Program-made: the position numbers and the translations under genes
In this document: piece by piece, positions 1 to 64,000 of the stretch
How positions within the stretch are numbered: position 1 is the first letter of the stretch
Layout: every line of letters begins with the position of its first letter
Assembly (NCBI GenBank): GCA_017434855.1
Contig: JAFRUA010000030.1
Coordinates: 1-64,000 of the forward strand
Source of the DNA: Clostridia bacterium
GTDB taxonomy: Bacteria; Bacillota; Clostridia; Oscillospirales; Acutalibacteraceae
DNA length: 64,000 nt
Direction: 5' to 3'
Notes under the pieces: generated by a model
What the model saw: the letters and a program-made list of their open reading frames with translations, nothing else
What the model was told of the DNA's origin: nothing
The model's database searches: none

Positions 1-44
1 AACAATGTTTGCTTACCGCCGCCGCACAAAATATGAAGAAAATC

Positions 45-78
45 GCCATGTGCTGTGGGTAAAACACATGGCTTTTTT
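45..78 (+). terminator. Rho-independent terminator of a gene left of the window
   Basis: GCCATGTG at 45-52 pairs exactly with CACATGGC at 65-72 and is followed directly by six T. This is a classic plus-strand intrinsic terminator. The gene it serves must end left of the window, because no plus-strand gene starts before it here. Confidence 0.75.
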
Positions 79-90
79 CTTGCCCTGAGC

Positions 91-127
91 AAAAAACAAC
101 CCTATGCCTCTTGCAAAACATAGGGTT
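91..127 (-). terminator. Terminator of the secreted hydrolase gene
   Basis: AACCCTATG (98-106) and CATAGGGTT (119-127) form a perfect 9-bp stem. Read on the minus strand, the stem is followed by G and six T (complement of 91-97). It lies about 75 bases past the stop of the minus-strand hydrolase gene and probably ends its transcript. Confidence 0.7.
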
Positions 128-140
128 TGTCAGCAGTCTG

Positions 141-167
141 CCCCCGTCATAAGACGAGGGTTTTTTT
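141..167 (+). terminator. Possible plus-strand terminator hairpin
   Basis: An imperfect stem, CCCCCGTC (141-148) with GACGAGGG (153-160), is followed by seven T. It has one mismatch. It could back up the terminator at 45-78 or lie in the 3' end of the minus-strand hydrolase transcript. Confidence 0.35.
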
Positions 168-201
168 ATTGCATTTTTTATTCTTCTGCTTGTGCGTCGG
201 C

Positions 202-1815
202 TCACCCGCGGTTGAACAGCGAAACGATCGCGGCCTTCAGAATCATGAAGATCCGCTTGATGATATTCAAAAAGGCGATAAAGCTGTTTTTTGACTTGGG
301 CGTGAAATCCATGTCGGTGGGGTTGACCGCGGCCAGCGGTGCCAGGTGCGTGTCTGCATCCACAAAGCAGGTGAAGCGCGGATAACCCTCCAGCGTGTCG
401 CAGGTGCAGCCGGGATGGCGCATGATCGCGGTGGTCAGGTCCTTAATACACTGGGGATAGTCGTGCGGAATGTTTTTGATGTACCACGTGGTTTCCGGCA
501 GCAGGCCGGTGGAGGCGTCGATCTGCCCGTCGGCAGAGATATAATCGCCATAGCCCGCCGCCGTCCGCACGGCAATGCAGGCGTCCGGAAGCGTTTCGCC
601 GATGTTGGCGGCGGTGGCGCCGAAGGACGCCCGGCCCACGGGCACCCGGTGGTCAGAGGTCTGCAGGCATTCTTCGCCGCCCATGGGGCTTGCCGCGTGG
701 CCGTATTCGACGATGGCGGACACATGCACGCCGGCACTTTGCATTTCGGCAAGAATCTCCGGAATGTGTACCTGCACGTTGTAATGGTAGTCGTCCAGTT
801 TTGCAAGCAGGTTGGCAAAGGTCACGTTGTCGCCGGGTTGGTTGAAGACATAAGCCTTGTAGTCCTCCCACTTTTCGTTGACCATAGTGGCATAGACGCC
901 GCAGCGGCCGTAGTATTCTCGCATGATGCGGGCGATGAACTTGTCTTTGATCTTGGCGTATACGTCGCGAACAAGATCGAGCGTGATCTTTGAGATGACT
1001 TTGCTTTGATAAGCAAGCTCCAGCGTGTCAAACATCAGGCCCAAAACTTCGCCGCCCAGAACGCCGGACAGGCTGCTTGCCAACGCGTTGCCCGAGTCGG
1101 TCGTATAGTATCTGTAGACCCCTTCCATCGTGAGGTCCACAGTACCGGTGAGCATCGCTTGGTCGCCGGGGTTGCCCATCTGCGACCCCAGCGCAAAGAT
1201 GACGGACTGGATATCGGCATAGTTGTTAGGTGCGCCGTACCTGTAAAGATAGGCCAGCAGGATGGAATTGCCCACGCATCTGCCGTTCAAAATCACCTTA
1301 TCCTGCCCGGTGACGTCCTTCACCAGCCGCACATAGGCGGCAAGATCGTCCGCCGCGTCAAACGGAGGCTTGCGAAAGTCTGGATAAAAATCATACGCCT
1401 CGGTGTATTCATAATTGTCTGAGAAAAACACATGGGTGTTCAGCCAGCCGAACTCCGGATAACTTTGCGGGGGCGGCGTACCGTTTTCATCCGGCTTAAA
1501 ATTGTCATACGCCGGCTTGAGCGCGTTGAACGCCTTTTCGCACCATTCGTCCCAGTTGCCGGTGACAAGGGCCTTGGCTGCCGAGGGCAGCGCCGCCTTG
1601 GCGATCTTCTTCACATATTCGTCGTCATCATACAGGGTATAGGCCGTTCCGTCCTCACGCGGGCAGATCAGTGTGGATTCGCCGTGTACGGTGATGACCG
1701 GCACATTGACGGCCTTGCCGGATTCGGCGAACGCAATCGCGCCGCACCAGAGTGAAGAACAAAGCAGGAGCATCACAAGCACAAATGAAATCATTTTTCT
1801 TAAGTGTTTTTTCAT
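202..1815 (-). CDS. Secreted alpha/beta-hydrolase-like protein with Cys in the nucleophile elbow
   Basis: The product is 537 residues and is probably exported. The N-terminus is basic (MKKHLRK), followed by a hydrophobic stretch and an Ala-x-Ala-like cleavage region near residue 30. The ATG at 1815 is chosen over an in-frame GTG at 1824 because AGAGGTGG sits at proper spacing before it. Features of the alpha/beta-hydrolase fold are an early VPVITVHGES strand and turn, and LNGRCVGNS near residue 180, where the usual G-x-S-x-G serine is Cys. The last 25 or so residues (ending LFNRG) form a basic, hydrophobic amphipathic helix like the tails of other secreted proteins in this window. The substrate is unknown; lipase or esterase is the nearest guess. 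It is transcribed away from the origin and has its own terminator. Confidence 0.7.
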   Translation of the reverse strand: MKKHLRKMISFVLVMLLLCSSLWCGAIAFAESGKAVNVPVITVHGESTLICPREDGTAYTLYDDDEYVKKIAKAALPSAAKALVTGNWDEWCEKAFNALKPAYDNFKPDENGTPPPQSYPEFGWLNTHVFFSDNYEYTEAYDFYPDFRKPPFDAADDLAAYVRLVKDVTGQDKVILNGRCVGNSILLAYLYRYGAPNNYADIQSVIFALGSQMGNPGDQAMLTGTVDLTMEGVYRYYTTDSGNALASSLSGVLGGEVLGLMFDTLELAYQSKVISKITLDLVRDVYAKIKDKFIARIMREYYGRCGVYATMVNEKWEDYKAYVFNQPGDNVTFANLLAKLDDYHYNVQVHIPEILAEMQSAGVHVSAIVEYGHAASPMGGEECLQTSDHRVPVGRASFGATAANIGETLPDACIAVRTAAGYGDYISADGQIDASTGLLPETTWYIKNIPHDYPQCIKDLTTAIMRHPGCTCDTLEGYPRFTCFVDADTHLAPLAAVNPTDMDFTPKSKNSFIAFLNIIKRIFMILKAAIVSLFNRG

Positions 1816-1884
1816 GGGACCCACCTCTTGGATTTATGATAATACATCTATTCTACACATATCGCTCTGAAAAAGCAAGTATGA

Positions 1885-1912
1885 AAAGAAAAAACGCCCC
1901 CACCGGAGCGTT
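1885..1912 (-). terminator. Terminator of the small-peptide operon
   Basis: On the minus strand AACGCTCC pairs with GGGGCGTT (one G-U pair) across a 4-base loop and is followed by a T-rich run (complement of 1885-1894). It lies 12 bases past the 55-residue peptide gene and separates that operon from the hydrolase gene. Confidence 0.75.
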
Positions 1913-1923
1913 TTATCTTGATT

Positions 1924-2091
1924 TTATTCGGCCGTCTCTTCTTCGTCGAAGGTATACGCCTTGCCGGTTTTAAAGCCGTTGATAAAGTTGCCCACAAGCG
2001 TGATGAAGCTCTTGATCAGCTCGGAGATCTTGACGGTCAGATATTCGGCGTCCTGGAACGTAAATTCGGTAATCGGCTTTTTGAATTTCAT
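1924..2091 (-). CDS. Small 55-residue amphipathic peptide, unknown function
   Basis: The frame begins with ATG at 2091, preceded by AAGGAG eight bases upstream, and ends with TAA. The product starts MKFKKPITEF, has a central amphipathic stretch (LTVKISELIKSFITLVGNF) and an acidic end (DEEETAE). It is the second gene of a two-gene unit: the upstream peptide gene ends 16 bases before it, and a terminator follows. I recognise no family. There is no signal peptide and no double-glycine leader. The strong ribosome site, promoter and terminator argue that it is real. Confidence 0.65.
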   Translation of the reverse strand: MKFKKPITEFTFQDAEYLTVKISELIKSFITLVGNFINGFKTGKAYTFDEEETAE

Positions 2092-2107
2092 AATTGCAGC
2101 TCCTTCC

Positions 2108-2257
2108 TTAGAATTTCAGATTGGGATCTTCCTCTGCCGGGAACGGATCTTCAACATAGTACGTGGCGAAGCTGTAGAACTGTCTGCACCACTGGATGAA
2201 GCCCATGATAAAGTCGGCAATGTAGGAAATAATGCTGTTGGTTTTTTCTGTTTGCAT
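2108..2257 (-). CDS. Small 49-residue amphipathic peptide, unknown function
   Basis: The ATG at 2257 follows a near-perfect AGGAGGTGTGATTT ribosome site. The product starts MQTEKTNSII, has an aromatic amphipathic middle (ADFIMGFIQWCRQFYSF) with one Cys, and an acidic, Pro-containing end (DPFPAEEDPNLKF). It is the first gene of a two-gene unit with the 55-residue peptide, driven by a SigA-like promoter at 2300-2327. The two peptides share a hydrophobic helix plus acidic tail plan but no clear sequence identity. A membrane-active or membrane-binding role is possible but not shown. Confidence 0.65.
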   Translation of the reverse strand: MQTEKTNSIISYIADFIMGFIQWCRQFYSFATYYVEDPFPAEEDPNLKF

Positions 2258-2299
2258 AAATCACACCTCCTGAAAGAATATGGACATTCGCCTAATATG

Positions 2300-2327
2300 A
2301 TTCTAACATATTTTTTAAAAAAATCAA
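2300..2327 (-). promoter_or_regulatory. SigA-like promoter of the small-peptide operon
   Basis: On the minus strand: TTGATT (2322-2327), 16-base spacer, TAGAAT (2300-2305), in very AT-rich DNA. The expected start is about 35 bases before the 49-residue peptide gene. Confidence 0.65.
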
Positions 2328-2461
2328 GTACCTTTTCATAAAAAGTTTTAAAAAAATTCATCAAATGTCGTCGGATTTACTGAAAATCGCATAATCGCGG
2401 CGGCGTCAACTCTTTTGGGTTAGCTTTCGGCGGCAAAATGATCCGGCGCCGCACAACCGGT

Positions 2462-3859
2462 TCAGCCGGTTTCTCCGCCCTGTGCGCCGTGCTTTTCCGC
2501 AAGCGCGGCCTTCTCGTCCTCCCACGTTTTGCCGTGCAGCGGATAGAACTTCATGCCGATGGCAGAAATTGACAGCAGCAGCGCCGGGATCGCCATCCAC
2601 GCCACCAGCACGCCGTGCTTTGCAAGCGTGCTCTGCATGCCGGCGGTCAGCGCGGTGTCATAACCGAACCATTTTGCAATCATCAGGAACGCCGCGTTTG
2701 CAAGGCTGATTGCAGGCTTTGTAATCAGTGAATTGACGCCGGCATAGATGCCCTCGCGGCGCGCGCCCGTTTTGAGCTCGTCATAGTCGATTACGTCGCC
2801 GTTCATGATCGGCACCAGATACATGCCCCCGGCAAAGCCGCAGCCCGCCAGTACAAAGACGACCAGCGCCACCGGTGTGAACTGGCCGCAGATGCACATT
2901 GCCGCCGCGCCCGCGGCAAACGCAATGCACATGACCGTCACGCATTTGCGCACGCCCCAGGGCCGCAGCATCCGGATCCACAGCAGAATGCCGCCCACCG
3001 CGCCGAGACCGAGCGCACCGTAGGCAAACGGCATCGGCGTGTCAAATTCGTCAAAGTAATAGATCACACCCTGCATCAGGATCGTCTGAATGAAAATCAC
3101 CGTGAAAGAGAGAATCTCAAACACCACGAACGAACGGTTCTTGAAGCAGGTGATGACCGACCGGAAAATATTCATCTCCTCGGTCGATTCGTTCTGTACC
3201 TTTTCCTGATAGAAAAATGTGGACGTAAAAATCACAACGAACGCCAGAACGCCGATCGCGGTCATGATGAGCTGGAACCGCGTCGGATCAGAACCGACCT
3301 CCGGCTTGATCAGCGGAAAAACCACCAGCGGCACGGCAAGCGTGATCACGCTGAACGCGATCTTCCAGATAAAGATGCCGCTGCGCGCCTTGTTTGTCAC
3401 GGCCATGGTATACGGCATGACATACAGCGACGTTGCGATCGCGGTATAGAAGGTGTCAAACAAAAACAGCGTGACCAGCATTTGCACAAACATCACGCCC
3501 TGACTGCCGCCGAACGGCCAGCGGAACCAGGTGGCAATGAAAATCAGCGCATAAAACAGGGATCCGTAGCGGATATAGGGAATGCGGCGGCCGAGCTTTG
3601 ATTTGGTACGGTCGGAAATGTAGCCGAACAGCGGGTCGTTGACCGCGTTCCAGACCCCGAAAATGATCCAGACAATGCTGGCCAGCCGCTCATCCAGACC
3701 CATGAACTTCGTAAAGAAATAGGTCATTCCGCCGCCGGTCAGCAGCGCGTTGAGTGTTCCGCACATGCAGTCGGCAAAGCTGAGCCAGAATTTTCCGGCA
3801 ACGGGGACTTTTTCTTCCGCCGGCGCGGCAGTTTGATTTTGATCGGTCATTTTCATCAT
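2462..3859 (-). CDS. GPH-family (MelB-like) sugar:cation symporter
   Basis: This is a 465-residue polytopic membrane protein of the glycoside-pentoside-hexuronide family. The family signature is clear: NAVNDPLFGYISDRT near residues 70-85, followed by KLGRRIPYI. About 12 membrane segments can be seen, including a Gly-Ala-rich helix GAVGGILLWI in the second half. The ATG at 3859 is preceded by CGGAGGG. Family knowledge predicts uptake of a glycoside or sugar with Na+ or H+. The substrate cannot be read from sequence. The beta-galactosidase at 27.7 kb is a possible partner but lies far away. No sugar-metabolism gene adjoins it. Stretch 2365-2461 downstream shows no clear terminator. Confidence 0.88.
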   Translation of the reverse strand: MMKMTDQNQTAAPAEEKVPVAGKFWLSFADCMCGTLNALLTGGGMTYFFTKFMGLDERLASIVWIIFGVWNAVNDPLFGYISDRTKSKLGRRIPYIRYGSLFYALIFIATWFRWPFGGSQGVMFVQMLVTLFLFDTFYTAIATSLYVMPYTMAVTNKARSGIFIWKIAFSVITLAVPLVVFPLIKPEVGSDPTRFQLIMTAIGVLAFVVIFTSTFFYQEKVQNESTEEMNIFRSVITCFKNRSFVVFEILSFTVIFIQTILMQGVIYYFDEFDTPMPFAYGALGLGAVGGILLWIRMLRPWGVRKCVTVMCIAFAAGAAAMCICGQFTPVALVVFVLAGCGFAGGMYLVPIMNGDVIDYDELKTGARREGIYAGVNSLITKPAISLANAAFLMIAKWFGYDTALTAGMQSTLAKHGVLVAWMAIPALLLSISAIGMKFYPLHGKTWEDEKAALAEKHGAQGGETG

Positions 3860-3901
3860 CGTATTCCCTCCGGTAAAAAAGTTTTGATAAAGAAACAGAG
3901 A

Positions 3902-3936
3902 AACGCCGAACGCCCTTTTCAGAGCCTTTCGGCATT
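3902..3936 (-). terminator. Hairpin between tRNA-Arg and the symporter gene
   Basis: AACGCCGAA (3902-3910) pairs with TTCGGCATT (3928-3936), nine pairs including one G-U. On the minus strand it follows the tRNA and precedes the symporter ribosome site, with a broken T-rich tail. It could be the tRNA terminator or a leader structure of the symporter mRNA. Confidence 0.4.
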
Positions 3937-3982
3937 CAAATCATTTGTCTGACATCTAAATTCTGAAATCTAATATCCAATC

Positions 3983-4057
3983 TGGCACCCCCTGCGGGAA
4001 TCGAACCCACATCTAACCCTTAGGAGGGGTTTATTCTATCCATTAAACTAAGGAGGC
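3983..4057 (-). tRNA. tRNA-Arg (anticodon CCT)
   Basis: The minus strand folds as a full cloverleaf. The 7-bp acceptor pairs GCCTCCT with AGGGGGT (two G-U pairs). The D-arm contains AGTTTAATGGATAGAA. The anticodon stem AACCC/GGGTT encloses the loop CTCCTAA, giving anticodon CCT. The T-arm is GTGGGTTCGATTCCCGC. The 3' CCA is encoded (complement of 3983-3985). It reads AGG codons. Confidence 0.95.
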
Positions 4058-4110
4058 AGATTTGTTTGTTGTCTGATTCTATCACGATTTGGCGTGGATG
4101 TCAACCGTAT

Positions 4111-4755
4111 TTATGCATCTGCTTTCTCTGATTTTGCGCGTTTGCAATACGGCGCCATGCAGCAGCGCGCACACTGCGGGCGGCGGGCGATGCAGACCGC
4201 GCGGCCGTGCAGCACGGCCCGGTGGCAAAAATCATTGCTTTCCATCGGATCAAGGAGCTTTTTCAGCTGCAGTTCGACCTTGTACGGGTCCTTGGTATCG
4301 ACCAGACCCAGCAGGTTTGTGATCCGGATCAGGTGCGTGTCTGCAACAACGGCGGGCTTGTGATAGATATCGCCGACGATGAGGTTCGCTGTTTTGCGGC
4401 CGACGCCGGGCAGCGTGATCAGCGCTTCGATTGTGTCGGGCACCGTGCCGCCGAAATCCGTTTTGATCTTTTGCGCCATACCGATAATGTCGCGCGCTTT
4501 GGTCCGGAAAAAGCCGCAGGAATGGATCAGTCGTTCAATGTCGGCCACGTCGGCGTCACAGAATGCGTCCAGCGTCGGATACGCTGCAAACAGCGCCGGC
4601 GTCACCAGATTCACGCGCGCGTCAGTGCATTGTGCCGACAGCCGCGTCGCGATCAGCAGCTGCAGCGGATCCTCTGCTTCCAGCGAACAAATCGCGTCCG
4701 GATATTCTTTTTTTAAGGCCGTTGTGCACAGCGCAGCGCGCTCTTTTTTTGTCAT
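4111..4755 (-). CDS. nth: Endonuclease III (base-excision repair DNA glycosylase/AP lyase)
   Basis: The 214-residue product, a normal length, removes oxidised pyrimidines and cuts at the abasic site. The helix-hairpin-helix motif LPGVGRKTANLI carries the catalytic Lys121. The catalytic Asp is Asp139 in ADTHLIRI. The C-terminal [4Fe-4S] motif Cys-x6-Cys-x2-Cys-x5-Cys is intact (Cys188, 195, 198, 204). The ATG at 4755 follows AAAGGA. It is the first gene left of the origin and is transcribed away from it, divergent from dnaA. Confidence 0.96.
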   Translation of the reverse strand: MTKKERAALCTTALKKEYPDAICSLEAEDPLQLLIATRLSAQCTDARVNLVTPALFAAYPTLDAFCDADVADIERLIHSCGFFRTKARDIIGMAQKIKTDFGGTVPDTIEALITLPGVGRKTANLIVGDIYHKPAVVADTHLIRITNLLGLVDTKDPYKVELQLKKLLDPMESNDFCHRAVLHGRAVCIARRPQCARCCMAPYCKRAKSEKADA

Positions 4756-4939
4756 ATCGATCGTTCCTTTTCTTTATGAATATGAAGCCTTTCTTTGTAT
4801 TTCGAAATTTTTTGAAAACGAAAGCATTTTTCCTTAAATTTTCTTTTTTTTGCCGCACGCATTCCAATACACGACCCAAGGTCAAATGGATTTTAGGGGC
4901 AAAATTGCGAAAGAAAAATCAATGTTTCTTAAAAAATAC

Positions 4940-4969
4940 TTGACATCCGAATTCTGAATATGCTATAAT
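4940..4969 (+). promoter_or_regulatory. dnaA promoter
   Basis: TTGACA (4940-4945), 18-base spacer, TATAAT (4964-4969), with TGC just before the -10 box (extended -10). It sits about 140 bases before the dnaA start. The leader (about 4975-5100) is strikingly T-rich on the plus strand. Apart from this promoter and the nth ribosome site, the 4756-5112 gap shows no gene and no TTWTNCACA box. Confidence 0.85.
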
Positions 4970-5112
4970 TTAATGTCGATATTATTATCGTTTTTGTTTC
5001 ATTTTCTTTACGTTTTGAATCATTATAATCCTTATTTAATTTTTTTTCAATCCCTTTTTTCTTTTTCTCATTTCGATTGTTTTGATTATATTTTTTGAAA
5101 GGGAGGGTCGTT

Positions 5113-6444
5113 ATGGATTCTTTTAACGAAATTTGGGAAACGATTCGGGAAATCCTTCGCTCAAAAGTCACCGAGGTTGCTTACAACGTCTGGCTGAGCC
5201 CGCTGGAATTTGTCGATTTTCAAAACGATGTGATCACACTTTCCATCAGCGATTTCAAGCGCAAGATCATTCAGGATAAGTTTTCTTCTTTGATCGAGGA
5301 AGCCTGTGAAGCCGCCTTCGGTTTTCCGGTCACGGTGCAGTATGAGGTGCCGAACGAAGCAAAAAACGAGGATGCGCGCGTGTTTCCGGCCGGCACCGCT
5401 GCCGACAAAAAGACCACGGTTTCACTTTCAGAGGATTACAACTATACCTTTGACAATTTTATCATCGGGCCGTCCAACCGCTTTGCACATGCCGCGGCGC
5501 TGAATGTCGCCAACAATCCCGGCAAAGCCTACAATCCCCTGTTTATCTACGGGCATTCCGGTCTAGGCAAAACGCATCTGCTGTCTGCCATCATGAATGA
5601 GGTGAAAGAAAAACGGCCGGATGAAGTGATCCTTTATACCAGCGGCGAGCATTTCACCAACGAGCTGATCCACTACATCCAAAAGCACAACACCGCCGCA
5701 TTTCATGACAAATATCGCGGCTGCGACGTTTTGCTGGTGGACGATATCCAGTTCATCGCCAACAAAGAGACCACGCAGGAAGAATTCTTCCACACGTTTG
5801 AGGCATTGAAAAACGCCGGCAAACAGATCGTTTTGACGTCTGACCGGCCCCCGCGTGAAATGGTCACGCTGGAAGAACGGCTGCGCACCCGCTTTGAGGG
5901 CGGCCTGATCGCAGATATCCAACCGCCGACGCTTGAAACCAGAATGGCCATTGTCAAAAAGAAAGCCGACGAGCTATCGGTCGATCTCAGTGACGAAGTG
6001 GTTTCGTTCATTGCGGAAAATATCAAAAAGAATATCCGTCAACTGGAAGGGACCGTCAAAAAAATCAAAGCCTATCAGGAGGTTGAGGGTTCGCGCCCGA
6101 ACGTCGCCATCGCCAAAAAGGCAATCAGCGATATCGTCAACGACAATCCCCCCACCCCTGTTACGGTTGAAAACATCATCAACGAAGTGGCCCGCACGTT
6201 TGACGTCAGCGCCGCCGATATCCGCTCAGACAAACGCAATGCTAACATCAGCCAGGCCCGCCAGATCGCCATTTATATCGTGCACGAGGTCACACCGCTT
6301 TCTCTGAAAGCCATCGGCGCCGAGTTTGGCAACAAGCATTATTCCACCGTGATTTATGCGCTCAACGAGATCAACGCAAAGCTGGACGTCAATATGCAGC
6401 TGAAGGCCATGGTGGACGATATCATCAAAAATGTGAACGAATAA
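5113..6444 (+). CDS. dnaA: Chromosomal replication initiator DnaA
   Basis: The product is 443 residues. Domain I starts MDSFNEIWETI. The AAA+ domain has Walker A GHSGLGKTHLL and Walker B LLVDDIQF. The C-terminal DNA-binding domain carries the DnaA signature around GNKHYSTVIYA. The ATG at 5113 is chosen because AAGGGAGGG precedes it; an in-frame TTG 18 bases earlier lies within that ribosome site. DnaA-ATP binds DnaA boxes and opens oriC. dnaN follows after a 229-base spacer that holds the likely boxes. Confidence 0.98.
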   Translation: MDSFNEIWETIREILRSKVTEVAYNVWLSPLEFVDFQNDVITLSISDFKRKIIQDKFSSLIEEACEAAFGFPVTVQYEVPNEAKNEDARVFPAGTAADKKTTVSLSEDYNYTFDNFIIGPSNRFAHAAALNVANNPGKAYNPLFIYGHSGLGKTHLLSAIMNEVKEKRPDEVILYTSGEHFTNELIHYIQKHNTAAFHDKYRGCDVLLVDDIQFIANKETTQEEFFHTFEALKNAGKQIVLTSDRPPREMVTLEERLRTRFEGGLIADIQPPTLETRMAIVKKKADELSVDLSDEVVSFIAENIKKNIRQLEGTVKKIKAYQEVEGSRPNVAIAKKAISDIVNDNPPTPVTVENIINEVARTFDVSAADIRSDKRNANISQARQIAIYIVHEVTPLSLKAIGAEFGNKHYSTVIYALNEINAKLDVNMQLKAMVDDIIKNVNE

Positions 6445-6673
6445 TTTTCCACTGTTTTTTTCACATTCCACGTTTTCTTTTTCACAGTTTCAACTCTCCA
6501 AAAAATCGCGTATGCAAAACCGTGTTTTTTTCACATTCTTTTTTGCTGCGCATTTTCCAATGAAATCAAGGGAAAATCTTCCTTTTCCATGATTTCACGT
6601 TTTCTACTGCGACTACTAAAGAATCTTTTTACTTTCTTACCAAATCCACTGCAAATCGAAGGAGCGACCATTT
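6445..6673 (+). other. Putative oriC spacer between dnaA and dnaN with DnaA-box-like repeats
   Basis: The spacer is AT-rich and non-coding. TTTTTCACA, which fits the DnaA consensus TTWTNCACA, occurs at 6457-6465, 6478-6486 and 6527-6535; a weaker TTTTCCACT is at 6445-6453. The first two TTTTTCACA copies are 21 bases apart (two helical turns), all in the same orientation. At 6604-6620 CTACTGCGACTACTAAA resembles a DnaA-trio run. Together with the coding-strand flip around dnaA, this supports an origin here. The unwinding site itself is not proven. Confidence 0.7.
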
Positions 6674-7768
6674 ATGAAAATCACCTGTGAAACCGCAACA
6701 TTGTCAAAGGCCTGCATGAATGTGCAGCGGACCGTTTCGGGAAAGTCGACGATCCCCGCAATTGAAGGAATCCTGATCCATGCGCTGGGCGACCATGTGC
6801 GCCTGACAGGATATGACCTGGAGGTCGGGACCGAAACTTATCTGCCCGCAAATGTGGAAGAAAACGGCAGCATTATATTGAATGCAAAGAATCTTTGCGA
6901 TATTCTGCGTATGCTGCCGGAAGAAGAGGTTCTGATCGAAAGCGACGAGCGCAACATCTGCAAGATCAGAAGCGGAGAAACAGAATATTCGGTCATCGGA
7001 ACGTCGGCAGACGAATATCCCGACCTGCCCGTGATCAGCGGCGGGTTTCCCATCGTGATCCAGCAGGGGCTTTTGAAGGATATGATCCGCAAAACAGTGT
7101 TTTCTGTGTCCACAAGCGAGCGCAATCCGGTGCACTGCGGCGTCAAATTTGAAATCAGCGACGGGAAAATCGTGCTTGTGGCTGTGGACGGCGCGCGCCT
7201 TGCCGTGCGGCGGGAAGAGATCGATTACAGCGGCGAAGACGTGTCGTTTGTCGTACCTGCCAAAACGCTCAACGAGATTGCAAAATTAGGAGAAGACGAC
7301 GAAAAAACCTATTCCATCAATGTCGGAAAACGGCATATCTGTTTTGAGGTTGGCGACTATCGTGTGATCTCCCGCCTGTTGGAAGGCAATTTCATTGATT
7401 ATAAAGCGGCCATCCCACTGTCTGCAACCACAAAGATCGTGGCGCAGACGCGCAGGCTGATCGAATGTGTGGAGCGCACGGCGCTGATCATTACCGATCG
7501 GTCCAGCCCCATCCGCTGCGTCATCGGCGACGGAAGAATCGCGTTTTCTTCTGTAACCTCCATCGGAACCGCGAATGATAAAATGACTGCGGAAATCTAC
7601 GGAAGCGGCGTTGAGATCGGCTTCAACAGCAAATTTATTCTGGACGCGCTCAAGGCCTGCGAGACCGAAGAGGTCCGGCTGGAGCTTAACAGCGCAAATC
7701 AGCCGATTTTGATTTTGCCGACGGAAGGCGACCGCTTTTTGTTCCTGGTGCTGCCGGTCAGAATCTGA
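6674..7768 (+). CDS. dnaN: DNA polymerase III beta sliding clamp
   Basis: The product is 364 residues, standard clamp length, with three repeated clamp folds. It starts MKITCETATLSKA and ends with FLVLPVRI, matching the usual clamp C-terminus around the partner-binding pocket. The ATG is preceded by AAGGAG. It loads onto DNA as a dimer and tethers polymerase III. Position directly after dnaA and the origin spacer is classical for Firmicutes. Confidence 0.97.
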   Translation: MKITCETATLSKACMNVQRTVSGKSTIPAIEGILIHALGDHVRLTGYDLEVGTETYLPANVEENGSIILNAKNLCDILRMLPEEEVLIESDERNICKIRSGETEYSVIGTSADEYPDLPVISGGFPIVIQQGLLKDMIRKTVFSVSTSERNPVHCGVKFEISDGKIVLVAVDGARLAVRREEIDYSGEDVSFVVPAKTLNEIAKLGEDDEKTYSINVGKRHICFEVGDYRVISRLLEGNFIDYKAAIPLSATTKIVAQTRRLIECVERTALIITDRSSPIRCVIGDGRIAFSSVTSIGTANDKMTAEIYGSGVEIGFNSKFILDALKACETEEVRLELNSANQPILILPTEGDRFLFLVLPVRI

Positions 7769-7805
7769 TGATGGCGTCATACGCAGCCGATCGAGGTGAT
7801 ACAAG

Positions 7806-8054
7806 ATGAGGATCAAAGTAAAAATTGCCGAAAAGCCGCGGAAGAAGCTGGAAATTCAAACGCCGTTCATTCGGTTGGATTCCGCACTGAAGCTGTCTTC
7901 TGCCGTATCGACCGGCGGTCAGGCAAAGTTTGTGATTCAGGAAGGTGACGTCAAGGTGAACCGGGAAGTTTGTTTGCAGCGCGGCAAAAAGCTGCGGCCC
8001 GGCGACGTCTTTGAATTTGAAAAAATCGAGTATGAGGTCGTTTCATGTATGTAA
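7806..8054 (+). CDS. yaaA: S4-domain RNA-binding protein YaaA
   Basis: This is an 82-residue, single-domain S4 protein, with the S4 core in IRLDSALKLSSAVSTGGQAK and GDVKVNREVCLQRGKKLRPGD. The family is always found between dnaN and recF in Firmicutes; it has been linked to ribosome assembly. The ATG follows GAGGTG. It overlaps recF by 10 bases, so the two are translationally coupled. Confidence 0.92.
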   Translation: MRIKVKIAEKPRKKLEIQTPFIRLDSALKLSSAVSTGGQAKFVIQEGDVKVNREVCLQRGKKLRPGDVFEFEKIEYEVVSCM

Positions 8055-9136
8055 CGGATCTTGAAATCAAACAATTTCGCAATTTAAAAGCGGACGCGCT
8101 TTCATTCTGTGACGGCGTCAATCTGATTTACGGCGACAATGCGCAGGGAAAAACCAATCTGATCGAAGCAATCTGGCTATTTACGGGCTGCCGCAGCTTT
8201 CGCAGTGCAAAAGACGCCGAATGTATCAACTTTGACGCGCAAAAGGCCGTACTGTCCATGGATTATTTCGGCGAGGGCCGCGCGCAGTCCATGCTTTTGG
8301 AAATTGAAAACGGGCGCAAATTTATTCACAACGGCATCAAGTGCAAATCGGCTTCCAAGGTGGTCGGTCATTTTCTTGCAGTCGTGTTTTCGCCGGTGCA
8401 TTTGTCACTGGTCAAAAGCGGGCCGTATGAACGGCGGCGGTTTTTGGACGTCGCTATCAGCCAGTTGAAACCGAATTATGCCGTTGCGCTGTCAAATTAT
8501 AACAAAGCGGTTGCGCAGCGCAACATTTTGTTAAAGGATGTTGCATATCACAGCGAGCTGTTTGACACGCTGGGCGTTTGGGAAGAGCGCATTGCGTATT
8601 ATGCAAGCGAGATCATCCGCCAGCGCATCGGTTATGTCGGCCGGCTCAAGGAATTCGGAACAGAAATTTATTCCGGTATCTCAAAAAAGAAAGAAGCATT
8701 ATCGCTGTCTTATTTTGAGGCATGCCCCGCAGCGGGAAACACCAAGCAGGAAATATATGAAAGCATGAAAAATCTGCTGCATGCCGCGCGAAAAAACGAT
8801 ATTCTTTCCGGGTTCACATCCGTCGGGCCGCATCACGACGACCTGACGATCCTGATCGACGGTCTGTCTGCAAAAAGCTATGCGTCGCAGGGGCAGCAGC
8901 GGTCGGCGGCACTGGCGCTGAAGCTGGGCGAAGCGGCCGTGATGAAAAGCTTTACCGGAGAGCAGCCGGTGGCGCTGCTTGACGACGTGATGAGCGAGCT
9001 GGACGGCGACCGGCAAAATTATATTCTGAATCACATCAAAAACTGGCAGGTCTTTATCACCTGCTGCGACCCGGCGTCCGTCAAAAATCTCAAGTACGGC
9101 AAAGCGTTCAGAATGAAGAACGGCAGCATTATTTAA
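8045..9136 (+). CDS. recF: Recombination and gap-repair protein RecF
   Basis: The product is 363 residues. The N-terminal Walker A is GDNAQGKTNLIEA; the ABC-type signature region is SQGQQRSAALALKLGEA, followed by Walker B VALLDDVMSELD. RecF is an SMC-like ATPase that loads RecA on gapped DNA with RecO and RecR. The start ATG lies inside the last codons of yaaA. Confidence 0.97.
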   Translation: MYVTDLEIKQFRNLKADALSFCDGVNLIYGDNAQGKTNLIEAIWLFTGCRSFRSAKDAECINFDAQKAVLSMDYFGEGRAQSMLLEIENGRKFIHNGIKCKSASKVVGHFLAVVFSPVHLSLVKSGPYERRRFLDVAISQLKPNYAVALSNYNKAVAQRNILLKDVAYHSELFDTLGVWEERIAYYASEIIRQRIGYVGRLKEFGTEIYSGISKKKEALSLSYFEACPAAGNTKQEIYESMKNLLHAARKNDILSGFTSVGPHHDDLTILIDGLSAKSYASQGQQRSAALALKLGEAAVMKSFTGEQPVALLDDVMSELDGDRQNYILNHIKNWQVFITCCDPASVKNLKYGKAFRMKNGSII

Positions 9137-9147
9137 GGAGCGGCGAC

Positions 9148-9396
9148 ATGTATTTGCATCTGGGCCAGAGCACTGTGATCACAACGCAGGAGATCGTCGG
9201 CATTTTTGATATGGACACCACGACTGTGTCAAAGCATACGCGCGACTTTTTAAAAGCCGCCGAACAAAGCGGAAAGGTCGTCTATGTTTCGTCAGAGCTG
9301 CCGAAGTCCTTTATTGTGAGCGCAGACAAACAGGTTTATATTTCACAGATTTCTCCGGCAACGCTGCTGCTGCGCGCGGAGAAGCCATTCAAGTAA
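9148..9396 (+). CDS. remB: RemB-like (DUF370/YaaB) small regulator
   Basis: This 82-residue protein starts MYLHLGQSTVITTQEIVGIFD and matches the DUF370 family. In Bacillus, the homologue yaaB/remB sits at the same place, between recF and gyrB, and relatives control biofilm matrix genes by DNA binding. The ATG follows GGAG. It is 11 bases after recF and 18 before gyrB, so it is in the same operon. The DNA-binding role here is inferred from the family. Confidence 0.88.
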   Translation: MYLHLGQSTVITTQEIVGIFDMDTTTVSKHTRDFLKAAEQSGKVVYVSSELPKSFIVSADKQVYISQISPATLLLRAEKPFK

Positions 9397-11415
<2,019 letters not shown>

Positions 11416-11436
11416 CGCCGAAACAGGTGACGCATT

Positions 11437-13965
11437 ATGGATATGAATACGAACAACACAAACACTTATGAAAACCAGACGATCATCGACGTGGACCTCA
11501 ACAAGGAGATGCGCTCGTCCTTTTTGAGCTATTCCATGTCGGTCATCACGTCCCGCGCCCTGCCGGACGTGCGCGACGGACTGAAGCCGGTGCACCGCCG
11601 CATCCTGTATACGATGCACGAAAACGGCCTGTATCCCGACAAGGCGTACCGCAAATGCGCCGACACCGTGGGTTCCGTGCTGGGCCGGTACCATCCGCAC
11701 GGCGACGCGTCGGTCTATGACGCCATGGTGCGTCTGGCGCAGACGTTCTCCACGCGGTACCTTTTGGTGGACGGCCACGGCAACTTCGGTTCCGTGGACG
11801 GCGACCCCCCTGCCGCCTACCGTTATACCGAGTCGCGCATGAGCAAGATCTCAATGGAAATGCTCACCGACATCGACAAGGACACGGTCGACTTTATCCC
11901 GAACTATGACGACCGCCTGAAAGAGCCGACGGTCCTCCCCTCCCGGTTCCCGAACATTCTGGTCAACGGGTCCACCGGCATCGCCGTCGGTATGGCGACA
12001 AACATCCCGCCGCACAACATTGCGGAGGTCATCGACGGCATGTGCTATCTGATCGACAACCCCGACGCGGGGCTGGATGAGCTGATGAACCACATCAAGG
12101 GCCCGGACTTTCCGACCGCCGGCATCATCATGGGCAAGGCGGGCATCCGCGCCGCCTACGGCACCGGCCGCGGCAAAATCACCGTGCGCGCCCGCGCCGA
12201 AATTGTGGAAGCGAAAAACGGCCGGTTCCAGATCGTGATTTCGGAACTCCCCTATCAGGTCAACAAACGCCGCCTGATCGAATCGATCGCCGATCTGGTC
12301 AAGGACAAGCGCATCGACGGTATCTCCGACATCAACGACTATTCCAACCGCGAGGGCATGAACCTGGTCATCGACCTCAAGCGTGAGGCAAACCCGCAGG
12401 TCGTGCTCAATTCGCTGTATTCCATGACGCAGCTTCAAATCACCTACGGCATCATCATGCTGGCGCTGGTGGACGGCGTGCCGCGTATTCTGACGCTGCG
12501 CCAGATCCTGGAGGAATACATTCACTTCCAGGAGCGGGTCATTGAGCGCCGCACGCGCTTCGACCTGAAAAAAGCGATGGAGCGCGAGCACATCCTGCAG
12601 GGACTCAAGACCGCGCTGGATTATATTGACGAGATCATTGCCATTCTGCGGAAGGCAAAGGACCAGAGCGAGGGCAAGGCCGCGCTGATGGAGCGTTTCG
12701 GCTTTGACGATATCCAGGCGGACGCCATTGTCAAGATGCGTCTGGGCCAGTTGACCGGTCTGGAGCGCATCAAGATCGAAGATGAACTGAAAGCCATCCA
12801 GGCCAAGATCGCGGAATATCAGGACATCCTTGCCAGTGAAAGCCGCGTGCTTGAGATCGTCAAGGACGAGGCCATGGCGCTGCGCGGCAAGTTTGCCGAC
12901 GACCGCCTGACCGAGATCGTCAACGTCAGCGGTGAAGTGGACGTGGAGGACCTGATTCCGGAGGAAGAGTGTATGTACACCCTGACGACCTTCGGCTATA
13001 TCAAGCGCATGGCCACGGCGGAATACTCCATTCAGCGCCGGGGCGGCAAGGGCATCAAGGGCATGAGCCGCCGGGAGGAGGATGTGACGCAGACCATGTT
13101 CTCCTGCTCCAGCCATGATTTCATCATGTTCTTTACCACCTTTGGCCGGACGTACCGCCTGAAGGGCTATGAGATCCCGGAGGCGAGCCGCCAGAGCAAG
13201 GGCATCAACATTGTGAACCTGCTGCCGCTGGAAAACGGCGAAAAGGTCAGCGCGATGATCCGCGTGCCGAACTTCGGCGACGACAAATATTACCTTTGCA
13301 TGGCAACACGCAAGGGCGTCATCAAGCGCACCAAGCTGGACGAGTATCGCAACATCCGCAAGGGCGGCATCATCGCCATCAATCTGGATGAAGGTGACGA
13401 GCTGGCCTGGGTCAAGCTGACCGAGGGCAACGACGACATCTATGTTGCCACGCGCGACGGCTTCGGTATCCGCTTCAACGAGACCGACGCCCGTGCCATC
13501 GGCCGCACCGCCCGCGGTGTGCGCGCCATTGAGCTGCGTAACGGCGACGAGGTGGTCGGCATGTGTGCCATTCCGGCCGACGAGCCGGAAGACGCCCGGG
13601 TGCTGACCGTGTCTGAAACCGGGCTTGGGCGCCGCAGCGCGCTGGACGAATATCGCTGCCAGACCCGCGGCGGAAAGGGCTCGACGAATTACAAAACCGA
13701 AAAGTACGGCAAGGTGGCTTCGGTCTGCCTGGTGTATAACGACGACGACGTGATCCTGATCTCTTCCGACGGCATTGTGATCCGCATGAACGCGAACGAG
13801 ATCAACGTCAATTCGCGCACGTCGCGCGGCGTGGGCGTGATGCGAGTGACCTCCGGTGAAAAGGTGGTCTCTGCCGCCGCGATCAAGGGTGACAGCGACG
13901 ACGAAGAAAAGCCGCAGTCTGACGATGCGGGCAGCGAATCTTCCGATCCGCAGGAGGAAGAATAA
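11437..13965 (+). CDS. gyrA: DNA gyrase subunit A
   Basis: The product is 842 residues. The breakage-reunion domain contains [17 protein letters not shown] and a quinolone-resistance region with [14 protein letters not shown]. The catalytic Tyr is in [10 protein letters not shown]. The C-terminal beta-pinwheel has a GyrA box, [10 protein letters not shown], and ends in an acidic tail (DPQEEE). It starts 21 bases after gyrB and is co-transcribed with it. The quinolone-region serine (DASVYDA) is present. Confidence 0.98.
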
Positions 13966-14036
13966 TCAGGACCGCAGCGCGGCGGACTGAAAACAGTTTG
14001 CATATAAAGCGGATGAAACAGAAAGAAGGAACCAGC

Positions 14037-15197
14037 TTGAAGCAGAAAAGCAGCCCGCAGACAAAGGGCAACCCGGTGACACGCTTCCTTTGGATCGATA
14101 AACGACGCAGGGCAAAAAACCTCAACTTTCTTTTGACGGTGGTCGTGATCGTGGTTGCGGCGGCGCTCGGCTATGTTTGCTATTTGCTCGGCCTGATCGA
14201 TACGGGCGGAGACGGGGCGACCAACTTCACCTTTGAGGGACAGGAAATCTATGAGGACGAAGAGCTCGATATCATGCGCTCGATCGACGCGGCCGGTTCG
14301 TGGAACGATTATCTGAAACAGTGGGCCAACAACGGCGGCACCCCGATGAGCAGCAAAAACGTCATCAACGTGCTTTTGATCGGTCTGGATTCGGCCGACG
14401 GGCTGGAAAAAGGCGGCCGGTCCGACACGCTGATCCTGGTCTCGATCAATAAAAAGACCCAAAAGATCAATATGACGTCGCTGTTCCGCGACACCTGGAC
14501 CTATATGTATATTTCGGGCAGCAAGGACTGGCCCGAGCGTTACGGAAAGATCAACTCCTCTTATTTTTACGGCGGGCCGACCGCTTTGATCGATACCATT
14601 GAAAAAGACTTTAAAATCGACATCGATCACTATGTTGCGGTGGATTTCAGCTCGTTCACCGATATCATCAACGCGCTGGGCGGTCTGACGATCGATGTGG
14701 AAGAGCGCGAGGCGGAATATATCCGCCGCACCTCGACCGACCACAAAGAATTCCCTTATGGAAAAAATGTGAAGCTGAACGGCTGGCAGGCGCTGGTTTA
14801 TGCGCGGATCCGCAAGCTGGACAGCGACGTTGGCCGAACGCAGCGCCAGCGCAAGGTGATCATGGCGCTGATGGATTCCGCGCGGGGCGCGTCGCTTTCA
14901 CAGTTGACCACTGCGGTGGAAACGCTGTTCCGCTATGTGAAGACCGATCTTTCCAAAATGGAAATTTTGTCATACAGCAGCGAAGGTCTGCGCAACGGCT
15001 GGCAGAACTATGCCGTGACCGAGACCACGATCGCGGACGACGATGTGTTCCGCGCCGGCATGTTTGGCGAAACGTCACTGGTGGCCATCGACTTTGAGCT
15101 GGCGGCCCAGCGCATCCAGACCGCGATCTATGGCGAAAGCAATATCGAGCTTGCAGAGGATCGCGTCATTCCGTTTGACCTGGTCACACTCAGATAA
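14037..15197 (+). CDS. LytR-CpsA-Psr family glycopolymer ligase
   Basis: The product is about 386 residues from the TTG at 14037, chosen because AGAAGGA lies six bases before it; an ATG at 14013 has no ribosome site. There is a short basic cytoplasmic lead, one membrane segment (NLNFLLTVVVIVVAAALGYV) and an extracellular LCP domain: NVLLIGLDS, RSDTLILVS, MTSLFRDTWTYM and QALVYARIRKLDSDVGRTQRQ with the catalytic Arg cluster. The family transfers wall teichoic acid or capsule from lipid carriers to peptidoglycan. It lies 70 bases after gyrA. Confidence 0.9.
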   Translation: MKQKSSPQTKGNPVTRFLWIDKRRRAKNLNFLLTVVVIVVAAALGYVCYLLGLIDTGGDGATNFTFEGQEIYEDEELDIMRSIDAAGSWNDYLKQWANNGGTPMSSKNVINVLLIGLDSADGLEKGGRSDTLILVSINKKTQKINMTSLFRDTWTYMYISGSKDWPERYGKINSSYFYGGPTALIDTIEKDFKIDIDHYVAVDFSSFTDIINALGGLTIDVEEREAEYIRRTSTDHKEFPYGKNVKLNGWQALVYARIRKLDSDVGRTQRQRKVIMALMDSARGASLSQLTTAVETLFRYVKTDLSKMEILSYSSEGLRNGWQNYAVTETTIADDDVFRAGMFGETSLVAIDFELAAQRIQTAIYGESNIELAEDRVIPFDLVTLR

Positions 15198-15208
15198 GAA
15201 ACAAGTTC

Positions 15209-15236
15209 GGGCGGGCGCATCGTTCGCCCGTCCTTC
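15209..15236 (+). terminator. Weak terminator after the LCP gene
   Basis: GGGCGGGCG pairs with CGCCCGTCC around the loop CATCGTT, followed by TTCTGTGT rather than a clean T run. It probably reduces, but may not stop, read-through into the HAD gene. Confidence 0.45.
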
Positions 15237-15286
15237 TGTGTCATACGGTGATTCCTTTGACCGGGGCACCGTATCAAGGAGCAGCT

Positions 15287-15970
15287 ATGCACAAATATGA
15301 TTTTGTCATTTTTGATTTTGACGGCACGGTGATCGACACCGGCGAAGGCATTCTGAAAAGCTTGCAGTATGCGTTTGAGGCGCAGGGTCATCCGATCCCC
15401 GACCTGTCGGACCTGAAAAAATTCATCGGTCCCCCGATCCATTACAGTTTCACGACCTTTTACGGCGTATCGGAAGATGACGTCGGCGACTACATCAAAA
15501 GCTACCGTCAGCGGTACCGCGAAAAGGGCGTCTATGAGGCGCGGGTCTATGACGGCATGGTCGAGACGCTGCAGACGCTGCGCGCAAACGGCGTCCGGCT
15601 CGGCATCGCCTCCTCCAAACCGGAAACGTTGATTTATGACGTGATGGCGCATTTTCATCTGACCGACCTGTTTGACGCGGTGGTCGGCACCCGGTTTGAC
15701 GACAGCAACCACGCCGGCAAGGCCGATCTTGTGCGCGCAAGCATGCAAAAGCTTGGTGCTGCGGACAAGGGGCGGGTCCTGATGGTCGGCGACCGCTGTT
15801 TTGATATTGACGGCGCGGCGGGCGCGGGCGTCGACAGCTGCGGCGTGCTGTTCGGTTACGGCTCCCAAGCGGAGTTTGAGGCGCACGGTGCAACGCATAT
15901 CATTGCCGCGGCCAAGGAGCTGCTGCCGTTGGTGATTGGAGAACCTTATAATTCCAAATTAGAAATATAG
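15287..15970 (+). CDS. HAD-superfamily phosphatase (phosphoglycolate phosphatase-like)
   Basis: The product is 227 residues. HAD motif I is FDFDGTVIDT (nucleophile Asp), motif II is the Ser in GIASSKPE, motif III is a Lys near KADLVRA, and motif IV is MVGDRCFDI. The cap domain after motif I is alpha-helical (class IA), as in Gph and PpaX. The ATG at 15287 is set by AAGGAG. The substrate is not readable; phosphoglycolate, pyrophosphate or nucleotides are all possible for this group. Confidence 0.88.
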   Translation: MHKYDFVIFDFDGTVIDTGEGILKSLQYAFEAQGHPIPDLSDLKKFIGPPIHYSFTTFYGVSEDDVGDYIKSYRQRYREKGVYEARVYDGMVETLQTLRANGVRLGIASSKPETLIYDVMAHFHLTDLFDAVVGTRFDDSNHAGKADLVRASMQKLGAADKGRVLMVGDRCFDIDGAAGAGVDSCGVLFGYGSQAEFEAHGATHIIAAAKELLPLVIGEPYNSKLEI

Positions 15971-16046
15971 ACACTTGAACCGACGTTTTCCACGCTGCGT
16001 CACCGCAATGTGGAAAACAGTTGCTGTCCAGGAGAAGGAACGAACG

Positions 16047-17960
16047 ATGCAATATTTTGCGAAAGACTATGATGTGATCGTCATCGGCGCGGGCCATGCC
16101 GGGATCGAAGCCGGACTGGCGGCGGCGCGGCTGGGCGCGACGGTCGGTGTGTTTACCATCAATATGGACTGGGTCGGCAACATGCCGTGCAACCCCTCCA
16201 TCGGCGGCACGGCAAAGGGCCATCTGGTGCGGGAAATCGACGCGCTCGGCGGAGAAATGGGCAAGGCGGCGGACGCCAACACCCTGCAAAGCCGCATTTT
16301 GAACCGCGGCAAAGGCCCGGCCGTGCATTCTCTGCGCGCCCAGGTGGATCGCCGGCGCTACAGCGAATATATGAAGCATGCGCTGGAATTGCAGGACCGG
16401 CTGGAGCTGATCCAGGCAGAAATTGTGGACCTGACCCGTGACGGCGGCGGCTGGCTGGCTGTGACGCGGCTGGAAGCACAGTACCGTGCAAAGGCGGTGA
16501 TCCTTGCGACCGGCACATTTTTGGGCGGACGCATTTATGTGGGCGACGTGTCTTATGACGGCGGGCCGGACGGGATGTTCTCGGCCACTGCCCTTTCGGC
16601 TGCGCTGAAGCGGCTCGGGGTTCCGACCCGGCGGTTCAAGACCGGCACGCCGGCGCGTGTGCTGCGGCGCAGTGTGGATTTCACCGGGCTGGAACGGCAG
16701 GACGGCGACGACGTGATCGTCCCCTTCTCTTTTGACGGTCTGTTCACGCCGCAAAACAAACTCCCCTGCTACATCACCTATACCAACGACGCGACCAAAG
16801 ACGTCATTCTTGAAAATCTGCACCGCTCCCCGCTTTACAGCGGCAAAATCGACGGCGTCGGGCCGCGGTACTGCCCAAGCATCGAAGACAAGATCGTTCG
16901 TTTTCCGGAAAAGCAGCGGCACCAGCTCTTCATTGAGCCGTGCGGCGAATTTACGGAAGAGCTGTATTTGCAGGGCATGTCCTCCTCTTTGCCGGAGGAT
17001 GTGCAGCTTCGTTTCTTGCGGACCATCCCGGGGCTGGAGCATGTGCAGGTCATGCGCACGGCCTATGCCATCGAATATGACTGTGTGGATCCGCTGGCGC
17101 TGGATGCGACGCTGGAATTCAAGGCGCTGCCCGGCCTGTTCGGCGCGGGGCAGTTCAACGGCTCCAGCGGCTATGAAGAGGCTGCGGCGCAGGGCCTGAT
17201 TGCCGGCATCAACGCAGCCAGGCTGGTGCAGGGCCGGGGGCCCCTGATTCTGGACCGCGCGAGTTCATACATCGGCACACTGATCGACGACCTGGTGACG
17301 CGCGGCTGCACCGATCCTTACCGCATGATGACGTCACGCTCGGAATACCGCTTGCTGCTGCGGCAGGACAACGCGGACCGGCGGCTGACGCGGATCGGGC
17401 ACGACGTTGGGCTGGTCAGCGATGAAAAGCTGCGGCGGCTGGAGGAAAAGGAACGCCTGATTGCCGAAGAGCGCAGGCGTGTGGAAGGTGTCGGCGTGCC
17501 GCCGAGCGACGCGCTGGATGCGCTGCTTGTTTCACGTGAAACATCACCGATGAAAACCGGCTGCCGGCTGATCGACCTGCTGCGGCGCCCGCAACTGGAT
17601 TATGCGGCGCTGACGCCATTTGACCCGGAGCGGCCGGCGCTGCCGCAGGAGATTTTTGAACAGGTCGAGATCGAAATCAAATACGAAGGCTACATCCGGC
17701 GGCAGGCGGCTCAGGCCCAGGAGATGCGCCGTCTGGAAATCAAGACGCTGGAGCATATCGAGGATTATAACGAGATTCAGGGGCTGCGGATGGAAGCGCA
17801 GGAAAAGCTGAACAAGGTCCGTCCGCGCAATCTGGGGCAGGCGTCGCGCATTTCCGGCGTCAGCCCGGCGGACATCTCGGTCCTGATGATTTATTTGAGA
17901 AAGCAGGAAGTGCAGCAGCGCATTGCCGCAAAAAAGGAGCAAAATGCAGAACTTCATTGA
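16047..17960 (+). CDS. mnmG: tRNA uridine-34 carboxymethylaminomethyl enzyme MnmG (GidA)
   Basis: The product is 637 residues, normal length. The FAD-binding VIVIGAGHAGIEAGLAAARLG is near the N-terminus, and CNPSIGG, FKTGTPAR and NGSSGYEEAAAQG are conserved blocks. With MnmE it modifies the wobble uridine of several tRNAs. The ATG at 16047 follows GGAGAAGGAA. It overlaps rsmG by 17 bases. A parS palindrome lies inside the coding region at 17528. mnmE itself is not in the window. Confidence 0.97.
   Translation: MQYFAKDYDVIVIGAGHAGIEAGLAAARLGATVGVFTINMDWVGNMPCNPSIGGTAKGHLVREIDALGGEMGKAADANTLQSRILNRGKGPAVHSLRAQVDRRRYSEYMKHALELQDRLELIQAEIVDLTRDGGGWLAVTRLEAQYRAKAVILATGTFLGGRIYVGDVSYDGGPDGMFSATALSAALKRLGVPTRRFKTGTPARVLRRSVDFTGLERQDGDDVIVPFSFDGLFTPQNKLPCYITYTNDATKDVILENLHRSPLYSGKIDGVGPRYCPSIEDKIVRFPEKQRHQLFIEPCGEFTEELYLQGMSSSLPEDVQLRFLRTIPGLEHVQVMRTAYAIEYDCVDPLALDATLEFKALPGLFGAGQFNGSSGYEEAAAQGLIAGINAARLVQGRGPLILDRASSYIGTLIDDLVTRGCTDPYRMMTSRSEYRLLLRQDNADRRLTRIGHDVGLVSDEKLRRLEEKERLIAEERRRVEGVGVPPSDALDALLVSRETSPMKTGCRLIDLLRRPQLDYAALTPFDPERPALPQEIFEQVEIEIKYEGYIRRQAAQAQEMRRLEIKTLEHIEDYNEIQGLRMEAQEKLNKVRPRNLGQASRISGVSPADISVLMIYLRKQEVQQRIAAKKEQNAELH
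17528..17543. promoter_or_regulatory. parS centromere site inside mnmG
   Basis: TGTTTCACGTGAAACA is an exact match to the universal 16-bp bacterial parS palindrome, about 11 kb to the right of the origin. ParB (Spo0J) proteins load here to organise and segregate origins. It is coded as part of mnmG. The Noc-like protein encoded downstream is not the expected reader; see the findings. Confidence 0.9.
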
Positions 17961-18693
17961 GATTGAGCGTTTGAAAGAGAAAGCGGCGGCGCTTGGCGTC
18001 TCATTGGACGAGACCGCACTGGAACGCTTTGACATTTATGCAAAAGCGCTGGTGGAATGGAACGAAAAAATCAACCTGACCGCCATCACGCAGCCGCAGG
18101 ACATCGTGACAAAGCACTTTGCAGACAGTTTGACGCTGCTGCGGCACCTTCGGGCGAAGCATGCCGGAACGCTGCTGGACGTCGGTACCGGCGCCGGCTT
18201 TCCCGGGTTGGCGCTGCTGATTGCAGATCCCGCATTGCAGGTGACGCTGCTGGACAGTATCAAAAAAAAGCTGACGGTGCTGCAGGACATTCTGGGACGG
18301 CTGTCGCTTTCTGCGGCGCTGCTGCACGGCCGGGCGGAAGACCTGGCCCATGATGCGCGGTACCGGGAACAGTTTGACGCCGTCACGGCGCGGGCGGTGG
18401 CGGCTTTGCCGGTGCTGGCGGAGTATTGCCTGCCGTTTGTGCGTGTGGGCGGGACGTTTTATGCCATGAAGAGCGTGACCGCCGCGGAAGAGGTGAAGGA
18501 TGCTCAACCGGCGATCCGGCTGCTGGGCGGTGATCGGCCGCAGTGCAAAACAATGACGCTGGAAGACGTGGGGGAGCGCTGCCTGATCCTTGTCGGCAAA
18601 CGTTCGGCCACAAGTCAGAAATATCCGCGTCCTTCGGCAAAAATCGCAAAGGAACCGCTCGGGCAGGGCAAAAACCTGCCGAAAACCAAATGA
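17944..18693 (+). CDS. rsmG: 16S rRNA (guanine-527-N7)-methyltransferase RsmG (GidB)
   Basis: The product is 249 residues. The SAM-binding motif LLDVGTGAGFPGLALLIADP is intact, and the GidB block NEKINLTAI precedes it. It methylates G527 of 16S rRNA; its loss is known to give low-level streptomycin resistance. The ATG at 17944 follows AAAAAGGAG and lies inside the end of mnmG, a coupled pair. The C-terminus has a basic Pro-rich extension. Confidence 0.95.
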   Translation: MQNFIEIERLKEKAAALGVSLDETALERFDIYAKALVEWNEKINLTAITQPQDIVTKHFADSLTLLRHLRAKHAGTLLDVGTGAGFPGLALLIADPALQVTLLDSIKKKLTVLQDILGRLSLSAALLHGRAEDLAHDARYREQFDAVTARAVAALPVLAEYCLPFVRVGGTFYAMKSVTAAEEVKDAQPAIRLLGGDRPQCKTMTLEDVGERCLILVGKRSATSQKYPRPSAKIAKEPLGQGKNLPKTK

Positions 18694-18772
18694 TCCCGGC
18701 GAACGCTTTTGCTGGACAAGGCTCCCTGTTTGTGCTACCATTTTCGGGAAGTATCAGGCAGGGGGCGGTTTT

Positions 18773-19615
18773 ATGCAGGAGGAAGCGCGCGCGGCGGGGC
18801 AGGTGCTGTTGATCCCAAACGAAAAGATCTTTCCGAATCCGAACCAACCGCGCCGGACCTTTGACCAAAGCGAGCTGGTGAATCTGGCCATCAGCATCCG
18901 AATGAACGGAATTTTGCAGCCGATCACCGTGCGCAAGGTCGAAAAAGGATACGAACTGGTTTCCGGCGAGCGGCGGCTACGGGCGTCGCGGCTGGCGGGG
19001 ATGGTGGTTGTGCCGTGCATTGTGGTGGACGTCAACGCCATGAAGTCGGCGATTTTTTCCCTGATTGAGAACCTGCAGCGACAAAACCTCAACTGTTTTG
19101 AAGAGGCTGCGGCCATCGAAACGCTGATGGAGCAATTCGGCCTGTCGCAGGAAGAGGTGGCGCGGCGGATCGGGAAAGCGCCGTCCACCGTGTCAAACAA
19201 GCTGCGGCTGCTGGCGCTGCCGACCGAAGTGCGGCGCAGAATGGCAGAAGCAAATCTGACGGAACGGCACGCGCGGGCGCTGCTGCGGCTGGATGCCGAC
19301 GAAGTGCCGCAGGCGCTTGAAAAGGTGATTGCGCGGGAGCTGAATGTTGCGCAGACCGAGCGGCTGGTGGAGACGCTGACGGAACAAAAAGCCCGCCCGA
19401 AACGAACCACCCGGCGGTTGTTCAGCGACGTGCGCATATTTTTGAACACCATCAGCAATGCATTTGACACAATGAAAAGCGCGGGGATCGACGCGCGGCT
19501 TGAAAAGCAGGAGCGCGACGACGCCTTTGTGTTTGAAATCACGATCCCGAAAAGCAGTGCATACCGGGCCGGCGCTGCCGCGAAAGAAACGAAAACCGAA
19601 CCGACCGTCAATTAA
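18773..19615 (+). CDS. noc: Noc-like nucleoid occlusion protein (ParB family)
   Basis: The product is 280 residues. The ParB/Srx nuclease-like domain has IRMNGILQPITVR and the CTP-binding box SGERRLRASRLAG. The helix-turn-helix reads GKAPSTVSNKLRLL, followed by LTERHARALLRL. From memory, these two stretches match Bacillus Noc (STIANKLRLL, ITERHARAL) better than Spo0J (PHIANHLRLL, LSMGHGRTLL), so I call noc. The position after rsmG agrees. No parA/soj or second parB follows within the window. The ATG at 18773 has a GGGGGCGG-type site. Confidence 0.82.
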   Translation: MQEEARAAGQVLLIPNEKIFPNPNQPRRTFDQSELVNLAISIRMNGILQPITVRKVEKGYELVSGERRLRASRLAGMVVVPCIVVDVNAMKSAIFSLIENLQRQNLNCFEEAAAIETLMEQFGLSQEEVARRIGKAPSTVSNKLRLLALPTEVRRRMAEANLTERHARALLRLDADEVPQALEKVIARELNVAQTERLVETLTEQKARPKRTTRRLFSDVRIFLNTISNAFDTMKSAGIDARLEKQERDDAFVFEITIPKSSAYRAGAAAKETKTEPTVN

Positions 19616-19616
19616 G

Positions 19617-19640
19617 GCACGCTGCGGCGTGCTTTTTGTT
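19617..19640 (+). terminator. Terminator after noc
   Basis: GCACGC (19617-19622), TGCG loop, GCGTGC (19627-19632), then TTTTTGTTT. It begins right at the noc stop and separates noc from the ECF operon. Confidence 0.8.
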
Positions 19641-19731
19641 TATGCACTCTTTAATATTCCAAATCAGAAATATAAAACAAGGGTTTTGTGATAATATAAA
19701 ATGATATATTTTATACCGGAAGGGGATTGCT

Positions 19732-21123
19732 TTGAACAAGCGTGAAAACGAACGAAACCCGGTCGAAACGCCCGCGCATGACGCGGCGCATGACGCGCTG
19801 GCCGAGGAACTGGAAGCGCTGCGCGACCTGTTTCAAAAAGAACTGGACCGCGCAAAAAACGCGCCGGACGATGCTGCGCTGCCGGTGAAAGACGGCGCGC
19901 CCGATGCGCCGCCGGATGCGGACGAAGGCCCGGTGTGCGCCTGCTGCGGGGCGCCGCTGACGGATGCCGACGCCGACGCGCCGTATTGCGAAGAATGCCT
20001 GACGCAGATGCGTACGCGGCCGGTCCACGCTGCGGCGGCGCTGTTTGTTTTGGCGGCGTTTTTGCTGGCGGCTGTGGGTTTGTATCTGTTCTCCGACTCT
20101 GCGGCCCAGTGGCGGCAACTGTTTTCGGCACAGCGCGCGGTGCAGGAGCACCGACTGCTGGATGCCGCCGACCGGTATGGCGACTGCTTTTTAATGAATG
20201 CAGACCGTGACAGCGTGTCGCTCACGGGAATCAAAGCGTATGCGGACCTTTGCCGATCACTGGGAGATGTTGATCTGGCGGCGCTGCTGGTGGACGCCCG
20301 GTTCCCGGGTCCCTTGCTGAAGCTGCCGTGGAACGCACGGTACCGCGCGCTGCTGAAGCTGCAGGCACAATTTGCCGCGACCGAGCAGGTGGCGATCGAC
20401 ATCTTTGGGGCGTATGATGATTATACGGATGCGGCCGTCTATGAGGATGTGGACGCGCAGTTGTGCGCGCTGCGGACCGATGACACATACGCGCCGGTTG
20501 CGGTGGAATACATTCGCTATCTTTTGATGAAGGCGGCCGGCAAACCGGCGGCGCTGCAAATGCAGCAGCTGGAGCAAATGGAGGCGGTCGACGACGGATG
20601 TTATACCGGGTACTATCTGGCCGCGATGATCGAGCTGGCGGGGGAGACCGGCGGCCCGGACGCCGCACGCACGTATTTTCAGACGGCGATCGAGCGCAAT
20701 GGGCAGGATCAGAATGCGTATGATGCCTTTGTGCGGGTGCTGCGCAGGCAGCCGGCGCCAGACACGGCCGCGATTTTTTCTGTGGCACAGGCCGCACAGG
20801 CGAATGCGCCGGCACGGGGAAAGCCGGTCTGGCTGCGGCTGTTTGCGGTCAGCGACCTTTTACGCGGCGATGACGCGCAGGCACTGCGCGAGATGCAGTT
20901 GTATATGACGGCCTGCTATGAGCAGCAGCTTTCGCTGACGATGGAGGAATGGAACCTGTATGCGCTTTGCGCCGCAGCGGCGGGGGATGAGGACGCCTGT
21001 GCCCAGATCGAAACCGCACTGGGCAGCGCACAGTTGAAGTTGTCGCCGGTGATCGGGCGGGTGCGGGCAGGCACATGGACGGCGGCTGAAGCGCTGCGGA
21101 AAGACGGGGGTGACATTGCATGA
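19732..21123 (+). CDS. Zinc-ribbon, single-span membrane protein with TPR-like helices
   Basis: The product is 463 residues and starts with TTG after GGAAGGGG. Residues 1-60 are charged and Ala/Asp/Pro-rich. A zinc ribbon follows (CACCGAPL and YCEECL, about residues 65-85), then one membrane helix (about 100-122), then about 340 residues of helical, TPR-like repeats with many Ala and Leu. It is the first gene of the ECF operon and overlaps the next by four bases (ATGA). The role is unknown; a scaffold or sensor for the transporter is a guess. There is no Cys catalytic motif and no signal peptide. Confidence 0.7.
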   Translation: MNKRENERNPVETPAHDAAHDALAEELEALRDLFQKELDRAKNAPDDAALPVKDGAPDAPPDADEGPVCACCGAPLTDADADAPYCEECLTQMRTRPVHAAAALFVLAAFLLAAVGLYLFSDSAAQWRQLFSAQRAVQEHRLLDAADRYGDCFLMNADRDSVSLTGIKAYADLCRSLGDVDLAALLVDARFPGPLLKLPWNARYRALLKLQAQFAATEQVAIDIFGAYDDYTDAAVYEDVDAQLCALRTDDTYAPVAVEYIRYLLMKAAGKPAALQMQQLEQMEAVDDGCYTGYYLAAMIELAGETGGPDAARTYFQTAIERNGQDQNAYDAFVRVLRRQPAPDTAAIFSVAQAAQANAPARGKPVWLRLFAVSDLLRGDDAQALREMQLYMTACYEQQLSLTMEEWNLYALCAAAAGDEDACAQIETALGSAQLKLSPVIGRVRAGTWTAAEALRKDGGDIA

Positions 21124-21692
21124 ATGGGATAGACCGTGTGATTCGCGTGCTGACCGCGCCCGGCGTGTGGATCCGATCCTTTTGGGTCCATCTGCTGTGC
21201 CGCATCTGGGCGGTTCCCGTGACAGAAACACGCCTGTTTCAAAACAAGGCGACGTTCGGCCATCTGCAGCACATGGCGCCGCCGACAGTGGGCGCGGCCT
21301 TTGCGATCGGATTTGTGCCGGCGCTTTTGAACCGGCTGCTGGCGCTGCTGCTGTTTTTGAGTTCTTTGCTGGGCCTGTTCCTGTTTCGTATGACGGGGTG
21401 GGTGGCGCTGAGCGCCAACACGCTGGCCTTTTGGTTCGCGTTTTCGCTGTATGTCAACACCTATCCGCCGGCAGAGCATGCGCGGCGGATGCAGACCATG
21501 CTGCGCGGGCAGGGCACGCGGGCGCAAAAAATCCTTTTGGCGCCGGGAACCTTCTGCTGTGCGGTCGGGTCGTTTCTTGAACGCCGCGGCGTGACGTTTT
21601 TGCTGGCCTGCGCGGGCCTTGCGGCGCTGGTGCTTTGGCAGGGCGCGCTGTTTGCCGCCATTGCCCGGTGGCTGCCGAATCTTGAGGGGTGA
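21120..21692 (+). CDS. Small multi-span membrane protein, unknown
   Basis: The product is 190 residues. About four hydrophobic segments can be seen (GAAFAIGFVPALL; LLALLLFLSSLLGLFL; SANTLAFWFAFSLYV; FLLACAGLAALVLW). The ATG overlaps the stop of the preceding gene (ATGA), so translation is coupled. I do not recognise the family. Its place between the zinc-ribbon protein and the surface proteins suggests a part in the same membrane system. Confidence 0.65.
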   Translation: MNGIDRVIRVLTAPGVWIRSFWVHLLCRIWAVPVTETRLFQNKATFGHLQHMAPPTVGAAFAIGFVPALLNRLLALLLFLSSLLGLFLFRMTGWVALSANTLAFWFAFSLYVNTYPPAEHARRMQTMLRGQGTRAQKILLAPGTFCCAVGSFLERRGVTFLLACAGLAALVLWQGALFAAIARWLPNLEG

Positions 21693-21701
21693 GGGATCGC
21701 G

Positions 21702-23039
21702 ATGAGAAAACAATCCGGACTGTTTTGTGCCTTGGCGGTGCTGCTTCTGCTGGTGAGCACTGTGGTTCCCGTGGCCGGGGCAGCCAAAACGCAAAACGTA
21801 AAAAATTCCATTTTGGAATTTTTGAGGGCAGAGAACCCGTCCCCGGACTTTGGCTCTGTGGGCGGGGATTGGGCCGTGCTTTGCCTGGCGCGCGGCGGTG
21901 CGATCGCGGCAAACGACGCCTATGCGTCGGCCTATCTGACGCGGGTCACGGCCCAGGTGCGGGCGATTGCACCCACGATGCCGGGCGCAACCGGCGCGCT
22001 GCACCGCAGCAAGTCGACCGAAAACGCGCGCCTGATCCTGGCGCTGACCGCGATCGGGCAGGACCCGCGCGATGTGGGCGGCTGGAACCTGCTGCGCCCG
22101 TTTGAAGATGTTGACTGGATCGGGCGGCAGGGCCTCAACGGCGTGATCTTTGCGCTGCTGGCACTGGACGCGCACGATTATGAGACACAGAACGCGACGA
22201 TCCGCAGTCAGTGCCTGGAAAAGCTGCTGTCATCGCAGACGGCGGACGGCGGCTGGACGCTGGCCGGGTCGAACGCGGACGCCGACCTGACGGCGATGGC
22301 GCTGCAGGCGCTTGCCCGGTACCGCAGCAAAGCGGCAGTCAGTCAGGCCGCACAGCGGGGATTCGACTGCCTTTCCGCCATGCAGGGTGCGGACGGCGAT
22401 TTCACCGACCAGTGCGAAACGCTTGCGCAGGTGGTGACGGCCTGCGCCGCCTGGGGCCGCGACCCCGACACGGATGCGGCGTTTAAAAAATCCGGCGGGT
22501 CCGCGTGGAAAGCGCTGTTGTCTTATGCGCTGCCAGGCGGCGGTTTTTGCCACCGGCAGGGCGACGGCCCGGATGAAATGGCGTCAGAGCAGGCGGGCTA
22601 TGCCATTGTGGCGTATGACCGATTCCTGAACGGAGAAGCCGCATTATATGACATGCGGAATGTGCGGCTGAACACCGACGCCGACGTGTCGACCACCCAT
22701 GGCGCCGACCAGACGCCGACGACCGCGCGGCCGACAAACAGTCAGCCGACAACCGCGCAGCCGACCACGGTGCAGCCCACAGGGGCAGCGCCGTCAGCAA
22801 CGCCGGAAGCGACCGCATCGGGCGGCTCTTTGACGCCAACGACGCAGGGGTCCGCCGCCGGGCAGCCGCAGGCGGCAGTGCCCGCAGATGCCGCAGTGCC
22901 GGCGGGCGCACAGACGCCCTCTGCGCCAAAGACCGGTGATACATCGGCGGCGGTGATCGCCGCGCTGACCCTTTCGGCAGCAAGCGCGGGGCTGTTCCTG
23001 TTGGTCGCCGTGCGCAAAAAGAAGGGGGCGAGGGCATGA
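21702..23039 (+). CDS. Cell-wall-anchored alpha/alpha-barrel protein (terpene-cyclase/intrinsic-factor fold)
   Basis: The product is 445 residues. It has a signal peptide (MRKQSG, hydrophobic core, VAGAA), then an alpha-helical domain with prenyltransferase/squalene-cyclase type repeats (QTADGGWTL, MQGADGDFT, LPGGGFCH) to about residue 310. A Thr/Pro/Gln-rich linker follows, then a sortase signal: APKTG at 408-412, a hydrophobic span, and the basic tail RKKKGARA. In animal intrinsic factor and transcobalamin this barrel is the alpha domain. It overlaps the DUF4430 lipoprotein gene by four bases. I infer extracellular ligand capture, not catalysis. Confidence 0.78.
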   Translation: MRKQSGLFCALAVLLLLVSTVVPVAGAAKTQNVKNSILEFLRAENPSPDFGSVGGDWAVLCLARGGAIAANDAYASAYLTRVTAQVRAIAPTMPGATGALHRSKSTENARLILALTAIGQDPRDVGGWNLLRPFEDVDWIGRQGLNGVIFALLALDAHDYETQNATIRSQCLEKLLSSQTADGGWTLAGSNADADLTAMALQALARYRSKAAVSQAAQRGFDCLSAMQGADGDFTDQCETLAQVVTACAAWGRDPDTDAAFKKSGGSAWKALLSYALPGGGFCHRQGDGPDEMASEQAGYAIVAYDRFLNGEAALYDMRNVRLNTDADVSTTHGADQTPTTARPTNSQPTTAQPTTVQPTGAAPSATPEATASGGSLTPTTQGSAAGQPQAAVPADAAVPAGAQTPSAPKTGDTSAAVIAALTLSAASAGLFLLVAVRKKKGARA

Positions 23040-23536
23040 AGAAACGCCTGTTTCTGCTGCTTGCGCTGCTGGTTTTGCTGACGGGCTGCGCCGGTGCAAA
23101 CAAAGAAGACCGTGGGGAACGGACGCTGACCTGTACGCTTTTGATCGAATGTGAAACCGCTCTGCAAAGCAGCGACCTGGACGGTGCGGTCCGGGCGGTG
23201 CTGCCGGAAAGCGGCGTGATTCTTGAGCAAAGCGTGACGTTTGCAGAGGGGGAGAGCGTCTTTGAAGTGCTGCAGCGCGCCTGCCGCGACGCGGGCGTTG
23301 CGATGGAGTTTTCCGACACGCCGGTGTATCATAGCGCTTATATCGAAGGCATCGGCCACCTTTATGAATTTGACTGCGGCTCCGGGTCCGGTTGGATGTA
23401 CAGCGTCAACGGCGAGTACCCGAACTTCGGCTGCAGCCGATACACGCTGAAGGATGGCGACGCGGTGGCATGGCGCTACACCTGTGATTACGGCGCCGAC
23501 CTTGGCCACCCCGGCGGTCAGGCGCTGGACGAATAA
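23036..23536 (+). CDS. DUF4430 lipoprotein (transcobalamin C-terminal-like domain)
   Basis: The product is 166 residues. The lipobox LLTGC places the lipid-modified Cys at residue 18. The single DUF4430 domain shows the typical GESVFEVLQRAC, GSGSGWMYSVNGEYPNFG and LKDGDAVAWRYT blocks. The same fold forms the beta domain of intrinsic factor and transcobalamin. It is coupled to the barrel protein upstream (ATGA) and followed 31 bases later by ecfT, so I infer a membrane-tethered binding protein feeding the ECF importer. Confidence 0.82.
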   Translation: MKKRLFLLLALLVLLTGCAGANKEDRGERTLTCTLLIECETALQSSDLDGAVRAVLPESGVILEQSVTFAEGESVFEVLQRACRDAGVAMEFSDTPVYHSAYIEGIGHLYEFDCGSGSGWMYSVNGEYPNFGCSRYTLKDGDAVAWRYTCDYGADLGHPGGQALDE

Positions 23537-23567
23537 CGAACGATTTCGACAGAAAGGACGTCAAGGC

Positions 23568-24425
23568 ATGGCAAAGCGGCGCGATATTCTTTTTTGGCAC
23601 CCGGCGGTCAGTCTGCTCTTTTTTGCGCTGGCCATCGGCTGCGCTTTGCTCTGGCGGCACCCGGCGTGTTTGCTGATCTCGCTGGTCTGCGGCGCGTGGA
23701 ACGCCATGCGGCTGACGCGGCGGAAAAGGCGGCGGGCCGGCTGGCCGGTTTTGGCGGCGGCGGTGCTGCTGACGGCGGCGATCAACGCCGCGTTCAATCA
23801 CCGGGGCGTCACCCGCCTTGCCTATCTGCCGTCCGGCAATGCGCTGACGCTGGAAAGTCTGCTGTTTGGGCTGTCGTCCGGGTTGCTGCTGGCGGCGGTG
23901 CTGCTGTGGTTCCGGTGCTTTTCGCGGGTCTTCACGGCGGAAAAGTGGATGTATCTGTTTGCAAAGGCGACGCCGGCGCTGGCGCTGCTGCTGTCGATGA
24001 GTTTGCAGTTTTTTGAAAAATTTCGCCGCCGGTTTCAAAAGGTCACGGCCGCACAGGCCGCCCTTGCGTCAAACGGCCCGGCAAAGGAGCGCCCGCTGCA
24101 AACGGCGCGGCGCAGCTTTGCGGTGATGCTGTCCTGGTCGCTGGAAAGCGCGATCGTCACCGCCGACAGCATGAAAAGCCGCGGCTACGGCACGGCAAGG
24201 CGCACGGCCATGACGCGCTTTTGTTACACGCGGCGCGACCGGCTGCTGACGCTCTGGCTGCTGCTGTGCGGCGTGTCTTTGGTCGGCGCGGCGGCAACCG
24301 GGCTGTTTGACTGGCGATACTTTCCGGCGTTCGGCGGGGGCGGCGCGGCCCCCATCACGGGATATCTGCTCACGTTGTATTTTTTGTTCTGCATGACGCC
24401 GCTTTGGGCCGATTGCCTTGCATAG
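23568..24425 (+). CDS. ecfT: Energy-coupling factor transporter transmembrane protein EcfT
   Basis: The product is 285 residues with about five to six membrane segments. The conserved coupling motif appears as DSMKSRGYG near residue 205, matching the A-x-x-x-R-G family box that contacts the ATPases. The ATG at 23568 follows AAAGGA. It ends eight bases before the ATPase/S fusion gene. EcfT links ATP hydrolysis to toppling of the S component. Confidence 0.9.
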   Translation: MAKRRDILFWHPAVSLLFFALAIGCALLWRHPACLLISLVCGAWNAMRLTRRKRRRAGWPVLAAAVLLTAAINAAFNHRGVTRLAYLPSGNALTLESLLFGLSSGLLLAAVLLWFRCFSRVFTAEKWMYLFAKATPALALLLSMSLQFFEKFRRRFQKVTAAQAALASNGPAKERPLQTARRSFAVMLSWSLESAIVTADSMKSRGYGTARRTAMTRFCYTRRDRLLTLWLLLCGVSLVGAAATGLFDWRYFPAFGGGGAAPITGYLLTLYFLFCMTPLWADCLA

Positions 24426-24433
24426 GAGGAACG

Positions 24434-27070
24434 ATGGACCTTCTGACCGTACAGCATTTGACCTTTGCCTATCCGAACCGGGCTGCACCCGCGTTACGGG
24501 ACGTTTCGTTCTCGCTGCGCGCGGGTGATTTTGTCGTACTCTGCGGGCGGTCCGGCAGCGGAAAAACCACGCTGCTGCGGCAGCTCAAGCCGGCGCTGGC
24601 GCCGCGCGGAATCCTGGACGGCCGCGTGCTTTGGAAAGGGGAAGCGCTCTCTGCGCGCGCTCTGAAGCAGACGGCCGCCGACATTGGTTTTGTGCAGCAG
24701 GACCCCCGGGATCAGATCGTGACCGACACCGTACGGCACGAGCTGGCCTTCGGCGCGGAAAGTCTGGGCATGGACCCGCAGACGATCTGCCGCCGCGTGG
24801 CGGAAACGGCGGCCTTTTTCGGCATCGAGGACCTGATCGGTCGGTCGACGGCGGACCTGTCCGGCGGGCAGGCACAGCTTTTGAATCTTGCGGCGGCAAT
24901 GGTGCTGCAGCCGAAGCTGCTGCTGCTGGACGAGCCGACGGCGCAGCTCGACCCCGTTGCGGCGGACACGTTTTTTGCCGCGCTGCAAAAGGTCAACCGG
25001 GAGTTGGGCGTCGCCGTCCTGATGACGGAGCACCGGCTGGAAACCGCCCTGACGCTGGCGACGGCCGCGGCTGTGCTGGAAAACGGAACGCTGCTGTGCT
25101 TCGGCGACGTCACGGCGGCGGGGAAGATGCTGCGGCAAACCCGCAACCCGCTGTTTTTTTCGATGCCGGCGGCCATGCAGCTCTGGTGCAGCGTGGAAAG
25201 CGCGCAGCCCTGCCCGGTCTCGGTCGGGGAGGGGCGCGAATTTCTGGGCGAATATCTGAAAGATCACCCGGCCTGTCCGGTCCCGCAAAGACAACCCGCC
25301 TCCGGCGGCGACACGGCTGTGACCGTGGAGGAGCTGACGTTCGGCTACGGGGAAGGGCCGGTGCTGCGCAACCTGTCGTTCACGGCGCAAAAGGGGACGC
25401 TGACCTGCATCCTCGGCGGCAACGGGGCGGGGAAGTCCACGCTGCTGTCACTGCTGGCCGGGCAACGGACGCCGGAACGGGGGACGCTGCGCTGCAAGGG
25501 GCGCGTGGGGCTGCTGCCGCAGCAGACGCAGACCCTTTTCATCAAAAAGACAGTGTGGAGCGACCTGTGCACGGCGGGGGCGCTTTCTGAAAAAACACAG
25601 GCAGAGCGAGAGACCGCTGTGCGCGACATGCTGGACCTGTGCGGGCTGCGGGGGCTGGAGGACCGGCACCCGTTTGACCTGTCGGGCGGCGAGATGCAGC
25701 GTGCGGCACTGGCAAAGGTGCTGCTGGGCGGCCCGGACATTCTGCTGCTGGACGAACCGACCAAGGGGTTTGACGCTGCGTTCAAACGCCGGTTCGCATC
25801 CGTTCTGGAAACATTGAAGGCAAAGGGCGTCTGCATCGTGATGGTGAGTCACGACGTGGAGTTTTGCGCCCGGACGGCCGACGTCTGCGCCCTGCTGTTT
25901 GACGGCGCGCTGGTCGGCAGCGGTCCGCCGCAGGAATTTTTCGGCGGCAACCGGTTTTATACCACGCAGGCGTCGCGCATCAGCCGCGGTCTGCTGCCGG
26001 ATGTGATCACCGCGCCGCAGCTCATCGCGGGCGCGGGCGGCACTGCCCCGGCGTGGGCAGAAGACGACGCGCCGGCGCCCGAACCGTTGGCTGTCAGGCC
26101 GGTGCAGCCGCAGCAAAAACCGCTGGCGCGCTGGCGCAAAGTCGGCGCGGGTCTGTCGGCTGTGGCGGCGCTGGTGCTGTTCGTGCTGCTGGCGCGGACG
26201 TTCCCGGCAACGGGGATGCAGGACGTTTCGGCCTTTACGGCGCTGACGCCGATGCAAAAGCAACTGGGCGGCGCGTTCTTTTTCAGCCTGCTTGCCGCTG
26301 CGCTGTTCACCGCAAAAAAGCAGCCCGAAACGGCGCTGCCGCAAACCAAACGCAAACTGCCGCTGCGCACCTGGTTCGGCGCCGGGCTTTGCGTCTGCGC
26401 GATCCCGCCGGTGCTGTGGTACGGGACGACGCTGCTGCCGGCAAAGCAGTATTATCTGACGGCGCTGGCGGTGCTGGTGCTGGCAATGCTGCCGTTTGTT
26501 CTGGTCTTTGAGGGCCGGCGGCCCCGGGCGCGGGAGCTGGCGCTTTTGGCGGCGCTTTGCGCGGTGACGGCGGCGGGGCGCGCGGCGTTCTTTATGCTGC
26601 CGCAGTGCAAGCCGGTGCTGGCGATGACGGTGCTGGTCGGCGTGGCGCTGGGCGGCGAAAGCGGCTTTCTGGTCGGTGCGGTGACGATGCTGGTGTCAAA
26701 CCTGCTGTTTGCGCAGGGCGCGTGGACGCCGTGGCAGATGTTTGCCATGGGGCTGGCCGGCGGTCTGGCCGGGCTGCTGGCGCGGCTGGGTCTGCTGCGC
26801 CGGTCGCGGCTGTCGCTGTGCGTCTTCGGCGCGCTGGCGGCCGTTGTGATCTACGGCGGCGTCATGAACCCGGCGGCGGCATTGATCTGGGGCGGCGAGG
26901 TGCTGAACCGCGAGATTTTGCTGACGTACTATGCGGCGGGGTTCCCGATGGACTGCGTGCACGCGGCAGCGACGGTGCTGTTTCTGTGGTTCCTTGCGCC
27001 GACGGTGCTGGATACCCTGCAGCGTGTGAAAGAAAAATACGGTGTGTTTGAAACGGGGGATGACGGATGA
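24434..27070 (+). CDS. EcfA-EcfA'-EcfS fusion: ECF importer ATPases plus substrate-binding membrane subunit
   Basis: The product is 878 residues. The first ABC domain has Walker A GRSGSGKTT (38-46), Q-loop VQQDPRDQ, signature LSGGQ (142-146) and LLLLDEP (162-168). The second has GGNGAGKST (328-336), LSGGE (416-420) and LLLDEPTKGFD (437-447). A linker follows, then from about 570 two to four extra membrane spans and an S-component-like six-span domain with LVSNLLFAQGAWTPWQMF. The ATG at 24434 follows AGGAGGA. All three activities are usually separate chains. I infer a vitamin importer, with cobalamin the first candidate from the neighbours. Confidence 0.85.
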   Translation: MDLLTVQHLTFAYPNRAAPALRDVSFSLRAGDFVVLCGRSGSGKTTLLRQLKPALAPRGILDGRVLWKGEALSARALKQTAADIGFVQQDPRDQIVTDTVRHELAFGAESLGMDPQTICRRVAETAAFFGIEDLIGRSTADLSGGQAQLLNLAAAMVLQPKLLLLDEPTAQLDPVAADTFFAALQKVNRELGVAVLMTEHRLETALTLATAAAVLENGTLLCFGDVTAAGKMLRQTRNPLFFSMPAAMQLWCSVESAQPCPVSVGEGREFLGEYLKDHPACPVPQRQPASGGDTAVTVEELTFGYGEGPVLRNLSFTAQKGTLTCILGGNGAGKSTLLSLLAGQRTPERGTLRCKGRVGLLPQQTQTLFIKKTVWSDLCTAGALSEKTQAERETAVRDMLDLCGLRGLEDRHPFDLSGGEMQRAALAKVLLGGPDILLLDEPTKGFDAAFKRRFASVLETLKAKGVCIVMVSHDVEFCARTADVCALLFDGALVGSGPPQEFFGGNRFYTTQASRISRGLLPDVITAPQLIAGAGGTAPAWAEDDAPAPEPLAVRPVQPQQKPLARWRKVGAGLSAVAALVLFVLLARTFPATGMQDVSAFTALTPMQKQLGGAFFFSLLAAALFTAKKQPETALPQTKRKLPLRTWFGAGLCVCAIPPVLWYGTTLLPAKQYYLTALAVLVLAMLPFVLVFEGRRPRARELALLAALCAVTAAGRAAFFMLPQCKPVLAMTVLVGVALGGESGFLVGAVTMLVSNLLFAQGAWTPWQMFAMGLAGGLAGLLARLGLLRRSRLSLCVFGALAAVVIYGGVMNPAAALIWGGEVLNREILLTYYAAGFPMDCVHAAATVLFLWFLAPTVLDTLQRVKEKYGVFETGDDG

Positions 27071-27609
27071 AGTGGATGATCGCGGCGGACCTGCACGGGG
27101 CTGCGGCGTGCTGTGAAAATTTGCTGAAAGCGTTTGACCGCGAGGGCGCCGGGCGGCTGATCCTGCTCGGGGACCTGCTGTATCACGGGCCGCGCAACGA
27201 CCTGCCCGCGGATTATGACCCGAAGCGGGTGATCGCGCTGCTGAACCCGCGGCGGCGGCAGTTGCTTTGCGTGCGCGGAAACTGCGACGCAGAGGTGGAC
27301 CAGATGGTACTGGATTTCCCCATCCTGGCGGAATATGCGCTTTTGCCGGTGGGGGAGCGGCTGATTTTTATGACCCACGGCCACCGATACAACCAAACGA
27401 ATCTGCCGCCGATGAACGCGGGCGACGTCCTGCTGCACGGGCACACCCATGTGCCGGCGTGGGAACCGGTCGGCGATGTTTTATACTGCAACCCCGGGTC
27501 GGCCGCACTGCCGAAGGCGGGCAGCGAGCGCAGCTATATGACGCTCGAGGACGGCGTGCTGCAATGGAAAACGCTGGATGGAACGGCATTTCACAGCCTG
27601 ACGCTCTGA
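27067..27609 (+). CDS. YfcE-like metallophosphodiesterase
   Basis: The product is 180 residues. Metal-binding motifs of the calcineurin-like fold run in order: AADLHG, LLGDLLYHG, RGNCD, MTHGHRYN and LLHGHTHVP, then CNPGSAALPK, typical of YfcE/MJ0936. The ATG overlaps the stop of the ECF fusion (ATGA), so it ends the seven-gene operon. Its natural substrate is unknown. Confidence 0.88.
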   Translation: MKWMIAADLHGAAACCENLLKAFDREGAGRLILLGDLLYHGPRNDLPADYDPKRVIALLNPRRRQLLCVRGNCDAEVDQMVLDFPILAEYALLPVGERLIFMTHGHRYNQTNLPPMNAGDVLLHGHTHVPAWEPVGDVLYCNPGSAALPKAGSERSYMTLEDGVLQWKTLDGTAFHSLTL

Positions 27610-27644
27610 CCGGATGAATGGCGGGAATGTCTTTTGTGTTTTTG

Positions 27645-27673
27645 TTGACAAGCGTGCAAACTTCGGGTACAAT
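27645..27673 (+). promoter_or_regulatory. Promoter of the beta-galactosidase gene
   Basis: TTGACA (27645-27650), 17-base spacer, TACAAT (27668-27673), 36 bases before the start codon. No clear operator palindrome or cre-like site was seen next to it. Confidence 0.8.
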
Positions 27674-27709
27674 AATAGAGAATCCAACGCAAGAAAGGAA
27701 ACAAGGGAT

Positions 27710-30700
27710 ATGAAATACATTTGGGAAGATCCGTTGATCGTTGCCGAACACAAAGAGGACGGGCATGTGATCGCGCTGCCGTATGCGAATCCGCAGGATC
27801 TGCTGGCCGGCAAGCCCACCCCGTTCAAGCTGTCGCTGAATGGCACATGGAAGTTCCTTTGGAAAAAGGGCGTCACCGAGCTGCCGGCAGAGGTCACCGG
27901 CAAGGACTTTGACGACAGCGCATGGGAAGACATTCAGGTGCCCGGCGTGTGGCAGTTCCAGAAGGATTACACCAAGCCGTGGTACTATGCAAACTCATAT
28001 CCGAACGCGATCGACGTGCATGAAAAGAACATCCCGACCATCCGTCACGAGGATCAGGAGATTGCCGCCCACCGCACGACGTTTACGCTGCCGCAGGACT
28101 GGGACGGCCGCGAGATCTTTCTGCATTTCGGCGCGGTGAAGGCCGGCCTTGCCGTCTATCTGAACGGTGAATACGTGGGGTACTCGCAGGGGTCCTTCAC
28201 GCCGCACGAATTTGACGTGACTCGCTTTGCGGTCCCCGGCGAAAATCAGTTGACCGCGATCGTGTACCGCTACACGGACGGCACCTATCTGGAGGATCAG
28301 GACATGTGGTTCCTGTCGGGCATTTATCGCGAGGTCTATCTGTTCAGCGAGCCGAAGCAGACGCTGCGCGATGTGTATGTCACCACCGCACTGCTGAACG
28401 GTTACACGGACGCCGACCTGGTGGCGGAGCTGTTCATCAATGACTACAGCGACGCCGGAAAGTCGTTCGCTGTCGAAGCGACGCTGCTGGACGGCGCGGA
28501 CAAGACGGTTGTGGGCAGCACGGACCTGATCACGCGCGCGGGTGAGAACAAGGTCGTTTTCAAAAAGCATTTCAAGGCGCCGAAGCTCTGGTCCAGCGAA
28601 CAGCCGTACCTGTATACGCTGCTGTTTTGCTTCACCTGCGACGGTGTGACGACCTATAAGCGCGTGCGCGTCGGCTTCCGTCAGGTGGAGATCGACGGCG
28701 AGCGCATCCTGGTCAACGGGCAGCCGCTGATGATCCGCGGCACCAACCGCCACGATTATGACCCCGACACCGGCTGGACGGTGCCCTATGACCGTTACAT
28801 TCAGGACTTTGACCTGATGAAGCGCGCCAACATCAACGCCATCCGCTGCAGCCATTATCCCAACGACCCGCTGTTTTACGACCTGTGCGACGAATACGGC
28901 TTCTGGGTCATGGACGAGTGCGACATGGAAACGCACGGCGTGCGCCGCAAGGGCGTGCCGGGCAGCAATCCGCTGTGGACGCGCGCGGTCTGCGACCGCA
29001 TGGAGCGCATGGTGCTGCGCGACCGGAACCACCCGTGCATCTTTATGTGGAGTCTCGGCAACGAGGCCGGCGACGGCGACAATTTCCTGAAGATGAAAGA
29101 GGCTGCGCTGCGGCTGGACAAGACCCGTCCGTTCCACTATGAGGGCGACTTTGACTTCACCAAGAGCGACGTCATCAGCCGCATGTACCCGACCGAGGAG
29201 CAGGTGGAAAAGATCGGCAACCGCGCGCCGCTGGTGGCGACGTGGTTCGACAACATCGCCAACGCCCTGGCCGCCGACAACAAACCCATCAAGGCCAGCG
29301 ATTATACCAAACCGGTGCTGTTCTGCGAATATGCCCACGCGATGGAAAACAGTCTGGGCAACTTCCAGGAATACATGGACGCCTTTGAAAAATACGACAA
29401 CCTCTGGGGCGGCTTCATCTGGGACTTTGTCGATCAGGCGATCCACAAAACCGTGGACGGCAAGGACCGCTGGCTGTACGGCTCCGACTTCAACGAAAAA
29501 ACCAACTGGTTCAAGCCGCCGTACAACTATGCCGCCATTGTGGGCAGCAACACCTATTTCAATGCAAACGGCATTGTGGCCGCCGACCGCACGCCGCACC
29601 CGTCATATTACGAGGTGAAAAAGGTCTATGCCGAAATGAAGATCGAGGCGGTCGATCTTTCGGCCGGCGTGTTCCGCGTCAAAAACAAGCAGCTCTTTAC
29701 CGATCTGTCCGCGTTCGATCTGGTCTATGTGCTGGAAGAGGACGGCGTAAAGTTTGCCGAGGGCAAGGTGCCCGAAGCGGCCTATGCCGCAACAAAGCCG
29801 CTGTCGGACCGCGAATTCCGCGTGGAGCTGCCGGCGCTGCCTGCGGGCGAAGTGTATCTGACATTCTCGTTCCTGCGCAAGGCGGATTGCCGCTTTGCCA
29901 AGGCCGGATTTGAGCAGACCTTTGACCAGTTCCGCCTGAAAGGCTCCGACCGGGCGGAAGAAGCGCCGGCGACGGAAGGCAAGGTCAAAATCGAAGGGAC
30001 GGAAAAGAACTTTATCGTCAAGGGCGACGATTTTGTCTACCGCTTCAAAAACGGTCAGCTTTATTCCATGGAAAAAACCGGTGTACATTATCTTGACAAG
30101 CCGGTGCGCTCCAACTATTACCGCGCCCTGACCGACAACGACATCGACTATCTCAACTTTATGCCGCCGCTTATCTTTGCGCATCCGCTGTATGCCTGGA
30201 AGCGGGCGACCGATTCCGCAAAGAGCCGCGCCACGCTGGTGCATCAGTACAGCCACAGCGCCTACATTGAAACGACCGTCAGCGCTGCCGGCGTCAAGGA
30301 TGAAACCCTGACCTATACGGTTGCCGCCGACGGAAAGATCTTTGTGACCCACACCGGCACGGCGGGCAAGGATATGCTGCGCTTCGGCCTGAAGTTTGCG
30401 ATGCCGGGCGCATTTGACCGGGTGGCGTGGTTCGGCAGGGGACCGCAGGAAAATTACTGCGACCGCAAGACCGGCGCGCGCATGGCCCGCTATGAGATGT
30501 CGGTTGCCGACCTGGAGCATCCGTATATGCGTCCGCAGGAAAACGGCCACCGCACCGACGTGCGCACGCTGCGCATCACTGACGAAACCGGCAAGGGCCT
30601 GCAGGTGACTGCCCTCGGCGACACGCCGTTTGCCTTCAACTGCTTCCCTTATTCCATCAAAGACCTGGATAAGGCCATGCATACCCATGAGCTGCAGCAC

Positions 30701-30844
30701 ACGCAGCAGACCACGGTCTGCATCGACGTGACGCAGCGCGGCGTCGGCGGCGACACCCCGGGCAGCGCCACCCTGCGCGATCCGTATATCATGCACAAGG
30801 GCACAACCTATACGCATCGCTTCGTTCTGGAGCCTTTGGGGTGA
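27710..30844 (+). CDS. lacZ: Beta-galactosidase, glycoside hydrolase family 2 (LacZ type)
   Basis: The product is 1044 residues, standard LacZ length, without a signal peptide, so it is cytosolic. The N-terminal sugar-binding domain contains PGVWQF. The catalytic barrel has the acid/base Glu452 in SLGNEAG and the nucleophile Glu540 in FCEYAHAMENS. The C-terminal Bgal small-chain domain has WFGRGPQENYCDRK. The ATG at 27710 follows AAAGGAAACAAGGG. It hydrolyses lactose or other beta-galactosides. It has its own promoter and no sugar transporter beside it. Confidence 0.95.
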   Translation: MKYIWEDPLIVAEHKEDGHVIALPYANPQDLLAGKPTPFKLSLNGTWKFLWKKGVTELPAEVTGKDFDDSAWEDIQVPGVWQFQKDYTKPWYYANSYPNAIDVHEKNIPTIRHEDQEIAAHRTTFTLPQDWDGREIFLHFGAVKAGLAVYLNGEYVGYSQGSFTPHEFDVTRFAVPGENQLTAIVYRYTDGTYLEDQDMWFLSGIYREVYLFSEPKQTLRDVYVTTALLNGYTDADLVAELFINDYSDAGKSFAVEATLLDGADKTVVGSTDLITRAGENKVVFKKHFKAPKLWSSEQPYLYTLLFCFTCDGVTTYKRVRVGFRQVEIDGERILVNGQPLMIRGTNRHDYDPDTGWTVPYDRYIQDFDLMKRANINAIRCSHYPNDPLFYDLCDEYGFWVMDECDMETHGVRRKGVPGSNPLWTRAVCDRMERMVLRDRNHPCIFMWSLGNEAGDGDNFLKMKEAALRLDKTRPFHYEGDFDFTKSDVISRMYPTEEQVEKIGNRAPLVATWFDNIANALAADNKPIKASDYTKPVLFCEYAHAMENSLGNFQEYMDAFEKYDNLWGGFIWDFVDQAIHKTVDGKDRWLYGSDFNEKTNWFKPPYNYAAIVGSNTYFNANGIVAADRTPHPSYYEVKKVYAEMKIEAVDLSAGVFRVKNKQLFTDLSAFDLVYVLEEDGVKFAEGKVPEAAYAATKPLSDREFRVELPALPAGEVYLTFSFLRKADCRFAKAGFEQTFDQFRLKGSDRAEEAPATEGKVKIEGTEKNFIVKGDDFVYRFKNGQLYSMEKTGVHYLDKPVRSNYYRALTDNDIDYLNFMPPLIFAHPLYAWKRATDSAKSRATLVHQYSHSAYIETTVSAAGVKDETLTYTVAADGKIFVTHTGTAGKDMLRFGLKFAMPGAFDRVAWFGRGPQENYCDRKTGARMARYEMSVADLEHPYMRPQENGHRTDVRTLRITDETGKGLQVTALGDTPFAFNCFPYSIKDLDKAMHTHELQHTQQTTVCIDVTQRGVGGDTPGSATLRDPYIMHKGTTYTHRFVLEPLG

Positions 30845-30982
30845 ACCGCTTCATAAAACAGTAATAAAAAGTTTAAAAATCAAACGCGATTTCACAATAA
30901 ACATTGACTATTATAAAATTGTAAATCTATCGTTTGCCGTGCGGCTGCCTGAAGCGTCTGCGTCGGCGAAAGGAGCGTTTTT

Positions 30983-33145
30983 ATGAAAACTGTGTTGAAA
31001 AGAAGCCTGATCCTTTGCCTTTGCCTGCTGCTTTTGAACGCGATGCCGTTTGCGGCGGCGGCGGCAGACAAATGCCCGCACGGGGCGACCTCGTGGGTCT
31101 ATAAATCTGCGCAGGCAGCAACCTGCACCGAGGACGGCAATACGGCCAGCTGGTACTGCAGCGCCTGCAAAAGGTTTGTGAAAGATTCCGGCGAATTCAA
31201 TGACGCCGCCGTGATCCCGCATCCCGCGGGCGGCCACGCCTGGGGCGCCTGGTCCAAAAAAGACGACGCGACGCATGTTCGCAAATGCACCAACGCCAAC
31301 TGCAACGAGGTCCAGACCGAGGCCCACACCTGGAATGCCGGTGTGGAGACAAAGCCGGCCAGCTGCAAAGAAGCGGGCGAAAAGACCTTTACCTGCACGA
31401 CCTGCAATGCCACAAAGACGGAAGCCATTTCAAAGCTGGCGCATGAGTATGTGGACACCACCTTCCAGCCGACCTGCACCGAAAAGGGCTATGTGCAGCA
31501 CGTCTGCGACAAATGCGGCGATCGCTACACGTCCAACGAGGTGGCGGCGCTCGGCCACGACTGGGGCGAATGGACCGTGACCACGGCGGGCGACTGCTCC
31601 ACGCCAACCACCTATGCGCGCGTCTGCAGCCGCTGCTCGGTGAAAGAAACCAAGACCGACCCGACAACGGGGCACAAGTATGTGACGACCGTGGTTCCCG
31701 CCACCTGTGAAACGGCGGGCAAGACGACCCACGTCTGCTCGGTCTGCGGCGACAGCTATGACACCGACCCGGTCAAGCCGCTGGGCCACCACATCGTGAA
31801 AAAAGACGCCGTTCCCGCCACTTGCAAGTCCACCGGCCTGACCGAAGGCAAAATTTGCGACCGCGAAGGCTGCGGCAAGGTGTTTGTTGAGCAGAGAGAG
31901 ACGCCGAAGACCGATCACAAGATCGTCACCATCCCCCCGATTGCCGCGACCTGCCAGAACGAAGGCCGCACCGCGGGTTCTTATTGTGAGTACTGCGAAA
32001 CCGTGTTTGAAGAATCCACCGTGATTCCGAAGACCGGCCACAACTATGTGGAAAGCATCGTCAAGCTACCGTCCTGCACCGACGACGGCCTGGTGCGCAA
32101 GACCTGCACCTATTGCGACGATTCCAAGACCGAGGTTGTTCCCGCCACGGGCCACGACTTTGAGGTGGTCGTCATCTCTGCGGCCACCTGTGACGAGGAT
32201 GGCCTGTGCAAAAAGATCTGCAAATCCTGCGGACTGGAAACCGATCCCGAGGTCTTGAAGGCCGCCGGCCACAAGTGGAGCAAGAAGTGGACGGTTGAAA
32301 AGGCCGCAACCTGCACCGATGCCGGCCTGAAATCGCACCACTGCACCGTCTGCGACGCCCGCAACGACGTGACCGTCATTCCCGCCGCCGGCCACAAGTA
32401 CACTGCCGACACCACGTCGATCCGGCCCGCGACCACGTCAAAGAACGGCAAGGTGGTCAAGGTCTGCGCCGTGTGCGGCAAGGGCAGAATTGCAACGGTC
32501 GTGTCCAGGATCGCCAGCATCAAGCTGTCGGCATCCAGCTTTGTCTGTGACGGAAAAACCAAAAAGCCGACCGTCGTTGTGAAAGACGCCGACGGCAACA
32601 AGCTGACCAAGGGCGTGGATTACAAGCTGACCTATTCCTCCGGCCGCAAAAAGCCGGGCGTCTATGCCGTGAAGGTCACCTTCATCGGCAACTATAGCGG
32701 CAGCAAAAAGCTTGCGTTCAAGATCGTTCCCGCCGCGCCGAAGGCCGTCAAGGCGGCCAATGACGCCAAGACCGGGGTCACCAAGATCGTGTGCAGCGGC
32801 GTGGTCGGCGCCGAAAAATATGTGTTCTATTATGCCACCGCCAAGGACGGCACCTATAAGAAGCTTGGCACCAGCGACACGCGCGTTCTGACGACCAAGG
32901 CGCTCAAGAGCGGCACCTATTATTTCAAGGTGCGTGCGTTCGCGTCTGCAAACGGCAAGGTCTATGGCGCGTTCTCGCCCGTGTGCAGCGTAAAGGTGAC
33001 GCCGAACGTGGTCTATGTGCCGACCGACGGTACGCACTATCATCTGGCCGGCTGCCACTATCTGGAAGGCTCCCGTCTGCTCACCATGACGGTGGCCGAG
33101 GCGAAGGAGATGGGCAAATCGCCTTGCTCCGTCTGCTTCGGATAA
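30983..33145 (+). CDS. Secreted Cys-pair repeat protein with metal-site-like C-terminus
   Basis: The product is 720 residues. It has a signal peptide (MKTVLKRSL, Leu-rich core, PFAAAAA). Residues 30-500 hold about eleven units of roughly 40 residues, each with a pattern such as ATCTEDG, then Cys-x2-Cys, and ending in GH. Ig-like and fibronectin-like beta domains follow, with the basic GRKKPGVYAVKVTF. The last 45 residues carry THYHLAGCHYL and PCSVCFG, a His/Cys metal-binding-like motif found at the end of other secreted proteins and nucleases. A surface or matrix role is inferred. The ATG follows AAAGGAG. Confidence 0.7.
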   Translation: MKTVLKRSLILCLCLLLLNAMPFAAAAADKCPHGATSWVYKSAQAATCTEDGNTASWYCSACKRFVKDSGEFNDAAVIPHPAGGHAWGAWSKKDDATHVRKCTNANCNEVQTEAHTWNAGVETKPASCKEAGEKTFTCTTCNATKTEAISKLAHEYVDTTFQPTCTEKGYVQHVCDKCGDRYTSNEVAALGHDWGEWTVTTAGDCSTPTTYARVCSRCSVKETKTDPTTGHKYVTTVVPATCETAGKTTHVCSVCGDSYDTDPVKPLGHHIVKKDAVPATCKSTGLTEGKICDREGCGKVFVEQRETPKTDHKIVTIPPIAATCQNEGRTAGSYCEYCETVFEESTVIPKTGHNYVESIVKLPSCTDDGLVRKTCTYCDDSKTEVVPATGHDFEVVVISAATCDEDGLCKKICKSCGLETDPEVLKAAGHKWSKKWTVEKAATCTDAGLKSHHCTVCDARNDVTVIPAAGHKYTADTTSIRPATTSKNGKVVKVCAVCGKGRIATVVSRIASIKLSASSFVCDGKTKKPTVVVKDADGNKLTKGVDYKLTYSSGRKKPGVYAVKVTFIGNYSGSKKLAFKIVPAAPKAVKAANDAKTGVTKIVCSGVVGAEKYVFYYATAKDGTYKKLGTSDTRVLTTKALKSGTYYFKVRAFASANGKVYGAFSPVCSVKVTPNVVYVPTDGTHYHLAGCHYLEGSRLLTMTVAEAKEMGKSPCSVCFG

Positions 33146-33163
33146 ATAAGGAATCTTGCTTAT

Positions 33164-33196
33164 GTCCCGTCGGTGATGACCCGGCGGGACATTTTT
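33164..33196 (+). terminator. Terminator of the Cys-pair repeat gene
   Basis: GTCCCGTCGG (33164-33173) pairs with CCGGCGGGAC (33181-33190), ten pairs with one G-U, followed by ATTTTTA. Confidence 0.85.
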
Positions 33197-33307
33197 ATCA
33201 GGCCGACGGCAGGGGCGGCGGCGAAATCATTTGCCAAAAAAGAACGCTTTTCGGCACTCTGTCCAATATACACAAAAAACACGCTGCAAAATTAGTGATA
33301 AATCAGT

Positions 33308-33336
33308 TTGAAGTTTTTTGTCAGGTATGATAAAAT
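33308..33336 (+). promoter_or_regulatory. Promoter of the EF-G-like gene
   Basis: TTGAAG (33308-33313), 17-base spacer, TAAAAT (33331-33336), with TGA just before the -10 box. Confidence 0.7.
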
Positions 33337-33371
33337 AACAATGTTAGCTTTAAATCAAGGAGGTACCAGTT

Positions 33372-35444
33372 TTGAAATCTTACGACGCGAAAAACATCAG
33401 AAATATTGCCATTGCCGGCCATACCGGAAAGGGCAAGACCACGCTTGCGGAAGCGATGCTCTTCCTTGCAAAGGCGTCTGACCGCCTGGGCAGGGTCAGC
33501 GACGGCAACACCGTCATGGACTTTGATCCGGAAGAAAAGAAGCGCCAGTGCTCCCTGTCCACCGCGTTTGCCGCGCTGGAATGGAAAAACACCAAGATCA
33601 ATCTGCTTGACGCGCCCGGCAAGTTTGACTTTGAGGGCGGCGTTTATGAGGCGATGCGCGCCGCGGAATGCGCGCTGATCGTCACGTCCGCCGGGTCCGA
33701 TCTGGACGTCGGCGCAGAAAAGGCCATCAAGGCCGCCGACGCGCGCAAGATCGCAAAGTTTTTTGTGGTGACAAAGTGCGACGCGGAAAACCGCGATTTC
33801 TATAAAACCTTTGAAGCGCTCAAGGAAGCGGTCGGCGCCCAGCTTTGCCCGGTCGTCGTTCCGCACATGGAAGGCGGCGCGGTCGCATCCTATGTGAACC
33901 TGGCCACCGGCAAGGCGTTTGCTTACAAGAACGGCAAGGCGTCGCCCGTCGCCATGCCGACCGACGCGCATTTTGACGAGATGAAGGAAGTCCTGATGGA
34001 GGCGGTCGCCTCCGCAGATGAGGACCTGATGATGAAGTATCTGGAAGGCGAAGAGCTGACCCAGGCAGAGGTCATCGACGGCCTGACCAAGGGCGTGGAA
34101 GCCGGCGAGATCTATCCGGTGTACGCCTGCGCGGGCCTGACCACCGACGGTGTGGACCTGCTGCTTGACGCGATCGTCGATTCCGCGCCCAACCCGATCC
34201 AGACCGGCAGCGAGACCGGCAAGGACGACGACGGCAACGACGTCGAAATCAAATGCGACCCGAACGGCCCGCTGGCCGCCATCTGCTTCAAGACCGTGGC
34301 CGACCCGTTCGTCGGCAAGATGTCCTTTGTCAAGGTCATCGCCGGCAAGATCACGGCGGACGTGCCCGCGTACGTCGCACGCACCGGCAGCAGCGAGCGC
34401 ATGGGCAAGATCCTCTCTGTGCGCGGCAACAAGCAGGAAGACATCGCTGCCATCGGTGCCGGCGACATCGGCGTGCTGACCAAGCTCAATTCTCTCGATA
34501 CCGGCGACACGATCTGCGACCCGAAGCGCGTGGTCAATCTTGACGGCGTCAGCTTCCCGGCCCCGTCGCTGTCCATGGCGATCGTTGTGAAGAAGAAGGG
34601 CGAAGAAGACAAGGTCGCCTCTGGTCTGCGCCGCATCATGGGCGAAGATCCGACGGTCGTTTTCGCCACCAACGACGAAACCAAGGAAATGATCCTTTCC
34701 GGCCTCGGTGAACAGCACCTTGACATCGTGCTGGCCAAGCTGAAGGCAAAGTACGGCGTGGAGATCGACCTCAAGATCCCGCGCGTGGCATACCGCGAAA
34801 CCATCCGCAAGAGCTGCTCCGTCCAGGGCCGCCACAAGAAACAGACCGGCGGTTCTGGCCAGTTCGGCGACGTGTGGATCCGCTTTGAGCCGCACGACGG
34901 CGACGAGCTGATCTTTGAAAGCGAAGTGGTCGGCGGCTCCGTGCCGAAGAACTACTTCCCCGCCGTGGAAAAGGGTCTGCAGGAAGCGATCCAGAAGGGC
35001 CCGCTTGCCGGCTATCCGGTCGTCGGCCTGAAGGCCGTGCTGTATGACGGTTCCTACCATCCGGTCGACTCCAACGATATGGCGTTCCGTACCGCCGCCA
35101 AGATCGCTTACAAGAACGGTATGGCGCAGGCCGCCCCGGTCATTCTTGAGCCGATCGGCGAGCTGAAGGTTTACATCCCCGACGCCAACCTGGGCGACAT
35201 CATGGGCGACGTCACCAAGCGTCGCGGCCGCGTGATGGGCATGGGCGCCGCCGACGAGCCGAAGATGCAGGAGCTGGTTGCCGAAGTGCCGATGGCAGAG
35301 ATGGGTGACTTTTCCACCATGCTGCGCTCCGTGACCGCAGGCCGCGGCTACTTCTCGCTGAAGTTTGTCCGCTATGAGGACGCGCCGGGCAACGTGGCCC
35401 AGAAGGTCATCGAAGAAGCGAAAGCGCTGGCAGAGGAAGCATAA
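33372..35444 (+). CDS. Elongation factor G-like protein (divergent EF-G2 type GTPase)
   Basis: The product is 690 residues with the full EF-G domain order. It starts with TTG after AAGGAGG. The P-loop is GHTGKGKTT (16-24). The G3 motif is DAPGK (80-84), so the catalytic His of the usual DTPGH is Lys. G4 is TKCD (134-137) instead of NKxD. Domain IV keeps GGSGQFGDVWIRFEP. A normal fusA is expected elsewhere in the genome, and no rpsL/rpsG/tuf genes adjoin this one, so it is a paralogue. Its function in translation or stress is unclear. Confidence 0.88.
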   Translation: MKSYDAKNIRNIAIAGHTGKGKTTLAEAMLFLAKASDRLGRVSDGNTVMDFDPEEKKRQCSLSTAFAALEWKNTKINLLDAPGKFDFEGGVYEAMRAAECALIVTSAGSDLDVGAEKAIKAADARKIAKFFVVTKCDAENRDFYKTFEALKEAVGAQLCPVVVPHMEGGAVASYVNLATGKAFAYKNGKASPVAMPTDAHFDEMKEVLMEAVASADEDLMMKYLEGEELTQAEVIDGLTKGVEAGEIYPVYACAGLTTDGVDLLLDAIVDSAPNPIQTGSETGKDDDGNDVEIKCDPNGPLAAICFKTVADPFVGKMSFVKVIAGKITADVPAYVARTGSSERMGKILSVRGNKQEDIAAIGAGDIGVLTKLNSLDTGDTICDPKRVVNLDGVSFPAPSLSMAIVVKKKGEEDKVASGLRRIMGEDPTVVFATNDETKEMILSGLGEQHLDIVLAKLKAKYGVEIDLKIPRVAYRETIRKSCSVQGRHKKQTGGSGQFGDVWIRFEPHDGDELIFESEVVGGSVPKNYFPAVEKGLQEAIQKGPLAGYPVVGLKAVLYDGSYHPVDSNDMAFRTAAKIAYKNGMAQAAPVILEPIGELKVYIPDANLGDIMGDVTKRRGRVMGMGAADEPKMQELVAEVPMAEMGDFSTMLRSVTAGRGYFSLKFVRYEDAPGNVAQKVIEEAKALAEEA

Positions 35445-35457
35445 ACAACAGCATATG

Positions 35458-35490
35458 AAAAAGCCGCTCCGGGTGGGGCGGCTTTTTTGC
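35458..35490 (+). terminator. Strong terminator of the EF-G-like gene
   Basis: AAGCCGCTCC (35461-35470) pairs with GGGGCGGCTT (35475-35484), then T run and GC. An A run precedes the stem, so it could act on both strands. Confidence 0.9.
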
Positions 35491-35528
35491 TTTTTACTCC
35501 TTTGAAATCACTTTCCACTCCAAAACGG

Positions 35529-35556
35529 CTGCAAATGCGGTGCCTTGTGCTACAAT
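35529..35556 (+). promoter_or_regulatory. Promoter of the LRR protein gene
   Basis: TGC-TACAAT extended -10 (TACAAT at 35551-35556) with a weak CTGCAA -35 (35529-35534), 16-base spacer. Confidence 0.55.
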
Positions 35557-35604
35557 AAAACCGGCAAAGCCAACATACAACATTGATCAAAGGAGGAATT
35601 CTCT

Positions 35605-37293
35605 ATGAAACAAAGCAAACGATTTTTGCGCGCGCTGCTGGCGGTGATCCTGGTGCTGGCACTGCTGACGGTAACGACCGCCACGGCCGCGGCGGCCAAA
35701 ACCAAAACCATCGCGTCCGGCGTCTGCGGCGCAGAGGGCGACGGCGCAAACCTGAAGTGGAAGCTGGACAACAAAGGTACGCTCACCATCAGCGGCAGCG
35801 GCCCGATGGAAGACTTTGTGCTGCTGTCTGACGGCTCGCCGACCAAGTTTACCAGCGCGCCGTGGTGGATGGAGCACAGGTACGATGTGAAGAACGCGGT
35901 CATCAAATCCGGCGTTACAAGCATCGGCGATTATGCGTTCGACAGTCTGGACCTGCTGGAAAGCATCAGCCTGCCAGACACCCTGAAGAGCATCGGCCTT
36001 TCCGCGTTCTGGTCCTGTGATCGGCTGAAGGCGCTGTCGATCCCGGACAGCGTGACCAGCATCGGCGAGGACATGTGCGGCTATTGCGAGGGCATCGAAA
36101 CGCTGCGGATCAGCGAATCGCTGACGACCATCAGCGCAGACGCTTTTTATTACTGTTCTTCGCTGAAAAGCGTCGTGATTCCGGAAAGTGTCACCGTACT
36201 GGAGCGCGCTTCATTTTATTACTGTACCTCGCTGGAATCGGTGAAGCTGCCGAGCCACCTGACCGAAATCGGCGACTATGTGTTTTCAATGTGCAACCTG
36301 AATGATATCCAGCTTCCGGACACACTGACAAAAGTCGGATATGGTGCGCTGCACGCCAAGAACCCGAAAGAGCTTGTGCTACCTGAAGGCTTGCTGGAGA
36401 TCGGCGCAGAAGCGTTCCATTTCCCCGAACTGGAGCACATCGTGCTGCCAAGCGGCCTGACAAAGATTTCGTCCTGCATGCTTTCCGGCTGTCCGAAGGT
36501 GACCGACCTGATCATTCCGGACAGCGTGACACGATTTGAATACGGTGCGATTGCCGGTTGCGCGAATGTTTCGGAGCTGATCATTCCGGATGGCGTGACG
36601 TCGATTGACGCAGGGGCGTTTTACGGTATTGGGAATCGAACCGTGACCATCCCGCGCAACGTGACCGAGATGGGGCGGTGTGTGCTGCAGGGATGCGACA
36701 AGCTGGAACACGTCAAAATCACAAACGACATGGAAATCCTTCCGGAAGGTATGTTTGAAAGCTGCGGTGCACTGAAATCGGTCGTGCTGCCTGCAAGCCT
36801 GAAGGCGGTCGATATCTATGCGTTCCTGCGCTGTGAGCAGCTCAGCGACGTGTATTTCCTCGGGACCGAAGAGCAGTGGAATCAGCTTGAGATCAAAGAG
36901 CGGAACGAGCCGCTGCTGCAGGCGACCGTGCATTATCACACGGCGGACCATTCCGTCACCGAAACGACGGAGGTCCCCTCTACCTGCACGGTCAAGGGTC
37001 ACACGGCGGGTCTGTACTGCAATGACTGCGGCGTGTATCTCGCTGGCAATGACGTGGCCCCGCGGCTGTGGCACGCCTGGAGTGACTGGCAGATGACAAA
37101 GGAACCGACGACGGACGCGGCCGGCACGCTGCAACGCACCTGCGCGGATTGCGGCGCGACCCAGCAGGAGACCGTCGATCCGCTGCCGAAGCCGGACGGC
37201 AACGAGAGCAAAGACAGCCCGACCTTCCTTGAAAAAATCGCCCAGTGGTTCCGTGATCTGTTTGCAAAGATCGCCGCATTTTTCAAGTTCTGA
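35605..37293 (+). CDS. Secreted BspA-like leucine-rich-repeat protein
   Basis: The product is 562 residues with a signal peptide ending ATAAAA near residue 30. An N-terminal lead block (GVCGAEGDG, GTLTISGSGPMEDF) typical of Firmicute BspA-like proteins comes first. About twelve LRR_5 repeats follow (pattern LxSVxIPxSVTxIGxxAFxxC) to roughly residue 440. One or two Cys-pair units come next (CTVKGHTAGLYCNDCG; CADCG), then a C-terminal amphipathic helix (FLEKIAQWFRDLFAKIAAFF). LRR_5 proteins usually bind host or other surface ligands. The ATG follows AAAGGAGGA. It has no sortase motif or SLH domain. Confidence 0.88.
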   Translation: MKQSKRFLRALLAVILVLALLTVTTATAAAAKTKTIASGVCGAEGDGANLKWKLDNKGTLTISGSGPMEDFVLLSDGSPTKFTSAPWWMEHRYDVKNAVIKSGVTSIGDYAFDSLDLLESISLPDTLKSIGLSAFWSCDRLKALSIPDSVTSIGEDMCGYCEGIETLRISESLTTISADAFYYCSSLKSVVIPESVTVLERASFYYCTSLESVKLPSHLTEIGDYVFSMCNLNDIQLPDTLTKVGYGALHAKNPKELVLPEGLLEIGAEAFHFPELEHIVLPSGLTKISSCMLSGCPKVTDLIIPDSVTRFEYGAIAGCANVSELIIPDGVTSIDAGAFYGIGNRTVTIPRNVTEMGRCVLQGCDKLEHVKITNDMEILPEGMFESCGALKSVVLPASLKAVDIYAFLRCEQLSDVYFLGTEEQWNQLEIKERNEPLLQATVHYHTADHSVTETTEVPSTCTVKGHTAGLYCNDCGVYLAGNDVAPRLWHAWSDWQMTKEPTTDAAGTLQRTCADCGATQQETVDPLPKPDGNESKDSPTFLEKIAQWFRDLFAKIAAFFKF

Positions 37294-37328
37294 TGCAGAT
37301 GATCGATTTCAGATATTAGACGTTAGAT

Positions 37329-37373
37329 CGCGGGGAAGCGTTCCGAACCCGGAATGCGATCCCCGCGGTTTTT
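37329..37373 (+). terminator. Terminator after the LRR gene
   Basis: CGCGGGGA (37329-37336) pairs with TCCCCGCG (37360-37367), with a second inner stem GCGTTCC/GGAATGC, followed by G and TTTTT. The remainder of the gap to 37486 holds nothing I can name. Confidence 0.8.
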
Positions 37374-37486
37374 GCTTTGCCGCATTCAGCCCTCCTTGCG
37401 AGGGGCAAGACTTTAGAAAAGCATGCTGCTGTGGGCTTTTATGGTGCTGACGTTGCCGCGTACCAAAAACTTTTCGCCGGAACCTC

Positions 37487-37514
37487 TTGACTTTTTTCGC
37501 GGCACTGGTAGAAT
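37487..37514 (+). promoter_or_regulatory. Promoter of the secreted phosphoesterase gene
   Basis: TTGACT (37487-37492), 16-base spacer, TAGAAT (37509-37514) with TGG just before it. Confidence 0.7.
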
Positions 37515-37547
37515 AAAGATATACCCAATCTCAAAGGAGGACTTCTT

Positions 37548-38681
37548 ATGAAACCAACCAAACGCATTCTGGGCATTCTGCTTGCCGTGCTGCTGGTGCT
37601 GACGGCGGTCGTGCCGTCGTTCGCCGCCGGCGACGCCTTTGCAGAAGAGGCCTACACCAACATCGTCACCTTCTCTGACTGCCAGAACGTCGGGCCGGTG
37701 GCCTATCGCAACTTCGGCCAAGTGCTGCAGGTCATGCACGACGACGGTCTGCCGGAGCCGGACGCGCTGCTGGTGGGCGGCGACTACTCTTTGATCCTCG
37801 GCGACCACGCCGCGGCGGGCATTGTGCAGTTGCAGCAGCATTATCTGGACGTCTATCCCGACGGCGACCCGAACGACATCCTCACCGCGCAGGGCAACCA
37901 CGACCTGCCCATCGCCGCGTTTTATCCGACCGGCATGTATGATATGGGCACCTACTGCTTCTATCTTATCAACGAGGATGATTATCAGTGGCTGCAGGGC
38001 TTCCGTCCGGGCGGCGAAGCCAGGATCAAACAAACCGCCGCAAAGATCAAGACCGCGCTGGACGCCATGATCGCCGCGGGCGACAACCGCCCCGTGATCT
38101 TCATCACCCACGTGCCGCTGCACTATACCTCGCGCACCCTGTACCGCGACAACTGCTATGCGGCCCATGTCTTCAACGTCATCAACGAGGCGGCAAAGAC
38201 GCTGGACATCATCTTCCTGTTTGCCCACAACCACTCCGACGACTATGACGATTACATCGGCGGGTCGGTCAACTTCATGGCCCCGGGCGACACGGTTCTG
38301 ATCCCCATGACCGACAAGCACGGCAAGGGCTGCTATACCGAAGAGACGCTGAACTTTACCTACACCAACTGCGGCTACATCGGCTACACCAAAAACAACG
38401 TGACCGACACCTCGACCAATGTGCTGACCATGGGCGCCATCCGCTTTTTCGCCGACCGGTTCGAGCTGCTCAAGTACACCAAGGACGGCCTGTTCCGCGC
38501 CTACACCGTGGAGCGCAGGCACACCGCGACCGCCGAAGAGATGCAGCAAACGCCGACGACCGCCGCGCTGGTGCGCAAGAATGAAAAGATCTGGCGCTTT
38601 GAGCAGCGCATCCTGCAGCCGATGCTGCGCGTGTTCATCAAAATCTTTGACGCGCTCGGCCTGGAAGCATTGAAAAAATAA
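37548..38681 (+). CDS. Secreted calcineurin-like metallophosphoesterase
   Basis: The product is 377 residues. A signal peptide (MKPTKRILG, Leu-rich core, PSFAAGDAFA) is followed by a phosphoesterase domain: TFSDCQN for the first Asp motif, LVGGDYS, AQGNHDLP, FITHVPLHY and FAHNHSDDY as the metal-binding series. The first D-x-H has become D-C-Q, so the usual His is absent. The last 25 residues form an amphipathic helix (LRVFIKIFDALGLEALKK). The ATG follows AAAGGAGGA. It is a single-gene unit with its own promoter and terminator. The substrate is unknown. Confidence 0.85.
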   Translation: MKPTKRILGILLAVLLVLTAVVPSFAAGDAFAEEAYTNIVTFSDCQNVGPVAYRNFGQVLQVMHDDGLPEPDALLVGGDYSLILGDHAAAGIVQLQQHYLDVYPDGDPNDILTAQGNHDLPIAAFYPTGMYDMGTYCFYLINEDDYQWLQGFRPGGEARIKQTAAKIKTALDAMIAAGDNRPVIFITHVPLHYTSRTLYRDNCYAAHVFNVINEAAKTLDIIFLFAHNHSDDYDDYIGGSVNFMAPGDTVLIPMTDKHGKGCYTEETLNFTYTNCGYIGYTKNNVTDTSTNVLTMGAIRFFADRFELLKYTKDGLFRAYTVERRHTATAEEMQQTPTTAALVRKNEKIWRFEQRILQPMLRVFIKIFDALGLEALKK

Positions 38682-38690
38682 ATCTTGCAA

Positions 38691-38726
38691 GACCGCTCCG
38701 TCCGTATCTGGCCGGGGCGGTTTTTT
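38691..38726 (+). terminator. Terminator of the phosphoesterase gene
   Basis: ACCGCTCCG pairs with CGGGGCGGT across a 12-base loop, followed by TTTTTT. Confidence 0.85.
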
Positions 38727-38739
38727 CGCGTTGTTTTGA

Positions 38740-38782
38740 TTGACATTTGTTTTCGATATTGGGAAAATGATATTGGTAAAAT
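38740..38782 (+). promoter_or_regulatory. Promoter region of the transglutaminase gene
   Basis: TTGACA at 38740-38745 with GAAAAT 17 bases later (38763-38768), and an alternative extended -10 TGG-TAAAAT at 38777-38782. Which one is used cannot be told from the sequence. Confidence 0.55.
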
Positions 38783-38838
38783 AAAGAACATCCGCCTGAT
38801 AAAGATTATCCGCCCGACGAAGAAAAGGAGGACCCACA

Positions 38839-40872
38839 ATGAAACAGACAAAACGAATTTTTGCAATTCTGCTGGCGCTGGTGATGCTGGTGTGCGCCGC
38901 GCCCGCGGCCCTTGCCGAAGGACAAAGCGCAGAAGACCTGAACCTGCCCGCCTCTCACTTTTTTGTGATTCCGCGGGCGGAAGCCACACCGGGGATCGAC
39001 TGGAACGAGGTCGCAAGACGGATGCTCTATACTGCCCTGACAGGGGAATCCGTGGATATGACGGATCTGCAGATTCCGCTTCGTGGAAACTATGACCAAA
39101 TCATGGATTTGCTGCAGAACGATCCGCGGATTGGAGATTCGTATGGCGTCCTTATGGAAACGGTGTTGGTCGGTACTGAGTGGTATATATCAGAATTATA
39201 TGTCAATCAGGACAGTTATATTGCAAATGAACCCAAGCATCGGTATGATGCCCAAATGGACGTTATCGAGACGCTGACCTATGACCTGGTGAACAACACC
39301 GCGCTTTCAACCGTGGACAAGGCACTGATCGCGCATGACCGTCTTTGCGCATGGACTGCTTACAATTATGATGGTTATCTCAATGATAATTACACTGGCA
39401 TCGATGGTGTATCATACGGACCGCTGTGTTTGGGAAAAGGTGTTTGCGCCGGCTATGCGAACGCATACAACTTCATTCTGGACTGCCTCGGCATACCGTC
39501 GTCCTCTATCATAAGCAACAACCTCAATCATGCCTGGTCGATGGTTAAGATCGACGGCACGCCTTTTTACGTTGATCCGACCTGGGATGATCCGGTCCGG
39601 GATGTTCCCGGAAGAATCCTGCACACACATTTTTTGAACAACTACAGCTCTTTTTCGGCGTCACACGGTGTCAGCGATTTTTCAACCCTGCCGACGTCCA
39701 CGGCGTATGACAACTACTTCTGTAAAGATACCCAGGCCGAGTGCCTGCTCATTGACGGAAACATCTATTACCTCAGCACATCCAGAAACAAACTCATCCG
39801 GCGGACGCCCGGCGGCGTCGAGACGGAGCTGATCTCCATTCCGAAGCTGCGCGGCTCCGACGGTGCAGTGGCGTCCTCAAGAATGGTTGCCGTCGGCGAC
39901 GAGATTTTGTATCTGCAAAACAGAGAGGTCCGCGCCTATAATGTGAAGACCGGCACAGACCGGACCGCGTATGTCCCCACGCAGATCCTTGACGATACCA
40001 ATAACCTGATGGGCATTCGGCTGAAGGACGGGGTCGTCAGCGTGTATTCATTCACTGCTCCCATCTATTGGACCGGCATGACAGCGGAAGCGTACGAGCA
40101 GTGCGTGACCGAACGGTGCGAATCGTTCACATACTGCACGCATGAAAACACGGTATTTATGCGAAAGCTCCCCGGCGCGGATTGCCAAACCCTCGGTGCG
40201 GAAAAGTGGATCTGCACCGATTGCCACGCGCCCGTATACAAAGCGGGGCTGGGCGTTCTCGGTGATCACAACTACATTGTAAAAACGGTTTCCGACGAAG
40301 CGCTTGCCGCACCCGCGAACTGCACGACACCCGCAACCTATGTTTATTCCTGCGCGACCTGCGGCAAGGTGCAGAAACACTCAACACGCACGTTTTCAAT
40401 TGATACCGAACTGGACCCGAACACGCATCTGAAAACACGGACGGTGAAAGGGACCGCACCATCCTGTAATGCAACCGGCTTTACGGACGGCGAATACTGT
40501 GACGCCTGTCACAAGTGGGTCAGCGGCCACGAGGTGCTGCCGGCCGCGCATCAGATTGAGCTGCGGGGCGCGATCGAGCCGTCCTGTGAAGTCGGCGGCT
40601 CCACCGGATATGAATACTGCACCCGCTGCAGAACCATCATCAAGTCCGGGACCTTTATCGACCCCCTCGGCCACACCGACCCGGACGCAAACGGCAACTG
40701 CACCCGCTGCGGCGCGCACATCGCCGACCCGGGCGGCAACGGCGGCAACAACCAGCCGCAGCAGCACGGTTCCTGCAAGTGGTGCGGCAAGGACCACGGC
40801 GGCGCGTTCGGCTGGCTGGTGAAGCTGTTCCACAACCTCTTTGCGGCCGTCTTCGGCGCGAAGTACGAATAG
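38839..40872 (+). CDS. Secreted transglutaminase-like protein with Cys-pair repeats and C-terminal tail
   Basis: The product is 677 residues. The signal peptide ends APAALAEG. The transglutaminase core has the triad Cys203 (GKGVCAGYA), His231 (LNHAWSMV) and Asp246 (FYVDPTWDD). Next comes a region with beta-strand repeats (NIYYLSTSRNKLIRR), then Cys-pair units from about residue 420 (CATCGKVQ, CNATGFTDGEYCDAC, CTRCGAHI). The last 33 residues are a tail with CKWCGKDHGGAFGWLV, HNLFAA and GAKYE. Transglutaminase-fold secreted proteins may crosslink or cut peptides. The ATG follows AAAGGAGGA. Bases 39060-39300 are visibly richer in A and T than the rest. Confidence 0.87.
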   Translation: MKQTKRIFAILLALVMLVCAAPAALAEGQSAEDLNLPASHFFVIPRAEATPGIDWNEVARRMLYTALTGESVDMTDLQIPLRGNYDQIMDLLQNDPRIGDSYGVLMETVLVGTEWYISELYVNQDSYIANEPKHRYDAQMDVIETLTYDLVNNTALSTVDKALIAHDRLCAWTAYNYDGYLNDNYTGIDGVSYGPLCLGKGVCAGYANAYNFILDCLGIPSSSIISNNLNHAWSMVKIDGTPFYVDPTWDDPVRDVPGRILHTHFLNNYSSFSASHGVSDFSTLPTSTAYDNYFCKDTQAECLLIDGNIYYLSTSRNKLIRRTPGGVETELISIPKLRGSDGAVASSRMVAVGDEILYLQNREVRAYNVKTGTDRTAYVPTQILDDTNNLMGIRLKDGVVSVYSFTAPIYWTGMTAEAYEQCVTERCESFTYCTHENTVFMRKLPGADCQTLGAEKWICTDCHAPVYKAGLGVLGDHNYIVKTVSDEALAAPANCTTPATYVYSCATCGKVQKHSTRTFSIDTELDPNTHLKTRTVKGTAPSCNATGFTDGEYCDACHKWVSGHEVLPAAHQIELRGAIEPSCEVGGSTGYEYCTRCRTIIKSGTFIDPLGHTDPDANGNCTRCGAHIADPGGNGGNNQPQQHGSCKWCGKDHGGAFGWLVKLFHNLFAAVFGAKYE

Positions 40873-40898
40873 CTGTTAGCTGTTAGCGGTTAGCAGTT
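40871..40898 (+). repeat. Heptamer tandem repeat after the transglutaminase stop
   Basis: Four copies of AGCNGTT (AGCTGTT, AGCTGTT, AGCGGTT, AGCAGTT) start inside the stop codon. A related run follows the GH25 gene at 42180. The rest of the gap to 41007 has only short hairpins without T runs. Confidence 0.7.
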
Positions 40899-41007
40899 AG
40901 TAAAAAATCTCCGCAGCGGGGATGCGCCGAACGCCCGAATGAAACGCTTTCCTCTGAAAAGCGGTTGGCTGTTGACTGACGACTGTTTACTGTCCTATCT
41001 TTCCCAC

Positions 41008-41036
41008 TTGACGGATGTGGCGTCTTCCTGTATAAT
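41008..41036 (+). promoter_or_regulatory. Promoter of the GH25 gene
   Basis: TTGACG (41008-41013), 17-base spacer, TATAAT (41031-41036). Confidence 0.8.
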
Positions 41037-41071
41037 AGGCACATCAACCATTCATCAAGGAGGACGCCTTT

Positions 41072-42178
41072 ATGAAACCGATGCGACGCAGCCGGGCCAT
41101 TTGCCTTTGTCTGGTGGTGCTTTTGCTGCTGCCGATGCTGCCGCTGTGCTTTGCCGCCGGCCCGCCATACAAGGGCCTTGACATTTCGCGCTGGCAGGGG
41201 ACGGTCAACTGGACCAAAGTCAAAAACAGCGGCGTGGACTTTGTGATTCTGCGGTGTTTCGCGTACCGCAAAGACACGACCTTTGAGGCGAACTATGCCG
41301 GTGCCACGGCAAAGGGCATCCCCGTGGGCGCCTATGTTTACATGTATGCGACCAGCGAGACCGAGGCCGTGGTGGAGGCGCAGAACACACTGGCCGCGCT
41401 GGACGGCCGGCCGCTGACGCTGCCGCTTTTTCTGGATGTGGAGGACGAGGACGTCAAGGCGCTGGGCAAAGAAAAGGTCACCGACCTGATGCTGATCGAG
41501 CTGGCGATCTTTGAGGCTGCAGGCTATCCCGCCGGCATCTACACCTCCCTGTCGCACAAGTCCACCGACATGGACGCGAGCCGGCTGAACGGTTATATCT
41601 GGTGGATTGCGCGCTGGTCCTGCTACACGACCGACCAGAATCCGCAGAGCTTCACTTTTGCCGACCAGAGCCCGTCCGGCAGCAAAAAGCCCGTGTGCGA
41701 CCTGTGGCAGTTTTCCAACGGCGGCAAGGGCAGCACCTATGGCGTCAGCTCGGAGTATGTGGACCTGAACTACTGCTATACCGACCTGCTTTCCGGCGGT
41801 ACCCACAGCCGCAACGAGCACCGCTATCAGATCCAGCTTGCCGCGCCGACCTGCACCGCGCCCGGCACGCTGACCCAGACCTGCATCGACTGCGGCGACG
41901 TGCAGACGTCCGTTTTTACCAAAGCGGCACTGGGCCACCTGGCTGCGGATGCGAACGGCATTTGCCCGCGCTGCGGCGAGAACCTGACCGGCCCGACCGC
42001 GCCGACCGACCCGACAGACCCGACCGAGCCGGTGCAGCCCACAGACCCGACCGACCCCGCCCCGTCCGAACAAAGCGGCGGCTGCAAATGGTGCGGCGGC
42101 ACGCATGAGGGCACGTTCGGCTGGCTGGTGCAGATCATCCACAACATCCTCGCCGCGATCCTCGGCGCGAAGTATTGA
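41072..42178 (+). CDS. Secreted GH25 muramidase with Cys-pair module and C-terminal tail
   Basis: The product is 368 residues. A signal peptide ends near CFAAGPP. The GH25 lysozyme domain starts GLDISRWQG (Asp37) and has the catalytic pair Asp122/Glu124 in FLDVEDED; CDLWQFSNGG closes the fold. A single Cys-pair unit follows (CTAPGTLTQTCIDCG, CPRCGEN), then a repetitive Pro-Thr-Asp linker, and the tail CKWCGGTHEGTFGWLV, HNILAAILGAKY. It should cut peptidoglycan at N-acetylmuramic acid. The tail nearly matches the one in the preceding transglutaminase protein. Confidence 0.92.
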   Translation: MKPMRRSRAICLCLVVLLLLPMLPLCFAAGPPYKGLDISRWQGTVNWTKVKNSGVDFVILRCFAYRKDTTFEANYAGATAKGIPVGAYVYMYATSETEAVVEAQNTLAALDGRPLTLPLFLDVEDEDVKALGKEKVTDLMLIELAIFEAAGYPAGIYTSLSHKSTDMDASRLNGYIWWIARWSCYTTDQNPQSFTFADQSPSGSKKPVCDLWQFSNGGKGSTYGVSSEYVDLNYCYTDLLSGGTHSRNEHRYQIQLAAPTCTAPGTLTQTCIDCGDVQTSVFTKAALGHLAADANGICPRCGENLTGPTAPTDPTDPTEPVQPTDPTDPAPSEQSGGCKWCGGTHEGTFGWLVQIIHNILAAILGAKY

Positions 42179-42179
42179 T

Positions 42180-42200
42180 AGCTGTTAGCAGTTAGCGATT
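42180..42200 (+). repeat. Heptamer tandem repeat after the GH25 stop
   Basis: AGCTGTT, AGCAGTT, AGCGATT: three heptamers of the same kind as those after the transglutaminase gene, in the same place relative to the stop codon. Confidence 0.65.
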
Positions 42201-42202
42201 AG

Positions 42203-42237
42203 AAAAAACCCCGATCTTCAAACGAAGGTCGGGGTTT
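42203..42237. terminator. Shared bidirectional terminator of GH25 and XRE genes
   Basis: AAACCCCGATCTTC (42206-42219) pairs with GAAGGTCGGGGTTT (42224-42237). Six A before the stem give a T run on the minus strand. The hairpin touches the stop codon of the minus-strand XRE gene and serves two convergent genes. Confidence 0.8.
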
Positions 42238-42442
42238 ACTGCTGTTCGGTCAGATTCAGAATATAGTCGGTGCTGGTGTGGTACAGCTTTGCAAGTGCGA
42301 TCAGCACGTCGGAGGGAATGTCGCGCAGTCCGCGTTCATAGCGGTTGTACTGCGGCTGCTTCATCGAGAGGTACGCCGCCACCTGCGCCTGTGTCAGGTC
42401 GTGGTCCTCGCGCAGCTCGCGGATTCGCTTGTAATAGCCCAT
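42236..42442 (-). CDS. XRE-family helix-turn-helix repressor
   Basis: The product is 68 residues, a single Cro/CI-type domain: RIRELREDHDLTQAQVAAYL is helices 1-2 and QPQYNRYERGLRDIP the recognition helix region. It is divergent from the DUF4234 gene. Two matching palindromes lie in the divergent control region and are its likely operators, so it probably represses both genes. Small stand-alone XRE proteins like this occur in many Clostridia. Confidence 0.9.
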   Translation of the reverse strand: MGYYKRIRELREDHDLTQAQVAAYLSMKQPQYNRYERGLRDIPSDVLIALAKLYHTSTDYILNLTEQQ

Positions 42443-42466
42443 ACGCAGCCCCCCGCTTTCTCAAAA

Positions 42467-42482
42467 ATAACCGATTAGTTAT
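42467..42482. promoter_or_regulatory. Operator-like palindrome 1
   Basis: ATAACCGATTAGTTAT: inverted ATAAC/GTTAT arms, directly upstream of the -35 box of the DUF4234 promoter and 25 bases from the XRE start codon. It matches the second site at the outer positions. Confidence 0.65.
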
Positions 42483-42483
42483 A

Positions 42484-42512
42484 TTGACATTTTAACACGG
42501 GAATGCTATAAT
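42484..42512 (+). promoter_or_regulatory. Strong promoter of the DUF4234 gene
   Basis: TTGACA (42484-42489), 17-base spacer, TATAAT (42507-42512) with TGC before it: consensus at every element. It is framed by the two palindromes. Confidence 0.85.
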
Positions 42513-42523
42513 ATTCTCATATT

Positions 42524-42539
42524 ATAACCGTATGGTTAT
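42524..42539. promoter_or_regulatory. Operator-like palindrome 2
   Basis: ATAACCGTATGGTTAT: perfect ATAACC/GGTTAT arms around GTAT, over the expected transcription start of the DUF4234 gene. Its centre is 57 bases from that of the first palindrome. Confidence 0.7.
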
Positions 42540-42623
42540 TGAAAACGGTAAGGCCTTTTAGTTTTACGGCAAGCAGAAAAAATGATTTCAATATATCCAT
42601 GATGGGTTAAGGGGGATTATGAA

Positions 42624-43259
42624 ATGCAAGGAAGTCCTGTGATGATGATTTTGATTCTGGTAATATTCGTGCTGATCATTTTTTTAGTGATCCGCCTGAC
42701 GAAAAAACGCCAACATGAAAGCGGCTATTTAGGAACAAGATGGATTTCAATCAGCAGAAGAAGGATCGGAACAAGTATCGTGTTTTCTTTTTTGACCTTT
42801 GGCATATACGCCATCTATTGGGAGTATCAGCTCATCAAAAATACGAAGGCAATAAAAAATGATCCGTCAGGGTGCGTTGGAGAAATGCTTTGTCTGATCT
42901 TTGTCCCGTTTTATCATATATATTGGTGGTACACTCGCGGGAAAGGAATGAAGGATGAATTTGCAAAACAGGGCTATTCAGCAAACGGGAACGAGATGGC
43001 CTACCTGATTCTCGGAATTTGCGGCTTGCGGTTGGTTTCCATGGCAATCATGCAGGACGACTTTAATATGTACGTATTGAAGGGCGCAAAGAACGTTGTA
43101 AATCATCCGGAGCCTACGGCGTATACAAACGGTGTTTGTGAGTTTTGCGGTCAATATAAGCCGGTGCGTGAACGAATTTGGGAAGAATATAGTCGCAACC
43201 TGTGCGACGACTGCTATAAAAACTGGAAGGCACAGATCGACAACAAAGCCGTACTATAA
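42624..43259 (+). CDS. DUF4234 membrane protein with C-terminal Cys-pair zinc site
   Basis: The product is 211 residues. There is an N-terminal span (MMILILVIFVLIIFLVI), then the DUF4234 core: SFLTFGIYAIYWEYQLIKN and PFYHIYWWYTRGKGM, plus another span. The end carries CEFCGQY and CDDCYKNW, a likely zinc ribbon. The base composition is clearly more AT-rich than the flanking genes, hinting at a different origin. The ATG follows AAGGGGG. The function of DUF4234 is not known; control by the divergent XRE protein is likely. Confidence 0.8.
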   Translation: MQGSPVMMILILVIFVLIIFLVIRLTKKRQHESGYLGTRWISISRRRIGTSIVFSFLTFGIYAIYWEYQLIKNTKAIKNDPSGCVGEMLCLIFVPFYHIYWWYTRGKGMKDEFAKQGYSANGNEMAYLILGICGLRLVSMAIMQDDFNMYVLKGAKNVVNHPEPTAYTNGVCEFCGQYKPVRERIWEEYSRNLCDDCYKNWKAQIDNKAVL

Positions 43260-43273
43260 AACCGTATAAAGCA

Positions 43274-43311
43274 GCGCACCCCGCAAGGACAGTCCCGGCG
43301 GGGCGCGGTTT
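43274..43311 (+). terminator. Terminator of the DUF4234 gene
   Basis: GCGC-A-CCCCGC (one bulged A) pairs with GCGGGGCGC across a 13-base loop, followed by GGTTTATATT. The T run is short. Confidence 0.5.
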
Positions 43312-43325
43312 ATATTGTCCGGTTG

Positions 43326-44069
43326 TCAGATCGTGCCGCGGCGCACCTCGTTCAAAACGGCGACCACCTCGCGCAGGTCATTCATCGGGACGGTGTAGCG
43401 CACCACCGGGGCGCCGACGTGCGTCACGGTCAGCCCCTGCTTTTTTGCGATGCGCACCGCGCGAAAGACGTGGAAGCGGCTGGTGATCACCGCCAGGGAA
43501 TAGCCGTCCGGAAAGCGTTCGTTCAGCGGCACGGCCGTGTACTTGAAATTCTCGACCGTCGAGGTCGCCTGCTCCTCTTTGATGATCTTGTCTGCGGGCA
43601 CGCCGCGTTCGGTCAGGTACCGCGCGGCGGCTTCGGCCTCGGTGATGCTTTCCTGGGCGCCCTGCCCGCCCGAAACCACGATCACGGCGTCCGGGTTCTG
43701 TGCATGGTACGCGATCGCCGCGTCCAGCCGGCGGGCCAGACTGCCGGTGACGCGCTCGCCGTCAATGCCGCAGCCGAGGACGAGCACCGCGTCTTCCCTG
43801 TACGTCGCGTTGTCGCGCGTGCCGTAGACCTCCAGCGCCCCGGCCGACCCGACCAGCAGCAGGCAGCACACCCCGGCTGTGACGTGCAGCCACGTCCATT
43901 TCCGCAGCCGGCTCAAAAGCAGGCCGTAGCCGATGAACGCCGCGCCGAGGCCCAGCAGCAGCATCGTGCCGAGGTTGAAGTTTGCGGTCCGCGCAACGTG
44001 GACGCCGTTATAAAGGACCCGCGCGCCAAGCAGGATGAGCGGGATGCGGATGAAAAGCAGTCGTTTCAT
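43326..44069 (-). CDS. YdcF/SanA-like DUF218 membrane protein
   Basis: The product is 247 residues. Three to four N-terminal membrane segments are followed by a DUF218 domain with VLVLGCGIDGERVTGSLARR, VVSGGQG, EAAARYLTERGVP and VITSRFHVFRA. The family includes ElyC, SanA and YdcF, linked to envelope integrity. The exact reaction is unknown. The ATG follows AAGGAG. It lies convergent to the DUF4234 gene and divergent from the alcohol dehydrogenase gene. Confidence 0.85.
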   Translation of the reverse strand: MKRLLFIRIPLILLGARVLYNGVHVARTANFNLGTMLLLGLGAAFIGYGLLLSRLRKWTWLHVTAGVCCLLLVGSAGALEVYGTRDNATYREDAVLVLGCGIDGERVTGSLARRLDAAIAYHAQNPDAVIVVSGGQGAQESITEAEAAARYLTERGVPADKIIKEEQATSTVENFKYTAVPLNERFPDGYSLAVITSRFHVFRAVRIAKKQGLTVTHVGAPVVRYTVPMNDLREVVAVLNEVRRGTI

Positions 44070-44099
44070 AAATGAGCTCCTTCGTCAATGATGGCAACC

Positions 44100-44108
44100 A
44101 GTATAGCA
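44100..44108 (-). promoter_or_regulatory. Extended -10 promoter of the ydcF-like gene
   Basis: TGC-TATACT on the minus strand (44100-44108), about 30 bases before the start. No good -35 box was seen. Confidence 0.5.
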
Positions 44109-44169
44109 GAAGAATGTGAAAACGACATGCCGAAATTTGTGAACAATCAAAGAAAAGTGGCGCGGGGGC

Positions 44170-44198
44170 TTGCAAATTTTCAAAAAAGATAGTACAAT
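44170..44198 (+). promoter_or_regulatory. Promoter of the iron alcohol dehydrogenase gene
   Basis: TTGCAA (44170-44175), 17-base spacer, TACAAT (44193-44198), 33 bases before the start codon. Confidence 0.75.
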
Positions 44199-44231
44199 AA
44201 AATTACCAAAAAACGGAAAGGGTGTATTCCC

Positions 44232-45437
44232 ATGTGGCAATTGAAGAAAGCATACTATCGTTCCTTCCAGTTCGTCATGAAATTCGCGCTCTCGATCTTT
44301 GACTGGTCAGAGCCGGAGCTGCTGGAGGGCCCCGGCGCGGTGAAGCGCCTGCCCGCGCTCATCAAGGCAAAGGGCATCAGCAAGGTGCTGGTCGTCACCG
44401 ATAAAGGCCTGACCGGTCTGCATCTGCTGGACGGCATGTATGAAAAGCTGGACGAAGCGGGCGTGGCCTACGTCGTCTATGACGGCACCCAGCCGAACCC
44501 GACGATCGACAACATCGAAGAGGCGCGTGCGCTCTATCTTGACAACGGCTGTCAGGCGGTCATCGCCTTTGGCGGCGGCTCCCCGATGGACTGCGCCAAG
44601 GCTGCGGCTGCCCGCGTGACCAACCCCAACATCAGCGTGCGCAAGATGCGCGGTCTGCTGAAGGTTCGCCACAAGCCCGCGATCCTCTTTGCGGTGCCCA
44701 CCACCGCCGGAACCGGTTCTGAAACCACGGTGGCTGCTGTGGTCTCAGACCCCTCAACGCATGAAAAGAACGCAATCAACGACCCGAAGCTGCGCCCGAA
44801 ATATGCGGTGCTCGATCCGGAGCTGACGCTCGGCCTGCCGCCGCACATCACCTCCACCACCGGCATGGACGCCCTGACCCACGCGGTCGAGGCCTACATC
44901 GGCAGAAGCAACGTGAAGTCCACCGAGATGTATGCCGAAAAGGCCGTCAAGCTGATTTTCCAGAATCTGGAAAAGGCATATCAGAACGGTAAGGACATCG
45001 AGGCGCGCAACAACATGCTCAAGGCGTCCTTCTATGCCGGCATGGCGTTCACCCGCGCCTATGTCGGGTACGTCCACGCGATCGGCCACAACCTCGGCGG
45101 CATGTATCACATCCCGCACGGTCTGGCAATGTCCGTCATCCTGCCGTACGTTCTGGAGTACTACGGTGACAAGGCATACTTCCGTCTGGCCCGCCTGGCT
45201 GAAATGACCGGCGTGCTGACCATCGGCAGCGACGAAGAAAAGGCCAAGGCCTTCATCGAAGCGATCAAGGAAATGAACCGCCGCATGAACATTCAGGACG
45301 GCTTCACCGAGATCAGGGAAGACGACCTGCCCATCATCGTCAAGCGCGCGCTGAAAGAAGCGAACCCGCTGTATCCGGTGCCGCGCATCATGAACGAAGC
45401 GGACTGCGAAGCGGTCATTCGCCGCCTGATGCGCTGA
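44232..45437 (+). CDS. Iron-containing alcohol dehydrogenase
   Basis: The product is 401 residues, standard length. The Rossmann-like part has IAFGGGSPMDCAKA (nucleotide-binding GGGS) and VPTTAGTGSE. Metal ligands are Asp213 and His217 (MDALTHAVEAY), His282 (HAIGHNLGG) and His296 (IPHGLAM). The family converts alcohols and aldehydes with NAD(P)H; butanol, ethanol or propanediol enzymes are all in it, and the substrate cannot be chosen here. Single-gene unit with its own promoter and terminator. Confidence 0.95.
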   Translation: MWQLKKAYYRSFQFVMKFALSIFDWSEPELLEGPGAVKRLPALIKAKGISKVLVVTDKGLTGLHLLDGMYEKLDEAGVAYVVYDGTQPNPTIDNIEEARALYLDNGCQAVIAFGGGSPMDCAKAAAARVTNPNISVRKMRGLLKVRHKPAILFAVPTTAGTGSETTVAAVVSDPSTHEKNAINDPKLRPKYAVLDPELTLGLPPHITSTTGMDALTHAVEAYIGRSNVKSTEMYAEKAVKLIFQNLEKAYQNGKDIEARNNMLKASFYAGMAFTRAYVGYVHAIGHNLGGMYHIPHGLAMSVILPYVLEYYGDKAYFRLARLAEMTGVLTIGSDEEKAKAFIEAIKEMNRRMNIQDGFTEIREDDLPIIVKRALKEANPLYPVPRIMNEADCEAVIRRLMR

Positions 45438-45450
45438 ATCAGACACAATC

Positions 45451-45481
45451 AAAAAAGCTGTCGGTCAACCGGCAGCTTTTT
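45451..45481 (+). terminator. Terminator of the alcohol dehydrogenase gene
   Basis: AAAGCTGTCGG pairs with CCGGCAGCTTT around TCAA, with a T run after and an A run before. It may act on both strands. Further on, TATAAT at 45572-45577 may be the -10 box of the next gene, without a clear -35. Confidence 0.85.
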
Positions 45482-45627
45482 CTTTGTGAATATTCATGAT
45501 TTTGTCACAGATTTATGCGATAATGAAGTGGGCGCCTCTGAAACTGCACGCCGCACAGGTGGTTGCTATACTATAATATAAATAACGACGGCGAAAAGCG
45601 TTTTACGCCGTCAAAGGGAGAACGATC

Positions 45628-46644
45628 ATGGCATACAACGCAGCACACGACAAATACCGCGCGCTCTGGAAACGCGACGCCGGGCCGCAGATCAACGGCT
45701 GGAAGATCGACTACAGCTATTATTCCCCGATGGATTACGGTGCAGACAGTGAAAAGACCTATCCGCTCTGCGTCGTTCTGGTCGGCGCGCTGGAGGGTTT
45801 GTTTCCGGGGCTGGAAATTCAGGCGAACGAAATGGCGCTTTGGTCTGCGCCGGAGTATCAGCAGCGCTTTCACAACGGGGCAGCCTATTTGATGGTGCCC
45901 CGCGCACCGGAAGAGACCGGCCTGTACTGGGACGGCTCCTGCCTGGTGGAATCGCTGCGCGGCACGATCCTTGATTTTTGTGAGCGGTATCAAAACGTGG
46001 ACCCGACCCGCATCTATCTGCTGAGCTGGTGCGTGGGGTCGCTGGGCGCGATCAACATGGCCGCGTCGTATCCGGAGATGTTTGCCGCCACGGTGCTGAT
46101 GTGCCCCAGCCGAACCATCACCAACAGCGAGGCGCTGCGCATGCGCGAGATGCCGCTGTGGATGGTCACCGCGCTGACGGATACCCACGCGATTTATCCG
46201 CTGGAAACGCTGCCGAGCTGGAACAAAATGAAAAAGCTGAACCCGAAGCCGGAAACGCTGCGCCGCACCACCTTTACCCGCGCGCTGGACGTGTCTCTGG
46301 TGCCGCAGGCCACGATCTCCAGCAACCACAACGTCTGGGACTGGGTGGCGGAGGACTGCCACTTCATCGGCCCGGGCGTGGACCATGAACGCGTAGTCTC
46401 CGGCAGTTACAAGGGCGAAAAGACGATCGACGGCACCGGCGCGGTCATTGAGGATCCCTACATGATCTCGTGGCTGAACCGTTTCACAAACGAGGGCCGC
46501 ACGGCGATCCGCGTGCCGGTCCGCAACGGAAGCCCGGCAGAGAAGGCGCACATCTGGTTCCATGAGGGTCTGTCGCACTGGGGCCGCATCACGGTCTTTA
46601 AGGCGCTGGGCCACATCTACCGCTGGCTCGGCTGGCTGGAATAA
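45628..46644 (+). CDS. Alpha/beta-hydrolase-like protein with Cys in the nucleophile elbow
   Basis: The product is 338 residues with no signal peptide, so cytosolic. LCVVLVGALEG is an early strand and oxyanion turn. TRIYLLSWCVGSLGA around residue 135 is the nucleophile elbow, with Cys135 where esterases have Ser in G-x-S-x-G. Later blocks are MWMVTALTDTHA-like (PLWMVTALTDTHAIY) and FHEGLSHWGR with a possible catalytic His. It may be an esterase, a dienelactone-type hydrolase, or inactive. The C-terminus (ALGHIYRWLGWLE) is amphipathic. The ATG follows AAAGGGAG. Confidence 0.7.
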   Translation: MAYNAAHDKYRALWKRDAGPQINGWKIDYSYYSPMDYGADSEKTYPLCVVLVGALEGLFPGLEIQANEMALWSAPEYQQRFHNGAAYLMVPRAPEETGLYWDGSCLVESLRGTILDFCERYQNVDPTRIYLLSWCVGSLGAINMAASYPEMFAATVLMCPSRTITNSEALRMREMPLWMVTALTDTHAIYPLETLPSWNKMKKLNPKPETLRRTTFTRALDVSLVPQATISSNHNVWDWVAEDCHFIGPGVDHERVVSGSYKGEKTIDGTGAVIEDPYMISWLNRFTNEGRTAIRVPVRNGSPAEKAHIWFHEGLSHWGRITVFKALGHIYRWLGWLE

Positions 46645-46676
46645 AAACCGCATCATTCTATATCGGAATATACAAG

Positions 46677-46704
46677 AACCGCAGAGGATCGCTCTCTGCG
46701 GTTT
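46677..46704 (+). terminator. Terminator hairpin between convergent genes
   Basis: AACCGCAGAG (46677-46686) pairs exactly with CTCTGCGGTT (46694-46703). The plus-strand tail is TTCTGTTCTCT, T-rich but broken. It probably serves the hydrolase gene. Confidence 0.65.
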
Positions 46705-46712
46705 CTGTTCTC

Positions 46713-48239
46713 TCAGGGCCGCGTCATGTCGTCCATCCGGTCACGCGCGGCGTCCGCTGCATCGTCCACCCGGTCGCTGACAGTATCGGCTGCTTCGCCG
46801 GCTTTATCGCTGACAGTATCGGCTGCTTCGCTGACTTTATCGCGGGCGGTGTCTGCGGCGTCGCTGACCCGGTCGGCTGCGTTTTCCGCTGCGTCACGCA
46901 CGTCGTTTGCCGCGTCGCGGGTCCAGTCGCGCACTGCGCTCATGGCGTCGTCCCAGCCGTCGCCGGTGCGCAAAAAGGTGCGCATCCCGGTGCCCATGGC
47001 GTCCAGAAGGCTGCCGTCACGATAGGCGGCGTCCATGGCCGTCACGCTGGTGACGCCGTCCTTTGCCAGCCACGCCAGCGTCTGCTGCTTGACGGGGTCG
47101 TCCGGCTGCTCGTCCGGCTGAAAGGTGCCGAACGGCGCGGTCAGCCCCAGCGTTTCGGTACACAGGCGCTTGCCCTCGTCGGAAGAAAACAGCCATTCCA
47201 AAAAGTCCACGGCGCTTTTGCGCTGCGATTCGCTTGCCCGGGCGTTGACCGCCAGATAGTGCACGTCGGTGACGCACAGGCCGGTTTTGTCTTCGCCGTC
47301 CGCACCGATATACAGCGGCAGCATCCGCACCTCGCCGCCCGGCAGTTTGGCGGCCGTGTCGGTGCCGGCCGGCATCATTGCGCAGTCGCCGGCGGCAAAG
47401 GCTTCGGCGGTTTTTTTGCTGTCTGCGGTGTTGGCGCGATACAGCGCCAGCGCTTCCTTGAGGTTGTCGCCGTAATCAAAATCCACGCGGTCGGCGGCCA
47501 GCGCGGCCAGCAGCGGCGAGTCATAGTCGTCATCGGCGGCGAATTCATAATACAGCGGCAGGCTCGACAGCCGGCGCAGCCACCGCGCGCTCTCTTCGTC
47601 GGCCGGGTCCATCGGCGCAAAGACGCCGGTGATGCCGAGGTCGGTTTTGTGGGCCTGCATATCCTCGACCAGCGCTTTCAGCTTGTCAAAGCTGTCAATC
47701 TCGTCCAGTGAGGCAAAGGTCGTTTTGCGGTCGGTCAGGGCAAAGTAGCGGTCGGTGACGTCTTTATTGACCAGCAGGCCGAACGCCTCCACGTGGTACG
47801 GGATGGCATAGACGCCCTCCCCGGCCGTGACGGCAAGGGATTTGTCCGCCAGAAAGCCGTAGAGCGACGTTTTGCTCAGGTCGGCGCAGTCGTCGGCAAG
47901 GTCCGGATAGTCTGCGGGCGACGGCAGCTCAAACAGGGCCGGTGCGTTGGCGGCGTCCAGTTCTGTGCGCAGCCGGTCGCGGTACCCGGAAGCGGACGCG
48001 GTTTTCAGCGTCACCTTGGTACCGGTGGCCTTTTCATACGCCGCGGCAACGGCGGCCAGGTCCGCGCTGCCGTTCGGCGGGGTGAGCAGAGCCGTCAGGG
48101 CGATCGCGGCGGCGGGCGCCTCGTCGGGGCGGGTGGACTGCGAGGTTTCCGGCGTGTCGTCGGGTTTCGGTTCGTTTTTGCAGGCGGTGAGCGCAAACAG
48201 CAGACACGCCGCCAGAAGCAGGGAAATGCATCGTTTCAT
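46713..48239 (-). CDS. Solute-binding lipoprotein with LEA-like 11-residue repeat tail
   Basis: The product is 508 residues. The lipobox FALTAC puts the lipid Cys at residue 20. The body looks like an ABC solute-binding protein (family 1 type): an early ALTALLTPPNG strand, GYRDRLRTELDAANAP, GVYAIPYHVEAFGLLVNK and AVDFLEWLFSSDEGKRL. From about residue 440 the chain becomes a string of 11-residue units, such as ADRVSDAADTA and RDKVSEAADTV, typical of LEA/apolipoprotein-like amphipathic helices, ending DDMTRP. No permease or ATPase is beside it. The ATG follows GGAGGAACC. Confidence 0.78.
   Translation of the reverse strand: MKRCISLLLAACLLFALTACKNEPKPDDTPETSQSTRPDEAPAAAIALTALLTPPNGSADLAAVAAAYEKATGTKVTLKTASASGYRDRLRTELDAANAPALFELPSPADYPDLADDCADLSKTSLYGFLADKSLAVTAGEGVYAIPYHVEAFGLLVNKDVTDRYFALTDRKTTFASLDEIDSFDKLKALVEDMQAHKTDLGITGVFAPMDPADEESARWLRRLSSLPLYYEFAADDDYDSPLLAALAADRVDFDYGDNLKEALALYRANTADSKKTAEAFAAGDCAMMPAGTDTAAKLPGGEVRMLPLYIGADGEDKTGLCVTDVHYLAVNARASESQRKSAVDFLEWLFSSDEGKRLCTETLGLTAPFGTFQPDEQPDDPVKQQTLAWLAKDGVTSVTAMDAAYRDGSLLDAMGTGMRTFLRTGDGWDDAMSAVRDWTRDAANDVRDAAENAADRVSDAADTARDKVSEAADTVSDKAGEAADTVSDRVDDAADAARDRMDDMTRP
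46774..46839 (-). repeat. 33-bp tandem repeat encoding 11-residue helices
   Basis: Two adjacent 33-base copies (46774-46806 and 46807-46839) differ at only a few bases; weaker copies flank them. Each encodes one 11-residue unit of the lipoprotein tail. Confidence 0.8.
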
Positions 48240-48344
48240 AGGTGGTTCCTCCGTAAAATTGGTTTCCGGTGATAGTGTGGACGGATTTGCGGGAGGTATG
48301 CAAAAACAAAACGGAAAATTTTGTTACAAATGGATAAAACCCTA

Positions 48345-48377
48345 TTCGCGTAGGGGCGGACCGGTGTGTCCGCCCAA
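48345..48377 (+). repeat. REP palindrome copy 1
   Basis: TTCGCGTAG lead, then GGGCGGA and TCCGCCC arms around CCGGTGTG. It lies about 70 bases upstream of the RAYT transposase start, plus orientation. Confidence 0.85.
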
Positions 48378-48402
48378 GAAGCAACCTCTGCAAAAAGAAT
48401 CA

Positions 48403-48431
48403 TTGACAACGCAACAAATGTGTTATATGAT
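48403..48431 (+). promoter_or_regulatory. Promoter of the RAYT gene
   Basis: TTGACA (48403-48408), 17-base spacer, TATGAT (48426-48431), 18 bases before the start codon and just after REP copy 1. Confidence 0.75.
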
Positions 48432-48449
48432 TTATCGGGAGGGGATTTG

Positions 48450-48887
48450 ATGATTCCGGAAACGCCAAGAAAAGACATTCGGTTAAGAGGTTTTGATTAC
48501 CGGTCACGGGGCGCGTATTTTATTACAATCTGCTGCTATGGACGGCAACCGCTGTTTCAATCAGAGGGTGCAAGACAGATGATGATAGAATGGATCAAAA
48601 CCATCCCGAATCATTTTTCAAAAACAAGCATTGACTGTTTTGTTGTGATGCCGGACCACGTTCATTTCATACTGTGGAAACAAACCAACGAGGACCCGTC
48701 CTTGGCGACGGTGATGCAATGGTTCAAGACGATGACGACCAATGCATATATCAGAGGCGTAGAAAATCGATTGCTTGAACCGTTTGAGAAAAAGGTTTGG
48801 CAACGGGGGTATTATGATCATATCATAAGAAACGATTCGGATTTGAACGAAAAACGACAGTATATCATGAATAACCCCTTAAAATGA
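48450..48887 (+). CDS. REP-associated tyrosine transposase (RAYT, Y1/IS200-like)
   Basis: The product is 145 residues. It opens with RLRGFDYRSRGAYFITI, has the HUH-type metal motif MPDHVHFIL (His70, His72), and VWQRGYYDHIIRND with the likely catalytic Tyr at 121/122, then RQYIMNNP. RAYTs cut and move REP palindromes as single-stranded DNA. The ATG at 48450 follows GGGAGGGG. The chain ends right after NNPLK, slightly earlier than most relatives that continue to a K-W-x2-D stretch; REP copy 2 starts five bases past the stop. REP copies flank it on both sides. Confidence 0.92.
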   Translation: MIPETPRKDIRLRGFDYRSRGAYFITICCYGRQPLFQSEGARQMMIEWIKTIPNHFSKTSIDCFVVMPDHVHFILWKQTNEDPSLATVMQWFKTMTTNAYIRGVENRLLEPFEKKVWQRGYYDHIIRNDSDLNEKRQYIMNNPLK

Positions 48888-48891
48888 ACCT

Positions 48892-48924
48892 TTCGCGTAG
48901 GGGCGGACCGGTGTGTCCGCCCAA
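48892..48924 (+). repeat. REP palindrome copy 2
   Basis: The core from TTCGCG through the GGGCGGA/TCCGCCC arms is identical to copy 1, plus orientation, immediately after the transposase stop. Confidence 0.85.
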
Positions 48925-49021
48925 ATTGCCATATATGCCCAATCACGAAAACGTGTTGCGCCGAAACGGACCGTGGTTGTGCGGGCGATTATACAAATGG
49001 CGGCGGGCGGTGCGTGATGGT

Positions 49022-49052
49022 GGGCGGACACATCGGTCCGCCCCTACGCGAA
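49022..49052 (-). repeat. REP palindrome copy 3 (inverted)
   Basis: GGGCGGACACATCGGTCCGC followed by CCCTACGCGAA: the reverse complement of the REP with one changed loop base. It faces copy 2 across about 100 bases. Confidence 0.85.
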
Positions 49053-49149
49053 GTTGCGTTGCCTACAGCATTTTGCACAACACCCTCCGCCTTTTCTTCC
49101 GCATTTGCACCAAAAATTCATTTTTCGGAAACATTTTTTTTTGCACGTC

Positions 49150-49178
49150 TTGCATTCTTGACGCTTTGGTGTTATACT
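49150..49178 (+). promoter_or_regulatory. Possible promoter of the giant repeat protein gene
   Basis: TTGCAT (49150-49155), 17-base spacer, TATACT (49173-49178). If used, the leader would be about 350 bases and would contain REP copies 4 and 5. The rest of 49180-49326 is GC-rich with no gene seen. Confidence 0.5.
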
Positions 49179-49326
49179 GATTACAACTAAAATTGACTTC
49201 GTGTCTCTTCTTGTCGATTCGCACCAGCGGCTCGGGTCAGAGGGCCGGCGGCGGCGGGCGGCGGCGCGAGGGTCAGTTTGGTTTTTCGGTGCACCCCTTG
49301 ACCAATGGAAACCGATTTGATTGCCC

Positions 49327-49355
49327 CGCGTAGGGGCGGACCGATGTGTCCGCCC
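49327..49355 (+). repeat. REP palindrome copy 4
   Basis: CGCGTAGGGGCGGACCGATG then TGTCCGCCC, plus orientation, same loop variant as copies 3 and 5. Confidence 0.85.
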
Positions 49356-49437
49356 GAGACGGCCATCGCCAAAGGCGCCGGGCATGGGTCGGTCGAAAAA
49401 ATCATTGCCGTGGAGCAGGTCGGCGAACCCGGCCGGG

Positions 49438-49468
49438 GGGCGGACACATCGGTCCGCCCCTACGCGAA
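49438..49468 (-). repeat. REP palindrome copy 5 (inverted)
   Basis: Reverse-complement copy (GGCGGACACATCGGTCCGCC, then CCTACGCGAA), facing copy 4 across about 80 bases: an inverted REP pair (REPIN-like). Confidence 0.85.
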
Positions 49469-49529
49469 ATGATGGGGGGCGTGGCCGACCACAAAACCGA
49501 ACACACATTCTCAAAGGAGGAATCATCTT

Positions 49530-52500
49530 ATGAAAAAGACGATCAAAACATATTCCAGACGGACCCTGTCGATCGTCATGAGCCTGCTCATGATCATGAC
49601 GGCGTGGGTGTTCGTCGCACCGCAAAAGGCGGAAGCGATCGATACAGTGACTTCGACCTCCAGCTTTTCTGCGTCTTGCAGCTGGGCAAGCGGAAGTCCT
49701 TCGAAGGACTCGCAAATTACCATTAACTCAATTAGCGCCTCTATTTCTTCTGTGAATGCCACAACAGTCAACGTGAACGTTTCCGTATCGGCAACCGCAA
49801 GTAAAAGTGGTGCTAGTGTATTTGGTACTACCAGAAGCTGGAGCGGCACATTGAACGTCTATGTCAACGGCGTATCCATAGGAACTGTGAGCGCCAGTGG
49901 GTCTGCTAAAATGTATTCCCTCGGTGATAGTACGAAAGATTGTAGCTGGAGCGGTTCAAAATCCGCCACCAGGTCGATCAGTTCAGTTGCGCTTTCCGGC
50001 ACCTCGTCTGTCGATATCCCCGCGACGGGAAGCACAACAGCAACCTATACCGCCTACGGCAAGGATCAGTTTGGTGTACGCTTTACCGGAAATGTTACGT
50101 TTTCAAACAACGGCAGTTTCTCCGGATCGACCTCCCGCGGATCGTCCTATGATACATACACCATGACGCTGACCAGCGCGGGTCGTACAGCGCAAGCGTC
50201 CAAAAACTATACGATCACGGCGACCGTCGGCGGCAAATCTGCCACCTATACGCTGACAACCTATTCCAAATACCGATTCACTTATGACAAAAACGGCGGT
50301 GCAACATTGGGCTCACCGACCTATTATGATGCGCGCTATGGCAGCACGGTCGGCAGCAACTTCCCGACCACCGGTACCAGAATTGGTTATGAGTTCCTTG
50401 GTATGTCGACTGCCGGCACGAGTAATTACGACGCAACGAAACCGACTACGTTTACGGGCAAACTGACAAGCTCGCAGACCATCACGGCGGATACGACCTA
50501 TAAGGCCACTTGGTGGGCGAAGAATGTCACCGTGACCTATCTGAACAACGACGGTTCGGTTCTTAAAACCGCAACAAATGCGGGCAAATACGACAAGAAG
50601 GCGGGCGATATCACCGCTGCGGCTGCGCCTGCCAACCCGACCTATGTCCGTGCCCCCGGTGTGGAAGGTACCTTCGATTATGTCTTCGATCACTGGGAAG
50701 TCGCCTCCGCGAAGCAATATGATAACGCGAACAACAATAATCAGAGCGACTACAGTGACATCGTCGGTCAGAATTATAACACCGCTGTACTCAAGGGTGA
50801 CACCGTGTTTGTGGCGGTCTATCGCATCAACAGCATGAACACCTATACCATTAATTATAAGAACGGCACGCAGAGCGGCACGGTGAGTACCTATCATTAT
50901 AAGGATGAGGGCAAGACCGGCAGCTATGCCACCGCGACCTATCCCGCGAGCGACGCCGAAAGCAAGACCTGGACCTATGAGTTCCTCGGCTGGGCCGAGC
51001 AGGTGAACGTAGGCGACACCGTCTATTATCAGGATTGGGATGCGGACCTTGGCGCTTATGTGCCGCAGAACAATGCCCAGACCCCGCTGACCGACACCAA
51101 GGTCTATCACGACGCGACCTGGGTCGCCGTCTATGGCCGCAAGTACATCGACTACAAGGTGACCTTCAACTTTGTCGGCGTCAGCACCGACCCGGACACC
51201 GGCGCGACCGTCTATAACGCCGGCAATCAGGAAGTCATCACCAAGCACTATGACGAAACCATTCAGATCCCTGAAGCGCTGAGCTATACCGGCGGCAAGC
51301 TGAGCGGCACCGCCCCGGCGGGCGTGAGCTACAGCAACAGCACGGGCAACACCTACAACTTCAGCGCGTGGACCCCGGCGCTCAGCGGCACCGAGATCGC
51401 CGTTGCAGCCCTTTCCGCCAACGGCTGGACGGCCAGCAACGCCAACCTGAAGACCAGGACCTTCACCGCGACCTACAGCAGCGTGGCGGCGGTCTATACG
51501 ATCAAGTTCGTCGGCCCGGACACCGTTGCGGGCGCCGACGGCAAACAGTATGCGCAGTATGACGCCGAAACCGGCGAGCTGCTGACGCAGGTGCTCAACC
51601 CGACGACCTCCTTCAGCCACGGCTCCAGCGTCTCTTCCGCAAAGAACGCCGCCGAGGCCGCTGTGGTCCGCACCTGGCGTGACGACGACAACGAATACTC
51701 CTTCACGGGCTGGGCGCCGACCTATGCGTCCACCGCGACCGACAACGTGACCTATACCGCGCAGTATGCGGTTGCGCCGCTGTATACCGTGACCTATGCG
51801 GATGAGAACGGCGAGCTCGGCACCTGGAAGGGTACCACGACGGAGAACATCCCGCTGGACGGTGTGGCAGCCCCGACCAAGGAAGATGACCTTTACGCCA
51901 CGGACTACACCTTCAGCGGCTGGGCCACGACGGAATATGACGCCAAGAACCCGGTCACTCCGCAGATCACCGCAACGCGCAACATGCTGGTGCCGGAGGG
52001 CGGCACGACCGTCTATGCACAGTTCACCCGCACGCCGATCATCTATGAGATCAACTTCATCTACGGCGACCCGGTGGACGGCGTGATGCCTGACCACAAG
52101 CAGAACCTGGAGTACGGCGAAGACGTTGTCATCCCGACGGGCGACACGCTGAACCGCAGCGATGACGAAACCTATCACTACACCTTCGCGAACTGGGACA
52201 GCGTGCCCGGTGCGACCGTGACCGGCAACGCGACCTACACCGCGAACTACCGCAAGAGCTATGTCTACTATGACGTGACCTGGCTGTATCAGAACGGCGA
52301 ACAGGTCGAGGGTGAAGACCACATCTTCCGTGACTTCCGTGTTGAGAAGTACATCTGCGGCGAGCGCATCCGCGCCCCGTTCAGCACGCCGGCCATCCGT
52401 ATTACCGACCCGGCGCAGGATCCGTTGCTGCCCACGCTGGAAGCGAACCACGAATATGCGTTTGACCAGTGGGTGCTGGCAAAGAAGGAAGGCGGCCAGT

Positions 52501-55500
52501 GGGTCCCGCAGCGCGACGCTGACAACAACCTGATCCCGTTCAACAACAATACCTATATTGAGGCGGGCGTGGAATACGGCTATCTGCCGACCTATAAGTC
52601 GGTGGCCGCCCTGCGCACCCTGACCATTCTGGATGAAGACGGCACCACCGTGCTTGGCACGATGGACATCGGCGTCGGTGAAACGATCCTTAATTATGTG
52701 AGCTCGCCGGAAGCAAAGAACCCGGACGACACCTATCACTATGTGTTTGACAAGTGGACCAACACTGCGGACGGCACGGCCCTGACCGCAGCGACCACCA
52801 TGCCTGCCAGCAATATGACCATCAAGGCGAATTATCTGCAGCAGGCCCACACCTACGAGTTCTTTGAGACCAAGACGGCCCCGACCTTTGACGCGGCGGG
52901 CGTTGCCACCCTGGTCTGCGAAGAGGACGGCTGCGGCCATACCGCAGACGTCAATCTGCCGGCACTCAGCGACAGTGAGCTGCCCACCGTGCGTCTGTAT
53001 GTCAAGAATACGCACTGGGATTCCACCGTTCCGCCGGCACTGACCGAGCTGGACAACACCGTGATCCCCATCGCGCCGAACAGCCTGCTGATCGCAAACA
53101 GCACCGACAGCGCAGAAGTGTCCGCATACTATATTAATAAGGCCACGAAGGAAGTCAAGACCGCGCTTGCATCCGGCGACGATGCAAACGACTACATTGC
53201 CGTTGAATACAGCAAGGCCGGCGGCAGCGGCGTGACCAAGATCTGGGCATACTACAGCACCGTGGGTGCCGCCTACACGCTGGAAGGCCTGGCAGACGTT
53301 CCGGAATCGACCGAATCGAACCCGGACGGCTGGCATCTGCTGTATGACAAGGCCGTGACCCCGGGCGAAGCGAACCACAGCGACGTGTTTGCGTCCTTTG
53401 AGCCCGCGATCGAAGACGGTGAGCAGTACATCGTTTATCTGAAGGCCATCGACGCCAAGGGCAACGTGAACTATGTCAGTTCCAAGAAGCTGGGCTATGA
53501 CACCACCGCGCCTACGGTCACGCTGACCACCGAGGCCGGCGGCAACGAAGCCCGCACGAAGTTCTGCCTTGACGCGACGATCGTTCTGGACGAAGCCGAT
53601 CTGACCGTTCTGCTGGACGGCGAACCGATCACCATGACTGCGGTGACAAGCGATGAAGACGACACCGTGACCTATGAGTACGCCCTGACCACCGTCGGCA
53701 AGCACACGGTCCGCGTGACCGACCCGGCCGGCAACGTGACGCTGAAGGCGTTCGAGATCATCGGCGAGCACCGGACGACCGAAACCTATAAGGCCGCGAC
53801 CTGCACCGAGGACGGCTGGAAGAAGGACGTCTGTGACCTGTGCGGCAACGCCATCGGCGAAGTGACCACTTATCCGGCCACCGGCCATGACTATCAGACC
53901 AAGACCAAGCGCGCCACCTGCACCGAAGCCGGCTACACGCAGGAAGTCTGCTCCAAGTGCGGCGACACGAAAGACCCGGTCGCGATCCCGGCCCTTGGCC
54001 ACGACTGGAACGACGGCACGATCACGAAGCAGCCGAACTGCACGCAGAACGGTATCATCGTGTTCAAATGCACACGCTGCGGCGTCAATGACATCGTCGA
54101 GGGCGACGCGCTTGACGTGACGGCGGACGGTTACGACGCAGACGCTGCTGCCGCGATCCTTGCGAAACATGAGGGCGTGGATGCACGCATCCTGCACGAC
54201 GGCGAAAGCCACAGCTTCAAGGCTGACAAGCAGACGACTGCGCCGACCTGTACCGCACAGGGCGAGATCACCAAGGAATGCCGCTATTGCCACGAGCGGT
54301 TCCATGTTTCCGATGTTCCCGCCCTTGGCCATGACTGGACAGCGGACGAAGCGGATGAAGCTGCATGGACCGTCGGTCAGGCACCGACCTGTACCGTGGA
54401 CGGCTACAAGTACCCGACGGTGTGCGCACGCTGCGGCGCAGCGAACGCTGACAAAGTGGGTCAGGTCGCGATTCCGGCGCTCGGCCACGACTATGAAGAG
54501 ACCGGCCGCGTGAACCCGTGGAAGGACGAAAGCAACGTCTGGCACAACGGTCATGTGGAATACACCTGCTCGCGCTGCGGCGACACCTATGAGGAGCCGC
54601 TGCTGCCCGAGGTGGAATACACCTACACCTTCAAGAACGGCAACACCGTGATCGGCACCATCACCAAGAACCCGGGCGAGCAGATCACCGTTGACGAGCT
54701 GCCCGTTGCGACCAAGGCCGACACGCCGTCCACCAAGTACACCTTCAAGGCATGGCTGTATGACGGCACCACCGATGAAGCGGTCTTCCCGATGATCATT
54801 TCGCAGGCGACCGGCGACAAGACCTTCGTCGCAAGCTTCAAGGAAGAGACGATCTATTACACCATCACCTTCTATGAAGAGGACGGTACCACCGAGTTTG
54901 TGACCTCCGGCTTCAAGACCTATGAGCAGGAATTCGTTCAGGTCGGCCCGGAAAAGGAACAGGACGACACCTATGTTTACACCTTCAAGGGCTGGATCCT
55001 GAAGGATGCGGATCCCGCAACTGCAACGCCGATCACGACCATCAAGGTCCTTGGCGATGCGGAATACAAGGCTGTTTATGAAAAGACCCTGCGCACCTAC
55101 ACGGTCGTTTGGGTGATCGACGGTGCAGTGAAGCAGACCAACACCGCTGTTTCAGCCGGCACTGTTCTGAGCACGCTGGATCATCCGGCGGACCCGGTCA
55201 AGGACTTCGACGAGGCGTATCATTACGTCTTTGCCGGCTGGAACCCGGTGCTTGACTCCACTGTGACGGGCAACACCCGCGTTGTGGCGCAGTTCACCAG
55301 AACGGCACACCACGGTGTCCTGATGAGCGACACGGTTGCGAGCTGTACGCAGCCTGCAAAGAAAGTTTATAAGTGCTCCGACTGTGATTACACCTATGAA
55401 ATCACCAGCGGCAGCGCCCTTGGCCACCAGTTCGACAACGACCACCCGATTGAATATGTTGCTCCGACGCCGGATGCCGACGGTTACAAGATCGTCAAGT

Positions 55501-55928
55501 GTGTCCGCTGCGAAGAGACCGTCACGGTTCCGCTGACCTTCTATGCGATCAAGCTGAAGATCACAGTGAAGAATACGGACGGTGCGGCGGTTGCCGGCGC
55601 AAAGGTTTCGGTCTATGACGGCGATCTGTTTATCGATTCCGACATCACCAGCGCTGACGGCGTGGCGGTGGTCTACGTTCCCGAAGCGAAGGATTATCGC
55701 ATCGTGATCGAAGGTGCAGAGTTCAGCACGGTCAGCGGTACCATTACCGTGAACGAAAACGGCCGCATCACCGGCGGCGCTGTTCCGACGCCGAGAGCGG
55801 TTCATGCGTGCACCTGCACCTGCCATAAGAACGGTCTGTGGCCGACCATCTTCCGCTTCTTCCACAAGGTCATCAAGTTCATGACCGGCAAATATCATTG
55901 CTGCGCGGATCCCGATCCCAGATATTAA
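49530..55928 (+). CDS. Giant secreted repeat protein (Listeria-Bacteroides repeats, Cys-pair units, CNA-B-like domain)
   Basis: The product is 2132 residues with a signal peptide (MKKTIKTYSRRTLS, then MSLLMIMTAWVFVAPQKAEA). An N-terminal Ser/Thr-rich beta domain is followed by many InlB-like/Listeria-Bacteroides repeats (residues about 250-1130 and 1690-1930; pattern YTVTY..DG...Y...FTGWAP). Cys-pair units lie at about 1420-1680 (CTEDGWKKDVCDLCG and relatives) and again near 1930. A CNA-B/carboxypeptidase-regulatory-like domain (GAAVAGAKVSVYDGD) follows, then a Cys-rich tail (CTCTCHKNGLWPTIF, RFFHKVIKF). A surface adhesin or matrix role is inferred. The ATG follows AAAGGAGGA. Confidence 0.85.
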   Translation: MKKTIKTYSRRTLSIVMSLLMIMTAWVFVAPQKAEAIDTVTSTSSFSASCSWASGSPSKDSQITINSISASISSVNATTVNVNVSVSATASKSGASVFGTTRSWSGTLNVYVNGVSIGTVSASGSAKMYSLGDSTKDCSWSGSKSATRSISSVALSGTSSVDIPATGSTTATYTAYGKDQFGVRFTGNVTFSNNGSFSGSTSRGSSYDTYTMTLTSAGRTAQASKNYTITATVGGKSATYTLTTYSKYRFTYDKNGGATLGSPTYYDARYGSTVGSNFPTTGTRIGYEFLGMSTAGTSNYDATKPTTFTGKLTSSQTITADTTYKATWWAKNVTVTYLNNDGSVLKTATNAGKYDKKAGDITAAAAPANPTYVRAPGVEGTFDYVFDHWEVASAKQYDNANNNNQSDYSDIVGQNYNTAVLKGDTVFVAVYRINSMNTYTINYKNGTQSGTVSTYHYKDEGKTGSYATATYPASDAESKTWTYEFLGWAEQVNVGDTVYYQDWDADLGAYVPQNNAQTPLTDTKVYHDATWVAVYGRKYIDYKVTFNFVGVSTDPDTGATVYNAGNQEVITKHYDETIQIPEALSYTGGKLSGTAPAGVSYSNSTGNTYNFSAWTPALSGTEIAVAALSANGWTASNANLKTRTFTATYSSVAAVYTIKFVGPDTVAGADGKQYAQYDAETGELLTQVLNPTTSFSHGSSVSSAKNAAEAAVVRTWRDDDNEYSFTGWAPTYASTATDNVTYTAQYAVAPLYTVTYADENGELGTWKGTTTENIPLDGVAAPTKEDDLYATDYTFSGWATTEYDAKNPVTPQITATRNMLVPEGGTTVYAQFTRTPIIYEINFIYGDPVDGVMPDHKQNLEYGEDVVIPTGDTLNRSDDETYHYTFANWDSVPGATVTGNATYTANYRKSYVYYDVTWLYQNGEQVEGEDHIFRDFRVEKYICGERIRAPFSTPAIRITDPAQDPLLPTLEANHEYAFDQWVLAKKEGGQWVPQRDADNNLIPFNNNTYIEAGVEYGYLPTYKSVAALRTLTILDEDGTTVLGTMDIGVGETILNYVSSPEAKNPDDTYHYVFDKWTNTADGTALTAATTMPASNMTIKANYLQQAHTYEFFETKTAPTFDAAGVATLVCEEDGCGHTADVNLPALSDSELPTVRLYVKNTHWDSTVPPALTELDNTVIPIAPNSLLIANSTDSAEVSAYYINKATKEVKTALASGDDANDYIAVEYSKAGGSGVTKIWAYYSTVGAAYTLEGLADVPESTESNPDGWHLLYDKAVTPGEANHSDVFASFEPAIEDGEQYIVYLKAIDAKGNVNYVSSKKLGYDTTAPTVTLTTEAGGNEARTKFCLDATIVLDEADLTVLLDGEPITMTAVTSDEDDTVTYEYALTTVGKHTVRVTDPAGNVTLKAFEIIGEHRTTETYKAATCTEDGWKKDVCDLCGNAIGEVTTYPATGHDYQTKTKRATCTEAGYTQEVCSKCGDTKDPVAIPALGHDWNDGTITKQPNCTQNGIIVFKCTRCGVNDIVEGDALDVTADGYDADAAAAILAKHEGVDARILHDGESHSFKADKQTTAPTCTAQGEITKECRYCHERFHVSDVPALGHDWTADEADEAAWTVGQAPTCTVDGYKYPTVCARCGAANADKVGQVAIPALGHDYEETGRVNPWKDESNVWHNGHVEYTCSRCGDTYEEPLLPEVEYTYTFKNGNTVIGTITKNPGEQITVDELPVATKADTPSTKYTFKAWLYDGTTDEAVFPMIISQATGDKTFVASFKEETIYYTITFYEEDGTTEFVTSGFKTYEQEFVQVGPEKEQDDTYVYTFKGWILKDADPATATPITTIKVLGDAEYKAVYEKTLRTYTVVWVIDGAVKQTNTAVSAGTVLSTLDHPADPVKDFDEAYHYVFAGWNPVLDSTVTGNTRVVAQFTRTAHHGVLMSDTVASCTQPAKKVYKCSDCDYTYEITSGSALGHQFDNDHPIEYVAPTPDADGYKIVKCVRCEETVTVPLTFYAIKLKITVKNTDGAAVAGAKVSVYDGDLFIDSDITSADGVAVVYVPEAKDYRIVIEGAEFSTVSGTITVNENGRITGGAVPTPRAVHACTCTCHKNGLWPTIFRFFHKVIKFMTGKYHCCADPDPRY

Positions 55929-55969
55929 GCCGCGTGTCACCGCTTGACTGTCTGCAAGTGAATCAAACC

Positions 55970-56000
55970 AAAAGCTCCCGCTTCGGCGGGGGCTTTTTTG
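55970..56000 (+). terminator. Terminator of the giant repeat protein gene
   Basis: AAAGCTCCCGC, TTCG loop, GCGGGGGCTTT, T run. It is the only clear feature in the first half of the 552-base gap; 56001-56300 shows no gene. Confidence 0.9.
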
Positions 56001-56306
56001 CGGGCGGCATCCCCGTTTGTGCCTTCGGGCGGTTCGGGCGGGCCGTTTTTTTTGCTGTGCCGCATGCCGTTTTGCCTGCCGATCAGACAGCGCCGCAGAT
56101 GAAAACCGTCGTGTGAAAACCGCGTGGAAAGCACATGGAAAACATTGGAAACCATGTGAAAACGGTGTGCAAAACTTCGGTTGTGGTCAGGGCACTGAAG
56201 CGCCACAAGATGTGCCGGGCCGCAGAAACACTGAATACAAACTTGCTAAAAAAGAGGATTTCGGATTGTTGAAAATGATGAAAATTTTTTTAATGCAAAA
56301 AAAGCA

Positions 56307-56335
56307 TTGCAAACCAAACATAAAAATGATATACT
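56307..56335 (+). promoter_or_regulatory. Promoter of the open-ended giant protein gene
   Basis: TTGCAA (56307-56312), 17-base spacer, TATACT (56330-56335) with TGA before it. The leader of about 140 bases includes TTATCCACA at 56449-56457. Confidence 0.75.
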
Positions 56336-56480
56336 TCATATAGTTATAGGTGTCTCTATCGGTGAATTCTGCCCTTTTTGAGGCGAAATCCACAAAAACC
56401 GGACAAAAACGATGGATTTTCCGTTTGAAATACCTATCCCATTCACCTTTATCCACAATATTTCTTAAGGAGGAATATTC

Positions 56481-59400
56481 ATGAAACTTGGAAAGAAAGC
56501 ATTGAGCTGCTTGCTTGCGATCATGATGATCATCACAAGCATCTCGGTGTGCTTCGGTGTGCTTGGCGCAACCGGCGACACCCAAGCCAGGAACCTCTTC
56601 AACACCATAGCGATGGTCTATGATGATCTGAAGACGGGCTATGACCTGGATCACGCCGCGGAACCGGACCACTCCCATGTGCCGTACACCACCGGCGGCA
56701 ACCAATGGACGGTCGAGGTTGACGGCTATCAGTCCGGCTGGTTCCAGACGGCACGGTCCTTCTATAACTATGTGCGCACCATGGCGGCGACCGGGTTGAA
56801 CCGGACCTGCACGCAGTACGTGGACGATGCGATCACGGCCATGCGCAACCTGGGATTGTTCGGCGCGCTGACCGAGGCGGAAGTGACGAAGTATCTGGGC
56901 TACTTCCGGTTCAACGGGACCACTGCCGCAGTGGATCTCCATATCGGCCCCGGCTATGACATCCTTTCCTGGGCGCCCAACATCAACGCCATCGAGACGG
57001 ATCGCTCCTACTACACCGGCGATCTGCACTTCGGCGTGCGGTCGGGCTGTGTTGACGACGCCACCTCCACGTGGACCGAGCAGACAGTGGTGGACCCCGA
57101 GGCGAGCGATCAACTGACGATTGCCGACATCAAGCAGGCGCTGCAAGACTGCGTGCGTGCCGATGCGTTCCAGACGTGGTTCAACCTGGACTTTGACAAC
57201 ATGACCGTGGAAGAGATCATGGCGCTGGTTCAGGGTGAAAACTCCTGCGCAAACACGCTGGCCGCGTTCTCGCTGGTGGCGAATCTTTCCGGTTCGGCAA
57301 CGGATGCGGAGCTGTGGGATGCCTACGTCGCCCCGGTGGTCGGCAAGACCTGGGAACAGACGAATGATTGGGTCCAGAACGGCCTGATGGGCGCCATCTA
57401 TAAGGCGTATGCTGCCGACTATACCCAGCAGCTCAACACCATCATGGCGGAGGACACCTCGGCCTATACCGGCGCGCAGAAGCGGGATTACTATAACCGC
57501 TTTGTTCAGATCTGCCTGAATCTTGAGAATCAGGAAGACTATCAGTTCAACAACATCTTTGAACAGATCCTTCCCTACATGGCAGACGGCTTCTATAATA
57601 AGAACGACACCAAGGGTACGATTCACGCGAACCTTTGGGTCAGCAGCGCGTCCACCGTCGGTGCGGCGCTTGCCGCGGCAAAGGCCAACGTGGCCAAGAA
57701 GTTTGCCGAGGAATATGCCGACGCGTTCATGGAGCTGATCGACCGCGAAGTGCCCGCGTATGACCGCAGCAACGAAAAGCAGGCGGCCGCGTGGCTGGCA
57801 AACCCGAACCCGAGCAACACCAACGCGTGGGACGGCGTGGACGACAGCCAGTATATGGAAGGCGACTATCTGGACAGCAACAACAACGGCGTTGCGGACC
57901 GCGTGGAAGCGGAGCAGTTTGTGGCGGCGGCAACGGCCATGCTCGCCAACATCGACGGCGACATTCTGCCCTACGGCACGTTTGACACGATCAAGACGAG
58001 CTTCGGCAGCGCGAACCCGAACCACAACAACGACCGCAACCGTATTACGGAGGCGGATTACAACGCCTTGATCGCAAAGATCCGTTTGGCGAACATCAAC
58101 AGCAACAGCGCCAGCGGCTTCCTGAACAAGGCAAAGATCGACGCGTTCATCAAGTCGACGATTCTGCCGGGCCAGACCCAGGCGAACCTGCAGGAAATCT
58201 ATACCGATTACAACGCCCTTTATGTCTCGGTCAACGCCGTGCGCACGCAGGGCGGCGAAGCCTATGCCCTTGTGTTCGGCAACGGCTGGAAGACCGACGG
58301 CACCGACGAAGAGAACCAAGCGTTCAACGACGCCTCTCTTGCCGCGGCGGATGAATATTTCCAGCAGTACATCGATTACGATCATCTGATCAAGGTGACG
58401 GCGATCAACCGCCTGTATACCAAGCTGAACACGATCGTGACCAGATACTGCAACGGGTCCTCTTCGATCAACACCAATAGCGACCCGACCAATGGCGTGC
58501 GGTACTACAACTTTGAGGCGATCATCGAGGCGTGGAGCAACATTGAGATTACGCCGGCGAGCCTGTTCAACTGGCTGGCACAGGGCGTGCCCTATGTTGC
58601 CCAGACCGGCGAGCACACCCAGAGCGAACTGCAGAACCTTTATAACACAGCAAGCGCTGCATACACGAACGCCAACACGTTCAAGAGCAACCTTCGCTCG
58701 CTGATCAGCGGGCGCGGCAGCGGCGCGGGCGCTGACATCGAGATTCAGAAGTATCTGTTCGGCGTGGGCGGCGTCTCCACGCAGTCCTACGGCTGGCGGA
58801 CCTCCGTCAACCGCATCACGGTCAGCGACATCACCGCCGCGGTCAACAGCGTCGGCCTGACCAGCTATGGCACGGCGACGGACGCCAACATCAAAACGCT
58901 GCTCAACAACGCGGTCAACGACCTGGACCAGATCCTCGTTTCCAACGACGTCGGCTCTATTCTGGACTCACTGATTATGGTGGACGTGAAGGACGATGAC
59001 GGCAAGTATGTCTATACCTATACGGTCAATGGTCAAGAGCGTGAATACAAGAGCGAACAATCCGGCCTGACCTCGGCAGAGATCAACGGCACCACCTATA
59101 ACCTCACCCAGAAAAAGCAGGGCATGCTGGGTAAATGGAAGCAGAACTACCGCTTCCTGGATACCCGCACCAATACATATAAGACCGTCTCCGTCGGCGA
59201 CGACGTCACCAACCTGCGTGAATTCCTGATCAACCTGATCATTGACCTGCTCTATAACGGTAAACTGCTCAACACCCTGTTCCAGACGATCTATCCCGCC
59301 ATCGGCGGCATGATCACCGACGGCGTCTGGACCAACGCGGATCCGATCGACATCAGCGTTGCCTACATCTACATGCAGGGTCTGTCCGGCATTCTGCGCC

Positions 59401-62400
59401 GCGGTCTGCCCGTTTCACCGCACCTGTTCGGTACCAGGGACGTGGGCGACGGCGACGTCAAATGGTCCTACTTCTACGACGGCCAGCATCTGCCGTATAA
59501 TTACAGTACCGTTATCACTGCAATGAACACCGCCACCCGCTACAGCGAAAAGGCGGCCTGCTGGTCCGCGGGTATACTCGGTAAACACAGTCAGGACGTT
59601 TCCTTCTGGTCAAAGAACGGCCGCACGGCGACCCAGACGTCCCGGTCGAGCTTTCCGAGCAACGGCACGATCGTTGATGAGTTTGACGTTCCCGCAAGCG
59701 CGAATGTCGACTGGTCCGCGATGGAAGCGAACCCGCAGAACACCTGGAAGCTGGATGCGCGCAACCCGCAGACCCTTTATTACGCCCTGGCCGCCATGTT
59801 CGGCCCGATGGGCGCTGTGCTGCGTACCGCGCTGACCGGCGCATCCTCCAGCGTGGAATCGAACGTCGGCGTCGGTTCCAACCGTCTGGACGTGGCGCTG
59901 TCCCTGGAGGGTGACAACCTCTATACCCGTCTGTTTGAGCCGCTGTACTGGCTGCTCGGCATCAGCAACTATTCCTCCAAATCGCAGATTCAAAGCGACA
60001 CCGAAACCGAGCAGGCGTTCGGTCAGTGCTATGTGATCAAGCAAAGCAAAGGTTACGGCCGCGACCTGTGGCAGCACATCTTTGAGCCGATCATCAACTG
60101 GATGGAAAACACCCTGTTCAAAAACCCGGTCAAGACGATCCTCGATATCCTGCCGAACCTGCTGGCGATGCTCGACGACAACCAGCTTGTTCCGAAGCTG
60201 AAGAACATCAAGATCAAGTTTGCGGTGCTCGGCATCAACGTCTATACGCTGGAGCTTGGCAGCGTGCTTGACATCGAAGCGCTGCTGCGCGACAAGGTCG
60301 GCATCGACCTGTCCACCGGCATCGACGGCGTGCTGCAGGGCCTGCTGGGCTGCACGGCAAAGACCAACGCGAACGAGGCGCCGGTCGGTGACGACAGCCA
60401 CAAGACCCTGATGCAATACAACAAGGAGACGGGTGAAGTCTCCGAGACTGCACGTGCTACCTACAAGGTTGGCAACACCACCTATTACTTTACCGACTGC
60501 GGCCTGCTGACTCAGACACTGTATAACCTGTTGGGCGACGGCCTGCTCGCGTGGATGTATTCCAAGACGAACACCGGCGCGGCCAATACCATCGCCAATA
60601 ACAAGAAGAGCGCCGTGCCCTTGTCGCTGCCGGTCAACCGCCTGCTGGCGGGTGGCTCGGTTACAAGCAAGTCGCTGGAAGACGGCTATACCCACTATAA
60701 GATTGCGACCCAGCCCGGCATCGTCCTGCTGGAGGTCCTGCGCTGGATCGCCGACGACGGCACATGGTATAAGATCGAACCCCTGCTGGCCGGTGTGATG
60801 ACCAGCGAGCCCGATCCGGACAATCCGGATGAAGAGCCCACCGACATCGTGGGCATGATCGGCCGCATCCTGGACGGCAACGCCGACAACATTGCGGCGA
60901 TCCTGATCGACTTGCTGAACCCCTACAGAGTCGACACCAAGACCTATACCGATACGGTCCGGTCCGGCTATACCAACTTCAAGAACAAGGACGGCGAAAC
61001 GCTGCTGACGCAGGTCACCGCCGGCTCCAAGTGGAAGACCAAGTTCGCGCTTGGCGAATACCTTGAAACCATCCTTGCCGACGACGGCAACGACCGCAAC
61101 GGCAACAACACCATCGACAAGAAGATGGCGAAGGCCAACGCCGCCACCGAATCCATCGACAAGATCATCAACAACCTGGTGCCGCTGATCGGCCAGATTC
61201 TGGCAAACATCGACGCCCTGAAACCGCTCATTGAAAAATACAACCTGACGCCGATCGTGGAACGCATCACGTCCGGCCAGGTCAACAACCTGAAAGACGC
61301 CGTTGCAGAGATCGTCTGCTCCAACGAGGTCGTCGACATCCTGATGGATCTGCTCTTCGGCACGCATGTTGCCGACACCGAGCCCGACCCCGAGACCGGT
61401 GAGATCGACCAGCACGTCGGTATTCTCTCCAAGCTGATTGCCGACACCGAGATTCTGGAGCGTGTGGTCAAGCTGACCAAGCGCATCGAGCTTGACATTT
61501 CGCCGTACGGCTTCTATCAGGCCGCGGCCAAGGAAGGCCCGGCAAAGGCGACCAACGTGAGCAGCACCTCCATCCAGTTGTGGCTGCTGCGTCAGGCGTG
61601 GAAACAGCGCACCGGCGCTTATCCGGCAGCCGGCACCGAGCTGAACACCCTGAAATCCACCGCCAACCTCAACTATCTGAAGGATCAGCTCTCCTGGGCG
61701 GACGTCGCCTATGAGACGGGCATCGACTGGCTGGGCATCACCAGCGGCGAGACCGGCATTGCGCGCTATAACAAGCTGAAGAGCTTTGTTGAAGCGTTCC
61801 TGCAGCCGCTTGCTCCGATCCTGAACCTCATCCTGACCAATGAACCTATCACCATCGCTGACAAACTGACCCTGCGCGGCGGCTTCGGCTACAGCGAAGC
61901 GATCGTGCCGATCTTTGAGGCCCTTGGTCTGAAAGATACGTCCGCCTGCATGTATCAGTACCAGTTCAACAACAGCGTTTACACCACCAACACCTTCACC
62001 GCGTCCAACCTCACCACCGTGAACTGGACCAGCCTGAAGGGTGGCAACCGCTATGTCCCGATGGCGAACTCTCCGCTTGACGCGCTGTTCACCGGCCTTG
62101 GCCAGTTGCTCTTCGGAGACACGAACGCGGGCGTCACGGCGCTGCTTGACAAGCCGATCACCGTGTTGGCGTCCGTTCTGCCGAACGTGTGCTACTTCTT
62201 GTATGAGTACAACAGCGACGGCACGATGACCAACAACCTGTCCATCGCGGTGCAGAACCTGATCGCTCCGGTGCTTCAGCTGCTCAAGATCGTGGACCCG
62301 GTGCTGGAACGCATCATCGCGCTCGACATCGAGGGCCTGCTCGACAAGTACCTTGACATTGAAACGCTGCTGAACGACCTGATCTCCCGCCTGATCAGCG

Positions 62401-64000
62401 GCACGGAAGAGAACGCGTATTCGACCTATATTGATACGCTCGACTTTGCTGCACTGGCGGCCGACGGCTCCGAATATGCACAGACGCTGCCGACGAAGCG
62501 TTATAAGGGCACCAGCAGCACGAGCGAAGTGTTCACCTACTTCACGGCCACCCCGGGCCAGCTGCTGATTACCTTGCTGCGCCAGGTGCTGACGCCCGAA
62601 CTGGTGATCTTCCTGGGCGACATGATCATGGGCATCTTTGAGAACATGGGGGTCCAGACAGCCTATGACGTGGAATCCAACGAACGTATCCAGGGTATCG
62701 TCACCAACATCGTCAACAACCTCAACACCCTTGCCACCGCGGCGGAGGGCGCAGACCACAACTATTCCGCCAAGCGCGTGGATATCCTCACCGGTCTCAT
62801 CATCGACCTGCTGACCGAGTACAGCCCGGACGGCACCGAGTACTACTTCTATGAGTACATGAACAAGGTCGACAGCGAGATCACGACGACCATGCAGTCT
62901 GACGCGTGGAAGGATTATTACATTGAGAGCGACGGCTATGATTGGGACAGCGTCGATGTGGACGAACACGGCGACAAGCTGTTCACCAGAGCCGAAGTGG
63001 AAGATGCGATCGCCAACCTCGACTACGTCATTCAGAAGGCGCTGCCCGATATCCTGGCTGCACTGTATGAAGAAGGCATGCTGTCGCTGAACATGGTGGA
63101 AGGCGTCATGGACTATACCAGCGGTTCCGGTTTCTGGGAGCTGGTCAAAGGCCTTCTTTCCACAAACCTGCTGACGGATGACTTCATCAACATGGTCGCC
63201 AACGCCCTGTTTGGCCTGATCGGCGGTTCCGGCGGCACGGTCGACGCCGTGATGAACATCCTGACTTCTGCGGGCATCGACTTTACCGCGAAGCACTTCT
63301 ATCAGATCGCGCCGAACACGGGTCTTGGCTCCTACATGCGCTACGGCTTTGACCCGAACTCCATCGACGCCGAGGCTGGCACCGCCCGGATCGCCGGTGA
63401 GACCGTCGAATTCGGTTGGGCCCAGATCATCGAGAACCACTATAAAGACGGCGACGGCAACATCAACTGGAAGTATGAGACCTATGAAGACAGCGATTTG
63501 CTGAAGCCCGACGACGAAGGCCATCCGGTCAAACTGACCGAAAAAGAAAAGGACGACGAGGGCCACGAAATCGACAAGCTTGCCTACAACGAAGCAACCG
63601 GCCAATATGAGCCTGTTTATGCGCGTTCGCTGACCGCGTCTGAATATCCGCGTGTCAAAGACGGCAGCCAGTACGTCTATGAATACAAGAACAAAGACGG
63701 CGAAACCGTCGAGTTCAAGTCCGAATACAGCTTCCTGAAGGCAATCCTGATCCTGAAGAATTCTGACGGTGAAGAATACGGCGACCCGATCATCTGCCCG
63801 CCGTCTGAGGACCTGATCGATGCAGGCAACACCTACAAGCTGACCGCGAAGGTCAACAAGGAAGCCACGCCGCTTTGGACCTGGAACCTTGACAGCATTG
63901 AAGGTGCAACCAGCGCCGAAACATTCATCGCGAAGAAGAACGCGTTCCTGGATGACATCTGGCTGATGATCTCCCCGCTGGACGACGTCTTCAAGGCCCT
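56481..64000 (+). CDS. Giant secreted protein, unknown function, runs off the window
   Basis: The ATG at 56481 follows TTAAGGAGGA, and the frame stays open to the last base: more than 2500 residues. A signal peptide is present (MKLGKKALSCLLAIMMII, then a cleavage region near CFGVLGATGD). Around residues 460-530 there are two EF-hand/dockerin-like loops (DSNNNGVADRVE; NHNNDRNRITEADYNALI). Much of the rest repeats long helical stretches of the type LLxxLL..GLLAW or LFGDTNAGVTALLDKPI, with Asn/Asp/Ala-rich links. I recognise no enzyme domain. A large surface or matrix protein is the likely role. The C-terminus is missing from view. Confidence 0.8.
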   Translation, partial: MKLGKKALSCLLAIMMIITSISVCFGVLGATGDTQARNLFNTIAMVYDDLKTGYDLDHAAEPDHSHVPYTTGGNQWTVEVDGYQSGWFQTARSFYNYVRTMAATGLNRTCTQYVDDAITAMRNLGLFGALTEAEVTKYLGYFRFNGTTAAVDLHIGPGYDILSWAPNINAIETDRSYYTGDLHFGVRSGCVDDATSTWTEQTVVDPEASDQLTIADIKQALQDCVRADAFQTWFNLDFDNMTVEEIMALVQGENSCANTLAAFSLVANLSGSATDAELWDAYVAPVVGKTWEQTNDWVQNGLMGAIYKAYAADYTQQLNTIMAEDTSAYTGAQKRDYYNRFVQICLNLENQEDYQFNNIFEQILPYMADGFYNKNDTKGTIHANLWVSSASTVGAALAAAKANVAKKFAEEYADAFMELIDREVPAYDRSNEKQAAAWLANPNPSNTNAWDGVDDSQYMEGDYLDSNNNGVADRVEAEQFVAAATAMLANIDGDILPYGTFDTIKTSFGSANPNHNNDRNRITEADYNALIAKIRLANINSNSASGFLNKAKIDAFIKSTILPGQTQANLQEIYTDYNALYVSVNAVRTQGGEAYALVFGNGWKTDGTDEENQAFNDASLAAADEYFQQYIDYDHLIKVTAINRLYTKLNTIVTRYCNGSSSINTNSDPTNGVRYYNFEAIIEAWSNIEITPASLFNWLAQGVPYVAQTGEHTQSELQNLYNTASAAYTNANTFKSNLRSLISGRGSGAGADIEIQKYLFGVGGVSTQSYGWRTSVNRITVSDITAAVNSVGLTSYGTATDANIKTLLNNAVNDLDQILVSNDVGSILDSLIMVDVKDDDGKYVYTYTVNGQEREYKSEQSGLTSAEINGTTYNLTQKKQGMLGKWKQNYRFLDTRTNTYKTVSVGDDVTNLREFLINLIIDLLYNGKLLNTLFQTIYPAIGGMITDGVWTNADPIDISVAYIYMQGLSGILRRGLPVSPHLFGTRDVGDGDVKWSYFYDGQHLPYNYSTVITAMNTATRYSEKAACWSAGILGKHSQDVSFWSKNGRTATQTSRSSFPSNGTIVDEFDVPASANVDWSAMEANPQNTWKLDARNPQTLYYALAAMFGPMGAVLRTALTGASSSVESNVGVGSNRLDVALSLEGDNLYTRLFEPLYWLLGISNYSSKSQIQSDTETEQAFGQCYVIKQSKGYGRDLWQHIFEPIINWMENTLFKNPVKTILDILPNLLAMLDDNQLVPKLKNIKIKFAVLGINVYTLELGSVLDIEALLRDKVGIDLSTGIDGVLQGLLGCTAKTNANEAPVGDDSHKTLMQYNKETGEVSETARATYKVGNTTYYFTDCGLLTQTLYNLLGDGLLAWMYSKTNTGAANTIANNKKSAVPLSLPVNRLLAGGSVTSKSLEDGYTHYKIATQPGIVLLEVLRWIADDGTWYKIEPLLAGVMTSEPDPDNPDEEPTDIVGMIGRILDGNADNIAAILIDLLNPYRVDTKTYTDTVRSGYTNFKNKDGETLLTQVTAGSKWKTKFALGEYLETILADDGNDRNGNNTIDKKMAKANAATESIDKIINNLVPLIGQILANIDALKPLIEKYNLTPIVERITSGQVNNLKDAVAEIVCSNEVVDILMDLLFGTHVADTEPDPETGEIDQHVGILSKLIADTEILERVVKLTKRIELDISPYGFYQAAAKEGPAKATNVSSTSIQLWLLRQAWKQRTGAYPAAGTELNTLKSTANLNYLKDQLSWADVAYETGIDWLGITSGETGIARYNKLKSFVEAFLQPLAPILNLILTNEPITIADKLTLRGGFGYSEAIVPIFEALGLKDTSACMYQYQFNNSVYTTNTFTASNLTTVNWTSLKGGNRYVPMANSPLDALFTGLGQLLFGDTNAGVTALLDKPITVLASVLPNVCYFLYEYNSDGTMTNNLSIAVQNLIAPVLQLLKIVDPVLERIIALDIEGLLDKYLDIETLLNDLISRLISGTEENAYSTYIDTLDFAALAADGSEYAQTLPTKRYKGTSSTSEVFTYFTATPGQLLITLLRQVLTPELVIFLGDMIMGIFENMGVQTAYDVESNERIQGIVTNIVNNLNTLATAAEGADHNYSAKRVDILTGLIIDLLTEYSPDGTEYYFYEYMNKVDSEITTTMQSDAWKDYYIESDGYDWDSVDVDEHGDKLFTRAEVEDAIANLDYVIQKALPDILAALYEEGMLSLNMVEGVMDYTSGSGFWELVKGLLSTNLLTDDFINMVANALFGLIGGSGGTVDAVMNILTSAGIDFTAKHFYQIAPNTGLGSYMRYGFDPNSIDAEAGTARIAGETVEFGWAQIIENHYKDGDGNINWKYETYEDSDLLKPDDEGHPVKLTEKEKDDEGHEIDKLAYNEATGQYEPVYARSLTASEYPRVKDGSQYVYEYKNKDGETVEFKSEYSFLKAILILKNSDGEEYGDPIICPPSEDLIDAGNTYKLTAKVNKEATPLWTWNLDSIEGATSAETFIAKKNAFLDDIWLMISPLDDVFKA

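Follow-up and report, generated by a model that had tools for sequence, protein, structure and literature searches.

A probable corrinoid importer of Clostridia with two surface proteins resembling the domains of animal vitamin B12 carriers

Introduction

What is carried into the cell by an operon that pairs an exported barrel protein and a lipoprotein, together reminiscent of animal vitamin B12 carriers, with an ECF importer? The question was raised by the region 19732–27609 (+ strand) of the window (the whole stretch of DNA that was analysed; 64,000 nt). A sequence-only reading had described this region as a seven-gene operon for a corrinoid that is captured at the cell wall, handed to a membrane lipoprotein, and passed on to the S domain of the importer.

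Gene layout and extent of the conserved unit

All seven reading frames were present on the + strand where the sequence-only reading had placed them, and the tight coupling that it had described (ATGA overlaps or gaps below 35 bases) was borne out by the sequence at the junctions: the ATGA overlaps were located at 21120–21123 (19732 and 21120 genes), 23036–23039 (barrel and DUF4430 genes), and 27067–27070 (fusion and phosphodiesterase genes), while the gaps comprised 9 bases (21692/21702), 28 bases (23536/23565), and 8 bases (24425/24434). The accompanying domain assignments (barrel, wall anchor, DUF4430 lipoprotein, EcfT, EcfA–EcfA'–S fusion, and phosphodiesterase) held in domain searches.

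The idea of one seven-gene unit did not survive comparison with relatives. Of 147 genomes from the same order, 68 contained an S-domain homologue, and 40 stretches around S were read. The shared core of these 40 loci was composed of barrel, DUF4430, EcfT, EcfA–EcfA', and S, mostly in that order, and no homologue was found in them for the products of three window genes: (i) a protein of zinc-ribbon, membrane, and helical-repeat type (19732..21123, +); (ii) its partner, a membrane protein (21120..21692, +); and (iii) a YfcE-type phosphodiesterase (27067..27609, +; NF006988, 212.9 bits), which was ATGA-coupled to the fusion gene and not conserved with the operon. In each of the five relatives examined, homologues of the first two were neighbours at a site distinct from the ECF operon, and the 18–20 kb read contained no gene for EcfT, S, barrel, or DUF4430. 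The functional unit, as judged from these gene neighbourhoods, is four genes (21702, 23036, 23565, and 24434; span 21702–27070), because the 19732/21120 pair recurs without ECF genes and neither this pair nor 27067 has a homologue in the ECF loci. The window would thus contain a corrinoid operon sitting directly behind an unrelated gene pair, with nine bases between them.

Two further observations concerned the flanks. The zinc-ribbon/helical-repeat protein and the small membrane protein (19732–21692; relatives L189 to L193) formed a conserved adjacent pair in the window's family, with varied surroundings. On the other side, a near-perfect sigma-70 promoter (TTGACA, 17 bases, TACAAT) was observed at 27645–27673 (+), between the phosphodiesterase and beta-galactosidase genes, and thus the lacZ-type gene downstream is probably transcribed on its own.

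The ECF importer and its S domain

The EcfT gene (23565..24425, +; 286 aa) encoded a transmembrane component that had no Pfam match of its own but shared about 40% identity with relatives, among them one that passed CbiQ (PF02361) at 7.3e-9. The adjoining gene (24434..27070, +; 878 aa) encoded an EcfA–EcfA'–S fusion, in which the domain search recognized two ABC_tran stretches followed by ECF-ribofla_trS at residues 702–847. The two ECF ATPases and the EcfT expected of an ECF importer were thus all found, the latter through its CbiQ-passing relative. The S domain (26450..27046, +) was homologous to the cobalamin S component CbrT: it matched 6fnp_A with an E value of 4.6e-10 as a single sequence and of 1.5e-18 as a 39-row profile, the next S component following at 4e-4.

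ECF-CbrT of Lactobacillus delbrueckii (6FNP; PMC5997447), which transports cobalamin and cobinamide, shared with the window system a homologous S component, EcfT, two ATPases, and the probable cargo. The L. delbrueckii cbrT gene is located within nrdJ–cbrS–cbrT–pduO and its product uses the general ECF module, whereas the S domain of the window was fused to both ATPases, stood in an operon of its own, and had a wall-anchored barrel alongside. The cobalamin ABC importer BtuCDF resembles the window system in outline, with extracytoplasmic capture followed by ATP-driven uptake, while the folds of its binding protein and permease are unrelated to those of the window system.

The S tree placed the window in a clade of 11 rows (support 99/95), which included four riboswitch-controlled ones; the row nearest to the window was L032, with only a weak riboswitch upstream (26 bits). 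The window stood apart from Lactobacillales, whose branch joined L061 and L066.

Two variants of the importer locus were also observed. A diverged homologous ECF operon in the window's genus (G188, L195:8069-14191) had a PQQ-type beta-propeller protein in the barrel's place, DUF4430 after S, and a weak cobalamin riboswitch. The mobilizable plasmid pMF1298-5 of Lactiplantibacillus plantarum (L199:1154-6261) carried EcfT–EcfAA'–S, followed by a protein annotated as a fucose-binding lectin and a DUF4430 protein.

Cobalamin riboswitches in the window and in relatives

No riboswitch was found in 17000–28000 even under permissive settings, in line with what the sequence-only reading had remarked of the upstream bases, and no cobalamin riboswitch in the window's whole genome, whereas a survey of homologous operons, as that reading had proposed, found linkage to B12 riboswitches in many relatives. 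Two sets of genomes, which may share species, were used: (i) in set 1, 24 of 55 S-domain genomes had a same-strand cobalamin riboswitch no more than 10 kb upstream, and 27 of the 52 cobalamin riboswitches stood upstream of the operon, against a chance expectation of 0.12; and (ii) in set 2 (named records), a riboswitch lay upstream in 22 of 39 genomes, with both features confirmed on one contig. Coordinates alone had given 27 of 39 in set 2, and five false pairings (L093, L094, L098, L100, and L101) were dropped. Within the window's family, a riboswitch was present upstream in 11 of 28 relatives, including one of the same genus with a weak match (28 bits). Some 315 bases separated the end of the riboswitch from the barrel gene in Paenibacillus silvestris, and a strong cobalamin riboswitch was located upstream in L066, near the Lactobacillales branch of the S tree. 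No riboswitch of another class was found beside the operon in the loci scanned; one T-box was present downstream of S in L025.

The genome G225, with an S domain 72% identical to that of the window, had a cobalamin riboswitch 9.1 kb upstream of S, followed in order by genes for a 951-aa protein, a weak DUF4430 protein, barrel, DUF4430, EcfT, and EcfAA'S. This riboswitch-led layout leads us to infer loss of the leader in the window copy; having no riboswitch characterizes that copy and not the system.

Heme as the alternative cargo

Heme import by an ECF-like system in Latilactobacillus sakei, encoded by the five-gene cluster lsa1836–1840, was reportedly described by Verplaetse et al. in 2020. 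The operon of the close relative Latilactobacillus curvatus harbored the same parts as the window system in the same order (barrel with LPQTG, DUF4430, EcfT, EcfAA', and S) and is probably the counterpart of lsa1836–1840; its S component matched CbrT at E 3.3e-14, and no riboswitch was found at this operon. Passages of PMC7299338 and PMC7872071 cite the L. sakei ECF system as reported to import heme, an excerpt of PMC3146418 annotates LSA1839 as a substrate-binding lipoprotein and LSA1838 as a membrane-spanning subunit, and heme and corrin are both tetrapyrroles. If the operons of L. curvatus and L. sakei are equivalent, systems of this kind have been described before, and the ligand reported for them is heme. 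Through the part-by-part match of the L. curvatus operon, Lsa1836–1840 probably has the same five components as the window system; it differs in its reported ligand and its separate S gene, and L. curvatus differs in having no riboswitch and in the position of its S component on another branch.

That the window system itself would be a heme importer, its surface pair binding heme and its S domain passing heme in as published for L. sakei, is nevertheless unlikely. In many genomes the homologous operon is preceded by a cobalamin riboswitch. The S domain resembles CbrT, and hemin is not a competitor in the case of ECF-CbrT (PMC5997447). The S domain of the window, moreover, groups among riboswitch-controlled members. 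Its separation from Lactobacillales, together with the strong cobalamin riboswitch of L066 near that branch, argues for keeping corrinoid as the window's ligand, and heme would be a derived or additional ligand in the Lactobacillales branch.

The barrel protein

The barrel gene (21702..23039, +) encoded an exported alpha/alpha-barrel protein of 445 aa with a C-terminal sorting signal, composed of APKTG (instead of LPxTG), a hydrophobic stretch, and KKK (TIGR01167, 19.7 bits against a cut-off of 15.9). The mode of wall attachment varied, with this sorting signal in the window and SLH domains in P. silvestris. The barrel domain matched SQHop_cyclase_C with the whole protein at E 7.8e-6 and 25.6 bits (just below the cut-off of 26.1) and with the domain alone at 27.4 bits.

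An AlphaFold2 model (pLDDT 97) displayed one barrel of about 290 residues with a fold like that of the transcobalamin alpha domain. The resemblance to intrinsic factor and transcobalamin that the sequence-only reading had expected of a predicted structure was thus present (intrinsic factor: Z 18.5, 3.3 Å, 239 residues; transcobalamin among the leading Foldseek matches), but the best match of the barrel alone was squalene-hopene cyclase (Z 23.9, 2.9 Å, 262 residues), and on fold comparison the barrel alone was closer to terpene cyclases than to transcobalamin. In the barrel family alignment of 22 order-level relatives, neither the window barrel nor any relative matched PF01122 (Cobalamin_bind) at E 0.1, and searches of the PDB with single sequences and profiles found no link by sequence between the barrel or the fused chain and transcobalamin; the link to transcobalamin therefore rests on fold and architecture.

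The DUF4430 lipoprotein and one-chain relatives

The lipoprotein gene (23036..23536, +; 166 aa) encoded the single DUF4430 match of the window's genome (PF14478, E 2.4e-18), a member of the family of the transcobalamin beta domain, with the lipobox LTGC; it was aligned with 27 operon relatives, and the resulting DUF4430 profile gave chance matches only in the PDB. TCN proteins are recorded as carrying DUF4430 at their C-terminal end (PMC4350170).

The two surface proteins of the window were separate chains, while 9 of the 40 order-level loci encoded barrel and DUF4430 on a single chain, the barrel coming first in eight of them; L124 and L127 also had such one-chain forms. L124 was a lipoprotein of 441 residues with only these two domains. 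The 15 best PDB matches of its model (pLDDT 92.9) were all transcobalamin, intrinsic factor, and haptocorrin (E 2.4e-10 to 1.8e-8), the next being terpene cyclases at 9e-6, and the DUF4430 part was matched by the isolated human transcobalamin beta domain (TMt 0.74, 2.8 Å), with fold matches to 5no0 and 5np4. The whole-chain superposition was poor (about 22 Å), since each domain matched and their relative placement did not, and the placement of the domains in the fused chain is thus unproven; the VIA alignment of the fused model contained barrel matches only and excludes nothing. The comparison with transcobalamin and intrinsic factor that the sequence-only reading had drawn is hence upheld by fold matches and by natural single-chain relatives. 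Animal transcobalamin, intrinsic factor, and haptocorrin shared with these proteins two domains of matching folds, in the same order as in most fused relatives, whereas the window had two chains, each anchored, and a barrel with no detectable sequence match to transcobalamin.

Among the 58 named loci that extended 6 kb or more upstream of S, both surface genes were present in 41, in keeping with the expected co-occurrence with the S domain; DUF4430 alone was present in four, barrel alone in none, and neither in 13. L075, L084, and L090 had EcfT–EcfAA'–S with a cobalamin riboswitch some 3 kb before S, and no barrel or DUF4430 was detected there; in view of such riboswitch-led loci, the surface proteins look accessory. 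Nine loci (L033, L052, L056, L074, L083, L093, L100, L104, and L196) carried large surface proteins (about 880–1900 aa) ahead of the operon, with further DUF4430 and/or barrel domains, and one of these proteins had weak cohesin and dockerin matches; they are possibly extra corrinoid-capture proteins.

These counts bear on whether the surface pair handles the vitamin at all. The pair might bind a corrinoid-carrying protein, or only dock or serve as a scaffold, and leave capture of the vitamin to S alone; ECF-CbrT works without any partner protein (PMC5997447), and the 13 loci with neither surface gene include the riboswitch-led ones just named. Such a division of labour is rather improbable, because barrel and DUF4430 fuse into a chain that matches B12 carriers as a whole and because the human transcobalamin beta domain alone has been crystallised with cyanocobalamin (5np4). 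A function of the barrel as a secreted enzyme of the terpene-cyclase kind with no part in uptake, as its nearest sequence and fold matches when taken alone (squalene-hopene cyclase and drimenyl diphosphate synthase) might indicate, is very improbable, since it is exported, wall-anchored, fused to DUF4430 in relatives, and placed in B12-riboswitch operons, and since the two barrels and DxDDTA motif of squalene-hopene cyclase are replaced by a single barrel and by DADLTA, aligned with the cyclase DVDDTA, in the window (D-x-D-x-T in the barrel family).

Need for B12 in the window's genome

The genome was probed family by family. One B12-binding protein was found, a MetH of 790 residues (L073:184-2556) near MetF; it covered the first 858 of 1182 MetH model positions, and its C-terminal reactivation domain is thus missing. 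Searches of the genome found no CobS and no PduO-type adenosyltransferase. One FecCD-type importer was found elsewhere in the genome (L155:6172-9092), apparently fused to its ATPase and accompanied by a Peripla_BP_2 binding protein, and the ECF system may therefore not be the only corrinoid route.

Discussion

The best explanation, to which we assign a probability of about 0.75, is a dedicated import system for corrinoids of the vitamin B12 type, in which two surface proteins would jointly capture the ligand and deliver it to the S domain. The corrinoid assignment of the sequence-only reading is thereby retained, on the homology of S to CbrT and the cobalamin riboswitches upstream of homologous operons. 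Points counting against it are the missing riboswitch in the window copy and its genome, the 13 of 58 loci with no surface genes, the FecCD-type importer in the genome, the probable counterpart of the L. sakei heme system with its matching parts, the lack of a sequence link from barrel or fused chain to transcobalamin, the poor whole-chain superposition, and the closer likeness of the barrel alone to terpene cyclases.

In the proposed mechanism, the DUF4430 lipoprotein on the membrane and the wall-anchored barrel would together capture extracellular corrinoid, most likely closing on it from two sides like the two domains of transcobalamin; the surface pair would release it to the CbrT-like S domain, the EcfT/EcfA/EcfA' module would drive it across the membrane with ATP, and the imported corrinoid would serve MetH in the window's genome. 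Corrinoid binding by the two surface proteins, their joint site, and delivery to the S domain are the parts that we infer. In transcobalamin the ligand is held between both domains and contacted by both, and joint capture is thus at least as likely as sequential hand-over; considering also the beta domain with cyanocobalamin in 5np4, the lipoprotein may bind first, with the wall-held barrel closing over. A strict relay from wall to membrane, as first proposed, is also compatible with the anatomy.

Part of this system has precedents. A lipoprotein component of cobalamin ECF transporters is already known by annotation: a Lacticaseibacillus rhamnosus protein is listed as 'Additional lipoprotein component of putative cobalamin ECF transporter' (PMC9963975), which resembles the window lipoprotein as the partner of such a transporter and is given as an annotation only, with no barrel partner mentioned; the same source lists a DUF4430 protein beside rtpR. 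The component set was probably already described by the L. sakei work. New, as far as the literature consulted shows, are (i) the finding that the barrel–DUF4430–ECF operon is linked to riboswitches across Clostridia, and likewise in a Paenibacillus, and (ii) natural one-chain forms whose models match transcobalamin as a whole. A wider reading, which we offer tentatively and would not yet bet on, is that Gram-positive bacteria have true transcobalamin-type B12 capture, in which a one- or two-chain clamshell with a membrane base and a wall lid feeds an ECF importer; shared ancestry with the animal carriers would then be possible, and the use of heme by Latilactobacillus would reflect a subsequent ligand change or a second activity.

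Extracellular corrinoid capture by Gram-positive gut bacteria is poorly described. The operon names two surface proteins, widespread in Clostridia and present in a Paenibacillus, that resemble the halves of human B12 carriers and are encoded in cobalamin-riboswitch operons. It makes two questions testable: whether the same two-domain B12 clamp is used in bacteria and animals, and whether operons of the type reported to import heme in L. sakei serve corrinoid, serve heme, or have changed from one ligand to the other.
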